From contig LNDO01000083.1 of assembly GCA_001465025.1 (NCBI GenBank), positions 40,301 to 104,300 of the forward strand: DNA of 64,000 bases, written 5' to 3'. The notes under the pieces are model-generated. The model was given only the letters and a program-made list of their open reading frames with translations. It made no database searches and was not told where the DNA came from. This document shows positions 1-64,000 of this stretch, in pieces. Position 1 is the stretch's first letter; the number at the start of each line of letters is the position of its first letter. This stretch comes from Pseudomonas sp. Ga0074129. Its GTDB lineage: Bacteria > Pseudomonadota > Gammaproteobacteria > Pseudomonadales > Pseudomonadaceae. Both the position numbers and the translations under genes were made by a program.

Positions 1-273
1 CAGCAGCACGCCGCTGTAACGCTGCCACAGCGCCATGGGCACCAGCAGGGTAGCCAGCGCAGCACCCAAGCCGATGGCCAGATAAATCAGATGCCGAATC
101 ATGTGATACAGCGGGTTGCCTGTTTGCGCCGCCGCTACTTCCGAAGATGCCGAGGCAATCATCACCAACCCCAGCCCCAGCAACGCCAGACAACCGGCGA
201 GCAGGGGGAAGTCCAGGTCAATGCCACGACGGCTGAACAGTGGGGAAGGTGCGGCGAGCAGGCGGGCTAGCAT
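1..273 (-). CDS. ftsW: FtsW, lipid II polymerase / division protein (N-terminal part)
   Basis: Only the first 91 codons are inside the window; the gene runs off the left edge. The start codon overlaps the murD stop as ATGA. The protein begins MLARLLAAPSPLFSRRGIDL and then enters hydrophobic segments (LLAGCLALLGLGLVMIASAS, then LIYLAIGLGAALATLL), as expected for the first two membrane spans of a SEDS-family protein. FtsW polymerises lipid II into septal peptidoglycan together with FtsI. Its place directly after murD is the standard dcw order, which is why FtsW rather than RodA is called. Confidence 0.9.
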   Translation of the reverse strand, partial: MLARLLAAPSPLFSRRGIDLDFPLLAGCLALLGLGLVMIASASSEVAAAQTGNPLYHMIRHLIYLAIGLGAALATLLVPMALWQRYSGVLL

Positions 274-1619
274 CAGCGCAAACCCTCCACGGCCTGGGCA
301 AACAGACGCCCACGCTCTTCAAAGTTTTTGAACATATCCAGGCTCGCGCAGGCGGGCGAGAGCAGCACAGCGTCGCCTGCCTCGGCCAACTCGGCAGCGC
401 GCGCTACGGCTTCTTCCAGAGTTTTCACGCGAATCAGCGGCGCAGCATCGCCCAGTGCGTCAGCCAACAATTCGGCATCGCGGCCCAGCAGCACAACTGC
501 GCGGCAAAAGCGCCCGACCGGTGCCTTCAACGCAGAGAAGTCAGCACCCTTGCCATCGCCACCGGCGATCAACACCAACTTGCCCGCAATATCCGCCCCC
601 AGCCCCTCAATGGCGGCCAACGCAGCACCGACGTTGGTGGCCTTGGAGTCATCGTAATAGCTCACGGCCTGGCGCTCGCCGACCCACTGGCAACGGTGAG
701 CCAAACCAGCAAACTGGCGCAGGGTGGCCAACATGGCCTCCATCGGCAGCCCCACCGCATGGCCCAGCGCCAAGGCGGCCAGCGCATTGGACTGATTGTG
801 CGCGCCACGAATCTTCAACTCGCGCACGGGCAGCAAGGTGTCGAACTGGAAGGCCAGGTGTTTCTCACCGTTTTCTTCCAGCAAACCAAAGCGTTTGAAA
901 TCAGGCTTGCCCAGACCGAAGTACCAGCAAGGCAGCTGATCCGCGACCAGAGGACGAGACAAGGCGTCATCACGGTTGACCACCACCTGACGCGCGCCAC
1001 GGAAGATACGGTGCTTGGCCAGGTGATAGGCCGGCAGATCGGCGTAGCGATCCATGTGGTCTTCGCTGAGATTCAAGCAGGTCGCCACCTCGGCATTCAG
1101 CTGATCGGTGGTCTCCAACTGAAAACTCGACAACTCCATGACGTACAACTCGACGTCATCGCTGAGCAAATCCAGCGCCGGAGTGCCCAGATTGCCGCCC
1201 ACAGCGACTTTCTTCCCAGCCGCGACGGCCATCTCACCAACTAGGGTGGTCACGGTGCTTTTTGCATTGGAGCCGGTGATGGCCACAATCGGTGCTTTGG
1301 CATAACGCGCAAACAAGTCGATATCACCAGACAGCTTCACACCCCGTGCGGCAGCGGCTTGCAAAGCGGGTGTGGCGATGGCCAGGCCTGGGCTAACCAG
1401 CAACTCACTGGCGCGGCACAGGTACTCGACATCCAGTTCGCCGCAACGCACTTCCACCTGCGGGAACTGCTCACGCAAGGTGGCGAGTTCCGGCGGGTTG
1501 GCACGGGTGTCGACCACGGCAAACGGCAAGCCCTGGCGTGCGAGGAAACGCACCAGGGACATGCCGCTCTTGCCGAGGCCGACAACGATGCGGAATTGGT
1601 CAGAAGCAATCAGGCTCAT
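273..1619 (-). CDS. murD: UDP-N-acetylmuramoyl-L-alanine--D-glutamate ligase MurD
   Basis: Cytoplasmic ATP-dependent ligase that adds D-glutamate to UDP-MurNAc-L-Ala. The protein is 448 aa, normal for the family. An N-terminal nucleotide-binding fold (VVGLGKSGMS near residue 12) precedes the Mur ligase ATP loop GSNAKSTVTTL at residues 116-126. The loop has Asn-Ala where many Mur ligases have Asn-Gly, a variant I recall as usual for pseudomonad MurD. The stop overlaps the ftsW start (ATGA) and the start lies 7 bases past the mraY stop, so it is one operon. Confidence 0.97.
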   Translation of the reverse strand: MSLIASDQFRIVVGLGKSGMSLVRFLARQGLPFAVVDTRANPPELATLREQFPQVEVRCGELDVEYLCRASELLVSPGLAIATPALQAAAARGVKLSGDIDLFARYAKAPIVAITGSNAKSTVTTLVGEMAVAAGKKVAVGGNLGTPALDLLSDDVELYVMELSSFQLETTDQLNAEVATCLNLSEDHMDRYADLPAYHLAKHRIFRGARQVVVNRDDALSRPLVADQLPCWYFGLGKPDFKRFGLLEENGEKHLAFQFDTLLPVRELKIRGAHNQSNALAALALGHAVGLPMEAMLATLRQFAGLAHRCQWVGERQAVSYYDDSKATNVGAALAAIEGLGADIAGKLVLIAGGDGKGADFSALKAPVGRFCRAVVLLGRDAELLADALGDAAPLIRVKTLEEAVARAAELAEAGDAVLLSPACASLDMFKNFEERGRLFAQAVEGLR

Positions 1620-1626
1620 GCTGTCC

Positions 1627-2709
1627 TCAACGCAACTTCAGGGTGGCAAGGCCGATCAACACCAAAATCACGGTGATGATCCAGAAACGCACGATCACGC
1701 GCGGCTCAGGCCAGCCTTTCAATTCAAAATGGTGATGGATGGGGGCCATACGGAACACACGTTTGCCGGTCAGCTTGAAGCTGGCGACCTGAATGATCAC
1801 CGACAGGGTTTCCAGAACAAAAATGCCGCCCATGATGAACAAGACGATTTCCTGCCGCACGATCACAGCAATGGTGCCCAGCGCCGCACCGAGGGCCAAC
1901 GCGCCCACATCGCCCATAAACACTTGCGCCGGGTAGGTGTTGAACCAGAGAAAACCCAGCCCCGCGCCAACCATGGCCGCGCAGAACACAATCAGCTCAC
2001 CTGCGCCCGGTACATAAGGGATAAACAGGTACTCAGCGAAATTCACGTTACCGGACAGGTAGCAGAAAATGCCCAGTGCGCCGCCAACCATGACGGTGGG
2101 CAAAATGGCCAGACCATCCAGGCCGTCGGTCAGGTTGACCGCGTTGCTGGAGCCGACGATGACGAAATAGGTCAGCACGATAAAGCCCAGGCCCAACTCC
2201 AGGCCGAAGTCTTTGACCATTGGCAGAATCAGGGTGGTTTCTACCGGGCTTTGCGCGGTGGTATAGAGGAAGATCGCCGCACCCAGACCAAACACTGACT
2301 GCCAGAAATACTTCCAGCGGCTTGGCAAGCCACGGGAGTTCTTCTCGATCACTTTGCGGTAGTCATCCACCCAGCCAATGGCCCCAAACAGCAGGGTTAC
2401 AGCCAGCACGGTCCACACGTAGCGGTTGGACAGATCAGCCCAGAGCAAAGTGCTGACAGCTATAGCCGTGAGAATCAGCGCACCGCCCATGGTCGGCGTG
2501 CCTTTCTTCGACAGATGCGACTGCGGGCCGTCGTTGCGCACAGACTGGCCAATCTGACGGATTTGCAGGGTGCGGATCATCCACGGGCCAAGCCACAGCG
2601 AAAGCGCCAGCGCGGTCAATACGCCGAGAATGCCGCGCAGGGTCAGGTACTGAAAGACCGCGAAGCCCTTGTGGAACTGTTGCAGGTACTCCGCCAGCAG
2701 CAGCAGCAT
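1627..2709 (-). CDS. mraY: Phospho-N-acetylmuramoyl-pentapeptide transferase MraY
   Basis: Integral membrane enzyme that moves phospho-MurNAc-pentapeptide onto undecaprenyl phosphate to make lipid I. I start it at [12 protein letters not shown], giving 360 aa, the family length; an open frame 9 codons longer exists but would reach into murF. That ATG overlaps the murF TAA by one base. Hallmarks are KKGTPTMGG near residue 70, [10 protein letters not shown] in the middle and the MAPIHHHFE loop near the C-terminus, between about ten hydrophobic segments. Confidence 0.97.
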
Positions 2710-4079
2710 TAGTGAATCTCCCCGGATGTGCCACACAGCGCCGCCACGACTTTTTCCATCGCCGCGCTGCGTGAACCTTTAATAAGAACAGTGGTGTCGC
2801 CCTGCTCGCCTTGCAGCGCTGCAATCAGGCTGGCCTGATCACTGAAGTGACGACCGGCAGCACCGAATTCAGCCACGGCATGGGCCATCAACGGGCCAAC
2901 GGCATACAGTGCGTCAACCTTGCCGATGGCATGCTGACCCACTTGGCGATGGCCTTGCTCCGCCCATTCGCCAAGCTCGCCAATATCGCCCAGCACCAGC
3001 ACGCGGCGCCCGGCAAGACCGGCGAGGATATCGATGGCCGCGCACACGGACGTCGGGTTGGCGTTGTAGCTGTCGTCGATCACGCGCAGGCCATTGTTGG
3101 CCAATTGGCTTACCGTGCGACCTTTAACCGGTTGCAGCGCTTCCAGTCCGACCTTGATGGCGCTGACCGCAACCCCCACTGCCAGCGCAGCGGCGGCAGC
3201 AGCCAAGGCATTGGCGACGTTGTGCTCACCCAGCAGATTGAGTTGGATGCGTGCTTCACCCGCAGCGCAATGCAGGGTGAATGCAGAGCAGCCGCGAACG
3301 TCGCGCGCCAAGTCAGAGGCATACACATCAGCGGCAGAGTTCTGCAGGGCAAACGAACGCACCTGACGCCCGGCCGCACGTTGCTGCCAAATGGCAAAGG
3401 CGCGGTCATCGAGGTTAAGCACGATCACACCGTCATCGTTGAGCCCTTCGATGATTTCGCCCTTGGCTTGAACGATTTTCTCTGGGCCGCCGAACTCGCC
3501 CACGTGGGCCGTGCCGGCGTTATTCAACACAGCCACATGCGGACGGGTCAGGTTAACGGTGTAGGCGATTTCGCCGACGTGGTTAGCGCCCAATTCGATC
3601 ACCGCAGCCACGTGCTCGGGTGCCAGTTCCAGCAAGGTCAGGGGTGCGCCGAGGTCGTTATTCAGGTTGCCACGCGTGGCCAGCACCGGACCTTGCAGGC
3701 CTTCGCGCAGAACGCTGGCGAGCATTTCCTTGACCGTGGTTTTACCGCTGGAACCGGTAATGGCCACCACAGGCGCGAGGAATGCCTGACGATTGAGCGA
3801 GCCCAACTGGCCGAGGGCCAAACGGGTATCTGCGACCAGCAGTTGCGGCAATGGCGCACCAACGACTTCACGCTCAACCAGGGCAGCCACCGCGCCTTTG
3901 GCGGCGACTTCTGCCAAGTAGTCATGGCCATCAAAGCGTGGGCCAGCCAAGGCAACAAACAATTGGCCCGGCACAACCGCGCGGCTGTCTGTGCTGACCG
4001 CAGCAAAAGCCACATCTGCACCAATCACCTGTGCGTTCAGGGTGCTTGCAACTTCGCTCAAATACATCGGCTTAAGCAT
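2709..4079 (-). CDS. murF: UDP-N-acetylmuramoyl-tripeptide--D-alanyl-D-alanine ligase MurF
   Basis: Adds D-Ala-D-Ala to the UDP-MurNAc tripeptide in the cytoplasm, completing the pentapeptide used by MraY. It is 456 aa with the Mur ligase ATP loop [15 protein letters not shown] near residue 105 and the substrate segment [10 protein letters not shown] near residue 336. The start overlaps the end of murE by 8 bases and the stop overlaps the mraY start by one base, so translation is probably coupled. Confidence 0.97.
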
Positions 4080-5534
4080 GCGTCACCTCCCAAGCGGCCA
4101 AGGCCTTGGCTGCCTCGACCAAATCGGAGAACGGCTGACGCACGCCGTTGATTTCCTGATAGTCCTCATGGCCCTTGCCAGCCAAGACCACTACGTCATC
4201 GGCACTGGCACTGGCGATCAACTGGGCAATGGCTGGACCACGACCGTGGACGAACTGCACGGCTTCAGGCGCGCTAAAACCAGCGCGGATGTCGCTGAAA
4301 ATCTGTGCGGGCGTTTCGCTGCGCGGGTTGTCATCGGTGACCAGCACCGCGTCCGCCAGGCGCTCAACCACGGCGGCCATCAGCGGACGCTTGCCGCTGT
4401 CGCGATCACCACCACAACCGAACAGGCACAGCAGCCGACCTTTAACGTGTGGGCGCAGGGCTTCGAGGACTTTTTCCAGGGCATCCGGGGTGTGCGCGTA
4501 ATCCACCACCACCAACGGTTTATCCATGCCGCCCAAGCGTTGCATACGACCAATCGGCCCCTGCAACTGCGGCAACACCTTGAGGATTTCATCCAGCGGG
4601 TAATCCAGGCCCAACAGCGCGCCCACAACAGCCAGCAGGTTGCTCAAGTTGAAGCGACCGAGCAATGAACTGCGCAGCATGCCCTCACCGCGCGGCGTAA
4701 CCAGCGTGGCGCGCACGCCCTGCTCGTCGAACTGCGCATCACGGCAGTACAGGTAGGCATCGGCATCGTTCAGGCTGTAGCTGATCAGGCGCGACTCATG
4801 CTCAACATCTGCCAACTCACGGCCAAAAGTGTCATCCAGGTTGAGCACACGGCAGCGCAGACCCGACCAAGCAAACAGTGCAGCTTTGGCCTGGGCATAA
4901 GCCTGCATGGAACCGTGGTAATCCAGATGATCACGCGACAAATTGGTTAGCACCGCGACATCGAAAGCCAGCGCAGCAACACGCCCTTGATGCAGACCAT
5001 GGGAAGACACCTCCATGGCCACGGCGCGGGCACCGGCATTTTTCATATCCGCCAGAGTGGTCTGCACACCGATCGGATCCGGCGTGGTGTGAAGGCCCTG
5101 CTCCAGCGAACCATAAAAACCATTGCCCAAGGTGCCAACAATGCCGCAGCGCTCGCCGAGCAGATCCAAGGCCTGCGCCAGCAATTGGCTAACACTGGTT
5201 TTGCCGTTGGTGCCGGTAATACCAATCAGGTGCATGCCACGGCTTGGCTCACCATAAAAGCGCCCGGCTATGGCTGACAGTTGCTGCGACAACCCCTTAA
5301 GGGCAATCAGCTCAGCACTTTGCGCCGTCATGGGCGACGCGCCTTCAGTTTCATAGGCGACAGCGGCCGCGCCACGAGCAATGGCATCGCTAATGTGCAC
5401 GCGACCGTCTTGCTGAGTACCCGGAACGGCCAGAAACAGATCGCCCGGACGTACCTTGCGGCTGTCCAGGGTCAATTCACGAATCAGGGTTGAACTGGCC
5501 GCTTGCGGTAATAATTGGTTAAGGGGCATAGGCA

Positions 5535-5535
<1 letters not shown>
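4072..5535 (-). CDS. murE: UDP-N-acetylmuramoyl-L-alanyl-D-glutamate--2,6-diaminopimelate ligase MurE
   Basis: Adds the third stem-peptide residue. The motif DNPR (within VTDDNPRSETP) is the known signature for meso-diaminopimelate rather than lysine, so a Gram-negative DAP-type wall is predicted. The ATP loop is GITGTNGKTSVSQ near residue 109. The protein is 487 aa from the ATG that overlaps the ftsI stop (ATGA); an in-frame ATG two codons later is an equally plausible start. Confidence 0.97.
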
Positions 5536-7560
<2,025 letters not shown>

Positions 7561-7564
<4 letters not shown>

Positions 7565-8508
7565 CGCAGCTTCTCCGCGATGCGCATTACGGCGCTGCGT
7601 GAACGCGGGTTGGCTGTCAGTTCGGCCTCAGACGGGAAGACAGGCTTGCCGATCAGCTTCAAACGAGGCTCAAAGGCCTTCGGAATAATCGGCAGGTCGC
7701 GGGGCAACGTATCCATTTCGCCCTTGGCATGCTTGCGCATAAAGAGCTTCACGATGCGATCTTCCAGCGAGTGGAAACTGATCACCACCAGACGACCGCC
7801 CACTTCAAGATTATCCAGCGCCGCATCAAGGCCACGCTCAAGATCGCCCAGCTCGTTATTGACGTATATACGCAGGCCTTGGAAGGCGCGGGTAGCCGGA
7901 TTTTTGCCTTTTTCCCAGGCGGGGTTAGCCACCGTCAGCACCTGCGCCAAATCAGCCGTGCGGGTAAAGGGCTGTTCCGCACGGCGCAGCACCACGGCGC
8001 GGGCCATGCGCTTGGCGAAACGTTCCTCGCCGTATTCCTTAAACACCCGGGCAATTTCTTCCTCAGGAGCATTGGCAATAAATGTGGCCGCACTGACGCC
8101 GGCATCCGGGTTCATGCGCATGTCCAGCGGGCCATCATTCATAAAGCTGAAGCCGCGCTCGGCATCATCCAACTGCGGCGAAGACACACCCAGGTCGAGA
8201 AGAATGCCGCTGACTTTACCTTGCAGTTCACGCTGGGCCAGCTCCTCGCCCAACTCGGCAAAGCTGCGCTGCACAACGACAAAGCGGCCGTCTTCGGCCG
8301 CCAGCGTTTGCCCTGTGGCGATGGCCAATGGATCTTTATCAAAGCCCAACAAGCGACCGTCTGAGCCGAGCTTTTCTAGAAGCAGACGACTGTGACCACC
8401 GCGCCCGAATGTGCCATCGAGGTAGCAACCATTCGCACGCACAGCCAGCCCTTCGACAGCCTCGTCGAGCAGCACGGTGATATGGCGAAAATGGCTAGTC
8501 ATGGTCAC
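7561..8508 (-). CDS. rsmH: 16S rRNA m4C1402 methyltransferase RsmH (MraW)
   Basis: SAM-dependent N4-methylation of cytidine 1402 in 16S rRNA, the same nucleotide whose 2'-O is methylated by RsmI encoded nearby. It is 315 aa. It has the N-terminal signature [13 protein letters not shown], a SAM-binding segment [15 protein letters not shown] near residue 32, the motif [13 protein letters not shown] and a C-terminal [11 protein letters not shown]. The start overlaps the mraZ stop (ATGA); a second ATG two codons in could also serve. Confidence 0.97.
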
Positions 8509-8960
8509 AGGATCAGGTCACGTAGTTCGTCGGACAAAGCGCCGGGCTGCTTGATCGCTGCCAGATCGGCATCGGCCACAGCATTCCAGGCATCTTCATC
8601 CCACAGTTGAAATTTATTGAGCTGCCCCACCAACATCGCGCGCTTGTCGAGCTTGGCGTACTCACGCAGGCGTGGCGGCACCAGAAAACGACCACTGGCG
8701 TCCAACTCAAGGTCAACAGCATTACCAATCAGCAAACGCTGCAGGCGGCGGTTTTCTTCACGGAAGGAGGCGAGTTCGCGGAGCTTGGCTTCGATCAGCT
8801 CCCACTCGGCGAGCGGGTAAACACAGAGGCAGGGGTCAATCGCATCGATCGTGACAATAAGCTGGCCGGCACAACGCGAAACGAGCTCATCCCGATACCG
8901 ACTTGGCATCGCGAGCCGCCCTTTGGCGTCGAGACTGATGGCGTTAGCTCCGCGAAACAC
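8505..8960 (-). CDS. mraZ: Transcriptional regulator MraZ
   Basis: AbrB/SpoVT-like DNA-binding protein and first gene of the dcw operon. It is 151 aa with the two tandem MraZ half-domains (each containing a [13 protein letters not shown]- or [13 protein letters not shown]-like strand). The start is GTG, preceded by AGGGGAG at a good distance. In E. coli MraZ represses its own operon through repeated TGGGN units; a matching array lies just upstream here, so autoregulation is likely. Confidence 0.96.
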
Positions 8961-8994
8961 GATCGCGACTCCCCTTTTTTATTAGCTTTCCATG

Positions 8995-9027
8995 CCCAAG
9001 AAACCCACTTTCTGCCACTTCTTACCA
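8995..9027 (-). promoter_or_regulatory. MraZ operator: four TGGN units spaced 9-10 bases
   Basis: Read on the minus strand, TGGT, TGGC, TGGG and TGGG follow one another at steps of 10, 10 and 9 bases, between the predicted transcription start and the mraZ GTG. This matches the known MraZ box design (TGGGN units every 10 bases, about one helical turn, facing the ring-shaped MraZ oligomer). The two units nearest mraZ match TGGG exactly and the two distal ones have a changed fourth base. Confidence 0.7.
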
Positions 9028-9036
9028 CTCGCGCAC

Positions 9037-9066
9037 ACTATAGGAATGCACACGCCCCACCGTCAA
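9037..9066 (-). promoter_or_regulatory. Sigma70-type promoter of the mraZ/dcw operon
   Basis: On the minus strand, TTGACG (9061-9066) and TATAGT (9037-9042) are separated by 18 bases. The predicted start falls near 9030, immediately before the MraZ operator array. Both hexamers are close to consensus, which suits the promoter of a long essential operon. Confidence 0.65.
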
Positions 9067-9259
9067 GGCACGCTTGGCGGGAAAAATCCTTACAGGACGG
9101 CGATTTAGCTAACTTTCAGGGGGGTAAAACGGAGAGAAAACAGGAGGGTAAAAACGCAAAAACCAGCACACACAGAAGGCTGAACTTCAAAGTTAAAGTA
9201 GTTTGTTAAGAGTAAGATTTTTTCGGTCTTAGAAAGGAGGCAAAACAGTGAAGCGAAGA
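9067..9259. other. Spacer between dcw promoter and rnpB, no gene seen
   Basis: About 190 bases, purine-rich on the plus strand. A good ribosome-binding-like AAAGGAGG sits near 9233 on the plus strand, but the frame after it runs into the antisense of rnpB and stops quickly, so I do not call a gene. No convincing terminator for rnpB is visible. Confidence 0.4.
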
Positions 9260-9261
9260 GG

Positions 9262-9608
9262 TGGAGAGTCGATCTGTAAGCCGGGTTCTGTCGAGGACAG
9301 TCATTCCTCTACGACGTACATCACTGCACGCCTTTAGCAACCTACCCGGTTCCAGCGCGGGCCACGCCAATGGAACCCTATTTGGTCTTGCTCCGAGTGG
9401 GGTTTGCCTAGCCACGGACTGTTACCAGCCGTGCGGTGCGCTCTTACCGCACCTTTTCACCCTTACCGGCACCGAAGCGCTTAGGCGGTTATTTTCTGTG
9501 GCACTTTCCGTAGGCTCACGCCTCCCAGGCATTACCTGGCACTCCGCCCTATGGAGCCCGGACTTTCCTCCCCCTTCTTGCGAAGGCAGCGACTGTCCGA
9601 TCGACTCT
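9262..9608 (-). ncRNA. rnpB: RNase P RNA (class A)
   Basis: Catalytic RNA of ribonuclease P, which cuts 5' leaders from tRNA precursors. On the minus strand it begins AGAGTCGATCGGACAGTCGC and continues with GGGGGAGGAAAGTCCGGGCT, the universal P4/CR-I segment, then AGTGCCAGGTAATGCCTGGG. It ends with ACAGAACCCGGCTTACAGAT, the conserved 3' CR-V region. The first and last bases pair (AGAGTCGATC with GATCGACTCT), forming helix P1. Length of about 347 nt fits Pseudomonas. Exact ends are estimated from P1. Confidence 0.96.
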
Positions 9609-9617
9609 CCGCCGGCA

Positions 9618-9646
9618 AGGTTAACGACCTGCGCCCTTTAGAACAA
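9618..9646 (-). promoter_or_regulatory. Candidate rnpB promoter
   Basis: On the minus strand, TTGTTC (9641-9646) and TAACCT (9618-9623) are 17 bases apart, followed by a GC-rich stretch and the 5' end of rnpB about 10 bases downstream. The -35 element lies just before the rsmI stop codon, so rnpB can be transcribed independently. The -10 is imperfect. Confidence 0.45.
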
Positions 9647-9649
9647 GGT

Positions 9650-10522
9650 TTAAACGTCTTTTTGCCGTTCCAACGCAACCTGATAGAGCAAGTTCTTGCG
9701 CACCCCGGTGATTTCTGCAGCCAATGCCGACGCACGCTTGAGCGGCATTTCTGCCAAAAGCAGATCCAGCACACGCATAGCCTCAGAACTGACTGCCTCT
9801 TCACCTTCCGGTGCCTGCCAGCCCGCTACAAGCACTACGCACTCACCACGCTGTTGATTGCTATCCGCCGCCACCCAGGCAGCCAACTCAGCCAAGGGCA
9901 TGCCCTTGAGCGTCTCGAAGGTTTTGGTCAGTTCACGCGCCAGCAATGCCGGGCGCTCATCACCGAACACGGCCTGCATGTCCTGTAGGCACTCGAGAAT
10001 ACGATGCGGGGCTTCATAAAAGATCAGGGTGCGCGGCTCTTCCTTAACATGTTCAAGGCGTGCGCGCCGACCCGCTGCTTTGGCGGGTAGAAATCCTTCA
10101 AAGATGAATCGATCAGACGGCAAACCTGCCGCCGAAAGTGCCGCGATCAAGGCGCACGCGCCGGGCACCGGCACCACCGCGACACCTGCCGCACGGGCCT
10201 GGCGCACCAGGTGATAGCCAGGATCGGAAATGAGCGGCGTACCGGCATCGGAGATCAGTGCCACATCGTCACCCGCCAGCAAGCGCGCCAGAAAGCGCCC
10301 ACCCTGGTCGCGCTCATTATGCTCATGGCAGGCGGCCAAAGGCGTGGGGATACCGAAATGCTGCATCAAGCGCGCCGAATGACGAGTATCTTCAGCAGCG
10401 ATCAGGGAAACGCTGCGTAGAACATTCAGCGCACGCGCACTGATGTCGTCCAGGTTACCAATCGGTGTAGCCACCACATAAAGACTGCCCAAAGGCGCGT
10501 TTGCAGCGGCAGAAGTGGTCAC
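9650..10522 (-). CDS. rsmI: 16S rRNA 2'-O-methyltransferase RsmI (C1402)
   Basis: Methylates the 2'-OH of 16S rRNA C1402. Tetrapyrrole-methylase fold: [16 protein letters not shown] near the N-terminus, then [13 protein letters not shown] and EGFLPAK. I start at a GTG preceded by GAGGG, giving 290 aa (about the family length of 280-290). A continuous frame from an ATG at 10555 adds 11 residues ([11 protein letters not shown]) that are unlike the family. Divergent from lpoA and upstream of rnpB. Confidence 0.93.
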
Positions 10523-10645
10523 AGCACAAGCCCTCAAAATCAGTAAAGCGCGCATTGTAGCCCGTTTCAGCCCGCTAACATCGCGCCACCGCCCGCGCTT
10601 GGGTACAATTCGAACTCATTTTGATCAAGTATCAGGAACGCTTAC

Positions 10646-12457
10646 ATGATCGCCTGCCTTCGCCCGGTTTTTGTCATCTGCCTCGCGGGCTTGCTTGCCG
10701 CCTGCGCCAGCCAGCCTTCATCCACGCTGGGCGAGCTGCCACGCACGCCGCAAGCCAGCATCGAACAGTTGCTGCAGCAGGCGGCAGAAAGCCCTGCCGA
10801 GCAAGCCGCCTCTCTGCGCCTCTCAGCGGCAGACATGGTTTATAAAGAGAATGACTTCGCCCGCACCGGCAGCATCCTCGATCAAGTCTCACTGGACAGC
10901 CTCAAACCTGCGCAGCAGATCTATGCCAGCACCTTGCGTGCTGAATTGGATATGCAGCGCAATAAACCCAAGGCTGCCTTGCGTGCACTCAATCATCCTA
11001 GCCTGGAGCGGCTTGGCGAACTGCCCGTTGAGCAACAGGTACGCAGCCAATTGGTTCGCGCTAAAGCGCTGCAAGCCACCGGTCAATCCCTGGCAGCAGC
11101 ACGCGAGCGCGCATTCATTGCCCCGCTACTGAGCGGTGCAAGCGCATTGAACAATCAGGAAACCATCTGGGAACTGGTTTCCTATCTTGCAAAGGATGAT
11201 TTACAGGCCAGCGGCGATGCCGATCTTGATGGCTGGCTTGCCCTGGCCCGCGCCGCAAAAACAGCCGGCACGCTGGAACAACAACAAGCAGCCGTTGATG
11301 CCTGGGTTGCCGCCAACCCTCAGCATCCAGCGGCGCTCCAACTACCGCAAGCCCTCATCGAGCTGAAAAAACTCTCCAGCCAGCCGCTGACTGAAATAGC
11401 CCTACTGCTACCGCAAGACGGTCAACTCGCCAGCGTTGCACGTGCTCTGCGCGATGGCTTTATGGCCGCTCACTACCAAGCCCAACAGGCCGGTCAAAAC
11501 CCACCCAACATTCAATTCTTCGACAGCTCGCGCATTGGCTCCATGGATGCGTTTTATGCACAAGCGCAAGCCGCTGGCGTACAGCTGGTGATTGGCCCAC
11601 TGGAAAAAAATCTGGTTAGCCAACTTAGCAGCCGCGAACAACTGCCGATCACCACCCTGGCCCTGAACTACAGCGAAACCAATCAGGAAGGTCCAGCGCA
11701 GCTCTTCCAATTCGGCCTTGCCGCCGAAGACGAGGCGCGCGAAGTTGCCCGCCGCGCGTGGGCCGACGGGATGCGCCGCGCTGTTGCACTGGTGCCCAAC
11801 GGTGAATGGGGGGATCGCGTACTTGCCGCCTTCCGGCAAAGCTGGCAAGCCCAAGGCGGAACTTTGATCGCTGCCGAGCACGTCGATCAGCCGGTTGAAC
11901 TGGCCCGCCAGATTGCCGACCTGTTCCAACTGCGCGAAAGTGAAGCGCGCAGTAAGCGCCTGCAAAACACGCTGGGTAGCAGCATTGCAGCCGCCCCTTC
12001 GCGGCGCCGCGATGTAGATTTCATCTTTCTCGCCGCAACACCGCAGCAAGCCCAACAGATCAAACCTACCCTGGCCTTCCAATATGCAGGTGATGTTCCG
12101 GTTTACGCCACATCACACCTGTTTACCGGCATCTTTAATCAGGCCCAGTACGTTGATCTCAACGGCATCATGTTCTGCGAGACGCCCTGGCTGCTCAACG
12201 TTAATGACCCGCTACGCCAGCAAGCCAGCGCACAATGGCCACAAGCGGCTGGCAGCCTTGGCCGCCTCTACGCCATGGGTGCTGACGCCTTTCAGCTGGC
12301 ACCACGCCTGAGTCAACTCAAAGCACTGCCGGAGATGCGCCTGCAAGGCTTATCCGGCAATCTGGGCCTTGGCCCAGCACAACGCATCGAGCGACAGTTG
12401 CCGTGGGCTGAGTTCCGCGACGGCCAAGTTCAGGCACTGCCTGACATCAGCCTTTGA
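10646..12457 (+). CDS. lpoA: Penicillin-binding protein activator LpoA (LppC family lipoprotein)
   Basis: Outer-membrane lipoprotein that activates the bifunctional peptidoglycan synthase PBP1a in enterics. It is 603 aa. The signal sequence ends in lipobox LLAAC with Cys20 followed by Ala, predicting outer-membrane sorting. An N-terminal TPR-like helical region (about residues 30-240) precedes a periplasmic-binding-like LppC domain (about 250-600, with [19 protein letters not shown]). The next gene yraN starts inside its stop codon (TTGA), so the group is probably one operon. Confidence 0.92.
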
Positions 12458-12828
12458 GCGAGCGCATCAACACACAACAACGCGGTGAGGCTGCCGAAGC
12501 CATGGCTCGGCAGCATCTCGAAAAGCACGGCCTGCGCCTGCTGGCGCAAAACTGGCGCTGCCGCCTCGGCGAGCTCGATCTGGTCATGCTCGACGCCGAT
12601 ACAGTAGTATTCGTTGAAGTTCGCTATCGGCGCTATAGCGCCTGGGGCGGCGCGGCAGCGAGCGTAGACGCACGCAAACGTGAGAAACTCAGCCGCGCTG
12701 CTCAACTCTTTTTGCAACAAGAATCCCGCTGGGCCAAGTACCCATGCCGCTTTGATGTGATTGCCATAAACGCCGACGGCCAAGCCCCCGCGCAACTGGA
12801 CTGGATTCAAAACGCCTTTGATACCTGA
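12454..12828 (+). CDS. yraN: YraN family (UPF0102) endonuclease-like protein
   Basis: A 124 aa protein of the UPF0102 family. The restriction-endonuclease-like core is visible as [16 protein letters not shown], then [13 protein letters not shown] and [10 protein letters not shown], i.e. the E...D...ExK-type arrangement with Arg in place of the last Lys. The start is TTG overlapping the lpoA stop. Function is not established; a nuclease role is inferred from the fold. The lpoA-yraN-SIS-dolP order is the same as in E. coli. Confidence 0.88.
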
Positions 12829-13982
<1,154 letters not shown>

Positions 13983-13997
13983 CTGCACGCTAAGCAC

Positions 13998-14030
13998 AAA
14001 AAAACGGGCGCCATCGGCGCCCATTTTTTT
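13998..14030. terminator. Bidirectional terminator between dolP and sspB
   Basis: GGGCGCC (14006-14012), a 3-base loop, then GGCGCCC (14016-14022), flanked by A7 on the left and T7 on the right. It can end both the plus-strand lpoA-dolP transcript and the minus-strand sspAB transcript. Confidence 0.9.
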
Positions 14031-14068
14031 ATTGCGACTGCATGCAAACCTGCAGCTTCAACGACGTC

Positions 14069-14482
14069 TTACTTGACGACCTTGAGACTAGGTCTGCCAC
14101 TAGGCCGCGGCGGCTCGTCATCAGGTGAAACTTCTTCATCCGGATCTTCGATTTCCTCACGCCCCATAGCGGAAGGCTCGGACTCAAAAACCATGCCCTG
14201 CCCGTTCTCACGGGCGTACACGGCAAGCACAGCGCCCGCCGGGATGTACAAGCTTTGCGGAACACCCGCAAAACGGCCTTCAAAACTCACCGCTTCGTTA
14301 TCCATGTGCAGATTGCGCACAGCTGTAGGCGAAACATTCAGCACGATCTGCCCATCGCTGGCGAAACCGCTTGGTACCTGAACGCCAACATATTCCGCAT
14401 CGACCAGCAAATGCGGCGTGCAATCGTTATCCACAATCCACTCATAGAGGGCGCGCACCAAATAAGGACGGCTCGACTTCAT
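14069..14482 (-). CDS. sspB: ClpXP protease specificity-enhancing factor SspB
   Basis: Adaptor that binds ssrA-tagged proteins and delivers them to ClpXP. It is 137 aa. The N-terminal substrate-binding domain (MKSSRPYLVRALYEWIVDN) is followed by a proline- and acid-rich linker (about residues 100-128) and the ClpX-binding tail RPSLKVVK at the extreme C-terminus, which matches the known XB motif. It lies directly after sspA, as in E. coli. Confidence 0.96.
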   Translation of the reverse strand: MKSSRPYLVRALYEWIVDNDCTPHLLVDAEYVGVQVPSGFASDGQIVLNVSPTAVRNLHMDNEAVSFEGRFAGVPQSLYIPAGAVLAVYARENGQGMVFESEPSAMGREEIEDPDEEVSPDDEPPRPSGRPSLKVVK

Positions 14483-14497
14483 GACCAGCTCCTTGAG

Positions 14498-15115
14498 TTA
14501 ACGCATGTCACGTTCGACAGGTGAAAGACTGACCTGAAACGCCTCGCGGGCAAACTGACGCTCCATGTAATCGAGCAACGGTTTAGCCGGCTTAGGCAAC
14601 TCGATACCCAGTATCGGCAGGCGCCAAAGGATAGGCAGCAAGCAACAGTCGACCAAGCTCATTTCTTCGCTGAGAAAATACGGCTTGTCAGCAAACAGCG
14701 CCGAAACGCCCGTCAGGCTCTCACGCAATTCCTTGCGAGCCACAGCACGTGCGGCCTCTTTACTGCGCGGGTCGAGTATCAAGTCGACCTGAGCACACCA
14801 GTCACGCTGAATACGATGCACCAGCAGACGGCTATTCGCACGCGCCACCGGATAAACAGGTAGCAGCGGTGGATGCGGATAGCGCTCATCCAAGTATTCC
14901 ATCACAACCGTTGACTCATACAACGCCAGATCACGGTCCACCAGAGTAGGCAAACTGGCATAAGGGTTAACCTCAAGCAGCTTGGCTGGATAGCGGCCCT
15001 TTTCGACACTGATGATCTCGGCGCTGACACCCTTCTCGGCGAGCACAATGCGTACGCGGTGGGAATAGTGGTCGGCGGGGTCGGAGTAGCAGGCCAACCG
15101 ATTGGTCACGCCCAT
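14498..15115 (-). CDS. sspA: Stringent starvation protein A (SspA)
   Basis: RNA-polymerase-associated protein with a glutathione S-transferase fold, 205 aa. Visible features are an N-terminal thioredoxin-like half ([20 protein letters not shown]) with [20 protein letters not shown], then an all-helical C-terminal half. SspA lacks GST activity and acts on sigma70 promoters and virulence or stress genes (family knowledge). Precedes sspB by 15 bases. Confidence 0.95.
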
Positions 15116-15233
15116 GGCGATCCTCCTCGCTTATAAAGTTATGTGAAGCAGAAAAAATTGCCGTGAGCAATTTTTGACGGGACTTGCAACGGCCCTCCTT
15201 GAAGGACCGCCGAAATGGCAGGGCACAAAGCAA

Positions 15234-15254
15234 GCGCGCCCCAAAAGGGCGCGC
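15234..15254 (-). terminator. Probable terminator after petC
   Basis: GCGCGCCC and GGGCGCGC arms around a short A/T loop, just past the petC stop on the minus strand, followed by a weak T-rich tract (TTGCTTTG). The stem is very strong but the U tract is poor. Confidence 0.5.
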
Positions 15255-15279
15255 GAGCTAGTAACAATGCTGCAAAGGA

Positions 15280-16059
15280 TTAATGCACATCCTTCCAGTA
15301 TTCACGCTTGAGCAAATAGGCGAATACAAAGAAGAAGGCAAGATACAGCAATACGTAGGTACCGATACGCTGGCTTTGCAGTTTCACCGGATTAGCTGAG
15401 TAAGCGAGGAAAGTCACAAGATTGCGGACCTTCTCATCAAACTCTTCTGCGCTCAGTTCACCCGTCTTTGGCACGACAGTCAGCTGATCGCAGGCCTCAT
15501 GGGTGATGGGTGTGCCGGTCAGTGGATCAAACTGCTTTTTGCCGTTTTCAACCACTTGCACCTGCTTACAACCAATAACCTGCTTGCCCTGCAGACCGAC
15601 CAACACGTTAGGCATGCCCACATTGGGGAATACCTTATTGTTGGCGCCCAATGGACGGCTTGGGTCGTCATAGAAAGTACGCATGTAGGTGTACAACCAG
15701 TCGTTGCCGCGCACGCGCGCCACTAGAGTCAAGTCAGGTGGCGCCGCACCAAACCAAGACTTGGCATCCGACACCTGCATGCCAATCTTCATGTGGTCAC
15801 CGATGTTCGCACCAGTGAACACCAGATTCTCCAGCATGACTTCGTGTGGAATACCTAAGTCATTGGCAACACGCTCATAGCGCTGGTACTGAGCAGCATG
15901 ACAACCCATGCAGTAGTTGGCGAACGTGCGCGCGCCATCCTGCAGAGCAGCCTTATCCTTAAGATCAACATTAGCCTTATCCAACGGATAGTCAGATGCA
16001 GCGCCAATCGCCAACGCAGGCATTGCAGCAAAAATGAGTGCAGCAAATAGCTTCTTCAT
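15280..16059 (-). CDS. petC: Cytochrome c1 of the bc1 complex
   Basis: Haem c subunit of ubiquinol:cytochrome c reductase, 259 aa. A cleavable signal (MKKLFAALIFAAMPALAIGA) is followed by the haem c motif CMGCH near residue 51, the axial Met region near LKIG-like KIGMQV, and a C-terminal anchor (GTYVLLYLAFFFVFAYLLKR). The start abuts the petB stop within one base. Last gene of petABC. Confidence 0.96.
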   Translation of the reverse strand: MKKLFAALIFAAMPALAIGAASDYPLDKANVDLKDKAALQDGARTFANYCMGCHAAQYQRYERVANDLGIPHEVMLENLVFTGANIGDHMKIGMQVSDAKSWFGAAPPDLTLVARVRGNDWLYTYMRTFYDDPSRPLGANNKVFPNVGMPNVLVGLQGKQVIGCKQVQVVENGKKQFDPLTGTPITHEACDQLTVVPKTGELSAEEFDEKVRNLVTFLAYSANPVKLQSQRIGTYVLLYLAFFFVFAYLLKREYWKDVH

Positions 16060-17273
16060 TAGCCAGTCACCCTTTCCGGAACCGGTTTAGTCTTCTCATA
16101 CTTGGTATAGAACGGCATCAAGAGGAAGTACGCGAAATACAGGATGGTACATACCTGCGACAACAGCGTACGGCCTGGGGTTGGAGCCAGAACACCCAGC
16201 ACACCCAGAATCACAAAGGATATGCAGAAGATCAGCAGCCAAACCTTGCTCATCCAACCCTTGTAACGCATCGATTTAACCGGACTACGATCCAGCCATG
16301 GCAACACGAACAACACTGCAATGGCTGCGCCCATGGCGATTACGCCTAAGAGCTTGTCTGGCACCGCACGCAGAATCGCGTAGAACGGTGTGAAGTACCA
16401 AACCGGGGCAATGTGTGCAGGCGTTTTAAATGGGTTGGCCGCTTCAAAGTTCGGCTTCTCGAGGAAATACCCACCCATCTCCGGGAAGAAGAACAGCACA
16501 AAGCAGAAGACAAACAAGAACACCACAACACCAACAATATCTTTCACGGTGTAGTAAGGGTGGAAAGCAATGCCATCAAGCGGCTTGCCGTTCTCGTCCT
16601 TGAACTTCTTGATGTCCACGCCATCAGGGTTGTTCGAGCCTACTTCGTGCAGCGCCAGGATGTGCAACACAACCAGACCCAGAATCACGATTGGCAGTGC
16701 CACAACGTGCAGCGCAAAGAAGCGGTTCAGGGTAATACCAGAAATCAGGTAGTCACCACGAATCCACTGAGTCAGGTCCGCGCCGATTACCGGAATAGCC
16801 CCGAACAGCGAGATGATCACCTGGGCACCCCAGTAGGACATCTGGCCCCAAGGCAGCAGATAGCCCATGAAGGCTTCAGCCATAAGCATCAGATAAATCA
16901 GCATACCGAAGATCCACACCAGTTCGCGCGGCTTCTGGTAAGAACCATAAAGCAGGCCACGGAACATGTGCAGATATACCACCGCGAAGAACGCAGAAGC
17001 ACCGGTGGAATGCATGTAACGCAGGATCCAGCCGTACTCGACGTCACGCATGATGTATTCGACTGAAGCGAACGCACCCTCGGCGGTCGGGGTGTAACTC
17101 ATCGTCAGCCAGACACCCGTTACGATCTGGTTAACCAGAACCAGCAGGGCAAGCGAACCGAAAAAGTAGAAAAAGTTAAAGTTCTTGGGCGCGTAGTACT
17201 TGGAGAGATGCTCTTCCCACATCTTGGTCGCGGGAAAGCGCGCATCGACCCATTCCATGAATTTACTCATCAT
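16059..17273 (-). CDS. petB: Cytochrome b of the bc1 complex
   Basis: Diheme membrane subunit of cytochrome bc1, 404 aa, carrying the quinol oxidation and quinone reduction sites. About eight membrane spans; the motif PWGQMSYWGA and the Qo-site region around PVWYFTPFYAILRAVPDK (family PEWY here PVWY) are seen, with paired His residues in spans two and four (HSTGASAFFAVVYLHMFRG; HVVALPIVILGLVVLH). Overlaps petA by 4 bases. Confidence 0.96.
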   Translation of the reverse strand: MMSKFMEWVDARFPATKMWEEHLSKYYAPKNFNFFYFFGSLALLVLVNQIVTGVWLTMSYTPTAEGAFASVEYIMRDVEYGWILRYMHSTGASAFFAVVYLHMFRGLLYGSYQKPRELVWIFGMLIYLMLMAEAFMGYLLPWGQMSYWGAQVIISLFGAIPVIGADLTQWIRGDYLISGITLNRFFALHVVALPIVILGLVVLHILALHEVGSNNPDGVDIKKFKDENGKPLDGIAFHPYYTVKDIVGVVVFLFVFCFVLFFFPEMGGYFLEKPNFEAANPFKTPAHIAPVWYFTPFYAILRAVPDKLLGVIAMGAAIAVLFVLPWLDRSPVKSMRYKGWMSKVWLLIFCISFVILGVLGVLAPTPGRTLLSQVCTILYFAYFLLMPFYTKYEKTKPVPERVTG

Positions 17274-17863
17274 GCTTTCTCCTGATCCACACCGACGATG
17301 ATCACGTCATCAGACTCGTATGTGTGCGGCGGTACCGGCAGATTCAGAGGGGCTGGCTGCGCCTTGTACACACGACCGGCCAGGTCATAGCGCGAGCCGT
17401 GACAGGCACAGAAATAACCGCCTACCCAGTCGGCACCGAGGTCGGCAGGTGCAACTTCCGGGCGGAAGCCTGGCGAGCAACCCAGGTGAGTACACAGGCC
17501 GACAAGCAAAAGGACTTCTGGCTTGATCGAGCGAGTCTTGGGATCAACATAACTCGGCTGCACAGATGCTTTTGAATCAAAGTCAGCCAGTTGCGACTCG
17601 ATCTTGCCCAGATTACTGAGGATTTCCTCGGTACGGCGGACAATAAACACCGGTTGCCCGCGCCACTCAGCAACCATTTGCTGACCTGGCTCAACTTTGC
17701 TGACGTTCACCTTAACGGGTGCCCCGGCAGCTTTAGCCTTGGCGCTAGGGAACCAGGACCCCACAAAAGGGACCGCGGCACCCACCGCTCCTGCAGCACC
17801 CACCACCGAGGTGGCTGCTACCAGAAAGCGACGCCGGCCTGCATTCACGCCGTCATTGCTCAT
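17270..17863 (-). CDS. petA: Rieske iron-sulfur subunit of the bc1 complex
   Basis: 197 aa [2Fe-2S] protein that takes electrons from quinol to cytochrome c1. The N-terminus has a twin-arginine pattern (GRRRFLVAATSVVGAAGAVG), so export by Tat with an uncleaved anchor is likely. The cluster ligands are in CTHLGCSP and CACHGSRYD. First gene of petABC; a promoter candidate lies about 45-70 bases upstream. Confidence 0.97.
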   Translation of the reverse strand: MSNDGVNAGRRRFLVAATSVVGAAGAVGAAVPFVGSWFPSAKAKAAGAPVKVNVSKVEPGQQMVAEWRGQPVFIVRRTEEILSNLGKIESQLADFDSKASVQPSYVDPKTRSIKPEVLLLVGLCTHLGCSPGFRPEVAPADLGADWVGGYFCACHGSRYDLAGRVYKAQPAPLNLPVPPHTYESDDVIIVGVDQEKA

Positions 17864-17902
17864 TCAGTCGTCTCCCATCAGCTTTATGGCCTGTTGGTCA
17901 GG

Positions 17903-17932
17903 CCTATACTAGGTAAATTTCGAGTCGCACAA
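17903..17932 (-). promoter_or_regulatory. Candidate petABC promoter
   Basis: On the minus strand TTGTGC (17927-17932) and TATAGG (17903-17908) are 18 bases apart, about 40 bases before the petA ATG. The hexamers are moderate matches. Confidence 0.45.
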
Positions 17933-18061
17933 AATTTTTCAAATGGTAAAGAAAAGCCCCTTTACTGACAAGGTAATTACCCACTGCCAGCAGACGCAAA
18001 CCCTTGCAATTCGAGGGATAGGCCCGTGCGGCATGATGCCGCACAACCAATGACGACCCAT

Positions 18062-18100
18062 AAAAAACGCCCAACTCCGCGAGGAAGCTGGGCGTTTTTT
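18062..18100. terminator. Terminator after rpsI
   Basis: AAAAAACGCCCA and TGGGCGTTTTTT arms enclose a small loop. It lies 20-60 bases past the rpsI stop on the minus strand and separates the ribosomal genes from petABC. Confidence 0.9.
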
Positions 18101-18117
18101 GGAACGCAGACTGCGAA

Positions 18118-18510
18118 TTAACGCTTGGAGTACTGCGGACGCTTACGCGCTTTACGCAGACCAACCTTCTTACGCTCAACTTCACGAGCATCGCGAGTCA
18201 CGAAGCCTGCCTTACGCAGTGCCGGACGCAGGGACTCGTCGTAGTCCATCAGGGCGCGGGTGATACCGTGACGGATCGCACCGGCCTGACCACTTACACC
18301 ACCGCCAACAACGGTAACGTAAATATCAAACTTCTCAACCATCTCAACCAGCTCCAGCGGCTGACGAACTACCATGCGGGCAGTTTCGCGACCGAAGAAA
18401 GTGTCGAGTTCACGGTTGTTGATGGAGATTTTGCCAGTACCAGCGCGCAGGAAGACGCGAGCGGTTGCGGTCTTGCGACGGCCAGTGCCGTAATTTTGAG
18501 TCGCCGACAT
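18118..18510 (-). CDS. rpsI: 30S ribosomal protein S9
   Basis: 130 aa ribosomal protein. It starts [20 protein letters not shown], which is the S9 signature, and ends in the basic KRPQYSKR tail that reaches the P-site tRNA. It follows rplM after 14 bases, the conserved L13-S9 operon. Confidence 0.98.
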
Positions 18511-18524
18511 AATGAACTATTCCG

Positions 18525-18953
18525 TTAAAACTTCAGTTCTTGGGGCTGCTGAGCAGTGTGAGGGTGAGCAGCGCCCGCATACACTTTCAGCTTACGATAC
18601 ATGTCGCGACCCAGCGGGTTCTTCGGCAGCATGCCTTTAACCGCGGTCTCGATCACGCGCTCAGGGGCTTTAGCGATCAACTTCTCGAAGTTGATCGACT
18701 TGATGCCGCCCGGGAAACCTGAGTGGGAGTAGTACATCTTGTCAGTGGTCTTGGCACCGGTAACGCGAATCTGCTCAGCGTTGATGATGACGATGTAGTC
18801 GCCGGTATCAACGTGCGGAGTGTATTCAGGCTTGTGCTTGCCACGCAGACGGCTTGCAACTTCGGTAGCCAGACGACCCAGGGTCTGACCTGCAGCGTCG
18901 ACGACAAACCAGTCGCGCTTAACTGTTTCCGGTTTAGCAGTAAAAGTTTTCAT
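18525..18953 (-). CDS. rplM: 50S ribosomal protein L13
   Basis: 142 aa early-assembling ribosomal protein. The segment [20 protein letters not shown] and the later [19 protein letters not shown] are L13 landmarks. It heads the rplM-rpsI operon, read from a near-consensus promoter just upstream. Confidence 0.98.
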
Positions 18954-18995
18954 TCTTTATAGCCTCAGGGGCCGCCCTGATAAATAAGACGGCGG

Positions 18996-19024
18996 ATCTT
19001 ACTGAATAGTGCGTACTTTGACAA
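18996..19024 (-). promoter_or_regulatory. rplM-rpsI promoter
   Basis: On the minus strand TTGTCA (19019-19024) and TAAGAT (18996-19001) are 17 bases apart. Start would fall near 18989, giving a leader of about 35 bases that contains a GGGCGGCC run. Confidence 0.65.
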
Positions 19025-19203
19025 GTCAAAGGCAGCCGAAAACAGGCGCTATCGGGGGCTCGGGTCAGCGCGTCCGTAATACGGCAAGATTCTTCGGCAG
19101 GCGGCGCATCACTTCCACTGCAGAAAGAGGTGCGCAATTATGCAGATTGCGCGGAGAATTTCAACACGATTTACACCGACCCACCATTTTTGAGGAGCTT
19201 GCA

Positions 19204-20241
19204 ATGGATTACCGCCAACTCGGCCGCAGCGACATCAAGGTCAGCAGCCTGTGCCTGGGCACCATGACCTGGGGCGAGCAAAATACGGCCAGCGAGGGCA
19301 TGGCACAGATTGCACGTGCTAAAGCGTATGGCGTCAACTTCATCGACACCGCTGAAATGTACCCTGTGCCGCCGCGCGCTGAGACTTACAGCAAGACTGA
19401 GCAGATCATCGGCGACTACTTCAAACAGCGCGGTGATCGCGCCGACTGGGTGCTAGCCAGCAAAATTGCCGGCCCTGGTAATGGCATTGGCTACATTCGT
19501 GACGGCCAACTCAAGCATAACCGTGCACACATTGTTGCGGCCCTAGATGCCAGCCTCAAACGCCTGCAAACCGACTGGATCGATCTGTATCAGCTGCACT
19601 GGCCAGAGCGACCGACCAACTACTTCGGTCAACTGGGCTATCAACATCATGACAGCGACTTCACGCCCCTTGAGGAAACGCTCGAAGCACTGGATGAGCA
19701 AGTCAAGGCCGGCAAGATCCGCCACATCGGCCTGTCCAATGAAACGCCTTGGGGCACCATGAAATTTCTACAACTGGCCGAACAGCGCGGCTGGGCGCGC
19801 AGCGTTTCCATCCAAAACCCCTACAACCTGCTCAACCGCACATTTGAAGTGGGCCTCGCAGAAATTGCCATGCGCGAGCAATGTGGCCTTTTGGCCTACT
19901 CGCCCCTCGCATTCGGCATGCTCAGCGGCAAGTACGAAAACGGCGCACGGCCTAGCAATGCGCGTATTAGCTTGTTTAGCCGCTTTACCCGCTATACCAA
20001 TCCGCAGTCGGAGGCGGCTTGCGCACGCTATGTCGCGCTGGCCCGCGAACATGGCCTTGATCCGGCGCAGATGGCGCTGGCCTTTGTCACCGCGCAGCCG
20101 TTTGTGACCAGCAACATCATCGGTGCCACCAGCCTGGCGCAATTAGACAGCAACCTGGCCAGCAGCGACCTGAAGCTATCAGCCGAGGTGCTGGCGGGCA
20201 TTGAAGCCATCCACAAGGCGCAGCCCAACCCCGCCCCCTGA
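19204..20241 (+). CDS. NADP(H)-dependent aldo/keto reductase, Tas-like
   Basis: 345 aa TIM-barrel oxidoreductase. Catalytic tetrad residues are visible in NFIDTAEMYPV (Asp, Tyr), LASKIAG (Lys) and QLHWPER (His). The long form with PERPTNYFGQLGY resembles E. coli Tas, whose natural substrate is unclear. I start at the ATG preceded by GAGGAGCTTGCA; a longer frame begins 65 codons earlier but overlaps the rplM promoter. A terminator follows directly. Confidence 0.88.
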   Translation: MDYRQLGRSDIKVSSLCLGTMTWGEQNTASEGMAQIARAKAYGVNFIDTAEMYPVPPRAETYSKTEQIIGDYFKQRGDRADWVLASKIAGPGNGIGYIRDGQLKHNRAHIVAALDASLKRLQTDWIDLYQLHWPERPTNYFGQLGYQHHDSDFTPLEETLEALDEQVKAGKIRHIGLSNETPWGTMKFLQLAEQRGWARSVSIQNPYNLLNRTFEVGLAEIAMREQCGLLAYSPLAFGMLSGKYENGARPSNARISLFSRFTRYTNPQSEAACARYVALAREHGLDPAQMALAFVTAQPFVTSNIIGATSLAQLDSNLASSDLKLSAEVLAGIEAIHKAQPNPAP

Positions 20242-20256
20242 CCAGCTCATTGATAT

Positions 20257-20287
20257 AAAAAAGCCCGGCAATCGCCGGGCTTTTTTA
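20257..20287. terminator. Bidirectional terminator
   Basis: GCCCGGC, loop AATC, GCCGGGC with A- and T-runs on either side, between the convergent aldo/keto reductase and acyl-CoA dehydrogenase genes. Confidence 0.9.
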
Positions 20288-20299
20288 ATTCAGAAATGA

Positions 20300-21436
20300 T
20301 TACAACGAACGCGCAATGATCTCTTTCATGATCTCGTTGGTACCCGCATAGATGCGCTGCACACGCGCATCTGCCCAGGCACGCGCCACCGGGTATTCCC
20401 ACATGTAGCCGTAACCACCATGCAACTGCACGCACTCATCCAGCACTTTGCACTGCAGGTCCGTGCCCCAGTATTTGATCATCGCCGCTGTCGGCACATC
20501 CAATTTGCCCTGCAGGTGCAGTTCAAGGCAACGATCAACAAAGACCCGGCCAATCTGAATCTCCGTGGCCATTTCTGCCAACTTAAAGCGCGTGTTCTGG
20601 AAGTCCGCCACCGCCTTGCCAAAGGCTTTGCGCTCACGGGTGTAATCGAGCGTCCACTTCAGCGCCGCCTCGGCCGAAGACAACGCGCCGATGCCGACAG
20701 TCAGCCGTTCCTGCGGCAGTTCCTGCATCAGGTAGGCAAAGCCCATACCGGCCTGACCCAGCAAGTTCTCCTTGGGTACACGCACGTCCTGGAAGAACAG
20801 CTCGGAGGTGTCCTGCGCCTTCATGCCGACTTTTTCCAAACGCTTGCCTTTGGAGAAGCCCGGCGTGCCCGCCTCAACCAGAAACAGGCTGGTGCCCTTG
20901 GCCCCGGCCTTCGGATCGGTCTTGGCCACGACGATCACGAGGTCGGCAAGAAAACCATTGGTGATAAAGGTCTTCGAGCCGTTGATCACATACTCGTCGC
21001 CGTCCAGCACCGCCGACGTTTTCACGCCCTGCAGGTCGGAGCCTGCACCCGGTTCAGTCATGGCGATGGCGGTGACCATTTCACCGGACACCAGTTTGGG
21101 CAGGTATTTCTGCTTCTGCGCCTCGGTGCCGTAATGCAGGATATAGGGCGCGACGATGTCCGAGTGCAGAGAGAAACCAATGCCGGTCAAACCCAAACGT
21201 CCGACCTCCTCGATCACCACTGTGCTGTAGAGAAAATCAGCGGCCATGCCGCCGTACTCCTCAGGGATGTGCGAGCAGAGCATGCCGGCCTCGCCCGCCT
21301 TGTTCCACAACGCGCGGTCGATATGGCCATCCTTTTCCCATTGGTGATGAAACGGCACAGCTTCCTGCTCAAGAAACTTGCGCACTGTGTCGCGAAACTG
21401 TTCGTGCTCGGAGCTGAAGATCGTTCTTGGGATCAT
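20300..21436 (-). CDS. Acyl-CoA dehydrogenase, long-chain (LCAD) type
   Basis: 378 aa FAD flavoenzyme that introduces the 2,3-double bond in acyl-CoA. The FAD/substrate motif AMTEPGAGSDLQGVKT (near 126) and C-terminal LHGGYGYMWEYPVARAWADA are clear. The C-terminal position of the usual catalytic Glu reads IYAGTNEI (Ala), as in LCAD and isovaleryl-CoA dehydrogenases. The base is then expected to be Glu243 in PQERL. The wording is closest to mammalian ACADL. Divergent from a GlxA-type regulator, which may control it. Confidence 0.9.
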   Translation of the reverse strand: MIPRTIFSSEHEQFRDTVRKFLEQEAVPFHHQWEKDGHIDRALWNKAGEAGMLCSHIPEEYGGMAADFLYSTVVIEEVGRLGLTGIGFSLHSDIVAPYILHYGTEAQKQKYLPKLVSGEMVTAIAMTEPGAGSDLQGVKTSAVLDGDEYVINGSKTFITNGFLADLVIVVAKTDPKAGAKGTSLFLVEAGTPGFSKGKRLEKVGMKAQDTSELFFQDVRVPKENLLGQAGMGFAYLMQELPQERLTVGIGALSSAEAALKWTLDYTRERKAFGKAVADFQNTRFKLAEMATEIQIGRVFVDRCLELHLQGKLDVPTAAMIKYWGTDLQCKVLDECVQLHGGYGYMWEYPVARAWADARVQRIYAGTNEIMKEIIARSL

Positions 21437-21575
21437 GACTACACCTGTTCGTGGGCGTGATTAAACGTGGCTCGACTTTAGCCAAGCAAACGCTTGGTTA
21501 CACTGGACACAAGCGCCAATAAATAAGACGATCCAGCCAGCTCATGACCACTTAGCCTTAATAAGAATACTAAAT

Positions 21576-22580
21576 ATGCCAAACACGTCATCCGCACTGC
21601 TGCGCCGCGTCAGCATCCTGGCCACCGAGGGTGTATTCGCCTCCACGCTGATGCAGGCCAAGGATTTCTTTCATATGGCCAGCCTGCGTTTCGGCAAACA
21701 GCAGGGGCTGGGCCTGACACCGACCTTTGAAATTCACCTGGTCAGCCCTGACGGCCAACCGGTGCGCAGTTTCAGCGACGTGCTGATTCCGGTCGATGGC
21801 GCGCTGGCAGATGCCGATGTGATCATCCTGCCGGCGTTCTGGGATGATTTTGATGCCTTATGCCAGCGCCACCCGCAGGTGCTCAGCTGGCTCAAGCAAC
21901 GTCACGCTGCGGGCACGGCCATCTGCGGGGAAGCCACCGGCGTATTCTGGATGGCGCAAGCTGGTTTACTCGATGGCAAGGAAGCGACTACTTACTGGCG
22001 GTTCTTTAACGAGTTTGCCGAGCGCTTTCCCAAGGTGCTGCTCAACCAGGAAAAGCACCTGTCCGACGCCGACAACCTGTATTGCGCAGGCGGTGTTACC
22101 TCGGCATGCGACTTGTATATTTACCTGATCGAACGCTATTGCGGTGCCAGCGTGGCGCAAGGCGTGGCGCGCGACATCCTGTATGAAGTGCAGCGCAACT
22201 ATGCCCCCGGCCGCATCGGCTTTGGCGGGCAAAAACTGCACCACGACGTGACCATTCTGCAGATCCAGCAGTGGCTAGAAGACCACTTCGCCGACAAGTT
22301 CCGCTTCGAGGATGTTGCGCGCGAGCACGGCATGAGCATCCGCAACTTTATGCGCCGCTTCCAGACGGCCACCGGCGATAAACCGCTGCATTACCTGCAA
22401 AGGCTGCGCATCGAGACCGCCAAGGGCTTGCTCAGCGCCACCCGCAAAAGCATCAAAACCATCAGTTACGAAGTGGGGTACGACGACGCCAGCTTTTTTG
22501 CCCGGCTGTTTCGTCAGCACACGGAATTGTCGCCCAACCAATACCGCCGTCAGTTCCAACACAAAGACAGCCATGCTTAA
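21576..22580 (+). CDS. GlxA-type transcriptional regulator (DJ-1/PfpI + AraC HTH)
   Basis: 334 aa. The N-terminal half is a DJ-1/PfpI-like domain (ILATEGVFASTLMQAKDFFH onward, with GTAICGEATGVFWMAQAGLL around residue 115, where many regulators keep a Cys). The C-terminal half is an AraC double helix-turn-helix (RFEDVAREHGMSIRNFMRRF, then VGYDDASFFARLFRQHT). Such regulators sense small metabolites and often control catabolic genes beside them. Here the divergent acyl-CoA dehydrogenase, 139 bases away, is the obvious candidate target. Confidence 0.88.
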   Translation: MPNTSSALLRRVSILATEGVFASTLMQAKDFFHMASLRFGKQQGLGLTPTFEIHLVSPDGQPVRSFSDVLIPVDGALADADVIILPAFWDDFDALCQRHPQVLSWLKQRHAAGTAICGEATGVFWMAQAGLLDGKEATTYWRFFNEFAERFPKVLLNQEKHLSDADNLYCAGGVTSACDLYIYLIERYCGASVAQGVARDILYEVQRNYAPGRIGFGGQKLHHDVTILQIQQWLEDHFADKFRFEDVAREHGMSIRNFMRRFQTATGDKPLHYLQRLRIETAKGLLSATRKSIKTISYEVGYDDASFFARLFRQHTELSPNQYRRQFQHKDSHA

Positions 22581-22702
22581 GATCGGGCGGTAACACATCT
22601 GACCTGACAATCACCCGCGCAACTCATCCTTGGATGGGTGGGTTACGCCGTGCGGCGCTCTATGATCGGCGCATCCATAACTACAACAATCAGGTCATCG
22701 CC

Positions 22703-23668
22703 ATGCGCCGCACTCTTATCGCCCTGCTTGCAGCCTGCAGCTTTAACGCTGTAGCCGCCGATAACTGGAAACCCTTCCCTCACGACCAGAGCGCCTTTGA
22801 TTACTCAGGCGATAAGTTGCGCCAAGCTTGGCCGCAACTGACACGCGGTTTTGGCAACGACTATCCCTTCCCGGATGCCGACTGGGTCATCACCATGGCG
22901 ACCCGACATCCACAAGTGCTGGAAAAAACCGTAGAAGCAAACATCGGCTTCAGCGGCAAACCCGAAGAGGCCGAAATTTACGCGGCCAAGTTGCAAGACG
23001 TTTGGCGCTTGATGTTCCGGGGCGATTTTGCCGAAGCCAAGGAGCAAGGCCTGGCGCTGGGTGTGGGCGGACAAATCCCGGCCATGTTCGCTCAAGTGGT
23101 CTATGCCCTTTTTCTGGTGCCTGATCAGGCCGAAAAACACAAACTGCTTGAGGAAGTGATCAGCTACACCGATCAGGCCGGCGAACTGGTGCAAGCCGAC
23201 ACCGCGGCCCAGTTTGGTCGCGTGTATGCCAAGGCGCGTCTGGGTGAAGAACTCTCCGTGCCGGTGGTGCTTCAGCGCGGCTACACCACGCAAATCCCTA
23301 ACGAACTTAAAGCCCTACTCGCCAAGCACCCGCAACAGCCTTTTGCGCTGGCACTGTATGGCGGCTATGAAGCCGGGGTGATCCGTAAGGTCGGGAAAAT
23401 GGTCGGGCGCATGACCTATGGCGTCAGTACCGACAACATGGAGCAGTACTTCAGCCGCAGCTTCAAGGCGCAGGACAATCTGCCCATCGGTCATTACGAG
23501 TACGCCAACGCCTTGATGTACGTTTACGGCGATGACGAGCAAGAAAAAGCCCTTGCACACCTCAAACGCGCGGCGTCGATCAAACCGATCAACGCCATGG
23601 AAGCGCTGGAAGTGGCGCACGCCAAACGCCTGCTGGCCCAGTTCGAACAAACCCTGGCGCAAAACTAA
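22703..23668 (+). CDS. Secreted protein of unknown function, helical-repeat like
   Basis: 321 aa. A signal peptide (MRRTLIALLAACSFNAVAAD) is followed by a mature chain rich in alpha-helical stretches that look like TPR-type repeats, e.g. LAHLKRAASIKPINAMEALE near the C-terminus. The start at this ATG is preferred because the signal peptide begins there; the frame is open for 23 more codons upstream. I do not recognise the family. A bidirectional terminator follows immediately, so it is probably monocistronic. Confidence 0.75.
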   Translation: MRRTLIALLAACSFNAVAADNWKPFPHDQSAFDYSGDKLRQAWPQLTRGFGNDYPFPDADWVITMATRHPQVLEKTVEANIGFSGKPEEAEIYAAKLQDVWRLMFRGDFAEAKEQGLALGVGGQIPAMFAQVVYALFLVPDQAEKHKLLEEVISYTDQAGELVQADTAAQFGRVYAKARLGEELSVPVVLQRGYTTQIPNELKALLAKHPQQPFALALYGGYEAGVIRKVGKMVGRMTYGVSTDNMEQYFSRSFKAQDNLPIGHYEYANALMYVYGDDEQEKALAHLKRAASIKPINAMEALEVAHAKRLLAQFEQTLAQN

Positions 23669-23680
23669 CCCCGCCTAAAC

Positions 23681-23713
23681 GAAAGAAGGCTGCCAATCGG
23701 CAGCCTTCTTCGT
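23681..23713. terminator. Bidirectional terminator
   Basis: AAGAAGGCTGCC, loop AATC, GGCAGCCTTCTT: a 12-bp perfect stem with A-rich and T-rich ends, between two convergent genes. Confidence 0.88.
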
Positions 23714-23728
23714 TTGGGGTTAACGCAA

Positions 23729-23905
23729 TTACTGCTTGGCCCGCTCCAGCGGCTCCAATTGTGCCCACAGGGCCTGCGCCTCTTCCGTGAGCATGGAGTA
23801 ACTGCGGATATCACCGTTGCGTTGCGCCTGCATCGCCTCTTCCAGCTTGGCACTGTATTGCTTGCGTAATTTCTTCGCAGGGTCGCTCTTGAACAAACCG
23901 AACAT
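23729..23905 (-). CDS. Small DUF6435-like protein
   Basis: 58 aa. It begins MFGLFKSDPAKKLRKQYSAK and continues as one charged amphipathic helix region (LEEAMQAQRNGDIRSYSMLT). This matches my memory of the DUF6435 small proteins common in marine and pseudomonad genomes; function unknown. I chose the ATG with GAGG upstream; a TTG two codons earlier is possible. Confidence 0.7.
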   Translation of the reverse strand: MFGLFKSDPAKKLRKQYSAKLEEAMQAQRNGDIRSYSMLTEEAQALWAQLEPLERAKQ

Positions 23906-24013
23906 ACTCAATGCCTCTGTCGAGAAGGATTACCCGGTCAGGTAGAACAACAGCTTAATCCAGCTAAACAGCCAGCAGACGGCTCAGATGTAACAAGCTG
24001 ATAACACCTTGGT

Positions 24014-24640
24014 TTAACTCACGCTCTGCTCGCGTAGCGTCTGCAAGGCCTGCGACATTTTTGCCGCAGGCACACGCTGCAAGCTGCACAGCAGATCGTG
24101 GGAAATCTCGGCAATGCCATGCCGCTCGTGCAATAAGGCCGCCATAAAGCAGGTGAGGTTGGCCGCCATCTCGGCGTCGGCCAGTGCGCGGTGCGCCTTG
24201 CCGGTGTCCGGCAGCCCCACCCAACGATTCAGGTTGCCCAGCTTGTGACTGGGGGCCATCGGCAGCAGTCGGCGCGACAGTAACAACGAGCAGGCAAACG
24301 GCTGCACGCGCTTACGACGAATAAGCGCCAGCTCGGCATCCCAAAACTTCTGATCAAAACTGGCGTTGTGCGCCAGCAGCGGTCGCTCGCCGACAAACTC
24401 AGCGACCTCCTGCATCACCTGCGCAGCAGGCGGCGCGCTGCGCACCATGGCATTAGTGATGCCGGTGAGCTGCTCAATAAAGGGCGGCACCCAGGCACCG
24501 CTGTTCATCAGGCTCTGGTAACGCGCCACAATCTGCCCGCCCTCGACGATCACCACGCCTATTTCCGTCGCGCGCGCCTGCTGAGCAGGCGACATGCCGG
24601 TGGTTTCAAAGTCGAGTACAGCAATGGAATCAGCCAGCAT
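24014..24640 (-). CDS. 3'-5' exonuclease, DnaQ-like (DEDDh)
   Basis: 208 aa. Exo I has VLDFETTGMS (Asp, Glu), Exo II has HNASFDQKFWDAE (Asp) and Exo III has HRALADAEMAA (His, Asp), so all DEDDh metal ligands are present. The size and absence of other domains fit a stand-alone epsilon-like or RNase T-like exonuclease. It is followed after 3 bases upstream by the NYN-domain gene, so the two may be cotranscribed. Confidence 0.87.
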   Translation of the reverse strand: MLADSIAVLDFETTGMSPAQQARATEIGVVIVEGGQIVARYQSLMNSGAWVPPFIEQLTGITNAMVRSAPPAAQVMQEVAEFVGERPLLAHNASFDQKFWDAELALIRRKRVQPFACSLLLSRRLLPMAPSHKLGNLNRWVGLPDTGKAHRALADAEMAANLTCFMAALLHERHGIAEISHDLLCSLQRVPAAKMSQALQTLREQSVS

Positions 24641-24643
24641 TAA

Positions 24644-25123
24644 TCAGTTTCTCAGCAACAGACTGCCTTCAATCGGCACATAACGACTGGCCGCGCGCAC
24701 CAACGATTGCGCCGTCAGCCCCGGCACACCGTACGCGACGGCCTCAACGCCATAACTGCCACGAATCTTGTCCAGCAACAGGTCGAAATCACCGTCACCG
24801 GAAGCCAGCACCACCTCATCCACACGCGGCGCGGCGTCCATGATGTCGATGGTGATGCCCACATCCCAATCGCCTTTGGCCGAACCATCGCTGCGCTGGA
24901 TAAACGGCTTGAGCTTCACGCTAAAGCCGAGGTTGCGCAGGATCTGCTGAAACTGCTGCTGCTTGTGATCGCCACGGTCGATGGCGTAGGCATAGGCCTC
25001 AACAATCTGCCCGTGCTGACTGATGTCCGCCCACAACGCGGCGTAATTGAAGTGGCAGCCATAGGCCTGGCGCACGGTGTAGTAGAGGTTTTGTACATCG
25101 GCGAAAACGGCGATTTTCTTCAC
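24644..25123 (-). CDS. NYN domain protein (LabA/DUF88-like)
   Basis: 159 aa PIN-like nuclease fold. Conserved acidic residues are in VFADVQNLYYTV, GDWDVGITIDIMD and VLASGDGDFDLLLDKI, the classical LabA/DUF88 pattern. Family members are thought to be RNA-directed nucleases, but no substrate is known for this clade. It sits with a DnaQ-like exonuclease, so both genes of the pair may act on nucleic acid. Confidence 0.85.
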   Translation of the reverse strand: MKKIAVFADVQNLYYTVRQAYGCHFNYAALWADISQHGQIVEAYAYAIDRGDHKQQQFQQILRNLGFSVKLKPFIQRSDGSAKGDWDVGITIDIMDAAPRVDEVVLASGDGDFDLLLDKIRGSYGVEAVAYGVPGLTAQSLVRAASRYVPIEGSLLLRN

Positions 25124-25307
25124 CGGTAATCCTCATAGCAGGGCAATAAGCGCCAGGCAGTATGCCAGAAGGCAACCTACAACGACCGAAGCAACGGCCA
25201 AACGCGCATCACAGAAAAACCTGGCCACGTTTGTGCGCCTGAAGAAATTGGAGCACCCGCAGCAATCGGCTAGAGTGCGCTGGCTCCTTCCTACGCATGC
25301 GACCACG

Positions 25308-25970
25308 ATGAACATACTCACTGCCCTGCGCGACGCCTGGTACTTCTTTACCCATAACCTGACGGCCATTGCCTGCCTTTGCTTGCCGTTGATCGTTTTG
25401 GAAGGTTTGCTGCTGCAGCAGGTCGACCAGCTGACGGATTCGGCGTCGACGTTGCAGTGGCGCTTGCTGGCGGGGCTGCTGTTTTATCCGATCTACAGCG
25501 CGGCGCTGATCCTGTTTTTGGATGCGCGCAGCCGGGGCGCATCGCCACGCCTGCTCGACTTGCTGGCAGCCGGCCTGCGCCTGTGGCCAAGCTTTGCCCT
25601 GCTGGCGGGCATCAGCACCTTTGCGATTGTGCTGGGGGCTTACCTGTTTGTGCTGCCGGGGCTGTGGCTGATGGTCAAGCTGGCCTTTGCCGAATACCTG
25701 TTGGTACTGCGCGGGCTCAGCCCACTCAAAGCGCTACAGGAAAGCTTCACCCTCACTACCGGCTATTTCTGGCCCATGCTCGGCTGCATCCTGGGCATCA
25801 TGTTGCCGCTGTGGCTACTGGATGGCTGGAGCCAAAGCAACCCGGCCTTCGAAAGTAATGCACTGGCGAGTTTGGCGCTCGATTGCCTGAGCCGCTTTGC
25901 GCAACTGTTCTCGACCGTGGTGCTGTTCCGTTTGTTTATGCTGCGCAGCCTCAAAGCCAACAGCGAATGA
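25308..25970 (+). CDS. YciC-family (UPF0259) inner-membrane protein
   Basis: 220 aa with about five to six hydrophobic segments. It begins MNILTALRDAWYFFTHNLTA and contains the YciC-like stretch GLWLMVKLAFAEYLLVLRGL. The start is the first ATG that leads into the hydrophobic part; the frame extends 25 codons upstream without family-like sequence. Function unknown. Confidence 0.75.
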   Translation: MNILTALRDAWYFFTHNLTAIACLCLPLIVLEGLLLQQVDQLTDSASTLQWRLLAGLLFYPIYSAALILFLDARSRGASPRLLDLLAAGLRLWPSFALLAGISTFAIVLGAYLFVLPGLWLMVKLAFAEYLLVLRGLSPLKALQESFTLTTGYFWPMLGCILGIMLPLWLLDGWSQSNPAFESNALASLALDCLSRFAQLFSTVVLFRLFMLRSLKANSE

Positions 25971-25981
25971 CCGCGACGCGC

Positions 25982-26815
25982 TCAGCGCGGTGGCTTTAGA
26001 CCGGACAAACGCGGCAGCAAGATACGCTCAAAAACCCGCGGGAAGAAACGCGCCAGAAGCCGGGCTCGCCAGTCGACATTGGACAGTACCAGCAGCCGAC
26101 GCCGTTTCAGCGCGCCCTGAAAAATGGCTTCGGCCACATCCTGTGGCGATGCCACCTGCCCCATCGCCAGCGGCGGCTGCGCGGCCACCGAGCCATCGCC
26201 CACCAGCGCATTCTTGCGCAGGTCGGTGGCGGTAAAACCGGGGCACACCAGCATCACATTGACGCCCGAGCCTTTGAGCTCAAAGCGCAGCGTTTCAAAC
26301 AACCCATGCAAGGCATGTTTGCTGGCGTTATAAGCGCTGCGGTAGAGCAATGGGGCAAAGCCGGAGAGCGAGCTGAGCACGATGATCTGCCCACCACGCG
26401 CGATCAGGCTGGGCAAGGCGGCCTTGGTACAGTGCAACGCGCCGAAATAGTTGACGGCCATGATGCGCTGGAAAACAGCCAATTCCGTGTCGGCAAAGCT
26501 GCTGCGGTGGGTGATGCCGGCATTGTTGACCAGCACATCAATGCCGCCAAAACGCTCAACCGTCAGCGCCATGGCTTGAGCCACGGCGGCGGCATCGGCC
26601 ACATCGCACAGCACGCCCAACGCTTCGACGTTGTGGTGATCGGCCAGGTGCTGCACCAGGCTGTCGAGCGCCTGCTGCTGCAGGTCAAAAATCACCACGC
26701 GTGCACCGGCTTGCGCCAGACGCATGGCCAGTGCGCGGCCGATCCCGGCACAGCCGCCAGTAATCACCACCACCTTGCGGTCAAACACCTTATTGGCGAA
26801 CACCTTGCGGTACAT
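25982..26815 (-). CDS. Short-chain dehydrogenase/reductase
   Basis: 277 aa Rossmann oxidoreductase. The cofactor loop TGGCAGIGRALA is near residue 20, VNNAGITHRSSFADTELAVF follows, and the catalytic YNASK pair is near residue 160. The C-terminal part (LLARFFPRVFERILLPRL) resembles the membrane-associated classical SDRs often found near lipid genes. I use the ATG at MYRKVF; a frame with 22 more residues is unlikely. Convergent with the YciC-like gene. Confidence 0.88.
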   Translation of the reverse strand: MYRKVFANKVFDRKVVVITGGCAGIGRALAMRLAQAGARVVIFDLQQQALDSLVQHLADHHNVEALGVLCDVADAAAVAQAMALTVERFGGIDVLVNNAGITHRSSFADTELAVFQRIMAVNYFGALHCTKAALPSLIARGGQIIVLSSLSGFAPLLYRSAYNASKHALHGLFETLRFELKGSGVNVMLVCPGFTATDLRKNALVGDGSVAAQPPLAMGQVASPQDVAEAIFQGALKRRRLLVLSNVDWRARLLARFFPRVFERILLPRLSGLKPPR

Positions 26816-27011
26816 ATATGGCCCCTGTGTCTGCTTCGCGGTGCATTTACTACACCTTGTTGGCGACGCCTCTGCAACCACCTGCGACCGTTTGAAGGCG
26901 CAAGCCCGCGCACAACATGCCGTGCGAAAACCCGCTGGTCAGATCGGCATACGCACGCATCTCCGGTATGCTCGTTCGCTCAGCATAGTCCAGCCATAAG
27001 CGATTCCGTCC

Positions 27012-28103
27012 ATGTCACTGCCCCGCCCTCTGCGCCTGTTTTTACTCAGTGTGGCCAGCCTGGTCTGCGGCACAGCAGCCTTGATTTACAGCCTGACCTG
27101 GCACCCCGCTGCGCGCGAACGCGCCGACGTAAACTGCCCGGCCAGCGCACCGATCTTGCAACCTGGCCAGGCCTTGAAAGTCATGAGCTGGAATGTGCAG
27201 TACCTGGCGGGCAAGGGCTATGTCTTCTGGTACGACCTGGCTGACGGCAGCGGACCCGACCGGCGCCCCAGCGCTGCCGATCTAGCCATCACGCTGGATG
27301 AAGTGACCCGCGTATTACGCGATGCGCAGCCCGATATTATTCTGCTGCAAGAACTGCACAACGGCGCCAAAGCCACGGACTACCAAAACCAACTTGCCCT
27401 GCTGCAAGAGCGCCTGAGCGACCTCTACCCTTGCAGCACACAGGCTTTTTACTGGAAGGCGGCCTTCGTCCCGCACCCGAAAATTCTGGGCAGCGTCGGC
27501 ATGCAACTGGGTACTCTCAGCCGCTTTCAGATCAACCGCAGCGAACGCCTGCAGTTGCCCAAGATGCCCGCCGACCCCATCAGTCGGCAGTTCAATCTCA
27601 AACGCGCCTTGCTGGTGAGTCATTTGCCAATTCGCGGAGGTGGCGAACTGGCGGCCATCAACACCCACCTGGATGCCTTCGCACAAGGCAACGACACCAT
27701 GCAGCGTCAGGTGGCGATGACCCGCAGCCTGCTTGACCAACTTCAGGCCGAGGGCACGCCCTGGGTACTGGGTGGCGATTTCAACCTATTGCCACCCGGC
27801 CAATATGCCAGCCTGCCCCCCAGCCAACGCAGTTGGTACAGCCCCGACAGCGAATTGCAGAGCCTGGCCGAACGCTTTGCCATGGTGCCGGCGCTGCACG
27901 ATGCCAACGGCGATGAGCAAGCCCGCTGGTACACCCACATTCCTAACGACCCGGCGATCAAGACCGCGGACCGCACCCTCGATTACCTGTTTTACAGCCC
28001 GCAACTGACCTTGCTCGACGCCCATGTGCGCCAGCAGGACACGCTGCGCATCTCCGACCATTTGCCCGTGGTCGCGCGGTTTTTATTACCCACTCAAGAC
28101 TGA
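27012..28103 (+). CDS. Endonuclease/exonuclease/phosphatase family hydrolase
   Basis: 363 aa. An N-terminal hydrophobic segment (LFLLSVASLVCGTAALIYSL) anchors or exports it. The EEP core then shows MSWNVQYLAG, ILLQELHNGAK, INTHLDAFAQGNDT, GGDFNLLPPGQ and the final SDHLPVVARF, which carry the usual Asn, Glu, His, Asp and His of this metal-dependent fold. Substrate (nucleic acid, inositol phosphate or sphingomyelin-like lipid) cannot be told. Confidence 0.85.
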   Translation: MSLPRPLRLFLLSVASLVCGTAALIYSLTWHPAARERADVNCPASAPILQPGQALKVMSWNVQYLAGKGYVFWYDLADGSGPDRRPSAADLAITLDEVTRVLRDAQPDIILLQELHNGAKATDYQNQLALLQERLSDLYPCSTQAFYWKAAFVPHPKILGSVGMQLGTLSRFQINRSERLQLPKMPADPISRQFNLKRALLVSHLPIRGGGELAAINTHLDAFAQGNDTMQRQVAMTRSLLDQLQAEGTPWVLGGDFNLLPPGQYASLPPSQRSWYSPDSELQSLAERFAMVPALHDANGDEQARWYTHIPNDPAIKTADRTLDYLFYSPQLTLLDAHVRQQDTLRISDHLPVVARFLLPTQD

Positions 28104-28206
28104 GTTTTACTGCAAGGTTCTGGACAAAGCCCGGCGCGCCTGGCCATATTCAAACTGTCACATTACCCACATAAAAGACGGCTTTAGCCGCGGTGCCTAA
28201 CCCCCA

Positions 28207-28950
28207 ATGCCACAGTTACTCTGCCTTATGCTGCTTGCCGCGCTGTACAGCGGGAACTGCATCGCTACTGACGCCAATGACCCACGCCCAGTGGTGCAGG
28301 TTGGTTTTTACGAGTTTCCGCCTTACTCCTACAGCGACAGCCAGGGCCGCCCTCAGGGAGCCATCCTCAAACTCAGCGAACGCCTGCTGGAACATGCCGG
28401 CTACCGCGCGCAAGTGCGCTCCTATCCCAGCGCGCGGCTGTATAACGGTCTGGAAGAGGGCACCGTGCATGTCTGGCCCGGCGCGGCGGGAAAAGTCGCG
28501 CTGCGCGAACACACCCTGGAAAGCCGCACCACGCTCGGCGAGATCGTCCTTAATCTGTACTTTCGCCGCGACACGCTAATGCCGCGCCTACCAGAGGACC
28601 TCAAAGGCCGTGGCGTCATCGTGATCAACGGCTACACCTACTGGCAAGGCATCAACCAGATCCTGGCAGACCCCGCACTGGCCATCCAGCAACACCGCAC
28701 CGGCACGCATACCGCCGCTTTGGAAATGCTGCAACGACGCCGCGGCGACTTTCTGCTCGATTACCAAACCCCGGTGGATCAGGCGCGCACGCGTTTGGGC
28801 ATGTCCGAGTTGCCGTATATCGAGCTGCAACGTATCCCCACGAAATGGATCGTCTCGCGCCACGCTCCCGGCGCCGAAGCGCTGCGTGACGCACTGGACC
28901 GGGCCTATGCCGAACTGCAGGCGGCCGGCGAAGACCTGCGCCTGCCCTAA
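28207..28950 (+). CDS. Periplasmic solute-binding protein (SBP_bac_3-like)
   Basis: 247 aa. A signal sequence (MPQLLCLMLLAALYSGNCIA) precedes QVGFYEFPPYSYSDSQGRPQ and GAILKLSERLLEHAGY, the N-lobe pattern of polar amino-acid-type binding proteins. There is no ABC permease or ATPase next to it, so it is an orphan of the kind that may feed a sensor or be a remnant receptor. Ligand unknown. Confidence 0.78.
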   Translation: MPQLLCLMLLAALYSGNCIATDANDPRPVVQVGFYEFPPYSYSDSQGRPQGAILKLSERLLEHAGYRAQVRSYPSARLYNGLEEGTVHVWPGAAGKVALREHTLESRTTLGEIVLNLYFRRDTLMPRLPEDLKGRGVIVINGYTYWQGINQILADPALAIQQHRTGTHTAALEMLQRRRGDFLLDYQTPVDQARTRLGMSELPYIELQRIPTKWIVSRHAPGAEALRDALDRAYAELQAAGEDLRLP

Positions 28951-28977
28951 AACGCGCTGATCCATTAGCCGCAACGC

Positions 28978-31512
28978 TTACTTGCGCGGCTTAGCCCGCG
29001 CGGTGGGCTCGGCGATCAGCGGGTCATCGGGCCAGTAATGTTTGGGGTAGCGCCCTTTTAAATCTTTCTTCACCTCGGCATAGGTGCTGCGCCAGAAGTT
29101 GGCCAGGTCTTGCGTGACCTGCACCGGCCGGCGCGCCGGCGACAGCAGATGCAATTTCACCACCTGCCGGCCGCCGGCGATGCGCGGTGTATCCGCCAGG
29201 CCGAATAACTCCTGCAAACGCACCGCCAACACCGGCGGCTGCTCGCTGTAGTCAAGACTGATACGCGAGCCGGACGGTACGTTCAGGCTGCGCGGGGCCA
29301 GCTCATCAAGGCGCTGCGGCAAGGGCCAGGGCAGTAGGTTGTGCAAGATGCCGGACAGGTCCAGGTTGGCGAAATGACTGAGCCGGGTGACGTTATCCAG
29401 ATAGGGTTGCAACCACTGCTCCAGGTTGGCCAGCAACACCGCATCACTGACATCCGGCCACTCGCTGGTCTGCGCCGCGCCAAGGTCCAAGGCGCGTAAC
29501 AACGCCACTCGCGCTTGCCACTGGCGCAACTCGGGCGTCCACGGCAGCAGCGCCAATCCCTTGCGCCGCACCAGGCCGAGCATGGCCCGGCTACGCTGCT
29601 GCGCATCCAGCCCGGTCAGCGCTTCACGCGCCAGCACCAGCTCGCCGACTTTGCGCTGGCGCTCGGCCAACAGCGCGCCTTCGCGCTCATCCCAGTCGAG
29701 TACCTCCAGGGTGCTCACCTGCTCCGCCAGCACGTTGTCAAACAACTGCGGTTGCAGTTCCGCCGCCAGGTAGATGCGCTCCTCGCGCTGCCCCAGCCGA
29801 CTGCCGAGATCCGCCACCACCAGCCAGCGGTGTTTCATCAGCCCATCGGCTTCGGCAAACAGCGCTGCGCGGCCATTGGCCAGGCGGTATTCAGCGCCAC
29901 CGTCACGGCGTTGCTGGGCGATCCGATCGGGATAAGCAAAGGCCAACAACGCGCCCAACCAACGCGGATGCTCAGGGTCACTGACGGTCTGCCGACTCGG
30001 CAGTTTTTTCAGGTAGCCCTGAAACTGCCGCGCCAGTTGCCGCGCGCGCTGCACCGCCCCCTGAGCGCCACGGGCCGCACGCGCCTCCCCCGCCAACAGG
30101 GCCAGACGGCTGTGCAGGTCTGCCCCCACACCCCGCAGCAGGTCACGCTCGCCGAGCAAGGCGGCGAGGTCACAGGCCAACGCGCCCAAACCCAACGCCT
30201 GACCGCGCAGCAACAAATGCGCAATACGCGGATGCGTCGGCAGTTCGGCCATGGCCTGGCCGTGCGCCGTAATCCGGCCTTGGGCATCCACCGCACCGAG
30301 GCGCACCAGCAGGTCCAGGGCCTGGGCATAGGCGGCCGCAGGCGGCGGATCAAGCCAGATCAGCTCAGCCGGGGTAACGCCCCAACGCACCAGTTGCAGC
30401 GCCAATCCGGCCAGATCAGCCTGGAGGATTTCGGCGCTGCTGTAGGCCGCCAACTGCTCATGCTGGGCCTGCGACCACAAGCGATAACACACGCCGGACT
30501 GCAAACGACCGGCGCGGCCGCTGCGTTGAGTGGCCGAAGCCCGCGAGATGCGTTGCGTGTCCAGGCGGGTCATGCCGCTGTTGGGGTCAAAACGCGGCAC
30601 CCGCGCCAACCCGGCATCGACCACCACGCGCACGCCGTCGATGGTCAGGCTGGTTTCGGCGATATTGGTCGCCAGCACCACTTTGCGCATGCCGGGCGGT
30701 GCTGGATCGATGGCGGCGCGCTGAGCGTTTAAATCCAACTCGCCGTGCAAGGGACAGAGCAGAATATCGGGCCGCCCCTCCAGGGATTGCGCCAACTGCT
30801 CAGCCACCCGGCGAATCTCAGCCTGACCGGGCAGAAACACCAAGAGGCTGCCCGGCTCGTCTGCCAGCGCCTGCAACACGGTTTGCAGCACTTTCGGCTC
30901 GACCCATTCGCCCACCTGCCACGGTGCGCCCCAGCGAATATCGACCGGGAACATGCGCCCTTCGCTGCGCAGCACCGGCGCATCGCCCAGCAAAGCGGCC
31001 AGACGTTCGCCTTCTAGGGTGGCGGACATCAGCAGCACTTTCAGTGGCAGCTCGCCGGATTCAGGCCCGCGCAGCATGGCCCGCCCGTTAAGGGTCAGCG
31101 CTAGGGCCAGATCAGCATCCAGACTGCGCTCGTGGTACTCATCGAAAATAACCAGCCCAACGCCGTCCAGCGCCGGATCGTCCTGCAGCCGCCGGGCCAG
31201 AATGCCCTCGGTCACCACTTCAATGCGGGTACGCGGGCCGACCTTGCTGTCCAAGCGAATGCGATAACCGACGGTTTCGCCAACCGTTTCCCCCAGCTCA
31301 CTGGCCAGCCGCTCCGCCGCTGCCCGCGCGGCCAAACGGCGCGGTTCCAGCATGATGATGCGCTGCCCTGCCAGCCAAGGCTGATCCAGCATGGCCAGCG
31401 GCACGCGGGTGGTTTTACCGGCACCGGGCGGTGCTTCCAGCACGGCTTCATCACGCAGCGACAAGGCCTGGCACAACGCAGGCAGCAGCACATCAATAGG
31501 CAGGGAATTCAT
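28978..31512 (-). CDS. hrpB: ATP-dependent helicase HrpB
   Basis: DEAH-type RNA helicase of 844 aa, standard length. It shows Walker A APPGAGKTTRVP near residue 28, DEAH-box variant DEYHERSLDADLA, motif III SATLEGERLA and motif VI QRSGRAGR. The C-terminal HrpB domain ends KHYWPDDPLIAEPTARAKPR, a known HrpB hallmark. Biological role in Pseudomonas is not settled. Confidence 0.95.
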   Translation of the reverse strand: MNSLPIDVLLPALCQALSLRDEAVLEAPPGAGKTTRVPLAMLDQPWLAGQRIIMLEPRRLAARAAAERLASELGETVGETVGYRIRLDSKVGPRTRIEVVTEGILARRLQDDPALDGVGLVIFDEYHERSLDADLALALTLNGRAMLRGPESGELPLKVLLMSATLEGERLAALLGDAPVLRSEGRMFPVDIRWGAPWQVGEWVEPKVLQTVLQALADEPGSLLVFLPGQAEIRRVAEQLAQSLEGRPDILLCPLHGELDLNAQRAAIDPAPPGMRKVVLATNIAETSLTIDGVRVVVDAGLARVPRFDPNSGMTRLDTQRISRASATQRSGRAGRLQSGVCYRLWSQAQHEQLAAYSSAEILQADLAGLALQLVRWGVTPAELIWLDPPPAAAYAQALDLLVRLGAVDAQGRITAHGQAMAELPTHPRIAHLLLRGQALGLGALACDLAALLGERDLLRGVGADLHSRLALLAGEARAARGAQGAVQRARQLARQFQGYLKKLPSRQTVSDPEHPRWLGALLAFAYPDRIAQQRRDGGAEYRLANGRAALFAEADGLMKHRWLVVADLGSRLGQREERIYLAAELQPQLFDNVLAEQVSTLEVLDWDEREGALLAERQRKVGELVLAREALTGLDAQQRSRAMLGLVRRKGLALLPWTPELRQWQARVALLRALDLGAAQTSEWPDVSDAVLLANLEQWLQPYLDNVTRLSHFANLDLSGILHNLLPWPLPQRLDELAPRSLNVPSGSRISLDYSEQPPVLAVRLQELFGLADTPRIAGGRQVVKLHLLSPARRPVQVTQDLANFWRSTYAEVKKDLKGRYPKHYWPDDPLIAEPTARAKPRK

Positions 31513-31687
31513 GCAGGCTCCAGTTAAGGTCGGCGATTATAACGGCGAACCTGTTGGCCATTGCTGCTGTCTGAACTGCAGGCAATGTTGACGGCAGGCA
31601 AGCGCAGTCGCCGAGCAACGCCCGACGCAGCAGCATTGCCACGCTGGCATTGATATAGTTGCGCCACTTTTTCCAAGGAGATGTTCA

Positions 31688-32107
31688 ATGCGCACCCAAA
31701 CCCGCGTTATCGGTGGCCTTCTCGTCGCCACCCTGTTCACCCAACTGACCGCCTGCGGCACGCTGTTTTACCCGGAACGTCGTGGCCAGATTGAAGGCCG
31801 TATCGACCCGGCCGTGGCGGGGCTCAATGCCATCGGCATCCTGTTTTATGTCCTGCCGGGGCTGATTGCCTTTGGCATCGACTTTGCGACCGGAGCCATC
31901 TACCTGCCTGGCGGACTGACCTCACACGTCGATCCGCAAAAGCTGGAGAACCTGGTCGATGCCAACGGCCAGATTGATCGGGCCAAGCTTAAGGCGCTGA
32001 TTGAGCAGCAAACTGGCCACAGCCTGCCCCTTGACCAACCCAACCTGATGCAACACCACGGCAGCGCTGAGCAATTGGCCCTGTACGGGCTGCGCCCAGC
32101 CGCCTGA
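31688..32107 (+). CDS. Small lipoprotein with central membrane-like segment
   Basis: 139 aa. The lipobox QLTACGTL gives a lipidated Cys near residue 23. A hydrophobic stretch LNAIGILFYVLPGLIAFGID follows and the C-terminus is polar. A strong ribosome site (AAGGAGATGTTC) precedes the ATG. Similar short proteins occur widely in Pseudomonas and are sometimes mislabelled as polynucleotide phosphorylase; function unknown. It ends at a clear terminator. Confidence 0.75.
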   Translation: MRTQTRVIGGLLVATLFTQLTACGTLFYPERRGQIEGRIDPAVAGLNAIGILFYVLPGLIAFGIDFATGAIYLPGGLTSHVDPQKLENLVDANGQIDRAKLKALIEQQTGHSLPLDQPNLMQHHGSAEQLALYGLRPAA

Positions 32108-32113
32108 TGCACC

Positions 32114-32142
32114 TTAAGCCCGCCTTCACGGCGGGCTTTTTC
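32114..32142 (+). terminator. Terminator after small lipoprotein gene
   Basis: AAGCCCGCC, short loop, GGCGGGCTTTTT: a 7-8 bp GC stem plus T5. Confidence 0.85.
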
Positions 32143-32183
32143 GCGCTAGCATTGCTCAAAACTGCCTTGCCTTCGGAAACCCT

Positions 32184-33092
32184 GTGAACACACCCCCGCA
32201 ACACGCACGCCTAATGCGCTTGGCCACTTATGCGGCATTAACTGCTGCCCTCAGCCTCGCGCTGGCCAAGGCGGTCGCTTGGTGGCTGAGCGGTTCAGTC
32301 AGTTTGCTCGCCGGGCTGACCGACTCACTGCTCGACGGTGCCGCGTCGCTGCTTAACCTGATCGCCGTGCACTATGCCCTGCGCCCGGCTGATGACGACC
32401 ACCGCTACGGCCACGGCAAGGCAGAAGCACTGGCCGGGCTGGGCCAGGCCTTGTTTATCGGGGCCAGTGCGCTCTTGGTGGGCAGCCATGCCATTGATCG
32501 CCTGCTCAACCCTGAGCCATTGGGCGCTCCTGCGCTGGGCATTGCGGTGATGCTGTTATCGATTGCGGTCACGGTCGCCCTGTTGCTGTTTCAAGGACAT
32601 GTGGTGCGCGTCACCGGCTCCACGGCGATTCGTGCCGACTCGTTGCATTACCGCTCCGACCTGCTGCTTAACAGCAGCATCCTGCTCGCACTGATACTCG
32701 CCAGCTACGGCTGGGCGCAGATGGACGCGCTGTTCGGCATCGCCATTGCGCTGTACATCTTCTGGAGCGCCATCAGCATTGCCCGTGAAGCCGCCACCGT
32801 ATTGATGGATCAGGAGCTGGACCCGCAGATCAGCGCCGAGATGCATGAACTGGCCTGCGCCGTACCGGGCGTGCTGGGAGTGCATGACCTGCGCACACGG
32901 CTTTCCGGCACACGCTGGTTCGTCCAACTGCACCTTGAGTTACCCGATACCCTGAGCTTGCAAGAGGCGCACGAGCTTTGCGAGCAGGTCGAAGAAGCCA
33001 TTCGTGAGCAGTTCCCGCGCGCTGAAGTGCTGGTGCACCCCGACCCCAGCAGCGTGGTCAAACACGCCTCCTCACCTGCCGTCGCCGACTAG
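32184..33092 (+). CDS. Cation diffusion facilitator, FieF-like
   Basis: 302 aa Zn/Fe efflux antiporter. Six membrane spans; the metal site residues are Asp/Asp in SLLAGLTDSLLDGAASLLN and His/Asp in ADSLHYRSDLLLN, the same pairs as E. coli FieF. HRYGHGKAEALAG is the CDF signature. The cytoplasmic C-terminal domain ends near VLVHPDPSSVV. The start is GTG. Substrate could be Zn, Fe or Cd. Confidence 0.9.
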   Translation: MNTPPQHARLMRLATYAALTAALSLALAKAVAWWLSGSVSLLAGLTDSLLDGAASLLNLIAVHYALRPADDDHRYGHGKAEALAGLGQALFIGASALLVGSHAIDRLLNPEPLGAPALGIAVMLLSIAVTVALLLFQGHVVRVTGSTAIRADSLHYRSDLLLNSSILLALILASYGWAQMDALFGIAIALYIFWSAISIAREAATVLMDQELDPQISAEMHELACAVPGVLGVHDLRTRLSGTRWFVQLHLELPDTLSLQEAHELCEQVEEAIREQFPRAEVLVHPDPSSVVKHASSPAVAD

Positions 33093-33160
33093 AGCAAATA
33101 CTCTAAAAGACCTAAACTGCTTTCGCCCCATCCCACACCACAATAAGAAGGAGCGAAACC

Positions 33161-33583
33161 ATGACACTCACCGCCACTGCAATGGCCCTGCTTGGGCTGG
33201 TCGCCTGGCCTTTGCTGTTGATGTTTCTGATGATCAACCAGCGCGGCTTGCTGGTACTGAGCGGCAAGATGGCCGTGAATGCCTTCAACCCCGACGGCAG
33301 CAACACGCCCGGTGAGTTGGCCAAACGGCTGGTGCGGGTACACGCCAATTGCCTGGAAAACCTGCCGTTGCAGGCAGCCCTGCTGCTCTACGCCATTGCC
33401 AGCGCACAAACAGCCGTCACCGAGCCACTGGCGCTGGCCCTGCTCGGCGCACGCCTGGCGCAAGGCGTGGTGCACTTAATCAGCACCCGCCCGCTGTTTG
33501 TCTGGCTGCGCTTTGCCGCGTTCTTTGTGCAACTGGCGATTCTGGCCTGGTGGCTGCTGCAGTTCGCGGGCCTGGCCGGTTGA
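33161..33583 (+). CDS. MAPEG family membrane protein
   Basis: 140 aa with four hydrophobic segments, including AWPLLLMFLMINQRGLLVLS and ANCLENLPLQAALLLYAIAS, the latter being the conserved MAPEG region with its Arg/Asn-Glu-Asn pattern. Family members include glutathione-dependent enzymes, but bacterial roles are unknown. Good AAGGAGCG ribosome site. Confidence 0.82.
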   Translation: MTLTATAMALLGLVAWPLLLMFLMINQRGLLVLSGKMAVNAFNPDGSNTPGELAKRLVRVHANCLENLPLQAALLLYAIASAQTAVTEPLALALLGARLAQGVVHLISTRPLFVWLRFAAFFVQLAILAWWLLQFAGLAG

Positions 33584-33596
33584 GTTTCAGCCGCGC

Positions 33597-33629
33597 ACAA
33601 AAAAGGGAGGCCGCTGGCCTCCCTTTTTC
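33597..33629 (+). terminator. Terminator after MAPEG gene
   Basis: AAAAGGGAGGCC, short loop, GGCCTCCCTTTTT: an 8-9 bp stem followed by T5. Confidence 0.85.
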
Positions 33630-33904
33630 GTGTCCGTCATTGTGGCGTTGATAACACCTTTTCGTCGCCCGCCTGGTTGGGCAGTGCGGACCCGGTTGCC
33701 GTGACGATCCGGTGGGATCGGCGGCGACCGCTCGCCTGATTGGGCGATGCGGCTGGACCTGTTGTCCGGGCCTTGAAGCTGGGTAAAGCTTACGCCTGCC
33801 AGCGCAGCAAAAGATTGCGAATATTGCTGATATGCGTATAACTTGCGCAACCAACAGCCAATTAACAAACATATTCAGCAATTTAAATAATATGCGTGGC
33901 AAAT
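33630..33904. other. 275-base intergenic region with twin stem-loops
   Basis: No gene is seen. The left part holds two similar stem-loops: GCCCGCCTGGTTGGGC (33668-33683) and GCTCGCCTGATTGGGC (33731-33746), with the loop GCCTGGTT or GCCTGATT. Both are followed by similar text (GTGCGG... and ATGCGG..., then ...GTTG). The right part (33800-33904) is strongly AT-rich and is a natural place for the Lrp-type regulator promoter and autoregulatory sites. Confidence 0.5.
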
Positions 33905-34384
33905 ATGAACAAACTTGACCGCTACGACCTGAACATCCTCGCCGAATTACAGCGCGACGCCACCTTGTCGAACCAAGACCTGGCCGAACGCATCGGCTTA
34001 TCACCCTCGCCCTGCTCCAGGCGGGTCAAACAACTGCAAGATGACGGTTTTATTCTCGGCCAGGTTGCCCTGCTCGACCGCAAACTGCTGGGCCTGAGCC
34101 TCACGGCTTACGTGCTGATTGGTATGGATCGACACACGCCTGAGCGCTTCGAGCACTTCCAGGCCGAAATCCGCAAGTGCCCGGAAGTGCTTGAATGCTG
34201 CCTGGTGACGGGGATGGATGCCGACTACCAACTCAAGGTTGTGGTGCCGGACATGGACCATTACCAAAAGCTGCTGCTGGGCACCTTGACCCGCATTGAA
34301 GGGGTTTCCAGTGTGCGCTCCAGCTTTGTGCTGCAGCAGATCTTGTCCAGCACACAACTGCCGTTGCAGCACCTGCGCGACTGA
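33905..34384 (+). CDS. Lrp/AsnC family transcriptional regulator
   Basis: 159 aa. N-terminal winged helix-turn-helix (LSNQDLAERIGLSPSPCSRR) and C-terminal RAM ligand domain (ECCLVTGMDADYQLKVVVPD, typical of the Lrp fold). I start at ATG 33905 (MNKLDRYDLNIL); a GTG three codons earlier is possible. It is close in wording to global Lrp regulators rather than a dedicated pathway regulator; effector unknown. Confidence 0.9.
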   Translation: MNKLDRYDLNILAELQRDATLSNQDLAERIGLSPSPCSRRVKQLQDDGFILGQVALLDRKLLGLSLTAYVLIGMDRHTPERFEHFQAEIRKCPEVLECCLVTGMDADYQLKVVVPDMDHYQKLLLGTLTRIEGVSSVRSSFVLQQILSSTQLPLQHLRD

Positions 34385-34527
34385 TCGCCGCACCCCACGC
34401 GCCAGCAACTGCCTCGGCTATGACTGGGGCGTATACTCGCGCGCACAAGCTGACGTCGCAGGCATGCACGGCAACATCAACCAACGTCCGGCAACGCGCC
34501 GAGCCACTCCCGCTGTACGAGGCCCAA

Positions 34528-34746
34528 ATGGAAACCGAACAATTTGAAGCCCTGATGATGTACGTCCTGGTGGGCGGGCTGATTGTGTTCATGTTCTTCA
34601 TCATCTGGGACCTGGCGTAAAAGTCCAAAGCCGGCCGCCTCGGCACTGCCGTGCTGTTTCTCACCCTTGGCCTGTGCCTGTTCGCCTTTTTGGCCAAGCC
34701 AATCATCACCTACATCATCGAAACCGCTCGCGACATTCACGGTTAA
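34528..34746 (+). pseudogene. DUF2788 membrane protein gene interrupted by an in-frame TAA
   Basis: The frame begins METEQFEALMMYVLVGGLIV and runs 30 codons to a TAA at 34618-34620. The same frame then continues without another stop for 41 codons (KSKAGRLGTAVLFLTLGLCL... ending ARDIHG) to TAA at 34744. Upstream and downstream parts together match the size (about 72 aa) and two-membrane-span layout of DUF2788 proteins, where this position is normally Lys. A single A-to-T change (AAA to TAA) explains it. Either a real nonsense mutation or a base-call error. Confidence 0.75.
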
Positions 34747-34840
34747 GCGTTAATTTCAGCGCCCGTCGCGGGTGCCTCACGCCTTACACAGCGCGTCCAG
34801 AGACAGCCACGCGAACATTAGCCCTTACCCAGGAGTTTTC

Positions 34841-35233
34841 ATGTCCCACGCCGATCTGGTGATGCAGAGCTATGGCCGCTGCTGTGCCAGCCCTGATTTT
34901 TTCGACAGCTTTTACCGCCATTTCCTCGCCAGTTCGCCGCAAATCCGCGAGAAGTTCACCAATACGGAAATGAGCGGGCAAAAACTGCTGCTGCGCCAAG
35001 GCATCCTGAATTTGGTGATGCACGCACGCGGCATGCCGGACACCAAATTGCGCGCCCTGGGCGCTTCGCATTCGCGCGAAGGTTTTGATATTCGCCCGGA
35101 GCTGTATGACCTGTGGCTGGAAGCGCTGTTGCTGACCGTCAGCGAACACGACAAACAATGCACCGCAGAAACCCGCCAGGCCTGGCGTGAGGTGTTGAAC
35201 AAAGGCATTGCGGTGATCAAGGCCGGCTATTGA
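34841..35233 (+). CDS. Single-domain globin
   Basis: 130 aa globin-fold protein starting MSHADLVMQSYGRCCASPDF, with a good AGGAG ribosome site. The likely proximal haem ligand is His77 in LRALGASHSREGF. The length is between truncated and full globins. Roles in O2 or NO handling are possible but not shown. Upstream in-frame sequence (23 codons) is not globin-like. Confidence 0.85.
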   Translation: MSHADLVMQSYGRCCASPDFFDSFYRHFLASSPQIREKFTNTEMSGQKLLLRQGILNLVMHARGMPDTKLRALGASHSREGFDIRPELYDLWLEALLLTVSEHDKQCTAETRQAWREVLNKGIAVIKAGY

Positions 35234-35866
35234 TCAATCCAGCCGGGCCGGCACCTCACGCCACTGCCCCGGCTGCAAGCCATCCAGCGTGAACGGGCCG
35301 ATGGCCACACGCACCAAGCGCAAGGTCGGCAAGCCGACAGCCGCCGTCATGCGCCGCACCTGACGGTTGCGCCCCTCGCGAATCACCAGTTCCAGCCAGG
35401 CGGTGGGAATGCTTTTGCGAAAGCGTACCGGCGGGTGGCGATCCCATAGCTGCGGCTCATCCAGCAGGCGGGCATCGGCGGGAAGGGTTGGCCCATCGTT
35501 CAATTGCACACCGTCGCGCAGTTGCTGCAATTGCGCGTCGCTCGGCTCACCTTCCACCTGCACCCAATAGGTTTTCGCCAGCTTGTGTTTGGGGTCGGCG
35601 ATGCGCGCTTGCAGGCCGCCGTCGTTGGTCAGCAGCAATAACCCTTCGCTGTCGCGGTCCAGTCGTCCGGCCGGATACACGCCAGGCACATCGACAAAAT
35701 CCTTGAGGGTGGCGCGGCCTTGCTCGTCATTGAACTGGGTCAGCACATCAAAGGGTTTGTTCAGCACCAGCAAGCGCGGCTCGGCAGGTGGTGCCTTGGC
35801 CACACGGCGCACGGCAGGTTTGCCACTGTGTGGGCGAGTGGACGCAGGGCGAGGTGGGCGTGACAT
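35234..35866 (-). CDS. rluE: 23S rRNA pseudouridine synthase, RluE-like (RsuA family)
   Basis: 210 aa from the ATG at MSRPPRPAS; a longer TTG-started frame adds 16 residues. It has [16 protein letters not shown], the catalytic Asp segment [16 protein letters not shown], and the C-terminal [20 protein letters not shown]. There is no S4 domain at the N-terminus, which fits RluE (U2457 of 23S rRNA) better than RsuA or RluB. Confidence 0.88.
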
Positions 35867-36007
35867 AGAAGATCCAGCAAGCGGTGACGAGGCAGCCAGT
35901 GTAACCGAGGCCAAGGTTGGACTATCAGCCTGAGTGATCCGCGCTGCCTTGGTTGGTGTAGAGGGCTATGCTGGCGAGGTTGTGTTTCCCGTCCCGAGGC
36001 CATTGTT

Positions 36008-37042
36008 ATGAGTTCGCCCGAATCCATTCTCGACACCTTCACCGGCTGGGCCGCCAAAGCCCCCGGTGCACCGCTCGAACAGTTCAGCTATGACCCCGGC
36101 CCACTGGGCGTCGAAGAGGTCGAAGTGGCGGTGGAGTACTGCGGCATCTGCCACTCCGACCAATCAATGATTGATAACGAATGGGGCATCAGCCGCTACC
36201 CGTTCATCCCCGGCCATGAAGTGGTCGGCACCATCGTGCGCGTCGGCGAGCAGGTGCGCGGCCTGAAACTCGGCCAGCGCGTGGGCATCGGCTGGTACAA
36301 AGGCAGCTGCATGCACTGCGGCTCGTGCATGGAAGGCGCGCATCAGCTGTGCGGCACCGTTAAACCGACCATTGTTGGCAGCAACGGCGGCTTTGCTGAT
36401 CGCTTGCGCAGCCATTGGGCCTGGGCCATTGCCCTGCCAGACGGGCTGGACCCGGCCGTGGTCGGCCCGCTGTTTTGTGCGGGCTCGACCGTGTTCAGCC
36501 CGCTGCTGGACTTCAACGTTAAGCCCACGGACAAAGTCGGTGTGGTCGGCATCGGCGGCCTTGGCCACCTGGCGCTGGGCTTTCTCAATGCCTGGGGCTG
36601 TGAGGTCACGGCCTTCACCTCGTCACTGAGCAAACAGGACGAAGCCAAACGCCTGGGCGCGCACAAGGTGGTGGCCTCCACCGACAGCAACGCACTCAAA
36701 GCCATCGCCGGCAGCCTGGATTTTCTGCTGGTCACTGCCAGCGCTGACCTGGACTGGAACGCCCTGCTCGGCACCCTCAGCGGCAAAGGCCGCCTGCACT
36801 TTGTCGGCATCGTGCCCAGCGCCATCCCGGTGCACGTGTTCAGCCTGATCCCACAACAAAAGAGCCTGTCCGGCTCACCGGTTGGCTCGCCGAGCAACAT
36901 GGCAACCATGCTGGAATTCTGCGCGCGGCATCAGATTGTGCCGCAGGTCGAACACTTCCCAATGAGCAAGGTCAACGAAGCCATCGACCACCTGCGTGCC
37001 GGTAAAGCGCGCTACCGCGTAGTGCTGGATGCCAGCAAATAA
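36008..37042 (+). CDS. Zinc-dependent NAD(P)-alcohol dehydrogenase (YahK/Adh-like)
   Basis: 344 aa MDR-superfamily enzyme. Catalytic zinc ligands appear in VEYCGICHSDQSMIDNEWG and GHEVVGTIV. The structural zinc site has four Cys in SCMHCGSCMEGAHQLC. The cofactor loop is VVGIGGLGHLA. Overall pattern is that of the broad aldehyde reductases YahK/cinnamyl alcohol dehydrogenase. A terminator follows; no obvious partner genes. Confidence 0.9.
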   Translation: MSSPESILDTFTGWAAKAPGAPLEQFSYDPGPLGVEEVEVAVEYCGICHSDQSMIDNEWGISRYPFIPGHEVVGTIVRVGEQVRGLKLGQRVGIGWYKGSCMHCGSCMEGAHQLCGTVKPTIVGSNGGFADRLRSHWAWAIALPDGLDPAVVGPLFCAGSTVFSPLLDFNVKPTDKVGVVGIGGLGHLALGFLNAWGCEVTAFTSSLSKQDEAKRLGAHKVVASTDSNALKAIAGSLDFLLVTASADLDWNALLGTLSGKGRLHFVGIVPSAIPVHVFSLIPQQKSLSGSPVGSPSNMATMLEFCARHQIVPQVEHFPMSKVNEAIDHLRAGKARYRVVLDASK

Positions 37043-37055
37043 ACTGAACTGAAAT

Positions 37056-37088
37056 AAAAAGCCCGAGGCGAACACCTCGGGCTTTTTT
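37056..37088. terminator. Bidirectional terminator
   Basis: AAAAAGCCCGAGG, short loop, CCTCGGGCTTTTTT, between the convergent alcohol dehydrogenase and AMP nucleosidase genes. Confidence 0.9.
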
Positions 37089-37104
37089 ATGTCGCCAAGC
37101 TCGG

Positions 37105-38577
37105 TCAGCGGAACGGCGGCTCATCGAAGCTGCGCAACTTACGTGAGTGCAGCGAGTTGAGCTGGTTGCGCATCAACTCCAGTGCGGCGATGCCAATGTG
37201 CAGGTGCTGCGTCACTGCGCGCTCGTAGAACGCGCCGGCCGCACCGGGCAGTTTGATCTCGCTGTGCAGCGGCTTGTCCGATACGCACAGCAGCGTGCCG
37301 TAAGGCACCCGCAGGCGATAACCTTGCGCGGCAATGGTGCCGCTTTCCATATCCACCGCCACGGCGCGCGACAGATTGATCAACGGCCGCTCCTGCGCCC
37401 AGCGCAGTTCCCAATTGCGGTCGTCGTAGGTCAACACGGTGCCGGTGCGCAGGCGTTTTTTCAGCTCATCGCCCTGCTCGCCCGTCACCATTTTGGCCGC
37501 TTCTTGCAGCGCCTGCTGCACTTCAGCCAGCGCGGGTAGCGGGATATGCGGCGGCAGCACGCGATCAAGAATGCCATCGCGACGCATATAAGCGTGGGCC
37601 AGCACGTAGTCACCAATGGTCTGCGACTGACGCAGGCCACCACAGTGGCCAATCATCAGCCAGCAATGCGGGCGCAGCACGGCCAAATGGTCGGTGATGT
37701 TCTTCGCGTTGGACGGGCCGACGCCAATGTTGACCAAGGTGATGCCGTGGCCGTCGGCCGTTTGCAGGTGGTAAGCCGGCATCTGATAGCGGTGCCAGAT
37801 GACGTTCTCGATGATGGCCTGCATTTCGCCTTCGGCCATGCCGCGTTCGATCACCACATTGCCCGGCAGCACCATGCGCGTGAAGCGCGATTCGCCCACC
37901 AGCATGTCTAGGCCATGGCGAATGAACTGGTCGACGTAACGGTGGTAGTTGGTCAGCAGAATCCAAGGCTGCACATGCCGCCAGTCGCTGCCGGTGTAAT
38001 GCACCAGACGGCGCAGGGAGAAATCCACCCGCGCCGCATCGAACAACGCCAGCGGCAGCGGGTCGGTGTTTTCCCAGTCATACAGGCCGTCGGCGGTGCC
38101 ATCGGTGGCGGCCGACAAATCAGTGCTGGGGAACACCCGCGCCAACTCACCTGCCGTGACGCCACTGCCGGCCAACTCGTCGCCCTGCTCAACCACATAG
38201 GGGTAAGGAATATTCTGCTGGCTGATGCCCACTTCCACGCGCACGGTGAAGTCGCTCATCAGGGGCCGTAACTGCTCCAGCAGGTATTTGCGGAACGCCG
38301 CCGGATGGGTGACGGTGACGCTGTAGGTGCCTGGCACCTGCACCTTGGCATAGGCGCGCACGGTGGTCGGTACTTCGCCTTGGCACAGGTAAATCAGGCG
38401 CAGTTCAGGGTAGCGAAACAGGCACTGCTCGGCGGCATCGGGCTTAATGCGCTCTTTGAGGTAACGCTTGAGCGCACGACTCAAGGCACCTGTGGCTTGC
38501 TGGTGCAAGGCGGCCAGACGGTCCACCGCCTCTTCAGGGGTATTGGCGACAATAAAGTCATCGGAACACATGTTCAC
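37105..38577 (-). CDS. amn: AMP nucleosidase
   Basis: 490 aa. Splits AMP into adenine and ribose 5-phosphate. An N-terminal regulatory domain (to about residue 180) precedes a phosphorylase-like catalytic half with NIGVGPSNAKNITDHLAVLR, MIGHCGGLRQSQTIGDYVLA and VDMESGTIAAQGYR. The length matches E. coli Amn. The first ATG (MNMCSD) has a second ATG two codons later. Confidence 0.95.
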   Translation of the reverse strand: MNMCSDDFIVANTPEEAVDRLAALHQQATGALSRALKRYLKERIKPDAAEQCLFRYPELRLIYLCQGEVPTTVRAYAKVQVPGTYSVTVTHPAAFRKYLLEQLRPLMSDFTVRVEVGISQQNIPYPYVVEQGDELAGSGVTAGELARVFPSTDLSAATDGTADGLYDWENTDPLPLALFDAARVDFSLRRLVHYTGSDWRHVQPWILLTNYHRYVDQFIRHGLDMLVGESRFTRMVLPGNVVIERGMAEGEMQAIIENVIWHRYQMPAYHLQTADGHGITLVNIGVGPSNAKNITDHLAVLRPHCWLMIGHCGGLRQSQTIGDYVLAHAYMRRDGILDRVLPPHIPLPALAEVQQALQEAAKMVTGEQGDELKKRLRTGTVLTYDDRNWELRWAQERPLINLSRAVAVDMESGTIAAQGYRLRVPYGTLLCVSDKPLHSEIKLPGAAGAFYERAVTQHLHIGIAALELMRNQLNSLHSRKLRSFDEPPFR

Positions 38578-38658
38578 ACGTCATCTTCCTGGCTGATCAG
38601 ACAGGCTCTATCTTGCCCTGATCAGCCGCGTTTGCGATAGCGGGATGACCGGCAAAGA

Positions 38659-38985
38659 CTACTTAAGCAGCGCGTGCAAATCCTCAGGCACCGCCTGCGG
38701 GGTCAGCGGCCCGACGCGTCGAGTGCCCGGATTGCCCAAGGGGACGAGGCCAATTAAAGACCCCAAGCTACCGGGGATGCGCAGCAGCTGCGCCAGGCCT
38801 TCAGCCCAGTCACGTTGACGCCACGCCCAGGCCAGCATCCATACATGGCTGCGCAAGTGCTCGCGAAAATAACGCTGCCCCAAAATATGCGCCCGCTCCA
38901 GATGGCGCAGCTCAGCCGCCGGGTCAATGCCGCGCTGCGCGCGGGCCAGTTGGTATTCCTGCCAGAAGGCCTGTTCACGGCTCAT
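38659..38985 (-). CDS. DUF3703 family protein
   Basis: 108 aa, rich in Trp, His and Arg, with HILGQRYFREHLRSHVWMLA as its most notable stretch. This matches my memory of the DUF3703 family, sometimes found beside metal-resistance genes. I start at ATG (MSREQAFWQEYQLAR); the frame continues 24 codons upstream without family-like sequence. Function unknown. Confidence 0.7.
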   Translation of the reverse strand: MSREQAFWQEYQLARAQRGIDPAAELRHLERAHILGQRYFREHLRSHVWMLAWAWRQRDWAEGLAQLLRIPGSLGSLIGLVPLGNPGTRRVGPLTPQAVPEDLHALLK

Positions 38986-39077
38986 GGCAACACTCCTATA
39001 GTGATTGACGTCGCCAATGTGCAACTGCGGGGCGGCACATTGGTCAAGCACCCACAAGGATGCTTTGGAGATTACGC

Positions 39078-39812
39078 ATGCCGCGCACGCTGCTCACCCT
39101 GATGCTGTGTTTACTACCCTGCACGCTACTGGCTGATAGCCTGGACGGTTACTACCTGACCACCCTGGATGGGCAACCGGCCGAAATGCACCTGCGCAGC
39201 CAGGATCAGCAGGTCAGTGGTGAATACATTGAAGGTCGCCGACTGCACTTGAGAATCAGCGGCCACTTCGACGGCCAGGTGCTCAACGCCCAGAGTCTTG
39301 ACACGCAATCCGACCAGCCGATTGCCACCATAACCGCCACCTACGCCAACGGCGTTCTCACCAGCCATATCAGCGCGCGCAGCCCGGTGACAGGCGAAAC
39401 GCTGGAGCGTCGTGCGGTGTTTAATCGACAGCGCTTCAGCGATGCCGCCATCACCAGCCAAGCCAACCGACAATTCCGCGACCCGGAACTGATTGGCACT
39501 TGGGTGCATGAGCCCATCACACAAGGCGAACACGCCAGCACGGCGTCAGAGAACAACCTGCTGATCCTGCAATTGGCGGTTTCTGGCCGCATTAACCAAT
39601 GGTCCCGCAGCGCTGCAGACAACAGCGACTGGCATCCCGATGCACCGGGCGAACTGCACTACACAGGTCGCTGGCTGGCCAGCAATGGCTTGCAGGAAGT
39701 ACAACTGCAAGACCAGAACGCCTATCAACCGACGGCGCGCTACCACTTCAGTGACGGCTATCTGGTGACCGAAAGCTCAAGCGGCACAAGACGTTGGCAA
39801 CGCCAGCCCTAG
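39078..39812 (+). CDS. Secreted protein of unknown function
   Basis: 244 aa. A signal peptide (MPRTLLTLMLCLLPCTLLAD) precedes a beta-rich chain (e.g. MHLRSQDQQVSGEYIEGRRL). I recognise no domain. It is divergent from the DUF3703 gene. The ATG is chosen for the signal peptide; six more codons are open upstream. Confidence 0.7.
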   Translation: MPRTLLTLMLCLLPCTLLADSLDGYYLTTLDGQPAEMHLRSQDQQVSGEYIEGRRLHLRISGHFDGQVLNAQSLDTQSDQPIATITATYANGVLTSHISARSPVTGETLERRAVFNRQRFSDAAITSQANRQFRDPELIGTWVHEPITQGEHASTASENNLLILQLAVSGRINQWSRSAADNSDWHPDAPGELHYTGRWLASNGLQEVQLQDQNAYQPTARYHFSDGYLVTESSSGTRRWQRQP

Positions 39813-39869
39813 CCTGAAACGGATCACCCGATCAAACATTGCCACTGACACGGCGAGCGCTGCCTAACC

Positions 39870-41522
39870 TCAGATAAGGTGCGGTGCGCTGCGCGCGATC
39901 AACGCGGCCGCATCAATGCCTCGGGCCAGGGTGCCGTAGACGCGCCCACCCTGCCCGCCCAGGCGACTGGCGATAAAGGCATCGCTCACCACGGCATTGC
40001 CGGCTTCCAGCAGCAGCTTGGCTTGCAGGGCCAGGGCCACGTCTTCGGTCAGTTGCCGGGCGCGGTATTGGATGTCGTCGGTGTCGCGGAAGTCCGCCTG
40101 GAGTTTTTCGATATGGGCTTTAAGGCGAGCATCGCCGTGGCCATTGCCAAGCTCGGCAAACAACGCGTCGAGCACGCCTTGCTCTTTCGACAAGGCGCGC
40201 AGCACGTCCAAGCATTGCACGTTGCCCGAGCCTTCCCAGGTTGAGTTGACCGGGGCTTCGCGGTACAGGCGCGGCAGGATGGTGTCTTCAACATACCCGG
40301 CACCGCCCATGCACTCGGCGGCTTCGTTGATCATCGCGGGGGCGCGTTTGCAGATCCAGTATTTGCCCACTGCCGTCACCAAGCGGGCGAATTTGTCTTC
40401 CTGCTCGTCATGCGGGTTATCCAGCGCCTTGCCCATGCGCAGGGTGAGTGCCAGCGCCGCTTCGCTCTCCAGCGCCAGGTCAGCCAGCACGTTTTGCATC
40501 AGCGGTTGCTCGCTCAGCACACGCCCCCCCACCTGACGGTGCGCGCAGTGGTGCGTGGCCTGGGTCAAGGCCTGACGCATCAGGGCGCTGGAACCGATCA
40601 TGCAGTCGAAACGGGTCAGCGCGACCATTTCAATAATGGTCGGCACGCCCCGCCCTTCTTCGCCGATCATCCAGGCCAGCGCGCCACGGAACTCCACTTC
40701 GCTGGAGGCGTTGGACCAGTTGCCCAGCTTATTCTTCAGGCGCTGCACGTAGAACTCATTGCGCGTGCCGTCCGGGCGGTGACGCGGCAGCAGAAAGCAG
40801 GTCAAGCCCTTGCTGGTGTAGGCCAAGGTTAGGAAGGCATCGCACATCGGCGCGGAGCAAAACCATTTGTGGCCAACCAGCTCATAAGCTTGCCCTGGGC
40901 CGCCCAAGCCAATCGGATAGGCGCGGGTGGTGTTGGCACGCACATCAGTGCCGCCTTGTTTTTCGGTCATGGCCATGCCGATGGTTGCACCGGTTTTCTG
41001 CTCGATCGGCAGGTTGCGCGGGTCGTATTGCGTGGCGAGGATTTTCGGCAACCAACGCTCGGCCACATCGGCCTGCAATTTGAGCGCCGGCACACTGGCA
41101 AAGGTCATGGTCAACGGACAACCACTGCCAGCTTCGGCCTGGCTATGCAGGTAACTCATGGCCGCCCGCGCCACCTGAGCACCGGCGCGCGGATCGGTCC
41201 AGGGCATGGAGGGCAAGCCATGCTCAATGGCGGCGCTCATCAGCTGGTGATAGGCCGGGTGAAACTCCACCAGATCAATGCGCTGACCATAGCGGTCGTG
41301 GCTTTTGAATACAGGCTTGTTTTCGTTAGCGAGAAAGCCTGCCGTCATTAACTCGCCACCCGCCAGGGCACCATAAGCATCCAGGCGCGGCTCGGCCCAG
41401 TTGCCGCCAAAGCGCTTGGTCCACTCTTGCAGCGGCAGGTCAATGCGATAGAGGTTGGCACCGTCCAACGGCGGCACCTGATTGAAGACTTCGTGGGTTT
41501 CAGCGTGCTGGCTGGCATTCAT
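39870..41522 (-). CDS. AidB-like acyl-CoA dehydrogenase family flavoprotein
   Basis: 550 aa. It matches E. coli AidB in layout and wording: VFNQVPPLDGANLYRIDLPL at the start, MTMTFASVP, IGMAMTEKQGGTDVRANTTR, VGHKWFCSAPMCDAF, LKNKLGNWSNASSEVEF and PVNSTWEGSGNVQCLDVLRA. E. coli AidB is induced by alkylation stress and binds DNA; family members elsewhere may be true acyl-CoA oxidoreductases. The ATG overlaps the TetR gene stop (ATGA) and has GAGGA 9 bases before it, so tetR and this gene form one operon. Confidence 0.88.
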   Translation of the reverse strand: MNASQHAETHEVFNQVPPLDGANLYRIDLPLQEWTKRFGGNWAEPRLDAYGALAGGELMTAGFLANENKPVFKSHDRYGQRIDLVEFHPAYHQLMSAAIEHGLPSMPWTDPRAGAQVARAAMSYLHSQAEAGSGCPLTMTFASVPALKLQADVAERWLPKILATQYDPRNLPIEQKTGATIGMAMTEKQGGTDVRANTTRAYPIGLGGPGQAYELVGHKWFCSAPMCDAFLTLAYTSKGLTCFLLPRHRPDGTRNEFYVQRLKNKLGNWSNASSEVEFRGALAWMIGEEGRGVPTIIEMVALTRFDCMIGSSALMRQALTQATHHCAHRQVGGRVLSEQPLMQNVLADLALESEAALALTLRMGKALDNPHDEQEDKFARLVTAVGKYWICKRAPAMINEAAECMGGAGYVEDTILPRLYREAPVNSTWEGSGNVQCLDVLRALSKEQGVLDALFAELGNGHGDARLKAHIEKLQADFRDTDDIQYRARQLTEDVALALQAKLLLEAGNAVVSDAFIASRLGGQGGRVYGTLARGIDAAALIARSAPHLI

Positions 41523-42172
41523 GGCAGACATTCCTCTTCGGGCAATGGGGCGCCCACGGCGCGCAAACAAAAGGTGACCAGCGCGTGGCTGACGTGCGCC
41601 AGGCTGGGGGCGGGATAACCGGCTTCACGGGCAGCGCGGGCGGGCGGTGACAGCGGCCCAACCAAGGCCTCGGCGATGGCCCCGACCAGACAGGCAGCGG
41701 CCAGATTGACCTGCTGCACGTGGAACTGACCGGCAGCCACGCCCTCCTGCAACACGTCACAAAACAGTTCGGCGTAGGCTTCACGGTAGAGCAGGCGTTG
41801 CTCGTCGACTTGCGGCTCAACCGGCTCGGCGATCAGTGCAAACGCCAGACGACGGCTGTCCCAGGCCCGCGCAGCGAAGCGCTCAACCCCTTCGGCCAAA
41901 CGCTGCGCTGGGCTGCCGGGCCCGGATAGGATCTGCGCCAGGGCGTCGACCTCACGCTGGCTGGCCAGGGCAAACACCTCGGCGGCCAGTTCGCCCTTGT
42001 TGCGCACATGCCGGTAGAGGCTGCCGGTGGCAATGCCAACATCATCGGCCAGGGCCTGCATGGTCAGGGCGACAAAGCCGCCCTCAGTCACCCGCGCCAG
42101 CGCCGCATTGATAATGCGCTCACGCAGGGCCTGATCCTGATCGAGACGTTGGGCGGTGGTGCGGTAGGCCAT
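41519..42172 (-). CDS. TetR family regulator of the AidB-like gene
   Basis: 217 aa. The N-terminal helix-turn-helix is MQALADDVGIATGSLYRHVR and the rest is a helical ligand domain. Its stop overlaps the start of the AidB-like gene, and a large double palindrome lies 3 bases before its start codon, so it very probably represses its own operon. Ligand unknown; given the partner, an acyl-CoA or fatty-acid derivative is an inference. Confidence 0.88.
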   Translation of the reverse strand: MAYRTTAQRLDQDQALRERIINAALARVTEGGFVALTMQALADDVGIATGSLYRHVRNKGELAAEVFALASQREVDALAQILSGPGSPAQRLAEGVERFAARAWDSRRLAFALIAEPVEPQVDEQRLLYREAYAELFCDVLQEGVAAGQFHVQQVNLAAACLVGAIAEALVGPLSPPARAAREAGYPAPSLAHVSHALVTFCLRAVGAPLPEEECLP

Positions 42173-42174
42173 GA

Positions 42175-42218
42175 TCTGAATCCTGATTCACTATTGCTTG
42201 AGTGAATCAGGATTCAGA
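42175..42218. promoter_or_regulatory. Double-palindrome operator upstream of tetR
   Basis: Two perfect 18-base arms (42175-42192 and 42201-42218) with an 8-base centre. Each arm contains its own 14-base palindrome: TGAATCCTGATTCA (42177-42190) and TGAATCAGGATTCA (42203-42216), 26 bases apart. Such paired palindromes suit two TetR dimers. It begins 3 bases from the tetR ATG, so a bound repressor would block initiation. Confidence 0.75.
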
Positions 42219-42331
42219 CTATGAAAAAAGCGCTATTCCGGGCACTTAGGCGGGTATTTCAGCCAAGCGCGCCGGTGCGCTCTTGTGCTCATTAGGCAGG
42301 CAATGCGGGCAAGGACTACGTAACGCACGGC

Positions 42332-44712
42332 TCACCCCTCGCGGCAAAGCACCCAGTCCTGCAGCAGGTGCTTGAGCTGCTCGAACTTCATCGGCTTGGC
42401 CAAGTAATCACTCATACCCGCCGCCAGGCAACGCTCGCGATCGCCGCTGTGGCTGTGGGCGGTGATTGCCAAAACCGGCAGGGTTTGGCAGCCCGGCAGG
42501 TTACGCAGCGCACGGCAGGTGGCGAAACCATCCATCACCGGCATCTGGCAATCCAGCAGCACGGCATCGATTTTTTCATTGCGCAGTACGTCCAGCGCCT
42601 GCGCGCCGTTATCCGCCGTGCGCACCTGATACCCCATCTTCAGCAGCATGCCGCGCGTCACCAGTTGGTTGATGGCGTTGTCTTCCACTATCAATACGCA
42701 GCACTGTTCGGGCTCGCGCAAAGCAGGACCGCTGACGCGAGGCGGCATCGGCGAGGTGACGGCGCGCTGCACGGGCATGGCCAGCGGCAGCTCCAAACGG
42801 AAACAGCTGCCCTGCCCCGGTTGGGATTCGTGACTCAAATCGCCACCCAGCAAATCAACCAGTTGCCGGCAGATCGCCAGACCAATCCCCAGGCCGCCAT
42901 ATTCGCGGGTCATGGAACCGTCCAGTTGATGGAAGCGCTGATACAACTTGCCGTCAGCCGGCGTGGTAAAGCCAACGCCGCTGTCGATCACCTCGATGCG
43001 CAGCGGCAAGGTTTCGTCAGCGCTACCCGCGCGGCTCACGCGCACCCGCACCTCGCCGTACAGGGTGAATTTAAAGGCGTTATCCAGCAGGCAGTGCAGG
43101 CTTTGCGTGAGCTTTGCGGCATCGCCTTCGAGGGTATCGGGCAGGCTTTCGTCCAGTTCCAGGATAAACCGCAGGCCTTTTTCAGCGGCGCGCGGCGCGT
43201 ACTGCGCCCGCAGACCATCGAACAAACCGCGCAGGCTAAACAGCTCACGGCGTGGGTACAGTCGCCCGGCTTGCAGTTCGGTGAGGGTGAGGATGTCGTT
43301 GACCATGCGCATCATGTCGCGGGCCGAACCGGCGGCGGTTCGCTGGTAATGCGCCAGCTCGCCGTCGAGATTAAGCATCTGCATCAATTCCAGCGAACCG
43401 ATCACGCCATTCATGGGGGTGCGCAGTTCATGGGTGACGGTGGCGAGGAACTCATCCTTTAAACGGTTACTGTTGGCCAGTTCCTGGTTGAAGGCCTCCA
43501 GTTTGACGCTGGCTTCCTGAAGAATGCGCGCACGCTCTTCTTTCATAGCATTGATACGATCAGCCAGGGCCAGCGACAACAGAGCTACTTCCAGCGCTGA
43601 GCCAATCTGGCTGGCGTACATGGTCAGGAACATATTCGGCAGATAGCCGAGCACCATCATCGTATTGATCACCCCGCCCGCCAGAAAGGCACTCCAGGCG
43701 ATGATGAAATAGCGCGCCACGCGCATACCGCGCAGCCAAGCCAATACCCCCGCAATGAAAATCACCACGGTAAACAGCAGCGCCAGATAGGTGGCCAGGC
43801 GCAGCGCTAAACCATAACTGGCAGCCACCGCGAGGGTCATGACTCCAACACCGCAGCCCATCAGCAACAGCAGGCTCGGTCCACCCAAGGGCTGTGCGCA
43901 CCGGTATGCAGGAAGGAGCGGGCAAACTGACAACCAAACAGCGCCGCAGCACCGATCATAAAAGGTGTGGCGGCGTTGGCCCACCATGGGTTGTTTGGCC
44001 AAAAATACTCAATGGCCGCCCCGTTGACCGAGAGCTGATAACAACCAAACGCCGCGATATAGAGGATGTAATACAGGTAGCTGGTATCACGCACACTGAG
44101 GTAGATAAACAGGTTGTAAATCAGCATGACCAACAGCACGCCATAAATCATGCCCAGGGCATAAATCCGCGCGGGTTGTTCTTCTATATAAGCATTTGGT
44201 GCCCACAGGGTGAGCGGTGCCTGGATCGAGCCCTGGCTTTCCAGACGCAGGTAAACGCTCTGCTTTTGCCCCGGTGTAAGGTGCAGTTCAAACAGGTAGT
44301 TGTGCTGTTTGATCTCACGGCTGTCGAAGGGCAAGGCATCGCCCGTGTGCTGGCGTAAGTGATAGCGCCCTTGTGCATCAGCCACGAACAGTTGCAGATC
44401 ATCCAGCGGCGGGTAGGCCAGTTCCAGTAACCAAGGACGTGGGCCGGTCGCCTGCTGCGGGCGGTATTCCAGGTCCAGACGCAGCCAGAACACCGACCGC
44501 GAGTAACCAGCGTTCAGTACGCTTTTATCATGCTGGCGAAAACTGGCCTGTAACGCCTGCGAGCTGACGTCTTCAATACTGGCGTCGCCGCGCACATCCT
44601 CGAACACCAGCATGTCCTTGCCAAGCGGCAGGCTGCGTGTGTTTTCGTCGAAAACCAATGCACCGGCCAACCCTGGCAACAGCATAAAGAAACACAACAG
44701 GATGTAATGCAT
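42332..44712 (-). pseudogene. 7TMR-DISM hybrid histidine kinase, frameshifted
   Basis: Two frames together make one sensor kinase of about 790 aa. The first (from ATG 44712) has a signal sequence, a periplasmic 7TMR-DISMED2-like domain (GYSRSVFWLRLDLEYRP) and the first membrane spans (RIYALGMIYGVLLVMLIYNL...). It reads PWVDRACCC then a stop at 43861. The frame offset by one base continues at the same point as LLLLMGCGVGVMTLAVAASY, with the remaining spans, HisKA (ATVTHELRTPMNGVIG), HATPase (GGLGIGLAICRQLVD) and receiver (DAVLLDCQMPVMDG). One missing base near 43872-43873 explains it: real loss or sequencing error. Confidence 0.8.
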
Positions 44713-44992
44713 ACAGCTCAGCCGGGTAAGCCCGCAGTGCCCTAGAGCGCTGCTGACGCGGTTATTGGGGAATGATGGCACTCTAGCATAGGCATTTATG
44801 CCATCGCCCCAGGAAAAGCACAGCGCGACCTGCACCTTGAGTGGCGGGGTACGTCCTTTAAGCGAAGGCTTTTTTGCTCAATCGGTCGCTCGCTGCCAAG
44901 CGCCACAGCGGCTGCGACAGATCGTCCGCCAGGTGCGCTTAAGACGCTTGCCGGGGTCTGCAAACGGCGGTTTGGTGGTAAGCTCGCCCACC
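44713..44992. other. Divergent intergenic region, hybrid kinase / thiD
   Basis: About 280 bases. It is open in the thiD frame for 65 codons but the text shows no domain and no ribosome site until the thiD ATG. I see no TPP riboswitch consensus (no CTGAGA or thi-box pattern). Confidence 0.4.
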
Positions 44993-45787
44993 ATGAAAAC
45001 GCCAACCTCCCGCCCCGTAGTGCTGTGCTTGTCCGGTCATGACCCCAGTGGGGGTGCCGGCCTGCAAGCCGATATCGAAGCCCTGCTCGCCCAAGGCTGT
45101 CACGCTGCCCCTACCGTGACAGCCTTGACCGTGCAGGATACCGTCAACGTCCATGATTTTCGGGTGCTCGACCGCGACTGGGTGCTGGCCCAGGCCAATG
45201 CGGTGATCAACGATCTGCCGGTCGAAGCCGTCAAGCTCGGCATGCTCGGCTCGGTCGAGATGGTCGAGACTGTGCTGGAAATCATGCAACGCCTGCCGGG
45301 CATCCCCTTGGTCTGCGACCCGGTGCTGCGTGCCGGTGGCGGTGGCGCGCTGGGCAAGGATGAAGTCGGCTACGCCATGCGCGAACGCCTGTTTGCCGTG
45401 TCCACCATCGCCACACCGAACCTGCCGGAAGCGCGCATCCTCGCCGAACTGCCGGATGGCACGGCGGATGAATGCGCGGAGAAATTGCTGCCATACATTC
45501 AGTACCTGCTGATCACCGGCGGCCATGGCGACGAGCAGCAGGTGCACAACCGTTTGTATGGCCGTGACGGCAGCCGTCACACCTTTACCTGTCAGCGCCT
45601 GCCGGGCAGCTACCACGGTTCTGGTTGCACCTTGGCCAGCACCCTCGCGGGCCGCCTGGCGATTGGCCAAGAGCTGGTCAGCGCGGTGGAGTTTGCCCTC
45701 GATTACACCTGGCGAACCCTGCGCGATGCCGAACAGCCGGGCCATGGCCAGTTCATCCCTCGGCGCTTGCCGCTAGATGCTTACTAA
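44993..45787 (+). CDS. thiD: HMP / HMP-phosphate kinase ThiD
   Basis: 264 aa. Phosphorylates hydroxymethylpyrimidine twice for thiamine synthesis. Shows GHDPSGGAGLQADIEALLAQ, CDPVLRAGGGGALGKDEVGY and the ribokinase-fold anion hole GSYHGSGCTLASTLAGRLA. The ATG before MKTPTSRPVVL is used. It is followed by thiE and hemL in the same direction, a pseudomonad arrangement. Confidence 0.95.
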   Translation: MKTPTSRPVVLCLSGHDPSGGAGLQADIEALLAQGCHAAPTVTALTVQDTVNVHDFRVLDRDWVLAQANAVINDLPVEAVKLGMLGSVEMVETVLEIMQRLPGIPLVCDPVLRAGGGGALGKDEVGYAMRERLFAVSTIATPNLPEARILAELPDGTADECAEKLLPYIQYLLITGGHGDEQQVHNRLYGRDGSRHTFTCQRLPGSYHGSGCTLASTLAGRLAIGQELVSAVEFALDYTWRTLRDAEQPGHGQFIPRRLPLDAY

Positions 45788-45814
45788 TAGAAAGCCGCTG
45801 ATGGAGCGCCTCCG

Positions 45815-46441
45815 ATGAAACTGCGCGGCCTGTATGCCATTACCGACAGCGAACTGCTCAAGGGCAAACTGCTGCCGTACGTCGAAGCCGCGCTCAAGGG
45901 CGGCGCCAAACTGCTGCAGTACCGCGACAAGTCCAGCGATGACGCCCGCCGCCTGCGCGAAGCCGAAGCCCTGCGCGAGATGTGCAACCGCTACGGCGCG
46001 GCGCTGATCATCAATGACGACGCCGAACTGGCTGCACGCCTCGGCGTGGGCCTGCACCTGGGCCAGGGCGACGGTTCGCTGTCCGTCGCCCGCGCACTGC
46101 TTGGGCGCAAGGCAATCATCGGCGGCACCTGTCATGCGCAACTGGCGCTGGCTGAGACCGCCGCCAAAGAAGGCGCGAGTTACGTCGCTTTCGGCCGCTT
46201 CTTCAACTCCAGCACCAAACCCGGCGCACCGGCGGCCGATATCGAGTTACTCGACGCCGCACGCGCACAGATCACCCTGCCCATCGTCGCCATTGGCGGC
46301 GTAACGCTGGACAACGCCCCCGCACTGATTGCCCACGGCGCCAGCATGGTCGCAGTGGTCCATGGCCTGTTCGGTGCCGACTCGGCGGCCGAAGTCGAGC
46401 ACCGCGCGCGCGCCTTTAGCGCCCTGTTCATCGCCAATTAA
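45815..46441 (+). CDS. thiE: Thiamine-phosphate synthase ThiE
   Basis: 208 aa TIM-barrel that joins HMP pyrophosphate and thiazole phosphate. It has [52 protein letters not shown] and the phosphate loop [19 protein letters not shown]. 27 bases after thiD. Confidence 0.96.
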
Positions 46442-46494
46442 TTGCGCGGCGGGCGACCTGCCTCGCCCCGCGCCCACGTTATAGAGGTTCTGTT

Positions 46495-47784
46495 ATGTCC
46501 CGCTCCGAAATGCTCTTCAACAACGCGCAAAAGCACATCCCCGGCGGCGTTAACTCGCCAGTACGTGCGTTTAAAAGCGTGGGCGGCACGCCGCTGTTCT
46601 TCAAACATGCCGAAGGCGCTTATGTCACTGACGAAGACGACAAGCGTTATGTGGATTACGTGGGCTCCTGGGGCCCGATGATCCTCGGCCACAGCCACCC
46701 GGACGTGCTCGATGCGGTGCGCAACCAGCTGCAACATGGCCTGTCCTATGGCGCGCCGACCGCCATGGAAACCGAGATGGCGGATCTCGTATGCAGCCTG
46801 GTGCCGTCGATGGAAATGGTGCGCATGGTCAGCTCCGGCACCGAGGCGACCATGAGCGCCATCCGCCTGGCCCGTGGCTACACCGGCCGCGACAACATCA
46901 TCAAGTTCGAAGGCTGCTACCACGGCCATTCCGACAGCCTGCTGGTAAAAGCCGGCTCCGGTCTGTTGACCCAAGGCGTACCGAGCTCGGCCGGTGTACC
47001 GGCGGACTTCGCCAAGCACACCCTGACCCTGCCCTTTAACGACCTGGCCGCCGTTGAGCAGATGCTCGACGAAGTGGGCCCGACCGTGGCCTGCATCATC
47101 GTTGAGCCGGTGGCCGGCAACATGAACTGCGTGCCGCCGGCACCGGGTTACCTGCAAGGCCTGCGCGAGCAGTGTGACAAACACGGCGTGGTACTGATTT
47201 TCGACGAAGTGATGACCGGCTTTCGCGTCGCCCTCGGCGGCGCACAGGCCTATTACGGCGTGACACCGGATTTGACCACCTTCGGCAAGATCATCGGTGG
47301 CGGCATGCCGGTTGGCTGCTTTGGTGGCAAGCGCGAAATCATGCATTGCATCGCGCCGCTCGGCCCGGTTTACCAAGCGGGCACCCTGTCGGGTAATCCA
47401 TTGGCGATGGCCGCTGGCCTGACCACGCTGCGCCTGATCAATCGCCCGGACTTCCATGCCGAACTGAGCGACTACACCAGCCGCATGCTGCAAGGCCTGC
47501 AAGACCGCGCCGATGCTGCCGGCATCCCGTTTGTCACCACCCAGGCAGGCGGCATGTTCGGCCTGTATTTCAGCGCTGCCGACAACATCGTCACCTTTGA
47601 TGATGTGATGGCCAGCGACGCCGAGCGCTTCAAGCGCTTCTTCCATCTAATGCTTGCTGGCGGCGTATACCTGGCCCCGAGCGCCTTTGAGGCCGGGTTC
47701 ACCTCCATTGCCCATGGCGATGCCGAACTGGCCATCACCCTGAACGCCGCCGAGCGTGCTTTTGCCGAGTTGAAAAAAGTCTGA
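46495..47784 (+). CDS. hemL: Glutamate-1-semialdehyde 2,1-aminomutase
   Basis: 429 aa PLP enzyme making 5-aminolevulinate by the C5 pathway. The PLP lysine is Lys265 in [34 protein letters not shown] and [18 protein letters not shown] are also typical. Directly after thiE. Confidence 0.97.
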
Positions 47785-47906
47785 TTGCGGCTCTGTTTCG
47801 GAAATAGAACGCGAAGGCAAGCGAGCCGCGACGAGACAGTACAAGCAGTACGGCGAGGAGCGGCGTAGCGCAGCCGACAAAGTTATATGAACGAAAGAGA
47901 GTTGCA
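47785..47906. repeat. Possible intergenic repeat element after hemL
   Basis: The gap contains a GC-rich run of CGAGNN-like units (GCGAAGGCAAGCGAGCCGCG, then GACGAGACAGTAC, GCAGTACGGCGAGGAGCG) flanked by TTTCGGAAATAG-type sequence. I recall very similar text in other pseudomonad intergenic regions, but I cannot see a second copy in this window, so the repeat call rests on memory. Confidence 0.35.
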
Positions 47907-48566
47907 ATGATGCAGTACAGCACCGCCTTTTCTGACGCCATCCTGGCCCTGGCCTGCGCCGCCTGCGTGTGGTGCATCGGCCGGGCGCGCCGCCACTACG
48001 GCGAGAGTGATCAGCCGGCGCTGTTTTGCGCTTTGCTGGGTTTTCTGGTGCCCGCTGCGGCTGCGACAGTGGGGGTTGTACGCTATGGCTTCGACCCCAG
48101 TTGGCAAGCTGCGCACCTGTGGTTGAGCCAGGCCAGCAGCTTTCTGGCCCTGCCGCTGCTGGGGGCAGCGGCGCTGGCGCTAGGTCGTGGCTGGGCCTGG
48201 AGCCGTCCCAACTGGGGACGCATCATTCTCGGTCTGTGTGCATTTTTTGAGCTGTTCCGGCAGATGAATCAGCTGGAGGATTACCGCCTGCTGCTGAATC
48301 TGGCGACCTTGCTGCTGATTCTCTATGCCGGGGCTGTGCAGTGGCCCGCGCGCGCGCCAGCACTGGCGGCTGGCGCGGTAGTCGGGCTGTTCCTGCTGGC
48401 CGGCGTTGCCGTTGGCACAGATGGATTTATCGGTTCAATTCGACGCGTCGACCTGTTTCACGCCCTGCTGACGCCCGCCTACCTATTGCTGGCCTGGCTG
48501 CTGCTGCGCTTGCCGGGCAGTGCCAAACTCATCAACGGCGAAGAAAACCCGGTAAAGACTTTGTAA
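47907..48566 (+). CDS. Polytopic membrane protein of unknown function
   Basis: 219 aa with about six to seven hydrophobic segments (e.g. FSDAILALACAACVWCIGRA near the start and ALTPAYLLLAWLLLRLPG-like LLTPAYLLLAWLLLRLPGSA near the end) and a short polar tail. Two in-frame ATGs begin it; AGAGAG lies upstream. It might belong to a DUF6962-like family, but I am not sure. Confidence 0.65.
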   Translation: MMQYSTAFSDAILALACAACVWCIGRARRHYGESDQPALFCALLGFLVPAAAATVGVVRYGFDPSWQAAHLWLSQASSFLALPLLGAAALALGRGWAWSRPNWGRIILGLCAFFELFRQMNQLEDYRLLLNLATLLLILYAGAVQWPARAPALAAGAVVGLFLLAGVAVGTDGFIGSIRRVDLFHALLTPAYLLLAWLLLRLPGSAKLINGEENPVKTL

Positions 48567-48657
48567 GAAGCGGGCCGCTTATTTCATAATGCGCAGGCCG
48601 CCGCGCTGCAGCGGCCGGGCACATCACCCGCTTTGCACCCGAGGTAAATGGACTTTC

Positions 48658-49218
48658 ATGAAACGCACCGGCCGCACCCTGTCTCTGGGCTGCCTGTTGC
48701 TCCTACTGCCCCTGCTGGCCTCAGCGAGCGGCAATTCGTTGCTGATCCCCGCGCTTGGCAGTTGTGCCCTGAATACCGCTGCCGAAGAGCTGCCCGCCGC
48801 CGTTGAAGCCTGCGAGCGCGCCGCCAGCGCAGGCGACTTGCAAGCACAGTTTGAGCTGGGTGAGTTTTTTTACAGCGGCCAACGCGTCGAGCGCGACCTG
48901 AATCAAGCGCTGAAATGGTTCGAGCAGGCATCCCTGCAGGGCCATGCTCAATCACAGTACCGCTTGGGCATGATGTTCTTTCGTGGCGAGGGTGTCGTAG
49001 CCAACGCGGTTCAGGCTTATATCGTGCTGAAGATGGCCGCCGTCAATGGTTCAGACGAAGCCATGGACAGCGCCGACGTGATTGCCGCGCAAATGCCCCG
49101 TGAGCAACTGGAAATGGCCAGCAAAGTGCTGGGGCAGATCTTCCGCAACTACCTGCTGGAACTGCAGAACGCCGACGCATTTAGCTCGCCATTCGCGCCG
49201 CTGCCGCAACAACCTTAG
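48658..49218 (+). CDS. Secreted Sel1-repeat protein
   Basis: 186 aa. A signal peptide (TLSLGCLLLLLPLLASASGN) is followed by two Sel1-like repeats (AGDLQAQFELGEFFYSGQRV and GHAQSQYRLGMMFFRGEGVV). Sel1 repeats are protein-binding; the partner is unknown. I start at the ATG that opens the signal peptide (MKRTGRTLSLG). Confidence 0.8.
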   Translation: MKRTGRTLSLGCLLLLLPLLASASGNSLLIPALGSCALNTAAEELPAAVEACERAASAGDLQAQFELGEFFYSGQRVERDLNQALKWFEQASLQGHAQSQYRLGMMFFRGEGVVANAVQAYIVLKMAAVNGSDEAMDSADVIAAQMPREQLEMASKVLGQIFRNYLLELQNADAFSSPFAPLPQQP

Positions 49219-49288
49219 GCCTAGGATGATGCGCGCCGCGTGGGTGGAGCTTGCGACACCTCCTACGCCCACAAGTCGAACGAAAGTT

Positions 49289-49612
49289 TTACCTTTCCGG
49301 CATCGGCATGGGGAACGGCATAACGTTACCGCCGCCTTTGGCATCGCTGATCTTCGGTGTACCGAGGCGCTCGACCTCATCGATGCGGATGATCGCGTGC
49401 ATGGGGATGAAGCTGCGCACCACGCCGTCAAACTGCGCCTTGAGCTTTTCTTCACTGGGGTCGACGACCACCTGGGTGCGCTCGCCAAAGACGAATTCCT
49501 CGACCTCCAGAAAGCCCCACAGATCGCTTTGGAAGATCTGCTTGGCATACATCTCGTACACCTGACCCTGGTTGAGGAAAATCACCTTGTAGATGGGTTC
49601 ACGCTTGCTCAT
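49289..49612 (-). CDS. DUF1820 family protein
   Basis: 107 aa. It has the well conserved beginning MSKREPIYKVIFLNQGQVYE and FLEVEEFVFGERTQVVVDPS, which I recall as DUF1820; function unknown. Located between the Sel1 gene and miaB, and divergent from miaB. Upstream in-frame codons lack family sequence. Confidence 0.8.
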   Translation of the reverse strand: MSKREPIYKVIFLNQGQVYEMYAKQIFQSDLWGFLEVEEFVFGERTQVVVDPSEEKLKAQFDGVVRSFIPMHAIIRIDEVERLGTPKISDAKGGGNVMPFPMPMPER

Positions 49613-49745
49613 GGGTATGTTGTTCGTGCCGACGGGTTGATCAAAAGGGCGCGGATCATAGCATAGCCACCCAGCAGCCAATGCTAGGAACCTCGCCACT
49701 ACCCCACTATAATGCTCGGTCTTTCGAATCCCTTGTTGAGCGCGC

Positions 49746-51071
49746 ATGACCAAGAAGCTTTATATCGAAACCCACGGTTGCCAGATGAACGAGTACGACA
49801 GCTCGCGCATGATTGACCTGCTGGGTGAACATCAAGCCCTGGAAGTCACCGAGCACGCGGCGGATGCCGACATCATCCTGCTCAATACCTGCTCGATCCG
49901 CGAAAAAGCCCAGGACAAAGTGTTCTCGCAACTCGGCCGCTGGCAAAAGCTGAAGATTGCCAACCCGGATCTGGTGATCGGCGTAGGCGGCTGCGTGGCC
50001 AGCCAGGAAGGTGCGGCTATTCGTGATCGCGCACCCTACGTCGACGTGGTGTTCGGCCCGCAGACCCTGCACCGCCTGCCGGAAATGATTGATGCGGCGC
50101 GCACCACCAAAATCGCCCAGGTGGATATCAGCTTCCCCGAAATCGAAAAATTCGACCGACTGCCCGAACCGCGCGTCGACGGCCCCAGTGCCTACGTCTC
50201 GGTGATGGAAGGCTGCAGCAAGTACTGCACTTTCTGCGTGGTGCCCTACACCCGCGGTGAAGAAGTCAGCCGACCGATGACGGACGTGCTCAACGAAATC
50301 ATTCACCTGGCCGAACACGGCGTGCGCGAGGTCACCCTGCTCGGGCAGAACGTCAACGGCTACCGTGGTGCCACCCAAAACGGCCAAGTCGCTGACTTCG
50401 CCGAACTGCTGTATGCCGTCGCGGCCATCGACGGCATCGACCGCATCCGCTACACCACCAGCCACCCGCTGGAGTTCTCCGACGCGCTGATCCAGGCCCA
50501 TGCCGAGATTCCCGAACTGGTGAAGTACCTGCACCTGCCGGTGCAATCAGGCTCTGACCGGATTCTCGCGGCAATGAAGCGCAACCACACAGCCCTGGAA
50601 TACAAATCGCGCATCCGCAAACTGCGCGCGGCCGTGCCGGACATTCTGATCAGCTCCGACTTTATCGTCGGCTTCCCCGGTGAAACCGAGAAAGACTTCG
50701 AGCAGACCATGAAGCTGGTCGAGGATGTCGGTTTCGACTTCTGCTACTCCTTCGTCTACAGCGCACGCCCCGGCACACCCGCTGCCGACCTGCCCGACGA
50801 CACCCCGCTGGAGCTGAAAAAACAGCGCCTGGCATTGCTGCAACACCGCATCACCCAACAGGGCTTCGAAAACAGCCGGCGAATGGCGGGCACCGTGCAG
50901 CGCATCCTGGTCAACGATTACTCGAAGAAGGACCCCGGCATGCTCCAGGGCCGCACCGAGAGCAATCGGGTGGTCAACTTCCGCAGCGATAACCCGCGCT
51001 TGATCGGTCAGTTTGTCGATGTGCACATCGACGAAGCCATGCCTAACTCTCTGCGCGGTAGGCTTCTGTAG
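49746..51071 (+). CDS. miaB: tRNA-2-methylthio-N6-dimethylallyladenosine synthase MiaB
   Basis: 441 aa radical-SAM methylthiotransferase for position 37 of tRNAs reading U-starting codons. N-terminal cluster Cys are Cys12, Cys49 and Cys83; the radical SAM Cys are Cys157, Cys161 and Cys164 in [15 protein letters not shown]-terminal TRAM domain follows. The stop codon TAG lies inside the start of a palindromic repeat (GTAGAGTGGATG), so the last residues may be affected by that element. Confidence 0.96.
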
Positions 51072-51134
51072 AGTGGATGTCGCTTTTTACATCCACCCTG
51101 GCTGCAGGGTGGATGGGTGAGGCGAAATCCACCC
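51068..51134. repeat. Palindromic repeat after miaB (GTAG-GTGGATG type)
   Basis: Tandem hairpins: GTGGATG (51073-51079) pairs with CATCCAC (51090-51096), and GGTGGAT (51108-51114) with ATCCACC (51127-51133). In addition CATCCACCCT and AGGGTGGATG pair across a 6-base centre. The first bases (GTAGAGTGGATGTCGCTT) resemble the start of the element at 55218 (GTAGGGTGGATGACGCTT), so they are one family. Confidence 0.7.
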
Positions 51135-51243
51135 AATTCGAGCGACCCGAAAACAGGTTGCGAGCGGCCCGTGCTTCCCCCTCGCGGCCGCTGACGCTAT
51201 TCTCCGTTCATTACCCCAGCCGACTGGCGGCCAAAAGACGACC

Positions 51244-52242
51244 TTGAACGCACCCATAGAACCCCTTCGTTTCATCCTCGAACCTTTTGAGGCCCGCCGT
51301 TTCGCGAACCTGTGCGGCCAACTCGATGAGCACCTGCGTCTGATTGAGGCGCGCTTGGCGATCGAAATCCGCAACCGCGGCAATCAGTTTGAACTGGTTG
51401 GCACATCCGGCAAGACCAGCGCCGCCGAGCAACTGCTGCGCCGCCTTTATCGCGAAGCTGAAAACACCGAACTGTCGCCCGATCTTGTGCACCTGTTTCT
51501 GCAGGAGTCCGGCATTGAGGAGTTGTGTAACCCAACGGTCGAAGTCAGCGTGGCCCTGCGTACACGCAAAGGCATGATTCGCCCACGCGGTGCTAATCAG
51601 CAGCGCTATGTCAAAGCCATCCTCGACCACGACATCAACTTCGGCATCGGCCCAGCCGGCACGGGTAAAACCTACCTGGCCGTGGCCTGCGCAGTAGATG
51701 CCCTCGAGCGCGAACAAATTCGCCGCATCCTGCTGGTGCGCCCAGCGGTAGAAGCTGGCGAGAAGCTCGGCTTTCTGCCCGGCGATTTGTCGCAAAAAAT
51801 CGACCCGTACCTGCGCCCGCTGTATGACGCGCTGTACGAAATGCTCGGCTTCGAACAAGTGGCCAAGCTGATCGAGAAACAGGTGATCGAAGTAGCACCG
51901 CTGGCTTATATGCGCGGCCGCACCCTGAGCAACAGCTTTATCATCCTCGACGAAAGCCAGAACACCACGCTTGAGCAGATGAAGATGTTCCTCACGCGGA
52001 TCGGCTTTGGCTCTACCGCCGTGATCACGGGTGACATTACCCAGGTCGACCTGCCACGCGGCACCAAAAGCGGCCTGACCCACGTTATCGAGGTGTTGCG
52101 CGACGTGCCGGGCATCAGCTTTACCCACTTCAACCCCAAGGACGTGGTCCGTCACCCGCTGGTGCAGCGCATCGTCGAAGCTTACGAGCGGTTCGAGGCC
52201 AGCCAGCCCCCCTTCGATGCCAAGGTGCAGCGCCATGATTGA
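51244..52242 (+). CDS. ybeZ: PhoH-like ATPase YbeZ
   Basis: 332 aa. P-loop [13 protein letters not shown] at residues 136-148 and Walker [15 protein letters not shown]. In E. coli YbeZ works with the endoribonuclease YbeY encoded next to it. The start is TTG ([14 protein letters not shown]); the end overlaps ybeY by 8 bases. Confidence 0.95.
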
Positions 52243-52693
52243 ACTTGACCTGCAAATTGCCAGCGATGCCAGCTCACTGCCGAGCGAGGCGCAGTTTCGA
52301 ACCTGGTGCGCCCTGGCCCTGCGTCAACGCACGGCGGATTCGGAGTTGACCATACGCCTGGTCGATGAAGCCGAAGGCCGCGAACTCAATCACACCTGGC
52401 GTCATAAAGATTACGCCACCAACGTGCTCTCATTCCCTGCGGATGTACCTGACGAGCTTTTGGATATCCCGCTGCTGGGCGATCTGGTGATCTGCGTGCC
52501 GGTGGTGGAGCGCGAAGCGCAGGAGCAAGCCAAAAGCAGCGAGTCACATTGGGCGCACCTGGTCATCCACGGCTGCCTGCACCTGCTCGGCTACGACCAC
52601 ATCATTGACGCGGAAGCCGAAGAGATGGAAGCGCTGGAACGGGAATTGCTGGCAGAGTTGGGCCATCCCGACCCTTATGCCGATCACGATTAA
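52235..52693 (+). CDS. ybeY: Endoribonuclease YbeY
   Basis: 152 aa zinc-dependent RNase for 16S rRNA maturation and ribosome quality control. The zinc motif is [11 protein letters not shown] near residues 108-118. I start at [10 protein letters not shown], which overlaps the end of ybeZ; six in-frame codons precede it. Confidence 0.96.
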
Positions 52694-52733
52694 TCCTTAA
52701 CCCCCATAAGAAGAAGGTTCCTGAGTAACCACC

Positions 52734-53576
52734 ATGAGCGAAGACCGATCAAGCAATGAGCAGAAGTCCTGGTTTAACCGACTGACCCAGGCTTTTGCTC
52801 ATGAGCCGAAGAACCGCAAAGAACTGCTGGAGGTGCTGCGCGAAGCCCACCAGAACAAGTTGCTCGACAGTGAAGCGCTCGCCATTGTCGAAGGGGCTAT
52901 TCAGGTCGCGGATCAACAAGTTCGCGACATTATGGTGCCACGCTCACAGATGATGAGCATCAAGGCCAACCAAAGCCCGCAAGAATTTCTGCCCGCCATC
53001 ATCGAGGCCGCTCACTCGCGCTACCCAGTGGTAGGAGAAAGCCTGGATGACGTGATCGGCATCCTCTTGGCCAAAGACTTGCTGCCGCTGATTCTCTCCG
53101 GCGAGCACGCCAGCTTCGACATTAAAACCCTGCTGCGCCCAGCCACCTTTGTGCCAGAGTCCAAGCGCCTGAATGTGCTGCTGCGCGAGTTTCGCGCCAA
53201 CCATAACCACATGGCCGTGGTCATCGACGAATACGGTGGCGTGGCTGGTCTGGTGACCATCGAAGACGTACTGGAACAAATCGTCGGCGACATCGAAGAC
53301 GAGCACGACGTTGAAGAAGAAGACAGCTTCATCAAACCGCTGCCTTCCGGTGATTTTCTTATCAAGGCCCTGACGCCGATTGAAAACTTCAACGAAGCCT
53401 TCGACACCACGTTTTCCGACGACGAATTCGATACCGTCGGTGGTTTGGTAGTGAGCAACTTCGGCCATATGCCCAAGCGCAATGAAGTGACTGAAATCGA
53501 TGGCTTCCGCTTCCGCGTGCTCAACGCTGACAGCCGCCGCATCCACTTGCTGCGGGTCACGCCAGTCAGTGACTGA
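52734..53576 (+). CDS. ybeX: CorC/HlyC-type transporter-associated protein YbeX
   Basis: 280 aa. Two CBS domains (about residues 65-190, e.g. DIMVPRSQMMSI and VVIDEYGGVAGLVTIEDVLE) and a C-terminal CorC domain (TFSDDEFDTVGGLVVSNFGH). Linked to magnesium/cobalt efflux and ribosome metabolism. Lies between ybeY and lnt as in E. coli. Confidence 0.94.
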   Translation: MSEDRSSNEQKSWFNRLTQAFAHEPKNRKELLEVLREAHQNKLLDSEALAIVEGAIQVADQQVRDIMVPRSQMMSIKANQSPQEFLPAIIEAAHSRYPVVGESLDDVIGILLAKDLLPLILSGEHASFDIKTLLRPATFVPESKRLNVLLREFRANHNHMAVVIDEYGGVAGLVTIEDVLEQIVGDIEDEHDVEEEDSFIKPLPSGDFLIKALTPIENFNEAFDTTFSDDEFDTVGGLVVSNFGHMPKRNEVTEIDGFRFRVLNADSRRIHLLRVTPVSD

Positions 53577-53678
53577 TCACTCTCCTGGCCACCGGCAACG
53601 GTGGCCAGGTTATGCCACTTCCCCTGCCTGCCCCGCCGCCTTACCCTTGCGCCACCTCAATCCAAGGACCTACACCCC

Positions 53679-55199
53679 ATGCATTGGATAACCCGACCAG
53701 GTTGGCCCGGCCATTTGATCGCGCTTGCGGCGGGCGCCATCACCCCGCTGGCCCTGGCGCCTTTTGACGTTTGGCCACTGGCCGTTGTTTCCATCGCGCT
53801 GTTTTACCTAGGCCTGCGCGACCTTGCGCCCAAACACGCAGCGCTGCGTGGCTGGTGCTATGGCTTTGGCCTGTTCGTCGCCGGAACCAGTTGGGTCTAT
53901 GTCAGCATCCATGATTACGGCGCAGCATCGCCGCCACTGGCCACAATACTCACCCTGTTGTTTGTCGCCGGTTTAGGCCTGTTTTTTGCGCTCAGCGCCT
54001 GGTTGTGGGCGCGTTGGCTGCGCCGTGTTGAAGCGCCGCTGGCCGATGCCTTGGCGTTCGCCGCCTTATGGCTGACGCAAGAGGCATTTCGTGGCTGGTT
54101 TCTCACCGGCTTCCCCTGGCTGTATGCCGGCTACAGTCAACTGGATGGCCCGCTGGCTGGCCTGGCCCCGCTGGGCGGCGTATGGCTGGTCTCATTTTGC
54201 CTGGCGCTCAGCGCCGCTCTGCTGGTCAACCTGGCACACCTGCGCAAACACAAAGCCTTTCTCGCCATCGGTCTGGCACTGCTTGCCGCGCCCTGGGTCG
54301 CGGGCCTGGCACTCAAAGGCCATGCCTGGACCGACGTAAAAGGTGCCGCGCTGAGCGTGTCGGCCATGCAAGGCAACATCGAACAGAATATGAAGTGGGA
54401 CCCCGAGCAACTAAACGCTCAGCTCGCCCTGTACCGCGACATGACCTTCAGCGCTCAACCCACCGACCTGATCATCTGGCCGGAAACTGCCATCCCCGTG
54501 CTCAAAGACCGCGCCCTGGGGTATCTCGGCATGCTCAACCGTTTCGCCAACGAGCGTGAGGCGGCACTGATTACCGGCGTACCAATTCGGCAAAATGATG
54601 CGCGAGGCGAGTTGCGCTACTACAACGGCATCAGCGTGGTGGGCCAGGGCAGCGGCGATTACCTCAAGCAAAAGCTGGTGCCCTTCGGTGAATACGTCCC
54701 GTTGCAGGAAGTGCTGCGCGGGCTGATCGCCTTCTTCGACCTACCCATGTCTGACTTTGCCCGTGGCTCGGCCGAACAAAGCCTGCTGCAAGCCAAGGGC
54801 TATTCATTAGCCTCGTTGATTTGCTACGAGGTGGTCTACCCGGAGTTTGCCGCCAGCCTGGCCGCACAAAGCGACCTGCTGCTGACCATCAGCAACGACA
54901 CGTGGTTTGGCCGCTCCATCGGCCCATTGCAACACCTGCAAATGGCGCAAATGCGCGCCTTGGAGTCCGGCCGCTGGATGATCCGTGCGACCAACAACGG
55001 CGTGACCGCTTTGATCGACCCGCAAGGGCAGATCAGTGAACGCCTACCGCAGTTCGAGCAAGGGGTGTTGTATGGCCAGGTAACGCCCATGCAAGGCCTG
55101 ACGCCTTACCTGTACTGGCGCGGCTGGCCCATGCTGATCCTTTGCCTGGGTCTGTTTGCCTGGGCACTGCTGGCCAGTCGTATGGCCAAGACCCTTTAA
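53679..55199 (+). CDS. lnt: Apolipoprotein N-acyltransferase
   Basis: 506 aa inner-membrane enzyme that N-acylates the lipoprotein Cys. About seven hydrophobic segments in the first 210 residues; the nitrilase-like domain follows with catalytic Glu269 (WPETAIP), Lys332 (KLVPFGEYVP) and Cys382 (ICYEVVYPEF). I start at MHWITRPGWPGH; the frame is open 26 codons upstream without matching sequence. The stop codon lies inside a 17-base direct repeat. Confidence 0.95.
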   Translation: MHWITRPGWPGHLIALAAGAITPLALAPFDVWPLAVVSIALFYLGLRDLAPKHAALRGWCYGFGLFVAGTSWVYVSIHDYGAASPPLATILTLLFVAGLGLFFALSAWLWARWLRRVEAPLADALAFAALWLTQEAFRGWFLTGFPWLYAGYSQLDGPLAGLAPLGGVWLVSFCLALSAALLVNLAHLRKHKAFLAIGLALLAAPWVAGLALKGHAWTDVKGAALSVSAMQGNIEQNMKWDPEQLNAQLALYRDMTFSAQPTDLIIWPETAIPVLKDRALGYLGMLNRFANEREAALITGVPIRQNDARGELRYYNGISVVGQGSGDYLKQKLVPFGEYVPLQEVLRGLIAFFDLPMSDFARGSAEQSLLQAKGYSLASLICYEVVYPEFAASLAAQSDLLLTISNDTWFGRSIGPLQHLQMAQMRALESGRWMIRATNNGVTALIDPQGQISERLPQFEQGVLYGQVTPMQGLTPYLYWRGWPMLILCLGLFAWALLASRMAKTL

Positions 55200-55211
55200 C
55201 GGCGAAAGAAG
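55195..55211. repeat. Left copy of 17-base flanking repeat
   Basis: TTTAACGGCGAAAGAAG, containing the lnt TAA. The second copy at 55306-55322 (TTTAACGGCGAAAAAAG) differs at one base and contains the pxpC stop on the other strand. They frame the element at 55218-55304. Confidence 0.6.
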
Positions 55212-55217
55212 TAACAC

Positions 55218-55304
55218 GTAGGGTGGATGACGCTTCACCCATCCACCATTGCGATAGGGCGCGGGATGAACACAAACTCAGCTACGCGCCCCGACCCACC
55301 CTAC
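55218..55304. repeat. MITE-like palindromic element between lnt and pxpC
   Basis: 87 bases with perfect 9-base terminal inverted repeats: GTAGGGTGG (55218-55226) and CCACCCTAC (55296-55304). The left part also folds back (GGTGGATG with CATCCACC). It has no coding capacity and shares its start with the repeat at 51068. Flanking 17-base near-identical repeats suggest insertion. Confidence 0.65.
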
Positions 55305-55305
55305 A

Positions 55306-55322
55306 TTTAACGGCGAAAAAAG
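55306..55322. repeat. Right copy of 17-base flanking repeat
   Basis: TTTAACGGCGAAAAAAG, one mismatch from the copy at 55195-55211. It includes the last codons and stop of pxpC in reverse. Confidence 0.6.
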
Positions 55323-56209
55323 CGGTAGAAATCACCCAGATCAGCCTGCGCGTCGCTGATGCTGACCGCGGTGAAGCGCAGCGGATGGTGCGCCGGGCAC
55401 TGCGCCAAACGACTTTGGTCGAGCGGATGCAGCCAACCGAGCAGCGGATAACCGCCCATGGTCTGGTGATCAGCTTGCAGGATGATTGGCTGCCCGTCCG
55501 GCGGCACCTGAATAGCCCCGCGAGTAACCCCCAACGACCACTGCCGCTTAGGCGGGGTGAGCGGCTCGCCGAGCAAACGCGCCCCCATGCGATCCGTTTG
55601 CGGGCTGAGCTGCCAGATTTGAGCAAAAAAGCCCTGCACCTGATCTTCACTAAAACTCACCGCGTCACCGCCGGTAATCACCCGCAGCAGCGGCGTACGG
55701 CGGTAATCCGGCAAGTAAGGCCAAGGCACGCTGGCGGCATTACTGAAGGCGGCGGGACGACAGGCGAGGTCATCGCCCGCTTGCAACGCACGCCCGATGC
55801 CTTCTCGCAACTGCACACTGACACTGCCCAGTACAGGCGTGGCGAAAAATCCGCCAGCAACCGCCAAATAGGCATACTGACCACTGCGCGCAAACCCCAC
55901 ATTTAAACGCTGCCCCTTACGCAGCGGCAGGCGCGTCCACAGCGGCTGCGGCTGTGCATCGACACTGAGCGACACCTGCGCGCCACACAGCGCAAACCAG
56001 GTGTCGACCTCGGCCAGCAACTCGACGCCGCCCAGGGCCATTTCCAACAACGGCGTGCCCCACGGGTTATCCAGCAGCCGATTGGCCCAAGCCGCCGCAT
56101 GCCCATCCAGCGGCCCGGAGGGCGATACGCCGAGGTGCTGCCAACCGCGTCGCCCGGCGTCCTGCAAGATGCTCTGCGGCCCCGGTTTGAGCACCCGCAA
56201 ACCACTCAC
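55307..56209 (-). CDS. pxpC: 5-oxoprolinase subunit PxpC (biotin-dependent carboxyltransferase family)
   Basis: 300 aa. It starts GLRVLKPGPQSILQDAGRRG with VSPSGPLDGHAAAWANRLLD, the known PxpC/KipA signature. PxpABC hydrolyses 5-oxoproline to glutamate with ATP. Its start overlaps the pxpB stop (ATGA). The 3' end lies in the 17-base repeat beside lnt. Confidence 0.93.
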   Translation of the reverse strand: MSGLRVLKPGPQSILQDAGRRGWQHLGVSPSGPLDGHAAAWANRLLDNPWGTPLLEMALGGVELLAEVDTWFALCGAQVSLSVDAQPQPLWTRLPLRKGQRLNVGFARSGQYAYLAVAGGFFATPVLGSVSVQLREGIGRALQAGDDLACRPAAFSNAASVPWPYLPDYRRTPLLRVITGGDAVSFSEDQVQGFFAQIWQLSPQTDRMGARLLGEPLTPPKRQWSLGVTRGAIQVPPDGQPIILQADHQTMGGYPLLGWLHPLDQSRLAQCPAHHPLRFTAVSISDAQADLGDFYRFFRR

Positions 56210-56883
56210 AGCAGGCCACCTTCAGCGATAAAATCGTGCTCGCCAATCGACCGAAAGCGCACCCGATCAGCCAGCGCCAGCGGGCTCGGCGGCGTTCGCT
56301 CAAGGTCAAACAGCCGCCAAGGGCAGCGTCCGATCAGGTGCCAGCCACCGGGCGAGCATTGCGGATAAATAGCCGTCTGCCGTTCGGCAATCGCCAGGCT
56401 TCCGGCGGGTACGGCCGTGCGCGGGGTGGCGCGACGCGGCAGGGCCAAACGTGGATCAAGTTCACCTAGATAGGCAAAACCGGGGGCAAAACCAATCGCC
56501 CCAACGCGATACTCAATCGCCGCATGCAACTCGATCACCTGGGTCGCGCTCAGGCGACATAAGCGCGCCACCTCGCCGAGGTCTTCGCCGTTATACAAAA
56601 TAGGGATTTCATACAGACGACCGCCGTGCGCGGACAGCGGCTCGCTTAGCCAGCGCTCAAGCAAGGGAGTGAGCCGCTCAGCCAGCTCACGATGATTGGT
56701 ACGCAGCAGGTCGTAATGCAGCAGCAGGCTGGTCCAGCCCGGCACCAGATCGGTAAGCAACTCACCCATCTCGTCGCGTATGTGCTCGGCCAGCACAGCG
56801 ATGCGCAGTGGCAACTGCTCGTCCGGCTGCTCCGCCAGCACCAGCAACAAGGCTTCGGCACCGGCAGGTTCAAGGAGTATCAC
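56206..56883 (-). CDS. pxpB: 5-oxoprolinase subunit PxpB
   Basis: 225 aa, KipI-like. It has [20 protein letters not shown] and [20 protein letters not shown] with [20 protein letters not shown], the conserved core of this subunit. Overlaps pxpA and pxpC by 4 bases each. Confidence 0.93.
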
Positions 56884-57623
56884 AAGGCGTCCAAGCTGGC
56901 CCGCAAACGCCGCAGCACCGCCAGAGCATCGGCGTTATCACCGTGCACACACAGGCTGTCGGCGCGCAGTTGCAGCGGCTGGCCGTCGATATCGGCAAAC
57001 GGCTCGCCTTGGGCGATGGCCAAAGCCTGCTGGAGAATCCGCTGCGGATCATGGTGCACCGCGCCGCTCAGACGTCGGGGAGCCAACTGACCATCAGCCA
57101 GGTAAGCGCGGTCAGCAAAGGCCTCAAAGATCAACGGCACACCCGCCGCCTGCCCCAATTGCCGCTCGCGGCTGTTGTCGGCCAACGCCAACACCATCAG
57201 GGGTAAGCCCTCGCGGTAACTGGCGCAGGCCATCAACACGGCATTAAACAGCGCATCGTCACGCACCAGATCGTTGTACAGCGCACCATGCGGTTTGACG
57301 TACGCCACCTCAGTGCCGGCCGCCCGACAAAAAGCATCCAGCGCGCCGAGCTGGTACAGCACCAGCGCCGTCACCTCCTCGGCTGAGCAGGCGATGTGCC
57401 GCCGACCGAAACCGAGCAAATCGGGGTACGCCGGGTGCGCCCCAATGCTCACCCCATGCTGCACCGCCAGAGCGACGGTGCGTTGCATGGTCAGCGGGTC
57501 GGAAGCATGAAAGCCGCAGGCCAGATTGGCTTGATCCACCAGCGGCATGGCATGCGCGTCATCGCCCATGCGCCACACGCCGAAGCTTTCACCCATGTCG
57601 CAGTTCAGTCGGATTTTATTCAT
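56880..57623 (-). CDS. pxpA: 5-oxoprolinase subunit PxpA (LamB/YcsF family)
   Basis: 247 aa. It begins [20 protein letters not shown] with [20 protein letters not shown] and [20 protein letters not shown], the LamB/YcsF pattern. First gene of pxpABC here; no separate regulator beside it. Divergent from the TonB receptor gene 230 bases away. Confidence 0.94.
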
Positions 57624-57796
57624 GCGAGCAGCTTAAAGCGCCTGCGTTTTAGCGCAAGAAGGCACTGGTTTTTTAATTGCAGGGCGCTCACGCGACGGAG
57701 CATTACAAAATTTACACATTACCAATCGCCCGCCACGCCTGGCATAGCGACGACTTGGCCGGATCAACGAACAGCAATTCAAGAACAACATTGAAC

Positions 57797-57816
57797 CTTA
57801 TTTGCAATTCATTACC
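57797..57816. promoter_or_regulatory. Possible Fur box before the TonB receptor
   Basis: CTTATTTGCAATTCATTACC lies about 40 bases before the receptor ATG. Its 19-base core matches the Fur consensus GATAATGATAATCATTATC at about 10 of 19 positions, mainly in the right part (CATTACC). This is weak, but the place is right for iron regulation. Confidence 0.3.
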
Positions 57817-57855
57817 ATGCGCCACTGTTTTCTCAATACACCAGTGGAGCCTCGA

Positions 57856-60096
57856 ATGCCCTTTTCCTGCAAACGCACCGCGCTTGCCAGCGCAGTAACA
57901 CTTGCAAGCGCCCTTATGGCCAGTGCAGCCGCGCATGCCAACGACACCATCACCCTGCAGGATGTAGTGGTCAGCGCCTCTGGCTTTGAACAGAAGATTA
58001 CCGATGCGCCTGCAAGTATCAGTGTGATTAGCCGCGAAGATTTGCAACAGAAACGCTACAACAACCTGGCCCAGGCGCTGGGCGACGTAGAAGGTATCGA
58101 CATTGGCCAGGGAACGGGTAAGACCGGCGGCCTGAACATCAGCATTCGCGGCATGCCCAGCCAATACACCCTGATTTTGATTGACGGTCGTCGACAGAAT
58201 GCCGCTGGTAACGTCACCCCGAACGGCTTCGGCGAAACCTCGACGAGCTTTATGCCGCCGCTGTCGGCAATCGAGCGCATTGAAGTCATTCGTGGCCCGA
58301 TGTCCACTCTTTATGGCTCCGATGCAATGGGCGGGGTGATCAACATCATCACCCGCAAGGTGGCCAAAGAATGGAACGGCTCACTGACACAAGATTACAC
58401 CTACCAAGAAAACCGAGACTTCGGCGACACCCGTAACACCAGCATCTACGCCAGCGGCCCACTGATCGACGGTTTGCTTGGTCTGCAAGTACGCGGCAGC
58501 CTCTTTGACCGTAACGAGTCAGACCTGAGCTACGGCGACGGCACCGAGGTCAGCAAGCGCGGTCCCTCACCCGTCGATGGCAGCAACAACACAGTGGGCG
58601 CGCGCCTGACTTTGACGCCGCACGCCGATCACGACTTTGGACTGGATGTGGAGCGTGGCCGTCAAGCCTACAACAACGACGAATGCCAACTCGGAACCCT
58701 CGACGGACTAAACCGTACCTGTACGGCCAGCGCGACAACCGCTAACGGCTATGCCGATGAGCTGCGCGTTGAGCGTGAGCAGATTGCCCTAACCCATACC
58801 GCTCGGCTGGGCTTTGGCACCTTGGATTCCAGCTTGATGCACAACACTACCGAAACCATTGGACGCACTATCCCCGGTAATGTGATCGGCAACAGTGCGG
58901 GCATCCCCGGCACCTTGATTGGCGATGACCGAGATCTGGAAACTACCAATCTGGTGTTTGATACCAAACTAGTAGCGCCAATTGGCGAATCCCATGTCGG
59001 CACTATTGGCGGCCAGTGGTGGCAAGCCGAAATGACCGACGGCATTGCCTTGGATGATTTCGAGCAAAAAACCTGGGCTGTATTTGCCGAGGACGAATGG
59101 CGCCTGCGTGACGACCTGGCACTGACTTTGGGCGCACGCTACGACGACCATGAAACGTTCGGCGGCCACATCAGCCCGCGTGCTTACCTGGTGTGGAACA
59201 CCACTGATAACTGGACACTCAAAGGCGGGGTCAGTCGCGGTTATCGCACACCTGATCTGAACGACCTGCACAGCGGCGTCAATGGCATCACTGGCCAGGG
59301 GACTATTATCACTATCGGGAACCCTGACCTCGAACCAGAAACCACCACCAGTACTGAGTTTGGTATGTACTTTGACAGCCTGTCGGGCTTCAAGGCCAAT
59401 GCCACGCTGTTCCACAACACATTCAAGGATAAGATCGCGAGCGGCGACCCCGTCACAGATCCTCTATGCGCGGGCAACGCTGGCGGCACCTGCTCGCAAC
59501 AGATCAATATCGACGAAGCGGTCACCCAAGGCCTGGAACTTGCCGGTAGCTGGACCTTGGCACCCGCCTGGACCCTCAGCGCCAATTACACCTTTACCGA
59601 CAGCGAACAGAAAAGCGGCGACAACCAGGGTGAACCGCTGACAAACACACCTGAGCACCTGGCCAACGCCAAGCTCAATTGGCAGACCACCGAACGCCTC
59701 AACCTGTGGCTTAAGAGCGAATACCGTGGCGAACGTGCACGTTTCACGTCCAGCTACGAGAATCTAGCCAACACTAACGGCACCTACTCCACCAACCAAT
59801 CGATCTACGACACCTTGGGTAAGCACACCAGCGCTTACACCCTGTTCCATCTTGGGGGCTCATTCAAGGCGACGGAGAACCTGACGCTCAATGCTGCCCT
59901 CTACAACCTGCTGGACAAAGACTTTGTTAACGGCAAGGCCTATACCACCTACACCACCCCAAACAACGCCGGTAACGGCGGCGGCGTAGCAAACGGCACG
60001 GCTTACGGCACTGACTATATGCAGAGCGGCGCCTCCACCACAGGCACTCTGGAAGAAGGCCGCCGCCTCTGGCTGTCCGCCAACCTGACATTCTGA
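57856..60096 (+). CDS. TonB-dependent receptor, CirA-like
   Basis: 746 aa from MPFSCKRTALASAVTL, with signal cleavage after AAAHA. A TonB-box-like TLQDVVVSA follows, then the plug (SISVISREDLQQKRYNNLAQ, RGPMSTLYGSDAMGGVINII) and a 22-strand-type barrel that ends LWLSANLTF with a terminal Phe. Much of the text (ASGPLIDGLLGLQVRGSL, EDEWRLRDDLALTLGARYDD) resembles E. coli CirA, a catecholate siderophore receptor. The longer frame from 57802 adds 18 residues. First gene of the probable metal-uptake locus. Confidence 0.9.
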   Translation: MPFSCKRTALASAVTLASALMASAAAHANDTITLQDVVVSASGFEQKITDAPASISVISREDLQQKRYNNLAQALGDVEGIDIGQGTGKTGGLNISIRGMPSQYTLILIDGRRQNAAGNVTPNGFGETSTSFMPPLSAIERIEVIRGPMSTLYGSDAMGGVINIITRKVAKEWNGSLTQDYTYQENRDFGDTRNTSIYASGPLIDGLLGLQVRGSLFDRNESDLSYGDGTEVSKRGPSPVDGSNNTVGARLTLTPHADHDFGLDVERGRQAYNNDECQLGTLDGLNRTCTASATTANGYADELRVEREQIALTHTARLGFGTLDSSLMHNTTETIGRTIPGNVIGNSAGIPGTLIGDDRDLETTNLVFDTKLVAPIGESHVGTIGGQWWQAEMTDGIALDDFEQKTWAVFAEDEWRLRDDLALTLGARYDDHETFGGHISPRAYLVWNTTDNWTLKGGVSRGYRTPDLNDLHSGVNGITGQGTIITIGNPDLEPETTTSTEFGMYFDSLSGFKANATLFHNTFKDKIASGDPVTDPLCAGNAGGTCSQQINIDEAVTQGLELAGSWTLAPAWTLSANYTFTDSEQKSGDNQGEPLTNTPEHLANAKLNWQTTERLNLWLKSEYRGERARFTSSYENLANTNGTYSTNQSIYDTLGKHTSAYTLFHLGGSFKATENLTLNAALYNLLDKDFVNGKAYTTYTTPNNAGNGGGVANGTAYGTDYMQSGASTTGTLEEGRRLWLSANLTF

Positions 60097-60232
60097 GTGA
60101 TTTGCTCGGCGGCTCGCATAACGCAGGCCGCCGAACAAACAGGAATGTATATTGTTTGTAAATAATCCCAACTCTCATTAAAAGCCCACTAAAATCTCGC
60201 CTCATTCTCGCAACAGCCCTCAAGACTTCTCT

Positions 60233-60832
60233 ATGCCTCACTCCTTCTGGCTCGGCACCTTGCGCCAATGGCACTGGATCAGCTCGGCCTTATGCCTGGC
60301 TGGCATGCTGTTATTTGCCGTTACCGGCATCACCCTCAACCACGCCGCGCAGATCGAGGCCAAGCCGCAGGTCACCACTCGTCTCGCGCAAATGCCCGAG
60401 CCGCTGCAGGCCTCGCTGCACGACAAGATGCCGACACAGGGCCTGCCTTTGGCGCTGCGCCAATGGTTGGAAGCGGAGCTTTCGATTCGCTTGGATGGCC
60501 GCGACGCCGAGTGGCCGGATGGCGAGTTGTATATCGGCCTACCGCGCCCGGGTGGCGATGCGTGGCTAAGCCTGGATGTCGAGTCTGGCGCACTGGAATA
60601 CGAGTCCACCGACCGGGGCTGGATCGCCTACCTAAATGACCTGCACAAAGGTCGCAATACCGGCACGGTCTGGTTCTGGTTTATCGATGTATTTGCCGTG
60701 TTGTGCGTGGTGTTCAGCCTCAGCGGCTTGCTGCTGCTGCAACGCTACGCCGGCAATCGCCCAAGCACCTGGCCGATGGTGGGCTTGGGGCTGGTACTGC
60801 CTGTGCTGTTGGCTTTGCTGTTTATTCACTAA
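60233..60832 (+). CDS. PepSY-associated membrane protein
   Basis: 199 aa. An N-terminal span (WISSALCLAGMLLFAVTGIT) ending in LNHA, a periplasmic PepSY-like domain (ELYIGLPRPGGDAWLSLDVE, GALEYESTDRGWIAYLNDLH) and two C-terminal spans (FIDVFAVLCVVFSLSGLLLL; GLGLVLPVLLALLFIH). Such proteins are thought to carry electrons across the membrane in ferric reductases. Here the flavin reductase part is on a separate gene 1.4 kb downstream. Confidence 0.85.
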   Translation: MPHSFWLGTLRQWHWISSALCLAGMLLFAVTGITLNHAAQIEAKPQVTTRLAQMPEPLQASLHDKMPTQGLPLALRQWLEAELSIRLDGRDAEWPDGELYIGLPRPGGDAWLSLDVESGALEYESTDRGWIAYLNDLHKGRNTGTVWFWFIDVFAVLCVVFSLSGLLLLQRYAGNRPSTWPMVGLGLVLPVLLALLFIH

Positions 60833-60842
60833 GGACACTGTT

Positions 60843-61355
60843 ATGCCCAAACGCTTTCTGCTGCCCCTGTTCGCCCTGTTAAGCGCGCCCGTTCTGGCTG
60901 CCGAGATGCAGCTTGAGGTGGAAATACCGCGCCTGCAGGTGGCTGAGTATCACCGCCCTTACGTGGCCATCTGGCTGGAGCAACCAGACCAGAAACACGT
61001 CGCCAACCTGGCTGTGTGGTACGACCAAAAGCTCAAGGATAAAGAAGGCGAAAAATGGCTCAAGGACCTGCGCCAGTGGTGGCGACGCAGCGGCCGCAGC
61101 CTGCAAATGCCGATTGATGGCGTCAGCGGCGCAACCCGCGCCGTGGGTAACCAACAGTTGAGCTTCAACAGTGCCGATGCGCCGCTCAAACAACTCGCAC
61201 CCGGCGACTACAGCCTAGTGGTTGAGGCGGTGCGTGAAGTGGGCGGCCGCGAACTGCTGCGCTTGCCGTTCACCTGGCCGCCGCAGAAAACCGTCAGCCA
61301 CAGCGCCCAGGGCAGCACCGAACTGGGTCAGATCAACCTGCAACTCAAGCCCTGA
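60843..61355 (+). CDS. DUF2271 periplasmic protein
   Basis: 170 aa. Signal peptide (LLPLFALLSAPVLAAEM) and then RPYVAIWLEQPDQKHVANLA and WYDQKLKDKEGEKWLKDLRQ with DGVSGATRAVG, which I recall as DUF2271. The family often accompanies PepSY and flavin-transfer genes; function unknown. 10 bases after the PepSY gene. Confidence 0.82.
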   Translation: MPKRFLLPLFALLSAPVLAAEMQLEVEIPRLQVAEYHRPYVAIWLEQPDQKHVANLAVWYDQKLKDKEGEKWLKDLRQWWRRSGRSLQMPIDGVSGATRAVGNQQLSFNSADAPLKQLAPGDYSLVVEAVREVGGRELLRLPFTWPPQKTVSHSAQGSTELGQINLQLKP

Positions 61356-61378
61356 CACTTCACTTAAGGAAGCCTGCC

Positions 61379-62254
61379 ATGCACCCACTCGTAAAATGGA
61401 CCGCCCTAACCCTGGCCATCTGCCTGCCGCTATCCGCCCAAGCGCACCGCGCCTGGATGCTGCCATCGGCCACCGTATTGTCCGGTGAAGACCCGTGGAT
61501 CACCGTGGATGCTGCAGTGTCCAATGACCTGTTCTACTTCGAGCACTTCCCGCTGCGTATTCAGGGCATCGGCAATCTCGACACCACGCCTGCTGGCGGC
61601 CCACCGGGCATGCGCCCACGTCCGGCTGCCGTGCTGCAACTGTTCGCCCCGGATGGCAGCGCCGCCCAAGCCGAGAACGGCAGCATCGGTCGCTACCGCA
61701 GCACCTTCGATTTGCACCTGACGCAGAAAGGCACCTACAAACTGGCCATCGCCAACAGCGGCCTGTTCGCCAGCTGGAAAGAAGGCAAGGAAAACAAGCG
61801 CTGGATGGGCAAGGCCGAAGACTTCGCCAAGCAAGTACCCGCCAACGCCGCCGAGCTGAAAGTGGCGCAGAACAACAGCCGCATGGAAGTCTTCGTCACG
61901 TCCGGCAACCCAACGGATACCGTGCTGAAAACCACCGGCGTAGGCCTGGAGCTGGCCCCCATCACTCACCCCAACGACCTGTTCGCCGGTGAAGCGGCTG
62001 AGTTCACCCTGCTGCTCGACGGCAAACCGGCTGCTGGCGTGGAAGTCAACGTGATCCCCGGCGGCAACCGCTACCGCGACGAGCTGGGTGACATTAAAAC
62101 CACCAGCGCCGCCGACGGCACCATCAGCATCACCTGGCCGAGCGCCGGCATGTATTGGCTCGAAGCCGAGCTGAGCAGCAAAGATGGCGTCGTAGCCCCG
62201 GCAACCGAACGCCGCGCCAGCTACAGCGCCACCCTGGAAGTGCTCGCCCCCTGA
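61379..62254 (+). CDS. DUF4198 periplasmic protein
   Basis: 291 aa. Signal peptide (LALTLAICLPLSAQAHRAWML-like start), then HRAWMLPSATVLSGEDPWIT with a conserved His at the mature N-terminus, and a C-terminal Ig-like domain (GVEVNVIPGGNRYRDELGDI). DUF4198/NikM-like proteins occur in metal-uptake loci. The stop TGA overlaps an ATG (TGATG) that was probably the start of the next gene. Confidence 0.82.
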   Translation: MHPLVKWTALTLAICLPLSAQAHRAWMLPSATVLSGEDPWITVDAAVSNDLFYFEHFPLRIQGIGNLDTTPAGGPPGMRPRPAAVLQLFAPDGSAAQAENGSIGRYRSTFDLHLTQKGTYKLAIANSGLFASWKEGKENKRWMGKAEDFAKQVPANAAELKVAQNNSRMEVFVTSGNPTDTVLKTTGVGLELAPITHPNDLFAGEAAEFTLLLDGKPAAGVEVNVIPGGNRYRDELGDIKTTSAADGTISITWPSAGMYWLEAELSSKDGVVAPATERRASYSATLEVLAP

Positions 62255-62260
62255 TGCACC

Positions 62261-62322
62261 CGTAGCCCGGATGCAATCCGGGGGATCAATTGCCGCCATC
62301 CCCGGATTGCATCCGGGCTACG
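62261..62322. repeat. Perfect palindromic repeat at the start of the flavoreductase gene
   Basis: Two perfect 23-base arms (62261-62283 and 62300-62322) with a 16-base centre, beginning CGTAGCCCGGATGCAATCCG. This is a typical pseudomonad GTAGCCCGGATG palindrome. It supplies the only in-frame ATG of the downstream gene (62271) and separates it from an older-looking start at 62254. Confidence 0.85.
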
Positions 62323-63914
62323 CCATCCAACCTAAAGCCGGTCTACTCGCATTGCTCGCCTTTCCCGCGCTTCACCCCTCTCTACGCCGCTGGCCACTGC
62401 CGATCTGCCTGCTACTGGCTGGCCTGTTGTTGTGGCTGCATCCGCCGCGCGAACTCAGCGCAGCCCTAATCGTCATCACCTATCTGGCCCTGTGCCTGCA
62501 CTACTGCTGGCCACAGCGCCGCCCATTGCTCGGCCAACACGGCGAACTGCTGATCGGCTACGCCAGTCAGGGCGGTCAAGCCCAAGATGTCGCCGAGCGC
62601 AGCTGTGCGCAATTGCTGGCCAGTGGCGTGCCCGCGCGCTGCATCGCCCTCAATCAACTGAGTCGCGCCGAACTGCAAACGCTTGATCGCCTACTGCTGG
62701 TGGTCAGCACCTACGGGGACGGCGAAACCCCGGACAACGCCGCACGCTTCGAGCACAGCCTGCTTGAACAACCGCCACTGCCACAGTTGCGCTACGCCAT
62801 CTTGGCCTTGGGCGACAGCCGTTATGCGCAATTCTGCGCCTTTGGCCTGCGCCTGCAACAACGCCTGCACACACTCAAAGCGCAGCCGCTGTTCGACCTG
62901 TTGCAAGTCGATTGCCTGGACGCCGGCACCCTACGCCACTGGCAACAACAGCTTGGCCACCTCAGCGGCAACAGCGATTTTGTCGACTGGCAACCGGCGC
63001 ACTATCGCCCTTGGCAACTGACGCAGCGCCAGTGCCTGAACCCCGGCAGCATCGGCGCACCGATCTATCACCTGCGCCTAAACAGCCCGGAGGCCGTGGA
63101 CTGGTGCGCGGGGGATATCGTCGAAATCGGCCCACGCCATGCTTCGCAGCGCGTCATCGACTGCCTGCAACAGCTCGACCTTGATCCGCAGCAGCGCCTG
63201 GCTGACGGCCAATGCCTGAGCGATGCAGTCAGTGCGCGTCACCTGCCCAGCCGGGGGCCAGATAAACAAAGCCTCGAATCCTGGCTCGCGACATTGACGC
63301 CGCTGCCGCACCGCGAATACTCCATCGCCTCCAGCCACGCCAGCGGCGCGCTCGATTTATTGGTGCGCTTGCAGCACCAGGCGGACGGTCGCCCTGGGTT
63401 GGGTTCGGGCTGGCTATGCCAACATGCCGACGTGAACAGCGCAATCGACCTGCGCATCCGGCATAACCCCGGCTTCCATGGCCCGGATGCCGATACACCG
63501 CTGATCCTGATCGGCAGTGGCAGCGGGCTGGCCGGTCTGCGGGCGCACCTGCAAGAGCGCGCCACTCATCCGCACTCACGCAACTGGCTGTTGTTTGGCG
63601 AACGCCATGCCGCCCACGATGCGTTGCTAAATGACGAGCTGAGCGCCTGGCAACACAGCGGCCACCTCGAACGCCTGGACCTCACCTACTCACGCGACGG
63701 CCATCCGCAGCGCTATGTACAAGATGCCCTGCATGCTGCCGCCAGCACCTTGCACACCTGGCTGGCCGACGGCGCGGCTATTTATGTATGCGGCAGCCTC
63801 GACGGCATGGGCCGCGATGTGGACGTTTGTCTGCGGCAACTGTTGGGAGATGAATACGTTGATGCGCTGAGTCAGGCGGGACGCTATCGGCGGGATCTTT
63901 ATGGCTATGTCTGA
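62271..63914 (+). CDS. Membrane flavodoxin/NADPH-flavin reductase (CysJ-like), start disrupted by repeat
   Basis: 547 aa from the ATG inside the palindrome; the first 20 residues are repeat-encoded. Two or three hydrophobic segments (LPICLLLAGLLLWLHPP; AALIVITYLALCLHYCW) precede a flavodoxin domain (GELLIGYASQGGQAQDVAER, STYGDGETPDNAARFE, ALGDSRYAQFCAFG), an FAD domain (REYSIASS, GLGSGWL) and an NADPH domain (LIGSGSGLAGLRAHLQE, YVCGSLDGMGRDVD). It resembles the reductase half of PiuB-like proteins. The ribosome site is poor; a TTG at 62352 or translation coupled to DUF4198 are alternatives. Confidence 0.8.
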   Translation: MQSGGSIAAIPGLHPGYAIQPKAGLLALLAFPALHPSLRRWPLPICLLLAGLLLWLHPPRELSAALIVITYLALCLHYCWPQRRPLLGQHGELLIGYASQGGQAQDVAERSCAQLLASGVPARCIALNQLSRAELQTLDRLLLVVSTYGDGETPDNAARFEHSLLEQPPLPQLRYAILALGDSRYAQFCAFGLRLQQRLHTLKAQPLFDLLQVDCLDAGTLRHWQQQLGHLSGNSDFVDWQPAHYRPWQLTQRQCLNPGSIGAPIYHLRLNSPEAVDWCAGDIVEIGPRHASQRVIDCLQQLDLDPQQRLADGQCLSDAVSARHLPSRGPDKQSLESWLATLTPLPHREYSIASSHASGALDLLVRLQHQADGRPGLGSGWLCQHADVNSAIDLRIRHNPGFHGPDADTPLILIGSGSGLAGLRAHLQERATHPHSRNWLLFGERHAAHDALLNDELSAWQHSGHLERLDLTYSRDGHPQRYVQDALHAAASTLHTWLADGAAIYVCGSLDGMGRDVDVCLRQLLGDEYVDALSQAGRYRRDLYGYV

Positions 63915-64000
63915 GTTAACTGTTGCCGCTCGTATAACCCAGCGATTCACTCAGGCAGATCAATGGGTTGAGCTGCGCTTTGTAGCGCTCAAGCAGGCGC
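63907..64000 (+). CDS. Unknown gene, cut by the window edge
   Basis: An ATG overlapping the end of the flavoreductase gene opens a frame for 31 codons to the edge (MSELTVAARITQRFTQADQW). In related loci the next gene is often an FAD:protein FMN transferase (ApbE), but these residues alone do not show this. Confidence 0.4.
   Translation, partial: MSELTVAARITQRFTQADQWVELRFVALKQA

What the first reader, a model, noticed from the sequence alone, without database searches (positions are those of the whole stretch)
57797..64000. Receptor plus split membrane flavoreductase with two unknown periplasmic proteins
A CirA-like TonB receptor, a PepSY membrane protein, DUF2271, DUF4198 and a membrane flavodoxin/FAD/NADPH reductase follow one another, with small gaps and a further gene at the edge. 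PiuB-type ferric reductases carry PepSY and flavodoxin-reductase parts in one protein; here they are on separate genes with two secreted proteins between. This suggests an uptake system in which the metal chelate is reduced in the periplasm, with DUF2271 and DUF4198 as electron or metal carriers. The roles of both DUFs are unproven.
Basis: partly seen in the sequence, partly recalled or inferred. Interest (0 to 1): 0.7.

Follow-up and report, generated by a model that had tools for sequence, protein, structure and literature searches.

The report
Flavin-heme metal-reductase operon beside receptor
A Pseudomonas chromosome carries a known type of gene set predicted to push electrons out of the cell to free iron from its carriers; it is a new member of a described family, with two unusual points: its flavin-attaching enzyme is not found in the operon, and it has its own conserved promoter signal.

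Summary
The five genes are real: a CirA/CfrA-like TonB receptor, a 3-helix PepSY protein, DUF2271, DUF4198 and a membrane flavodoxin/NADP reductase. The last four form a tight operon whose order recurs in related loci: the first three in 58 of 58, the reductase in 56. This is the published 'PepSY-like' flavinylation cluster (PMC8238504), as in Caulobacter CC_3059-3063. The DUF2271 acceptor threonine is kept in 59 of 59, four PepSY histidines are near-invariant, and DUF4198 begins, after its signal peptide, with a histidine in 59 of 59, as in a crystallised Ni-binding relative.

Corrections: the split architecture is not new; no ApbE follows in the nearest relative; the receptor is probably a separate unit behind a hairpin.

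New details: ApbE is absent from 36 of 36 loci of the Pseudomonas/Stutzerimonas clade but present in 22 of 22 others. All 36 genomes have an ApbE elsewhere, beside nqrF in 30 of 30 checked. A conserved 21-base promoter element precedes PepSY in 34 of 37.

Metal, electron order and importer remain inferred; no structure model could be made.

The parts
57859..60096 (+). TonB-dependent outer-membrane receptor, CirA/CfrA-like (catecholate siderophore receptor family); ligand unproven; probably its own transcription unit
   Evidence: Pfam plug and barrel; best solved relatives CirA 2hdf E 1.4e-95, then PirA/PfeA/FepA; NCBIfam CirA, CfrA, PRK13486 hits all below cut-off; same family directly upstream of PepSY in 25 of 58 loci, 0.85-1.23 kb upstream in 8 more
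60101..60139 (+). Hairpin between receptor and PepSY, terminator-like but without a T tail
   Evidence: 13-nt arms 92% complementary; -24.1 kcal/mol, z -4.05; hairpins of other sequence in the same gap in 4 of 4 related loci folded. The terminator scan did not list it.
60143..60163 (+). Conserved promoter element GAATGTATnnTnTTnGTAAAT (TGTAT-N6-TGTAA, 11-base step), regulator unknown
   Evidence: within 3 mismatches in 34 of 37 loci of the clade (window included), 0 of 22 others, 1 hit elsewhere in 1.96 million positions; in the own genome two further hits, each with 3 mismatches, against 2 for the reversed pattern; alignment
60233..60832 (+). PepSY_TM_like_2 protein, three predicted membrane helices, four near-invariant His (14, 37, 138, 199): predicted b-haem transmembrane electron carrier
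60843..61355 (+). DUF2271, secreted, flavinylation motif DGVSGATR: predicted covalent-FMN electron carrier
   Evidence: flavinylation of a homologue in PMC8238504
61379..62254 (+). DUF4198, secreted, mature N-terminal His (AQA|HRAW): predicted periplasmic metal-binding protein
   Evidence: Ni-binding relative in PMC12537917
62271..63914 (+). Flavodoxin/FAD/NADP reductase (CysJ/P450-reductase type) with a predicted membrane segment (61-80): predicted cytoplasmic electron donor

Best explanation
This is a PepSY-like, flavinylation-dependent extracytoplasmic metal reductase, most likely for iron. Inferred chain: NADPH reduces the membrane-anchored FAD/FMN reductase in the cytoplasm; electrons cross the membrane through b-haems held by the conserved histidines of the 3-helix PepSY protein (possibly as a dimer); they pass to the covalent FMN on DUF2271 in the periplasm, which (or PepSY itself) reduces a ferric chelate. 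DUF4198 binds the released divalent metal, or a metal close to it, through its N-terminal histidine and hands it on. The receptor next door brings in a catecholate-type ferric chelate in this species but is a separate unit. FMN is put on DUF2271 in trans by the ApbE encoded beside nqrF, or by the ApbE of the second (fused) system on contig C64. Shown here: gene content, order, motifs, absence of ApbE from the operon in this clade, presence of an ApbE elsewhere. Inferred: redox activity, direction, metal, trans flavinylation and the role of DUF4198. Unknown: the ferrous importer (no FeoB or FTR1 found in this genome).
For: Gene order in 58 of 58 loci, reductase in 56 of 58. Acceptor Thr100 of DUF2271 in 59 of 59; full [ST]GA[ST] motif in 52 of 59, the other seven SAAT or SSAT. 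PepSY His14, 37, 138, 199 in 58, 59, 59, 57 of 59. DUF4198 His23 59 of 59, His56 55, His197 58. Reductase resembles CysJ and P450 reductase. ApbE in 36 of 36 clade genomes whose operon lacks it, next to NqrF in 30 of 30 ApbE loci returned and in the own genome. Published: homologue flavinylated; PepSY-like clusters with DUF2271 and DUF4198; the Caulobacter operon is Fur-regulated and its mutants lose fitness in EDTA; induction in iron-limited Alteromonas.
Against: No expression or biochemistry from this lineage was found. No clear Fur box at the window: best matches 11 of 19 before receptor and PepSY, no better than chance. The promoter element is not a Fur box. The DUF4198 with measured metal preference favours Ni over Zn, Co and Cu, and the word iron does not occur in that paper's main text. 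A PepSY_TM protein of another subfamily is tied to copper. In Caulobacter two of these genes also appear in a zur-mutant expression table. No FeoB and no FTR1 in this genome, so the fate of Fe(II) is open. The PepSY profile finds no solved haem reductase by sequence, and no structure could be predicted.
Confidence: 0.62

Rival explanations
1. The same electron chain serves another metal: nickel, zinc or copper uptake, or copper delivery to oxidases, with DUF4198 as the specific metal carrier.
For: A DUF4198 protein binds Ni at 18 nM and the family has nickel-linked neighbours; the PepSY_TM protein CrpH supports copper oxidases; two Caulobacter genes of the operon change in a zur mutant; no Fur box is evident at the window.
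Against: Published operons of this kind respond to iron and Fur; the neighbouring receptor is closest to CirA/PfeA/FepA-type iron receptors; Ni and Zn need no reduction for uptake (general knowledge).
Confidence: 0.2
2. DUF2271 is not flavinylated in this clade: with ApbE gone from the operon it is only a structural or metal-site partner, and PepSY reduces the chelate directly as in FoxB-type reductases.
For: ApbE is missing from the operon in 36 of 36 loci of the clade; six DUF2271 of the clade, and one outside it that does have ApbE, carry SAAT or SSAT instead of SGAT.
Against: The acceptor Thr is kept in 59 of 59; an ApbE exists elsewhere in all 36 genomes. A wider count, 19 of 19 relatives with DUF2271 having ApbE against 79 of 96 without (one-sided Fisher p 0.036), says little: it ignores kinship, and most of the 19 have a fused-type DUF2271, a type that can carry its own ApbE.
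Confidence: 0.12
3. The system repairs or matures redox proteins in the periplasm (in the manner of MsrPQ) rather than reducing nutrient metals.
For: PepSY-like and MsrQ-like cores are structurally alike and share clusters.
Against: Published regulation is by iron; the four operon genes leave gaps of 10-23 bases with no further client gene between them.
Confidence: 0.06

Closest known systems
PepSY-like flavinylation-associated gene clusters (Meheust et al. 2021, PMC8238504)
   Same: 3-helix PepSY, DUF2271 with the ApbE motif and secreted DUF4198; iron link proposed there
   Different: Those clusters frequently include ApbE; here it is absent from the operon throughout the clade sampled
Caulobacter crescentus CC_3059-3063 / CCNA_03155-03159 (PMC3751524, PMC12004947)
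   Same: CC_3059 'transporter' (a PepSY-family protein in PMC12004947), DUF2271, DUF4198, ApbE and a separate flavoreductase; Fur regulated; EDTA fitness
   Different: ApbE lies inside the cluster; no receptor is listed in it. A Caulobacter control genome has FeoB, this genome does not
Fused system of the same genome, contig C64 (L004:5861-9461)
   Same: DUF2271 + PepSY_TM + flavodoxin/NAD reductase + ApbE
   Different: PepSY and reductase in one 734-aa protein, own ApbE, no DUF4198 match in the 16 kb read
FoxB and other PepSY_TM ferrisiderophore reductases (as described in PMC13038864)
   Same: Conserved membrane His, periplasmic PepSY part, receptor context
   Different: FoxB has two PepSY domains and ligates two haems alone; here three helices; no match of the PepSY profile in the PDB
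IsDUF4198, Ni-binding protein of Ideonella sakaiensis (PMC12537917)
   Same: DUF4198 family, mature N-terminal His
   Different: Nickel context there, redox operon here; the counterpart of its His18 was not identified

Membership tests
PepSY-like flavinylation cluster (PMC8238504) | PepSY-like gene (PF03929 or PF16357), three membrane helices | tested here: met
   PF16357 E 5.2e-84; three hydrophobic segments 15-38, 142-174, 177-199
PepSY-like flavinylation cluster (PMC8238504) | ApbE-substrate domain with [S/T]GA[S/T] motif | tested here: met
   DGVSGATR in the window; motif in 52 of 59 by regex, acceptor Thr in 59 of 59
PepSY-like flavinylation cluster (PMC8238504) | ApbE in the cluster (frequent, not required) | tested here: not met
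   0 of 36 loci of the clade, against 22 of 22 other loci; the window's own contig ends after the reductase. Outside these 58: L152 (same order, other family) also lacks it, L153 has it
PepSY-like flavinylation cluster (PMC8238504) | covalent FMN on DUF2271 | not testable with these tools
   needs biochemistry
PepSY_TM haem reductase (FoxB type) | conserved membrane-face His pairs for two haems | tested here: inconclusive
   His14 58/59, His37 59/59, His138 59/59, His199 57/59; by topology one cytoplasmic and three periplasmic, so pairing is unclear; structure prediction was never accepted
PepSY_TM haem reductase (FoxB type) | sequence relation to a solved reductase | tested here: not met
   profile of 33 sequences finds no PDB chain at E up to 5; a fold comparison could not be run
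DUF4198 N-terminal-His metal protein (IsDUF4198) | His as first residue after the signal peptide | tested here: met
   H23 59 of 59; A-x-A just before it in 56 of 59 by regex (not L054, L082, L084). Cleavage itself was not predicted by a program
DUF4198 N-terminal-His metal protein (IsDUF4198) | second His ligand (His18 of IsDUF4198) | tested here: inconclusive
   H56 55/59 and H197 58/59 are candidates; 9GCB was not among the hits of the profile, and I did not check that the PDB copy holds it
PiuB-type fused reductase | PepSY and flavodoxin reductase in one protein | tested here: not met
   separate genes here; the fused type is on C64 of the same genome
CirA-type catecholate receptor | NCBIfam curated cut-off | tested here: not met
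   CirA 366 of 745 bits, CfrA 550 of 1200, PRK13486 697 of 924; nearest solved chain CirA

The most novel reading that the evidence does not exclude
In the Pseudomonas/Stutzerimonas clade the operon has become dependent on a flavin transferase that belongs to another machine: the ApbE of the sodium-pumping NADH dehydrogenase (NQR), usually the only one in the genome, flavinylates DUF2271 in trans, so that maturation of a respiratory pump and of a metal-reduction pathway share one enzyme. In the same clade the operon came under a dedicated, possibly OmpR-family, regulator through the 21-base element, in place of the Fur-like sites seen in Herbaspirillum.
Probability: 0.4. Interest if true: 0.5.

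Novelty: new member of a known kind. Interest (0 to 1): 0.36.

Why it matters
The operon type is known but has little biochemistry. This clade offers a clean test, because the presumed modifying enzyme is separated from its substrate and single-copy in 33 of 36 genomes: deleting one apbE gene would show whether DUF2271 needs covalent flavin. The conserved promoter element gives a handle for finding the regulator, and so the metal or stress the system answers to. The fused and split systems side by side in one genome allow direct comparison.

Tried and rejected
Rejected: (1) the split architecture as a new invention: Caulobacter already has it. (2) ApbE just past the window edge: the contig ends, and the nearest relative has a convergent decarboxylase-like gene there. 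(3) Lack of FeoB as a special trait of operon carriers: 36 of 37 carriers of the clade lack it (the exception is the genome of L054, Azotobacter vinelandii) against 2 of 11 other carriers tested (11 of 22 were given to the call), but all 19 matches among 115 relatives are marked 'same order' and none 'same genus', so it is a genus background. (4) A Fur box at the window: matches to a recalled 19-base consensus reach 11 of 19, as common by chance. Herbaspirillum PepSY promoters reach 12-14 of 19 at a similar place, but control stretches of the same loci also reach 13-14, so this is suggestive only. (5) A regulon for the promoter element: in the own genome the two other hits have 3 mismatches each and the reversed pattern also gives 2; among 115 relatives there are 39 hits within two mismatches against 32 for the reversed pattern, and the only two with none (own genome, G069) are at this operon. 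In two more distant genomes of the genus (L148, L149) the element before PepSY is absent or has 3 mismatches. (6) Structures by sequence: PepSY and DUF2271 profiles found no meaningful PDB relative; DUF4198 found a weak match to chains labelled phosphoribosylglycinamide formyltransferase (E 7.5e-5), not followed up.

Literature: searches for NQR-linked ApbE with DUF2271 and for this operon in Stutzerimonas (0 papers; 3 listed) showed no title or abstract on it; the ApbE review PMC12052999 does not contain the word DUF2271 in its main text (passages). Only these searches of open papers stand behind any 'not in print'.

Limits of the sample: the clade called Pseudomonas/Stutzerimonas has 36 loci, one of them (L031) labelled only Gammaproteobacteria; L028, L041 and L060 are short on one or both sides; two unnamed relatives (G042, G069) appear to be the same genomes as the loci L032 and L035.
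Full report
What is there. The window is the last 64 kb of contig C83 of a 4.0-Mb genome, by its nearest loci a Pseudomonas. From 57859 to 63914 five genes run on the + strand: a TonB receptor, PepSY_TM_like_2, DUF2271, DUF4198 and a flavodoxin/NAD-binding reductase. The last four are 10, 23 and 16 bases apart; the receptor ends 136 bases before PepSY. In that gap lie a hairpin (z -4.05) and a conserved promoter element, so the receptor is probably a separate unit. Hairpins of other sequence lie in the same gap in four of four related loci folded (z -3.0 to -5.7). The terminator scan did not list the window hairpin; no T tail follows it.

Conservation. A scan of genome contigs with DUF2271 gave 58 loci. 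In all 58, PepSY, DUF2271 and DUF4198 follow each other on one strand; a reductase match follows in 56 (none in L081 and L082; cut by the contig end in L077). The loci were chosen by closeness to the window's DUF2271, so they are not a random sample of the family. They fall into 36 of the Pseudomonas/Stutzerimonas clade (with Azotobacter; L031 is labelled only Gammaproteobacteria) and 22 others (Herbaspirillum, Variovorax, Lysobacter and three alphaproteobacteria). A receptor of the window's family lies directly upstream in 25 of 58, all in the clade, and 0.85-1.23 kb upstream on the same strand in 8 more, seven of them Herbaspirillum. The receptor link is therefore common but not tight.

ApbE. 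The flavin transferase ApbE follows DUF4198 in all 22 loci outside the clade, and no ApbE match lies in the held stretch of any of the 36 inside it (three of these stretches are short on a side). The window itself cannot speak for what follows its reductase. On a tree of the four concatenated proteins the absence is one change with SH-aLRT 100 (which also warns of long branches). Loss is the likely direction, since alpha-, beta- and one gammaproteobacterial locus, and Caulobacter, have ApbE. It is not strictly one event for the order: of two further loci from other families of the order, L152 also lacks ApbE and L153 has it. All 36 clade genomes have an ApbE elsewhere, 33 of them only one; 30 of the 39 ApbE matches were returned as loci, and all 30 sit beside NqrF. 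The own genome has two: one beside NqrF on C39 and one in a second system on C64. Across 115 relatives, all 19 genomes with DUF2271 have ApbE against 79 of 96 without. This says little, because kinship is ignored and most of the 19 have a fused-type DUF2271, a type that can carry its own ApbE.

Motifs. DUF2271 keeps its acceptor threonine in 59 of 59 sequences; the full [ST]GA[ST] motif fits 52, and seven have SAAT or SSAT, one of these in an ApbE-bearing locus. A homologue with this motif was shown to be flavinylated by its ApbE, and the modification was lost on Thr-to-Ala (PMC8238504, passages). PepSY has His14, 37, 138 and 199 in 58, 59, 59 and 57 of 59. By its three hydrophobic segments, and if the PepSY part is periplasmic as in the family, one His is cytoplasmic and three are periplasmic; haem pairing is unclear and a dimer is possible (inference). 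DUF4198 has His23, the expected first mature residue, in 59 of 59, with His56 in 55 and His197 in 58; an A-x-A site stands before it in 56. A DUF4198 crystal structure binds Ni through the N-terminal His and one further His (PMC12537917, one section read). The reductase resembles CysJ and P450 reductase.

Promoter. Upstream of PepSY in the clade, an element GAATGTATnnTnTTnGTAAAT is followed at a near-constant distance by a -10-like TAGAAT. It fits with at most 3 mismatches in 34 of 37 loci, window included: L041 has almost no upstream DNA, L032 has 4 mismatches and L056 has 5. It fits in 0 of 22 other loci, with 1 hit elsewhere in 1.96 million positions of these loci. The own genome has no second site within two mismatches. 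The 11-base step of TGTAT and TGTAA resembles tandem sites of OmpR-family regulators; that comparison is from memory, and no regulator was identified. In many clade receptors the upstream DNA shows a TATCAT core that looks Fur-like; the window has only a weak version.

How it works. Published work on this gene set supports iron: the Caulobacter operon is strongly induced by iron limitation or loss of Fur (PMC3751524, passages), its mutants lose fitness in EDTA (PMC12004947, passages), and DUF4198/DUF2271 genes rise in iron-limited Alteromonas (PMC7190382, passages). The likely chain is NADPH, reductase FAD/FMN, PepSY haem, DUF2271 FMN, ferric chelate, with DUF4198 as metal binder. Points against: the metal preference known for a DUF4198 is nickel; a PepSY_TM relative serves copper enzymes (PMC13038864, passages); two Caulobacter genes of the operon also appear in a zur-mutant table (PMC4176598, passage); the window has no convincing Fur box; and the genome has neither FeoB nor FTR1. 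FeoB absence is general to the genus sample.

Verdict. A real, conserved system, and a member of a described kind. The useful additions are the clade-wide absence of ApbE with a trans candidate, and the dedicated promoter element.

Noticed in passing
L004:5861-9461 (own genome, contig C64): A second, fused version of the system: DUF2271 (TGAS motif), a 734-aa PepSY_TM-flavodoxin-NAD reductase and ApbE.
   Followed up: partly
window 60143-60163 and upstream of PepSY in 33 other loci of the clade: Conserved 21-base promoter element with an 11-base direct repeat and no known regulator.
   Followed up: partly
window 55307-57623 (- strand): A three-gene set LamB/YcsF, CT_C_D and CT_A_B (the make-up of 5-oxoprolinase PxpABC, name recalled) diverges from the receptor; a LamB/YcsF gene also lies upstream of the operon in several related loci.
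   Followed up: no
L030:4606-7152 (-) and L054:775-3129 (-): Long ORFs with a second match to the reductase lie about 0.2 and 4.3 kb upstream of the operon on the other strand.
   Followed up: no
L008 (own genome, contig C113:8363-8941, -): A second, more distant DUF4198 gene (E 2.0e-16), on a contig without a DUF2271 match.
   Followed up: no
L080:8105-10120: Two DUF4198 matches in a row in the Neoroseomonas operon.
   Followed up: no
L081 and L082: Operons with PepSY, DUF2271, DUF4198 and ApbE but no reductase match in the held stretch; the electron donor there is unclear.
   Followed up: no
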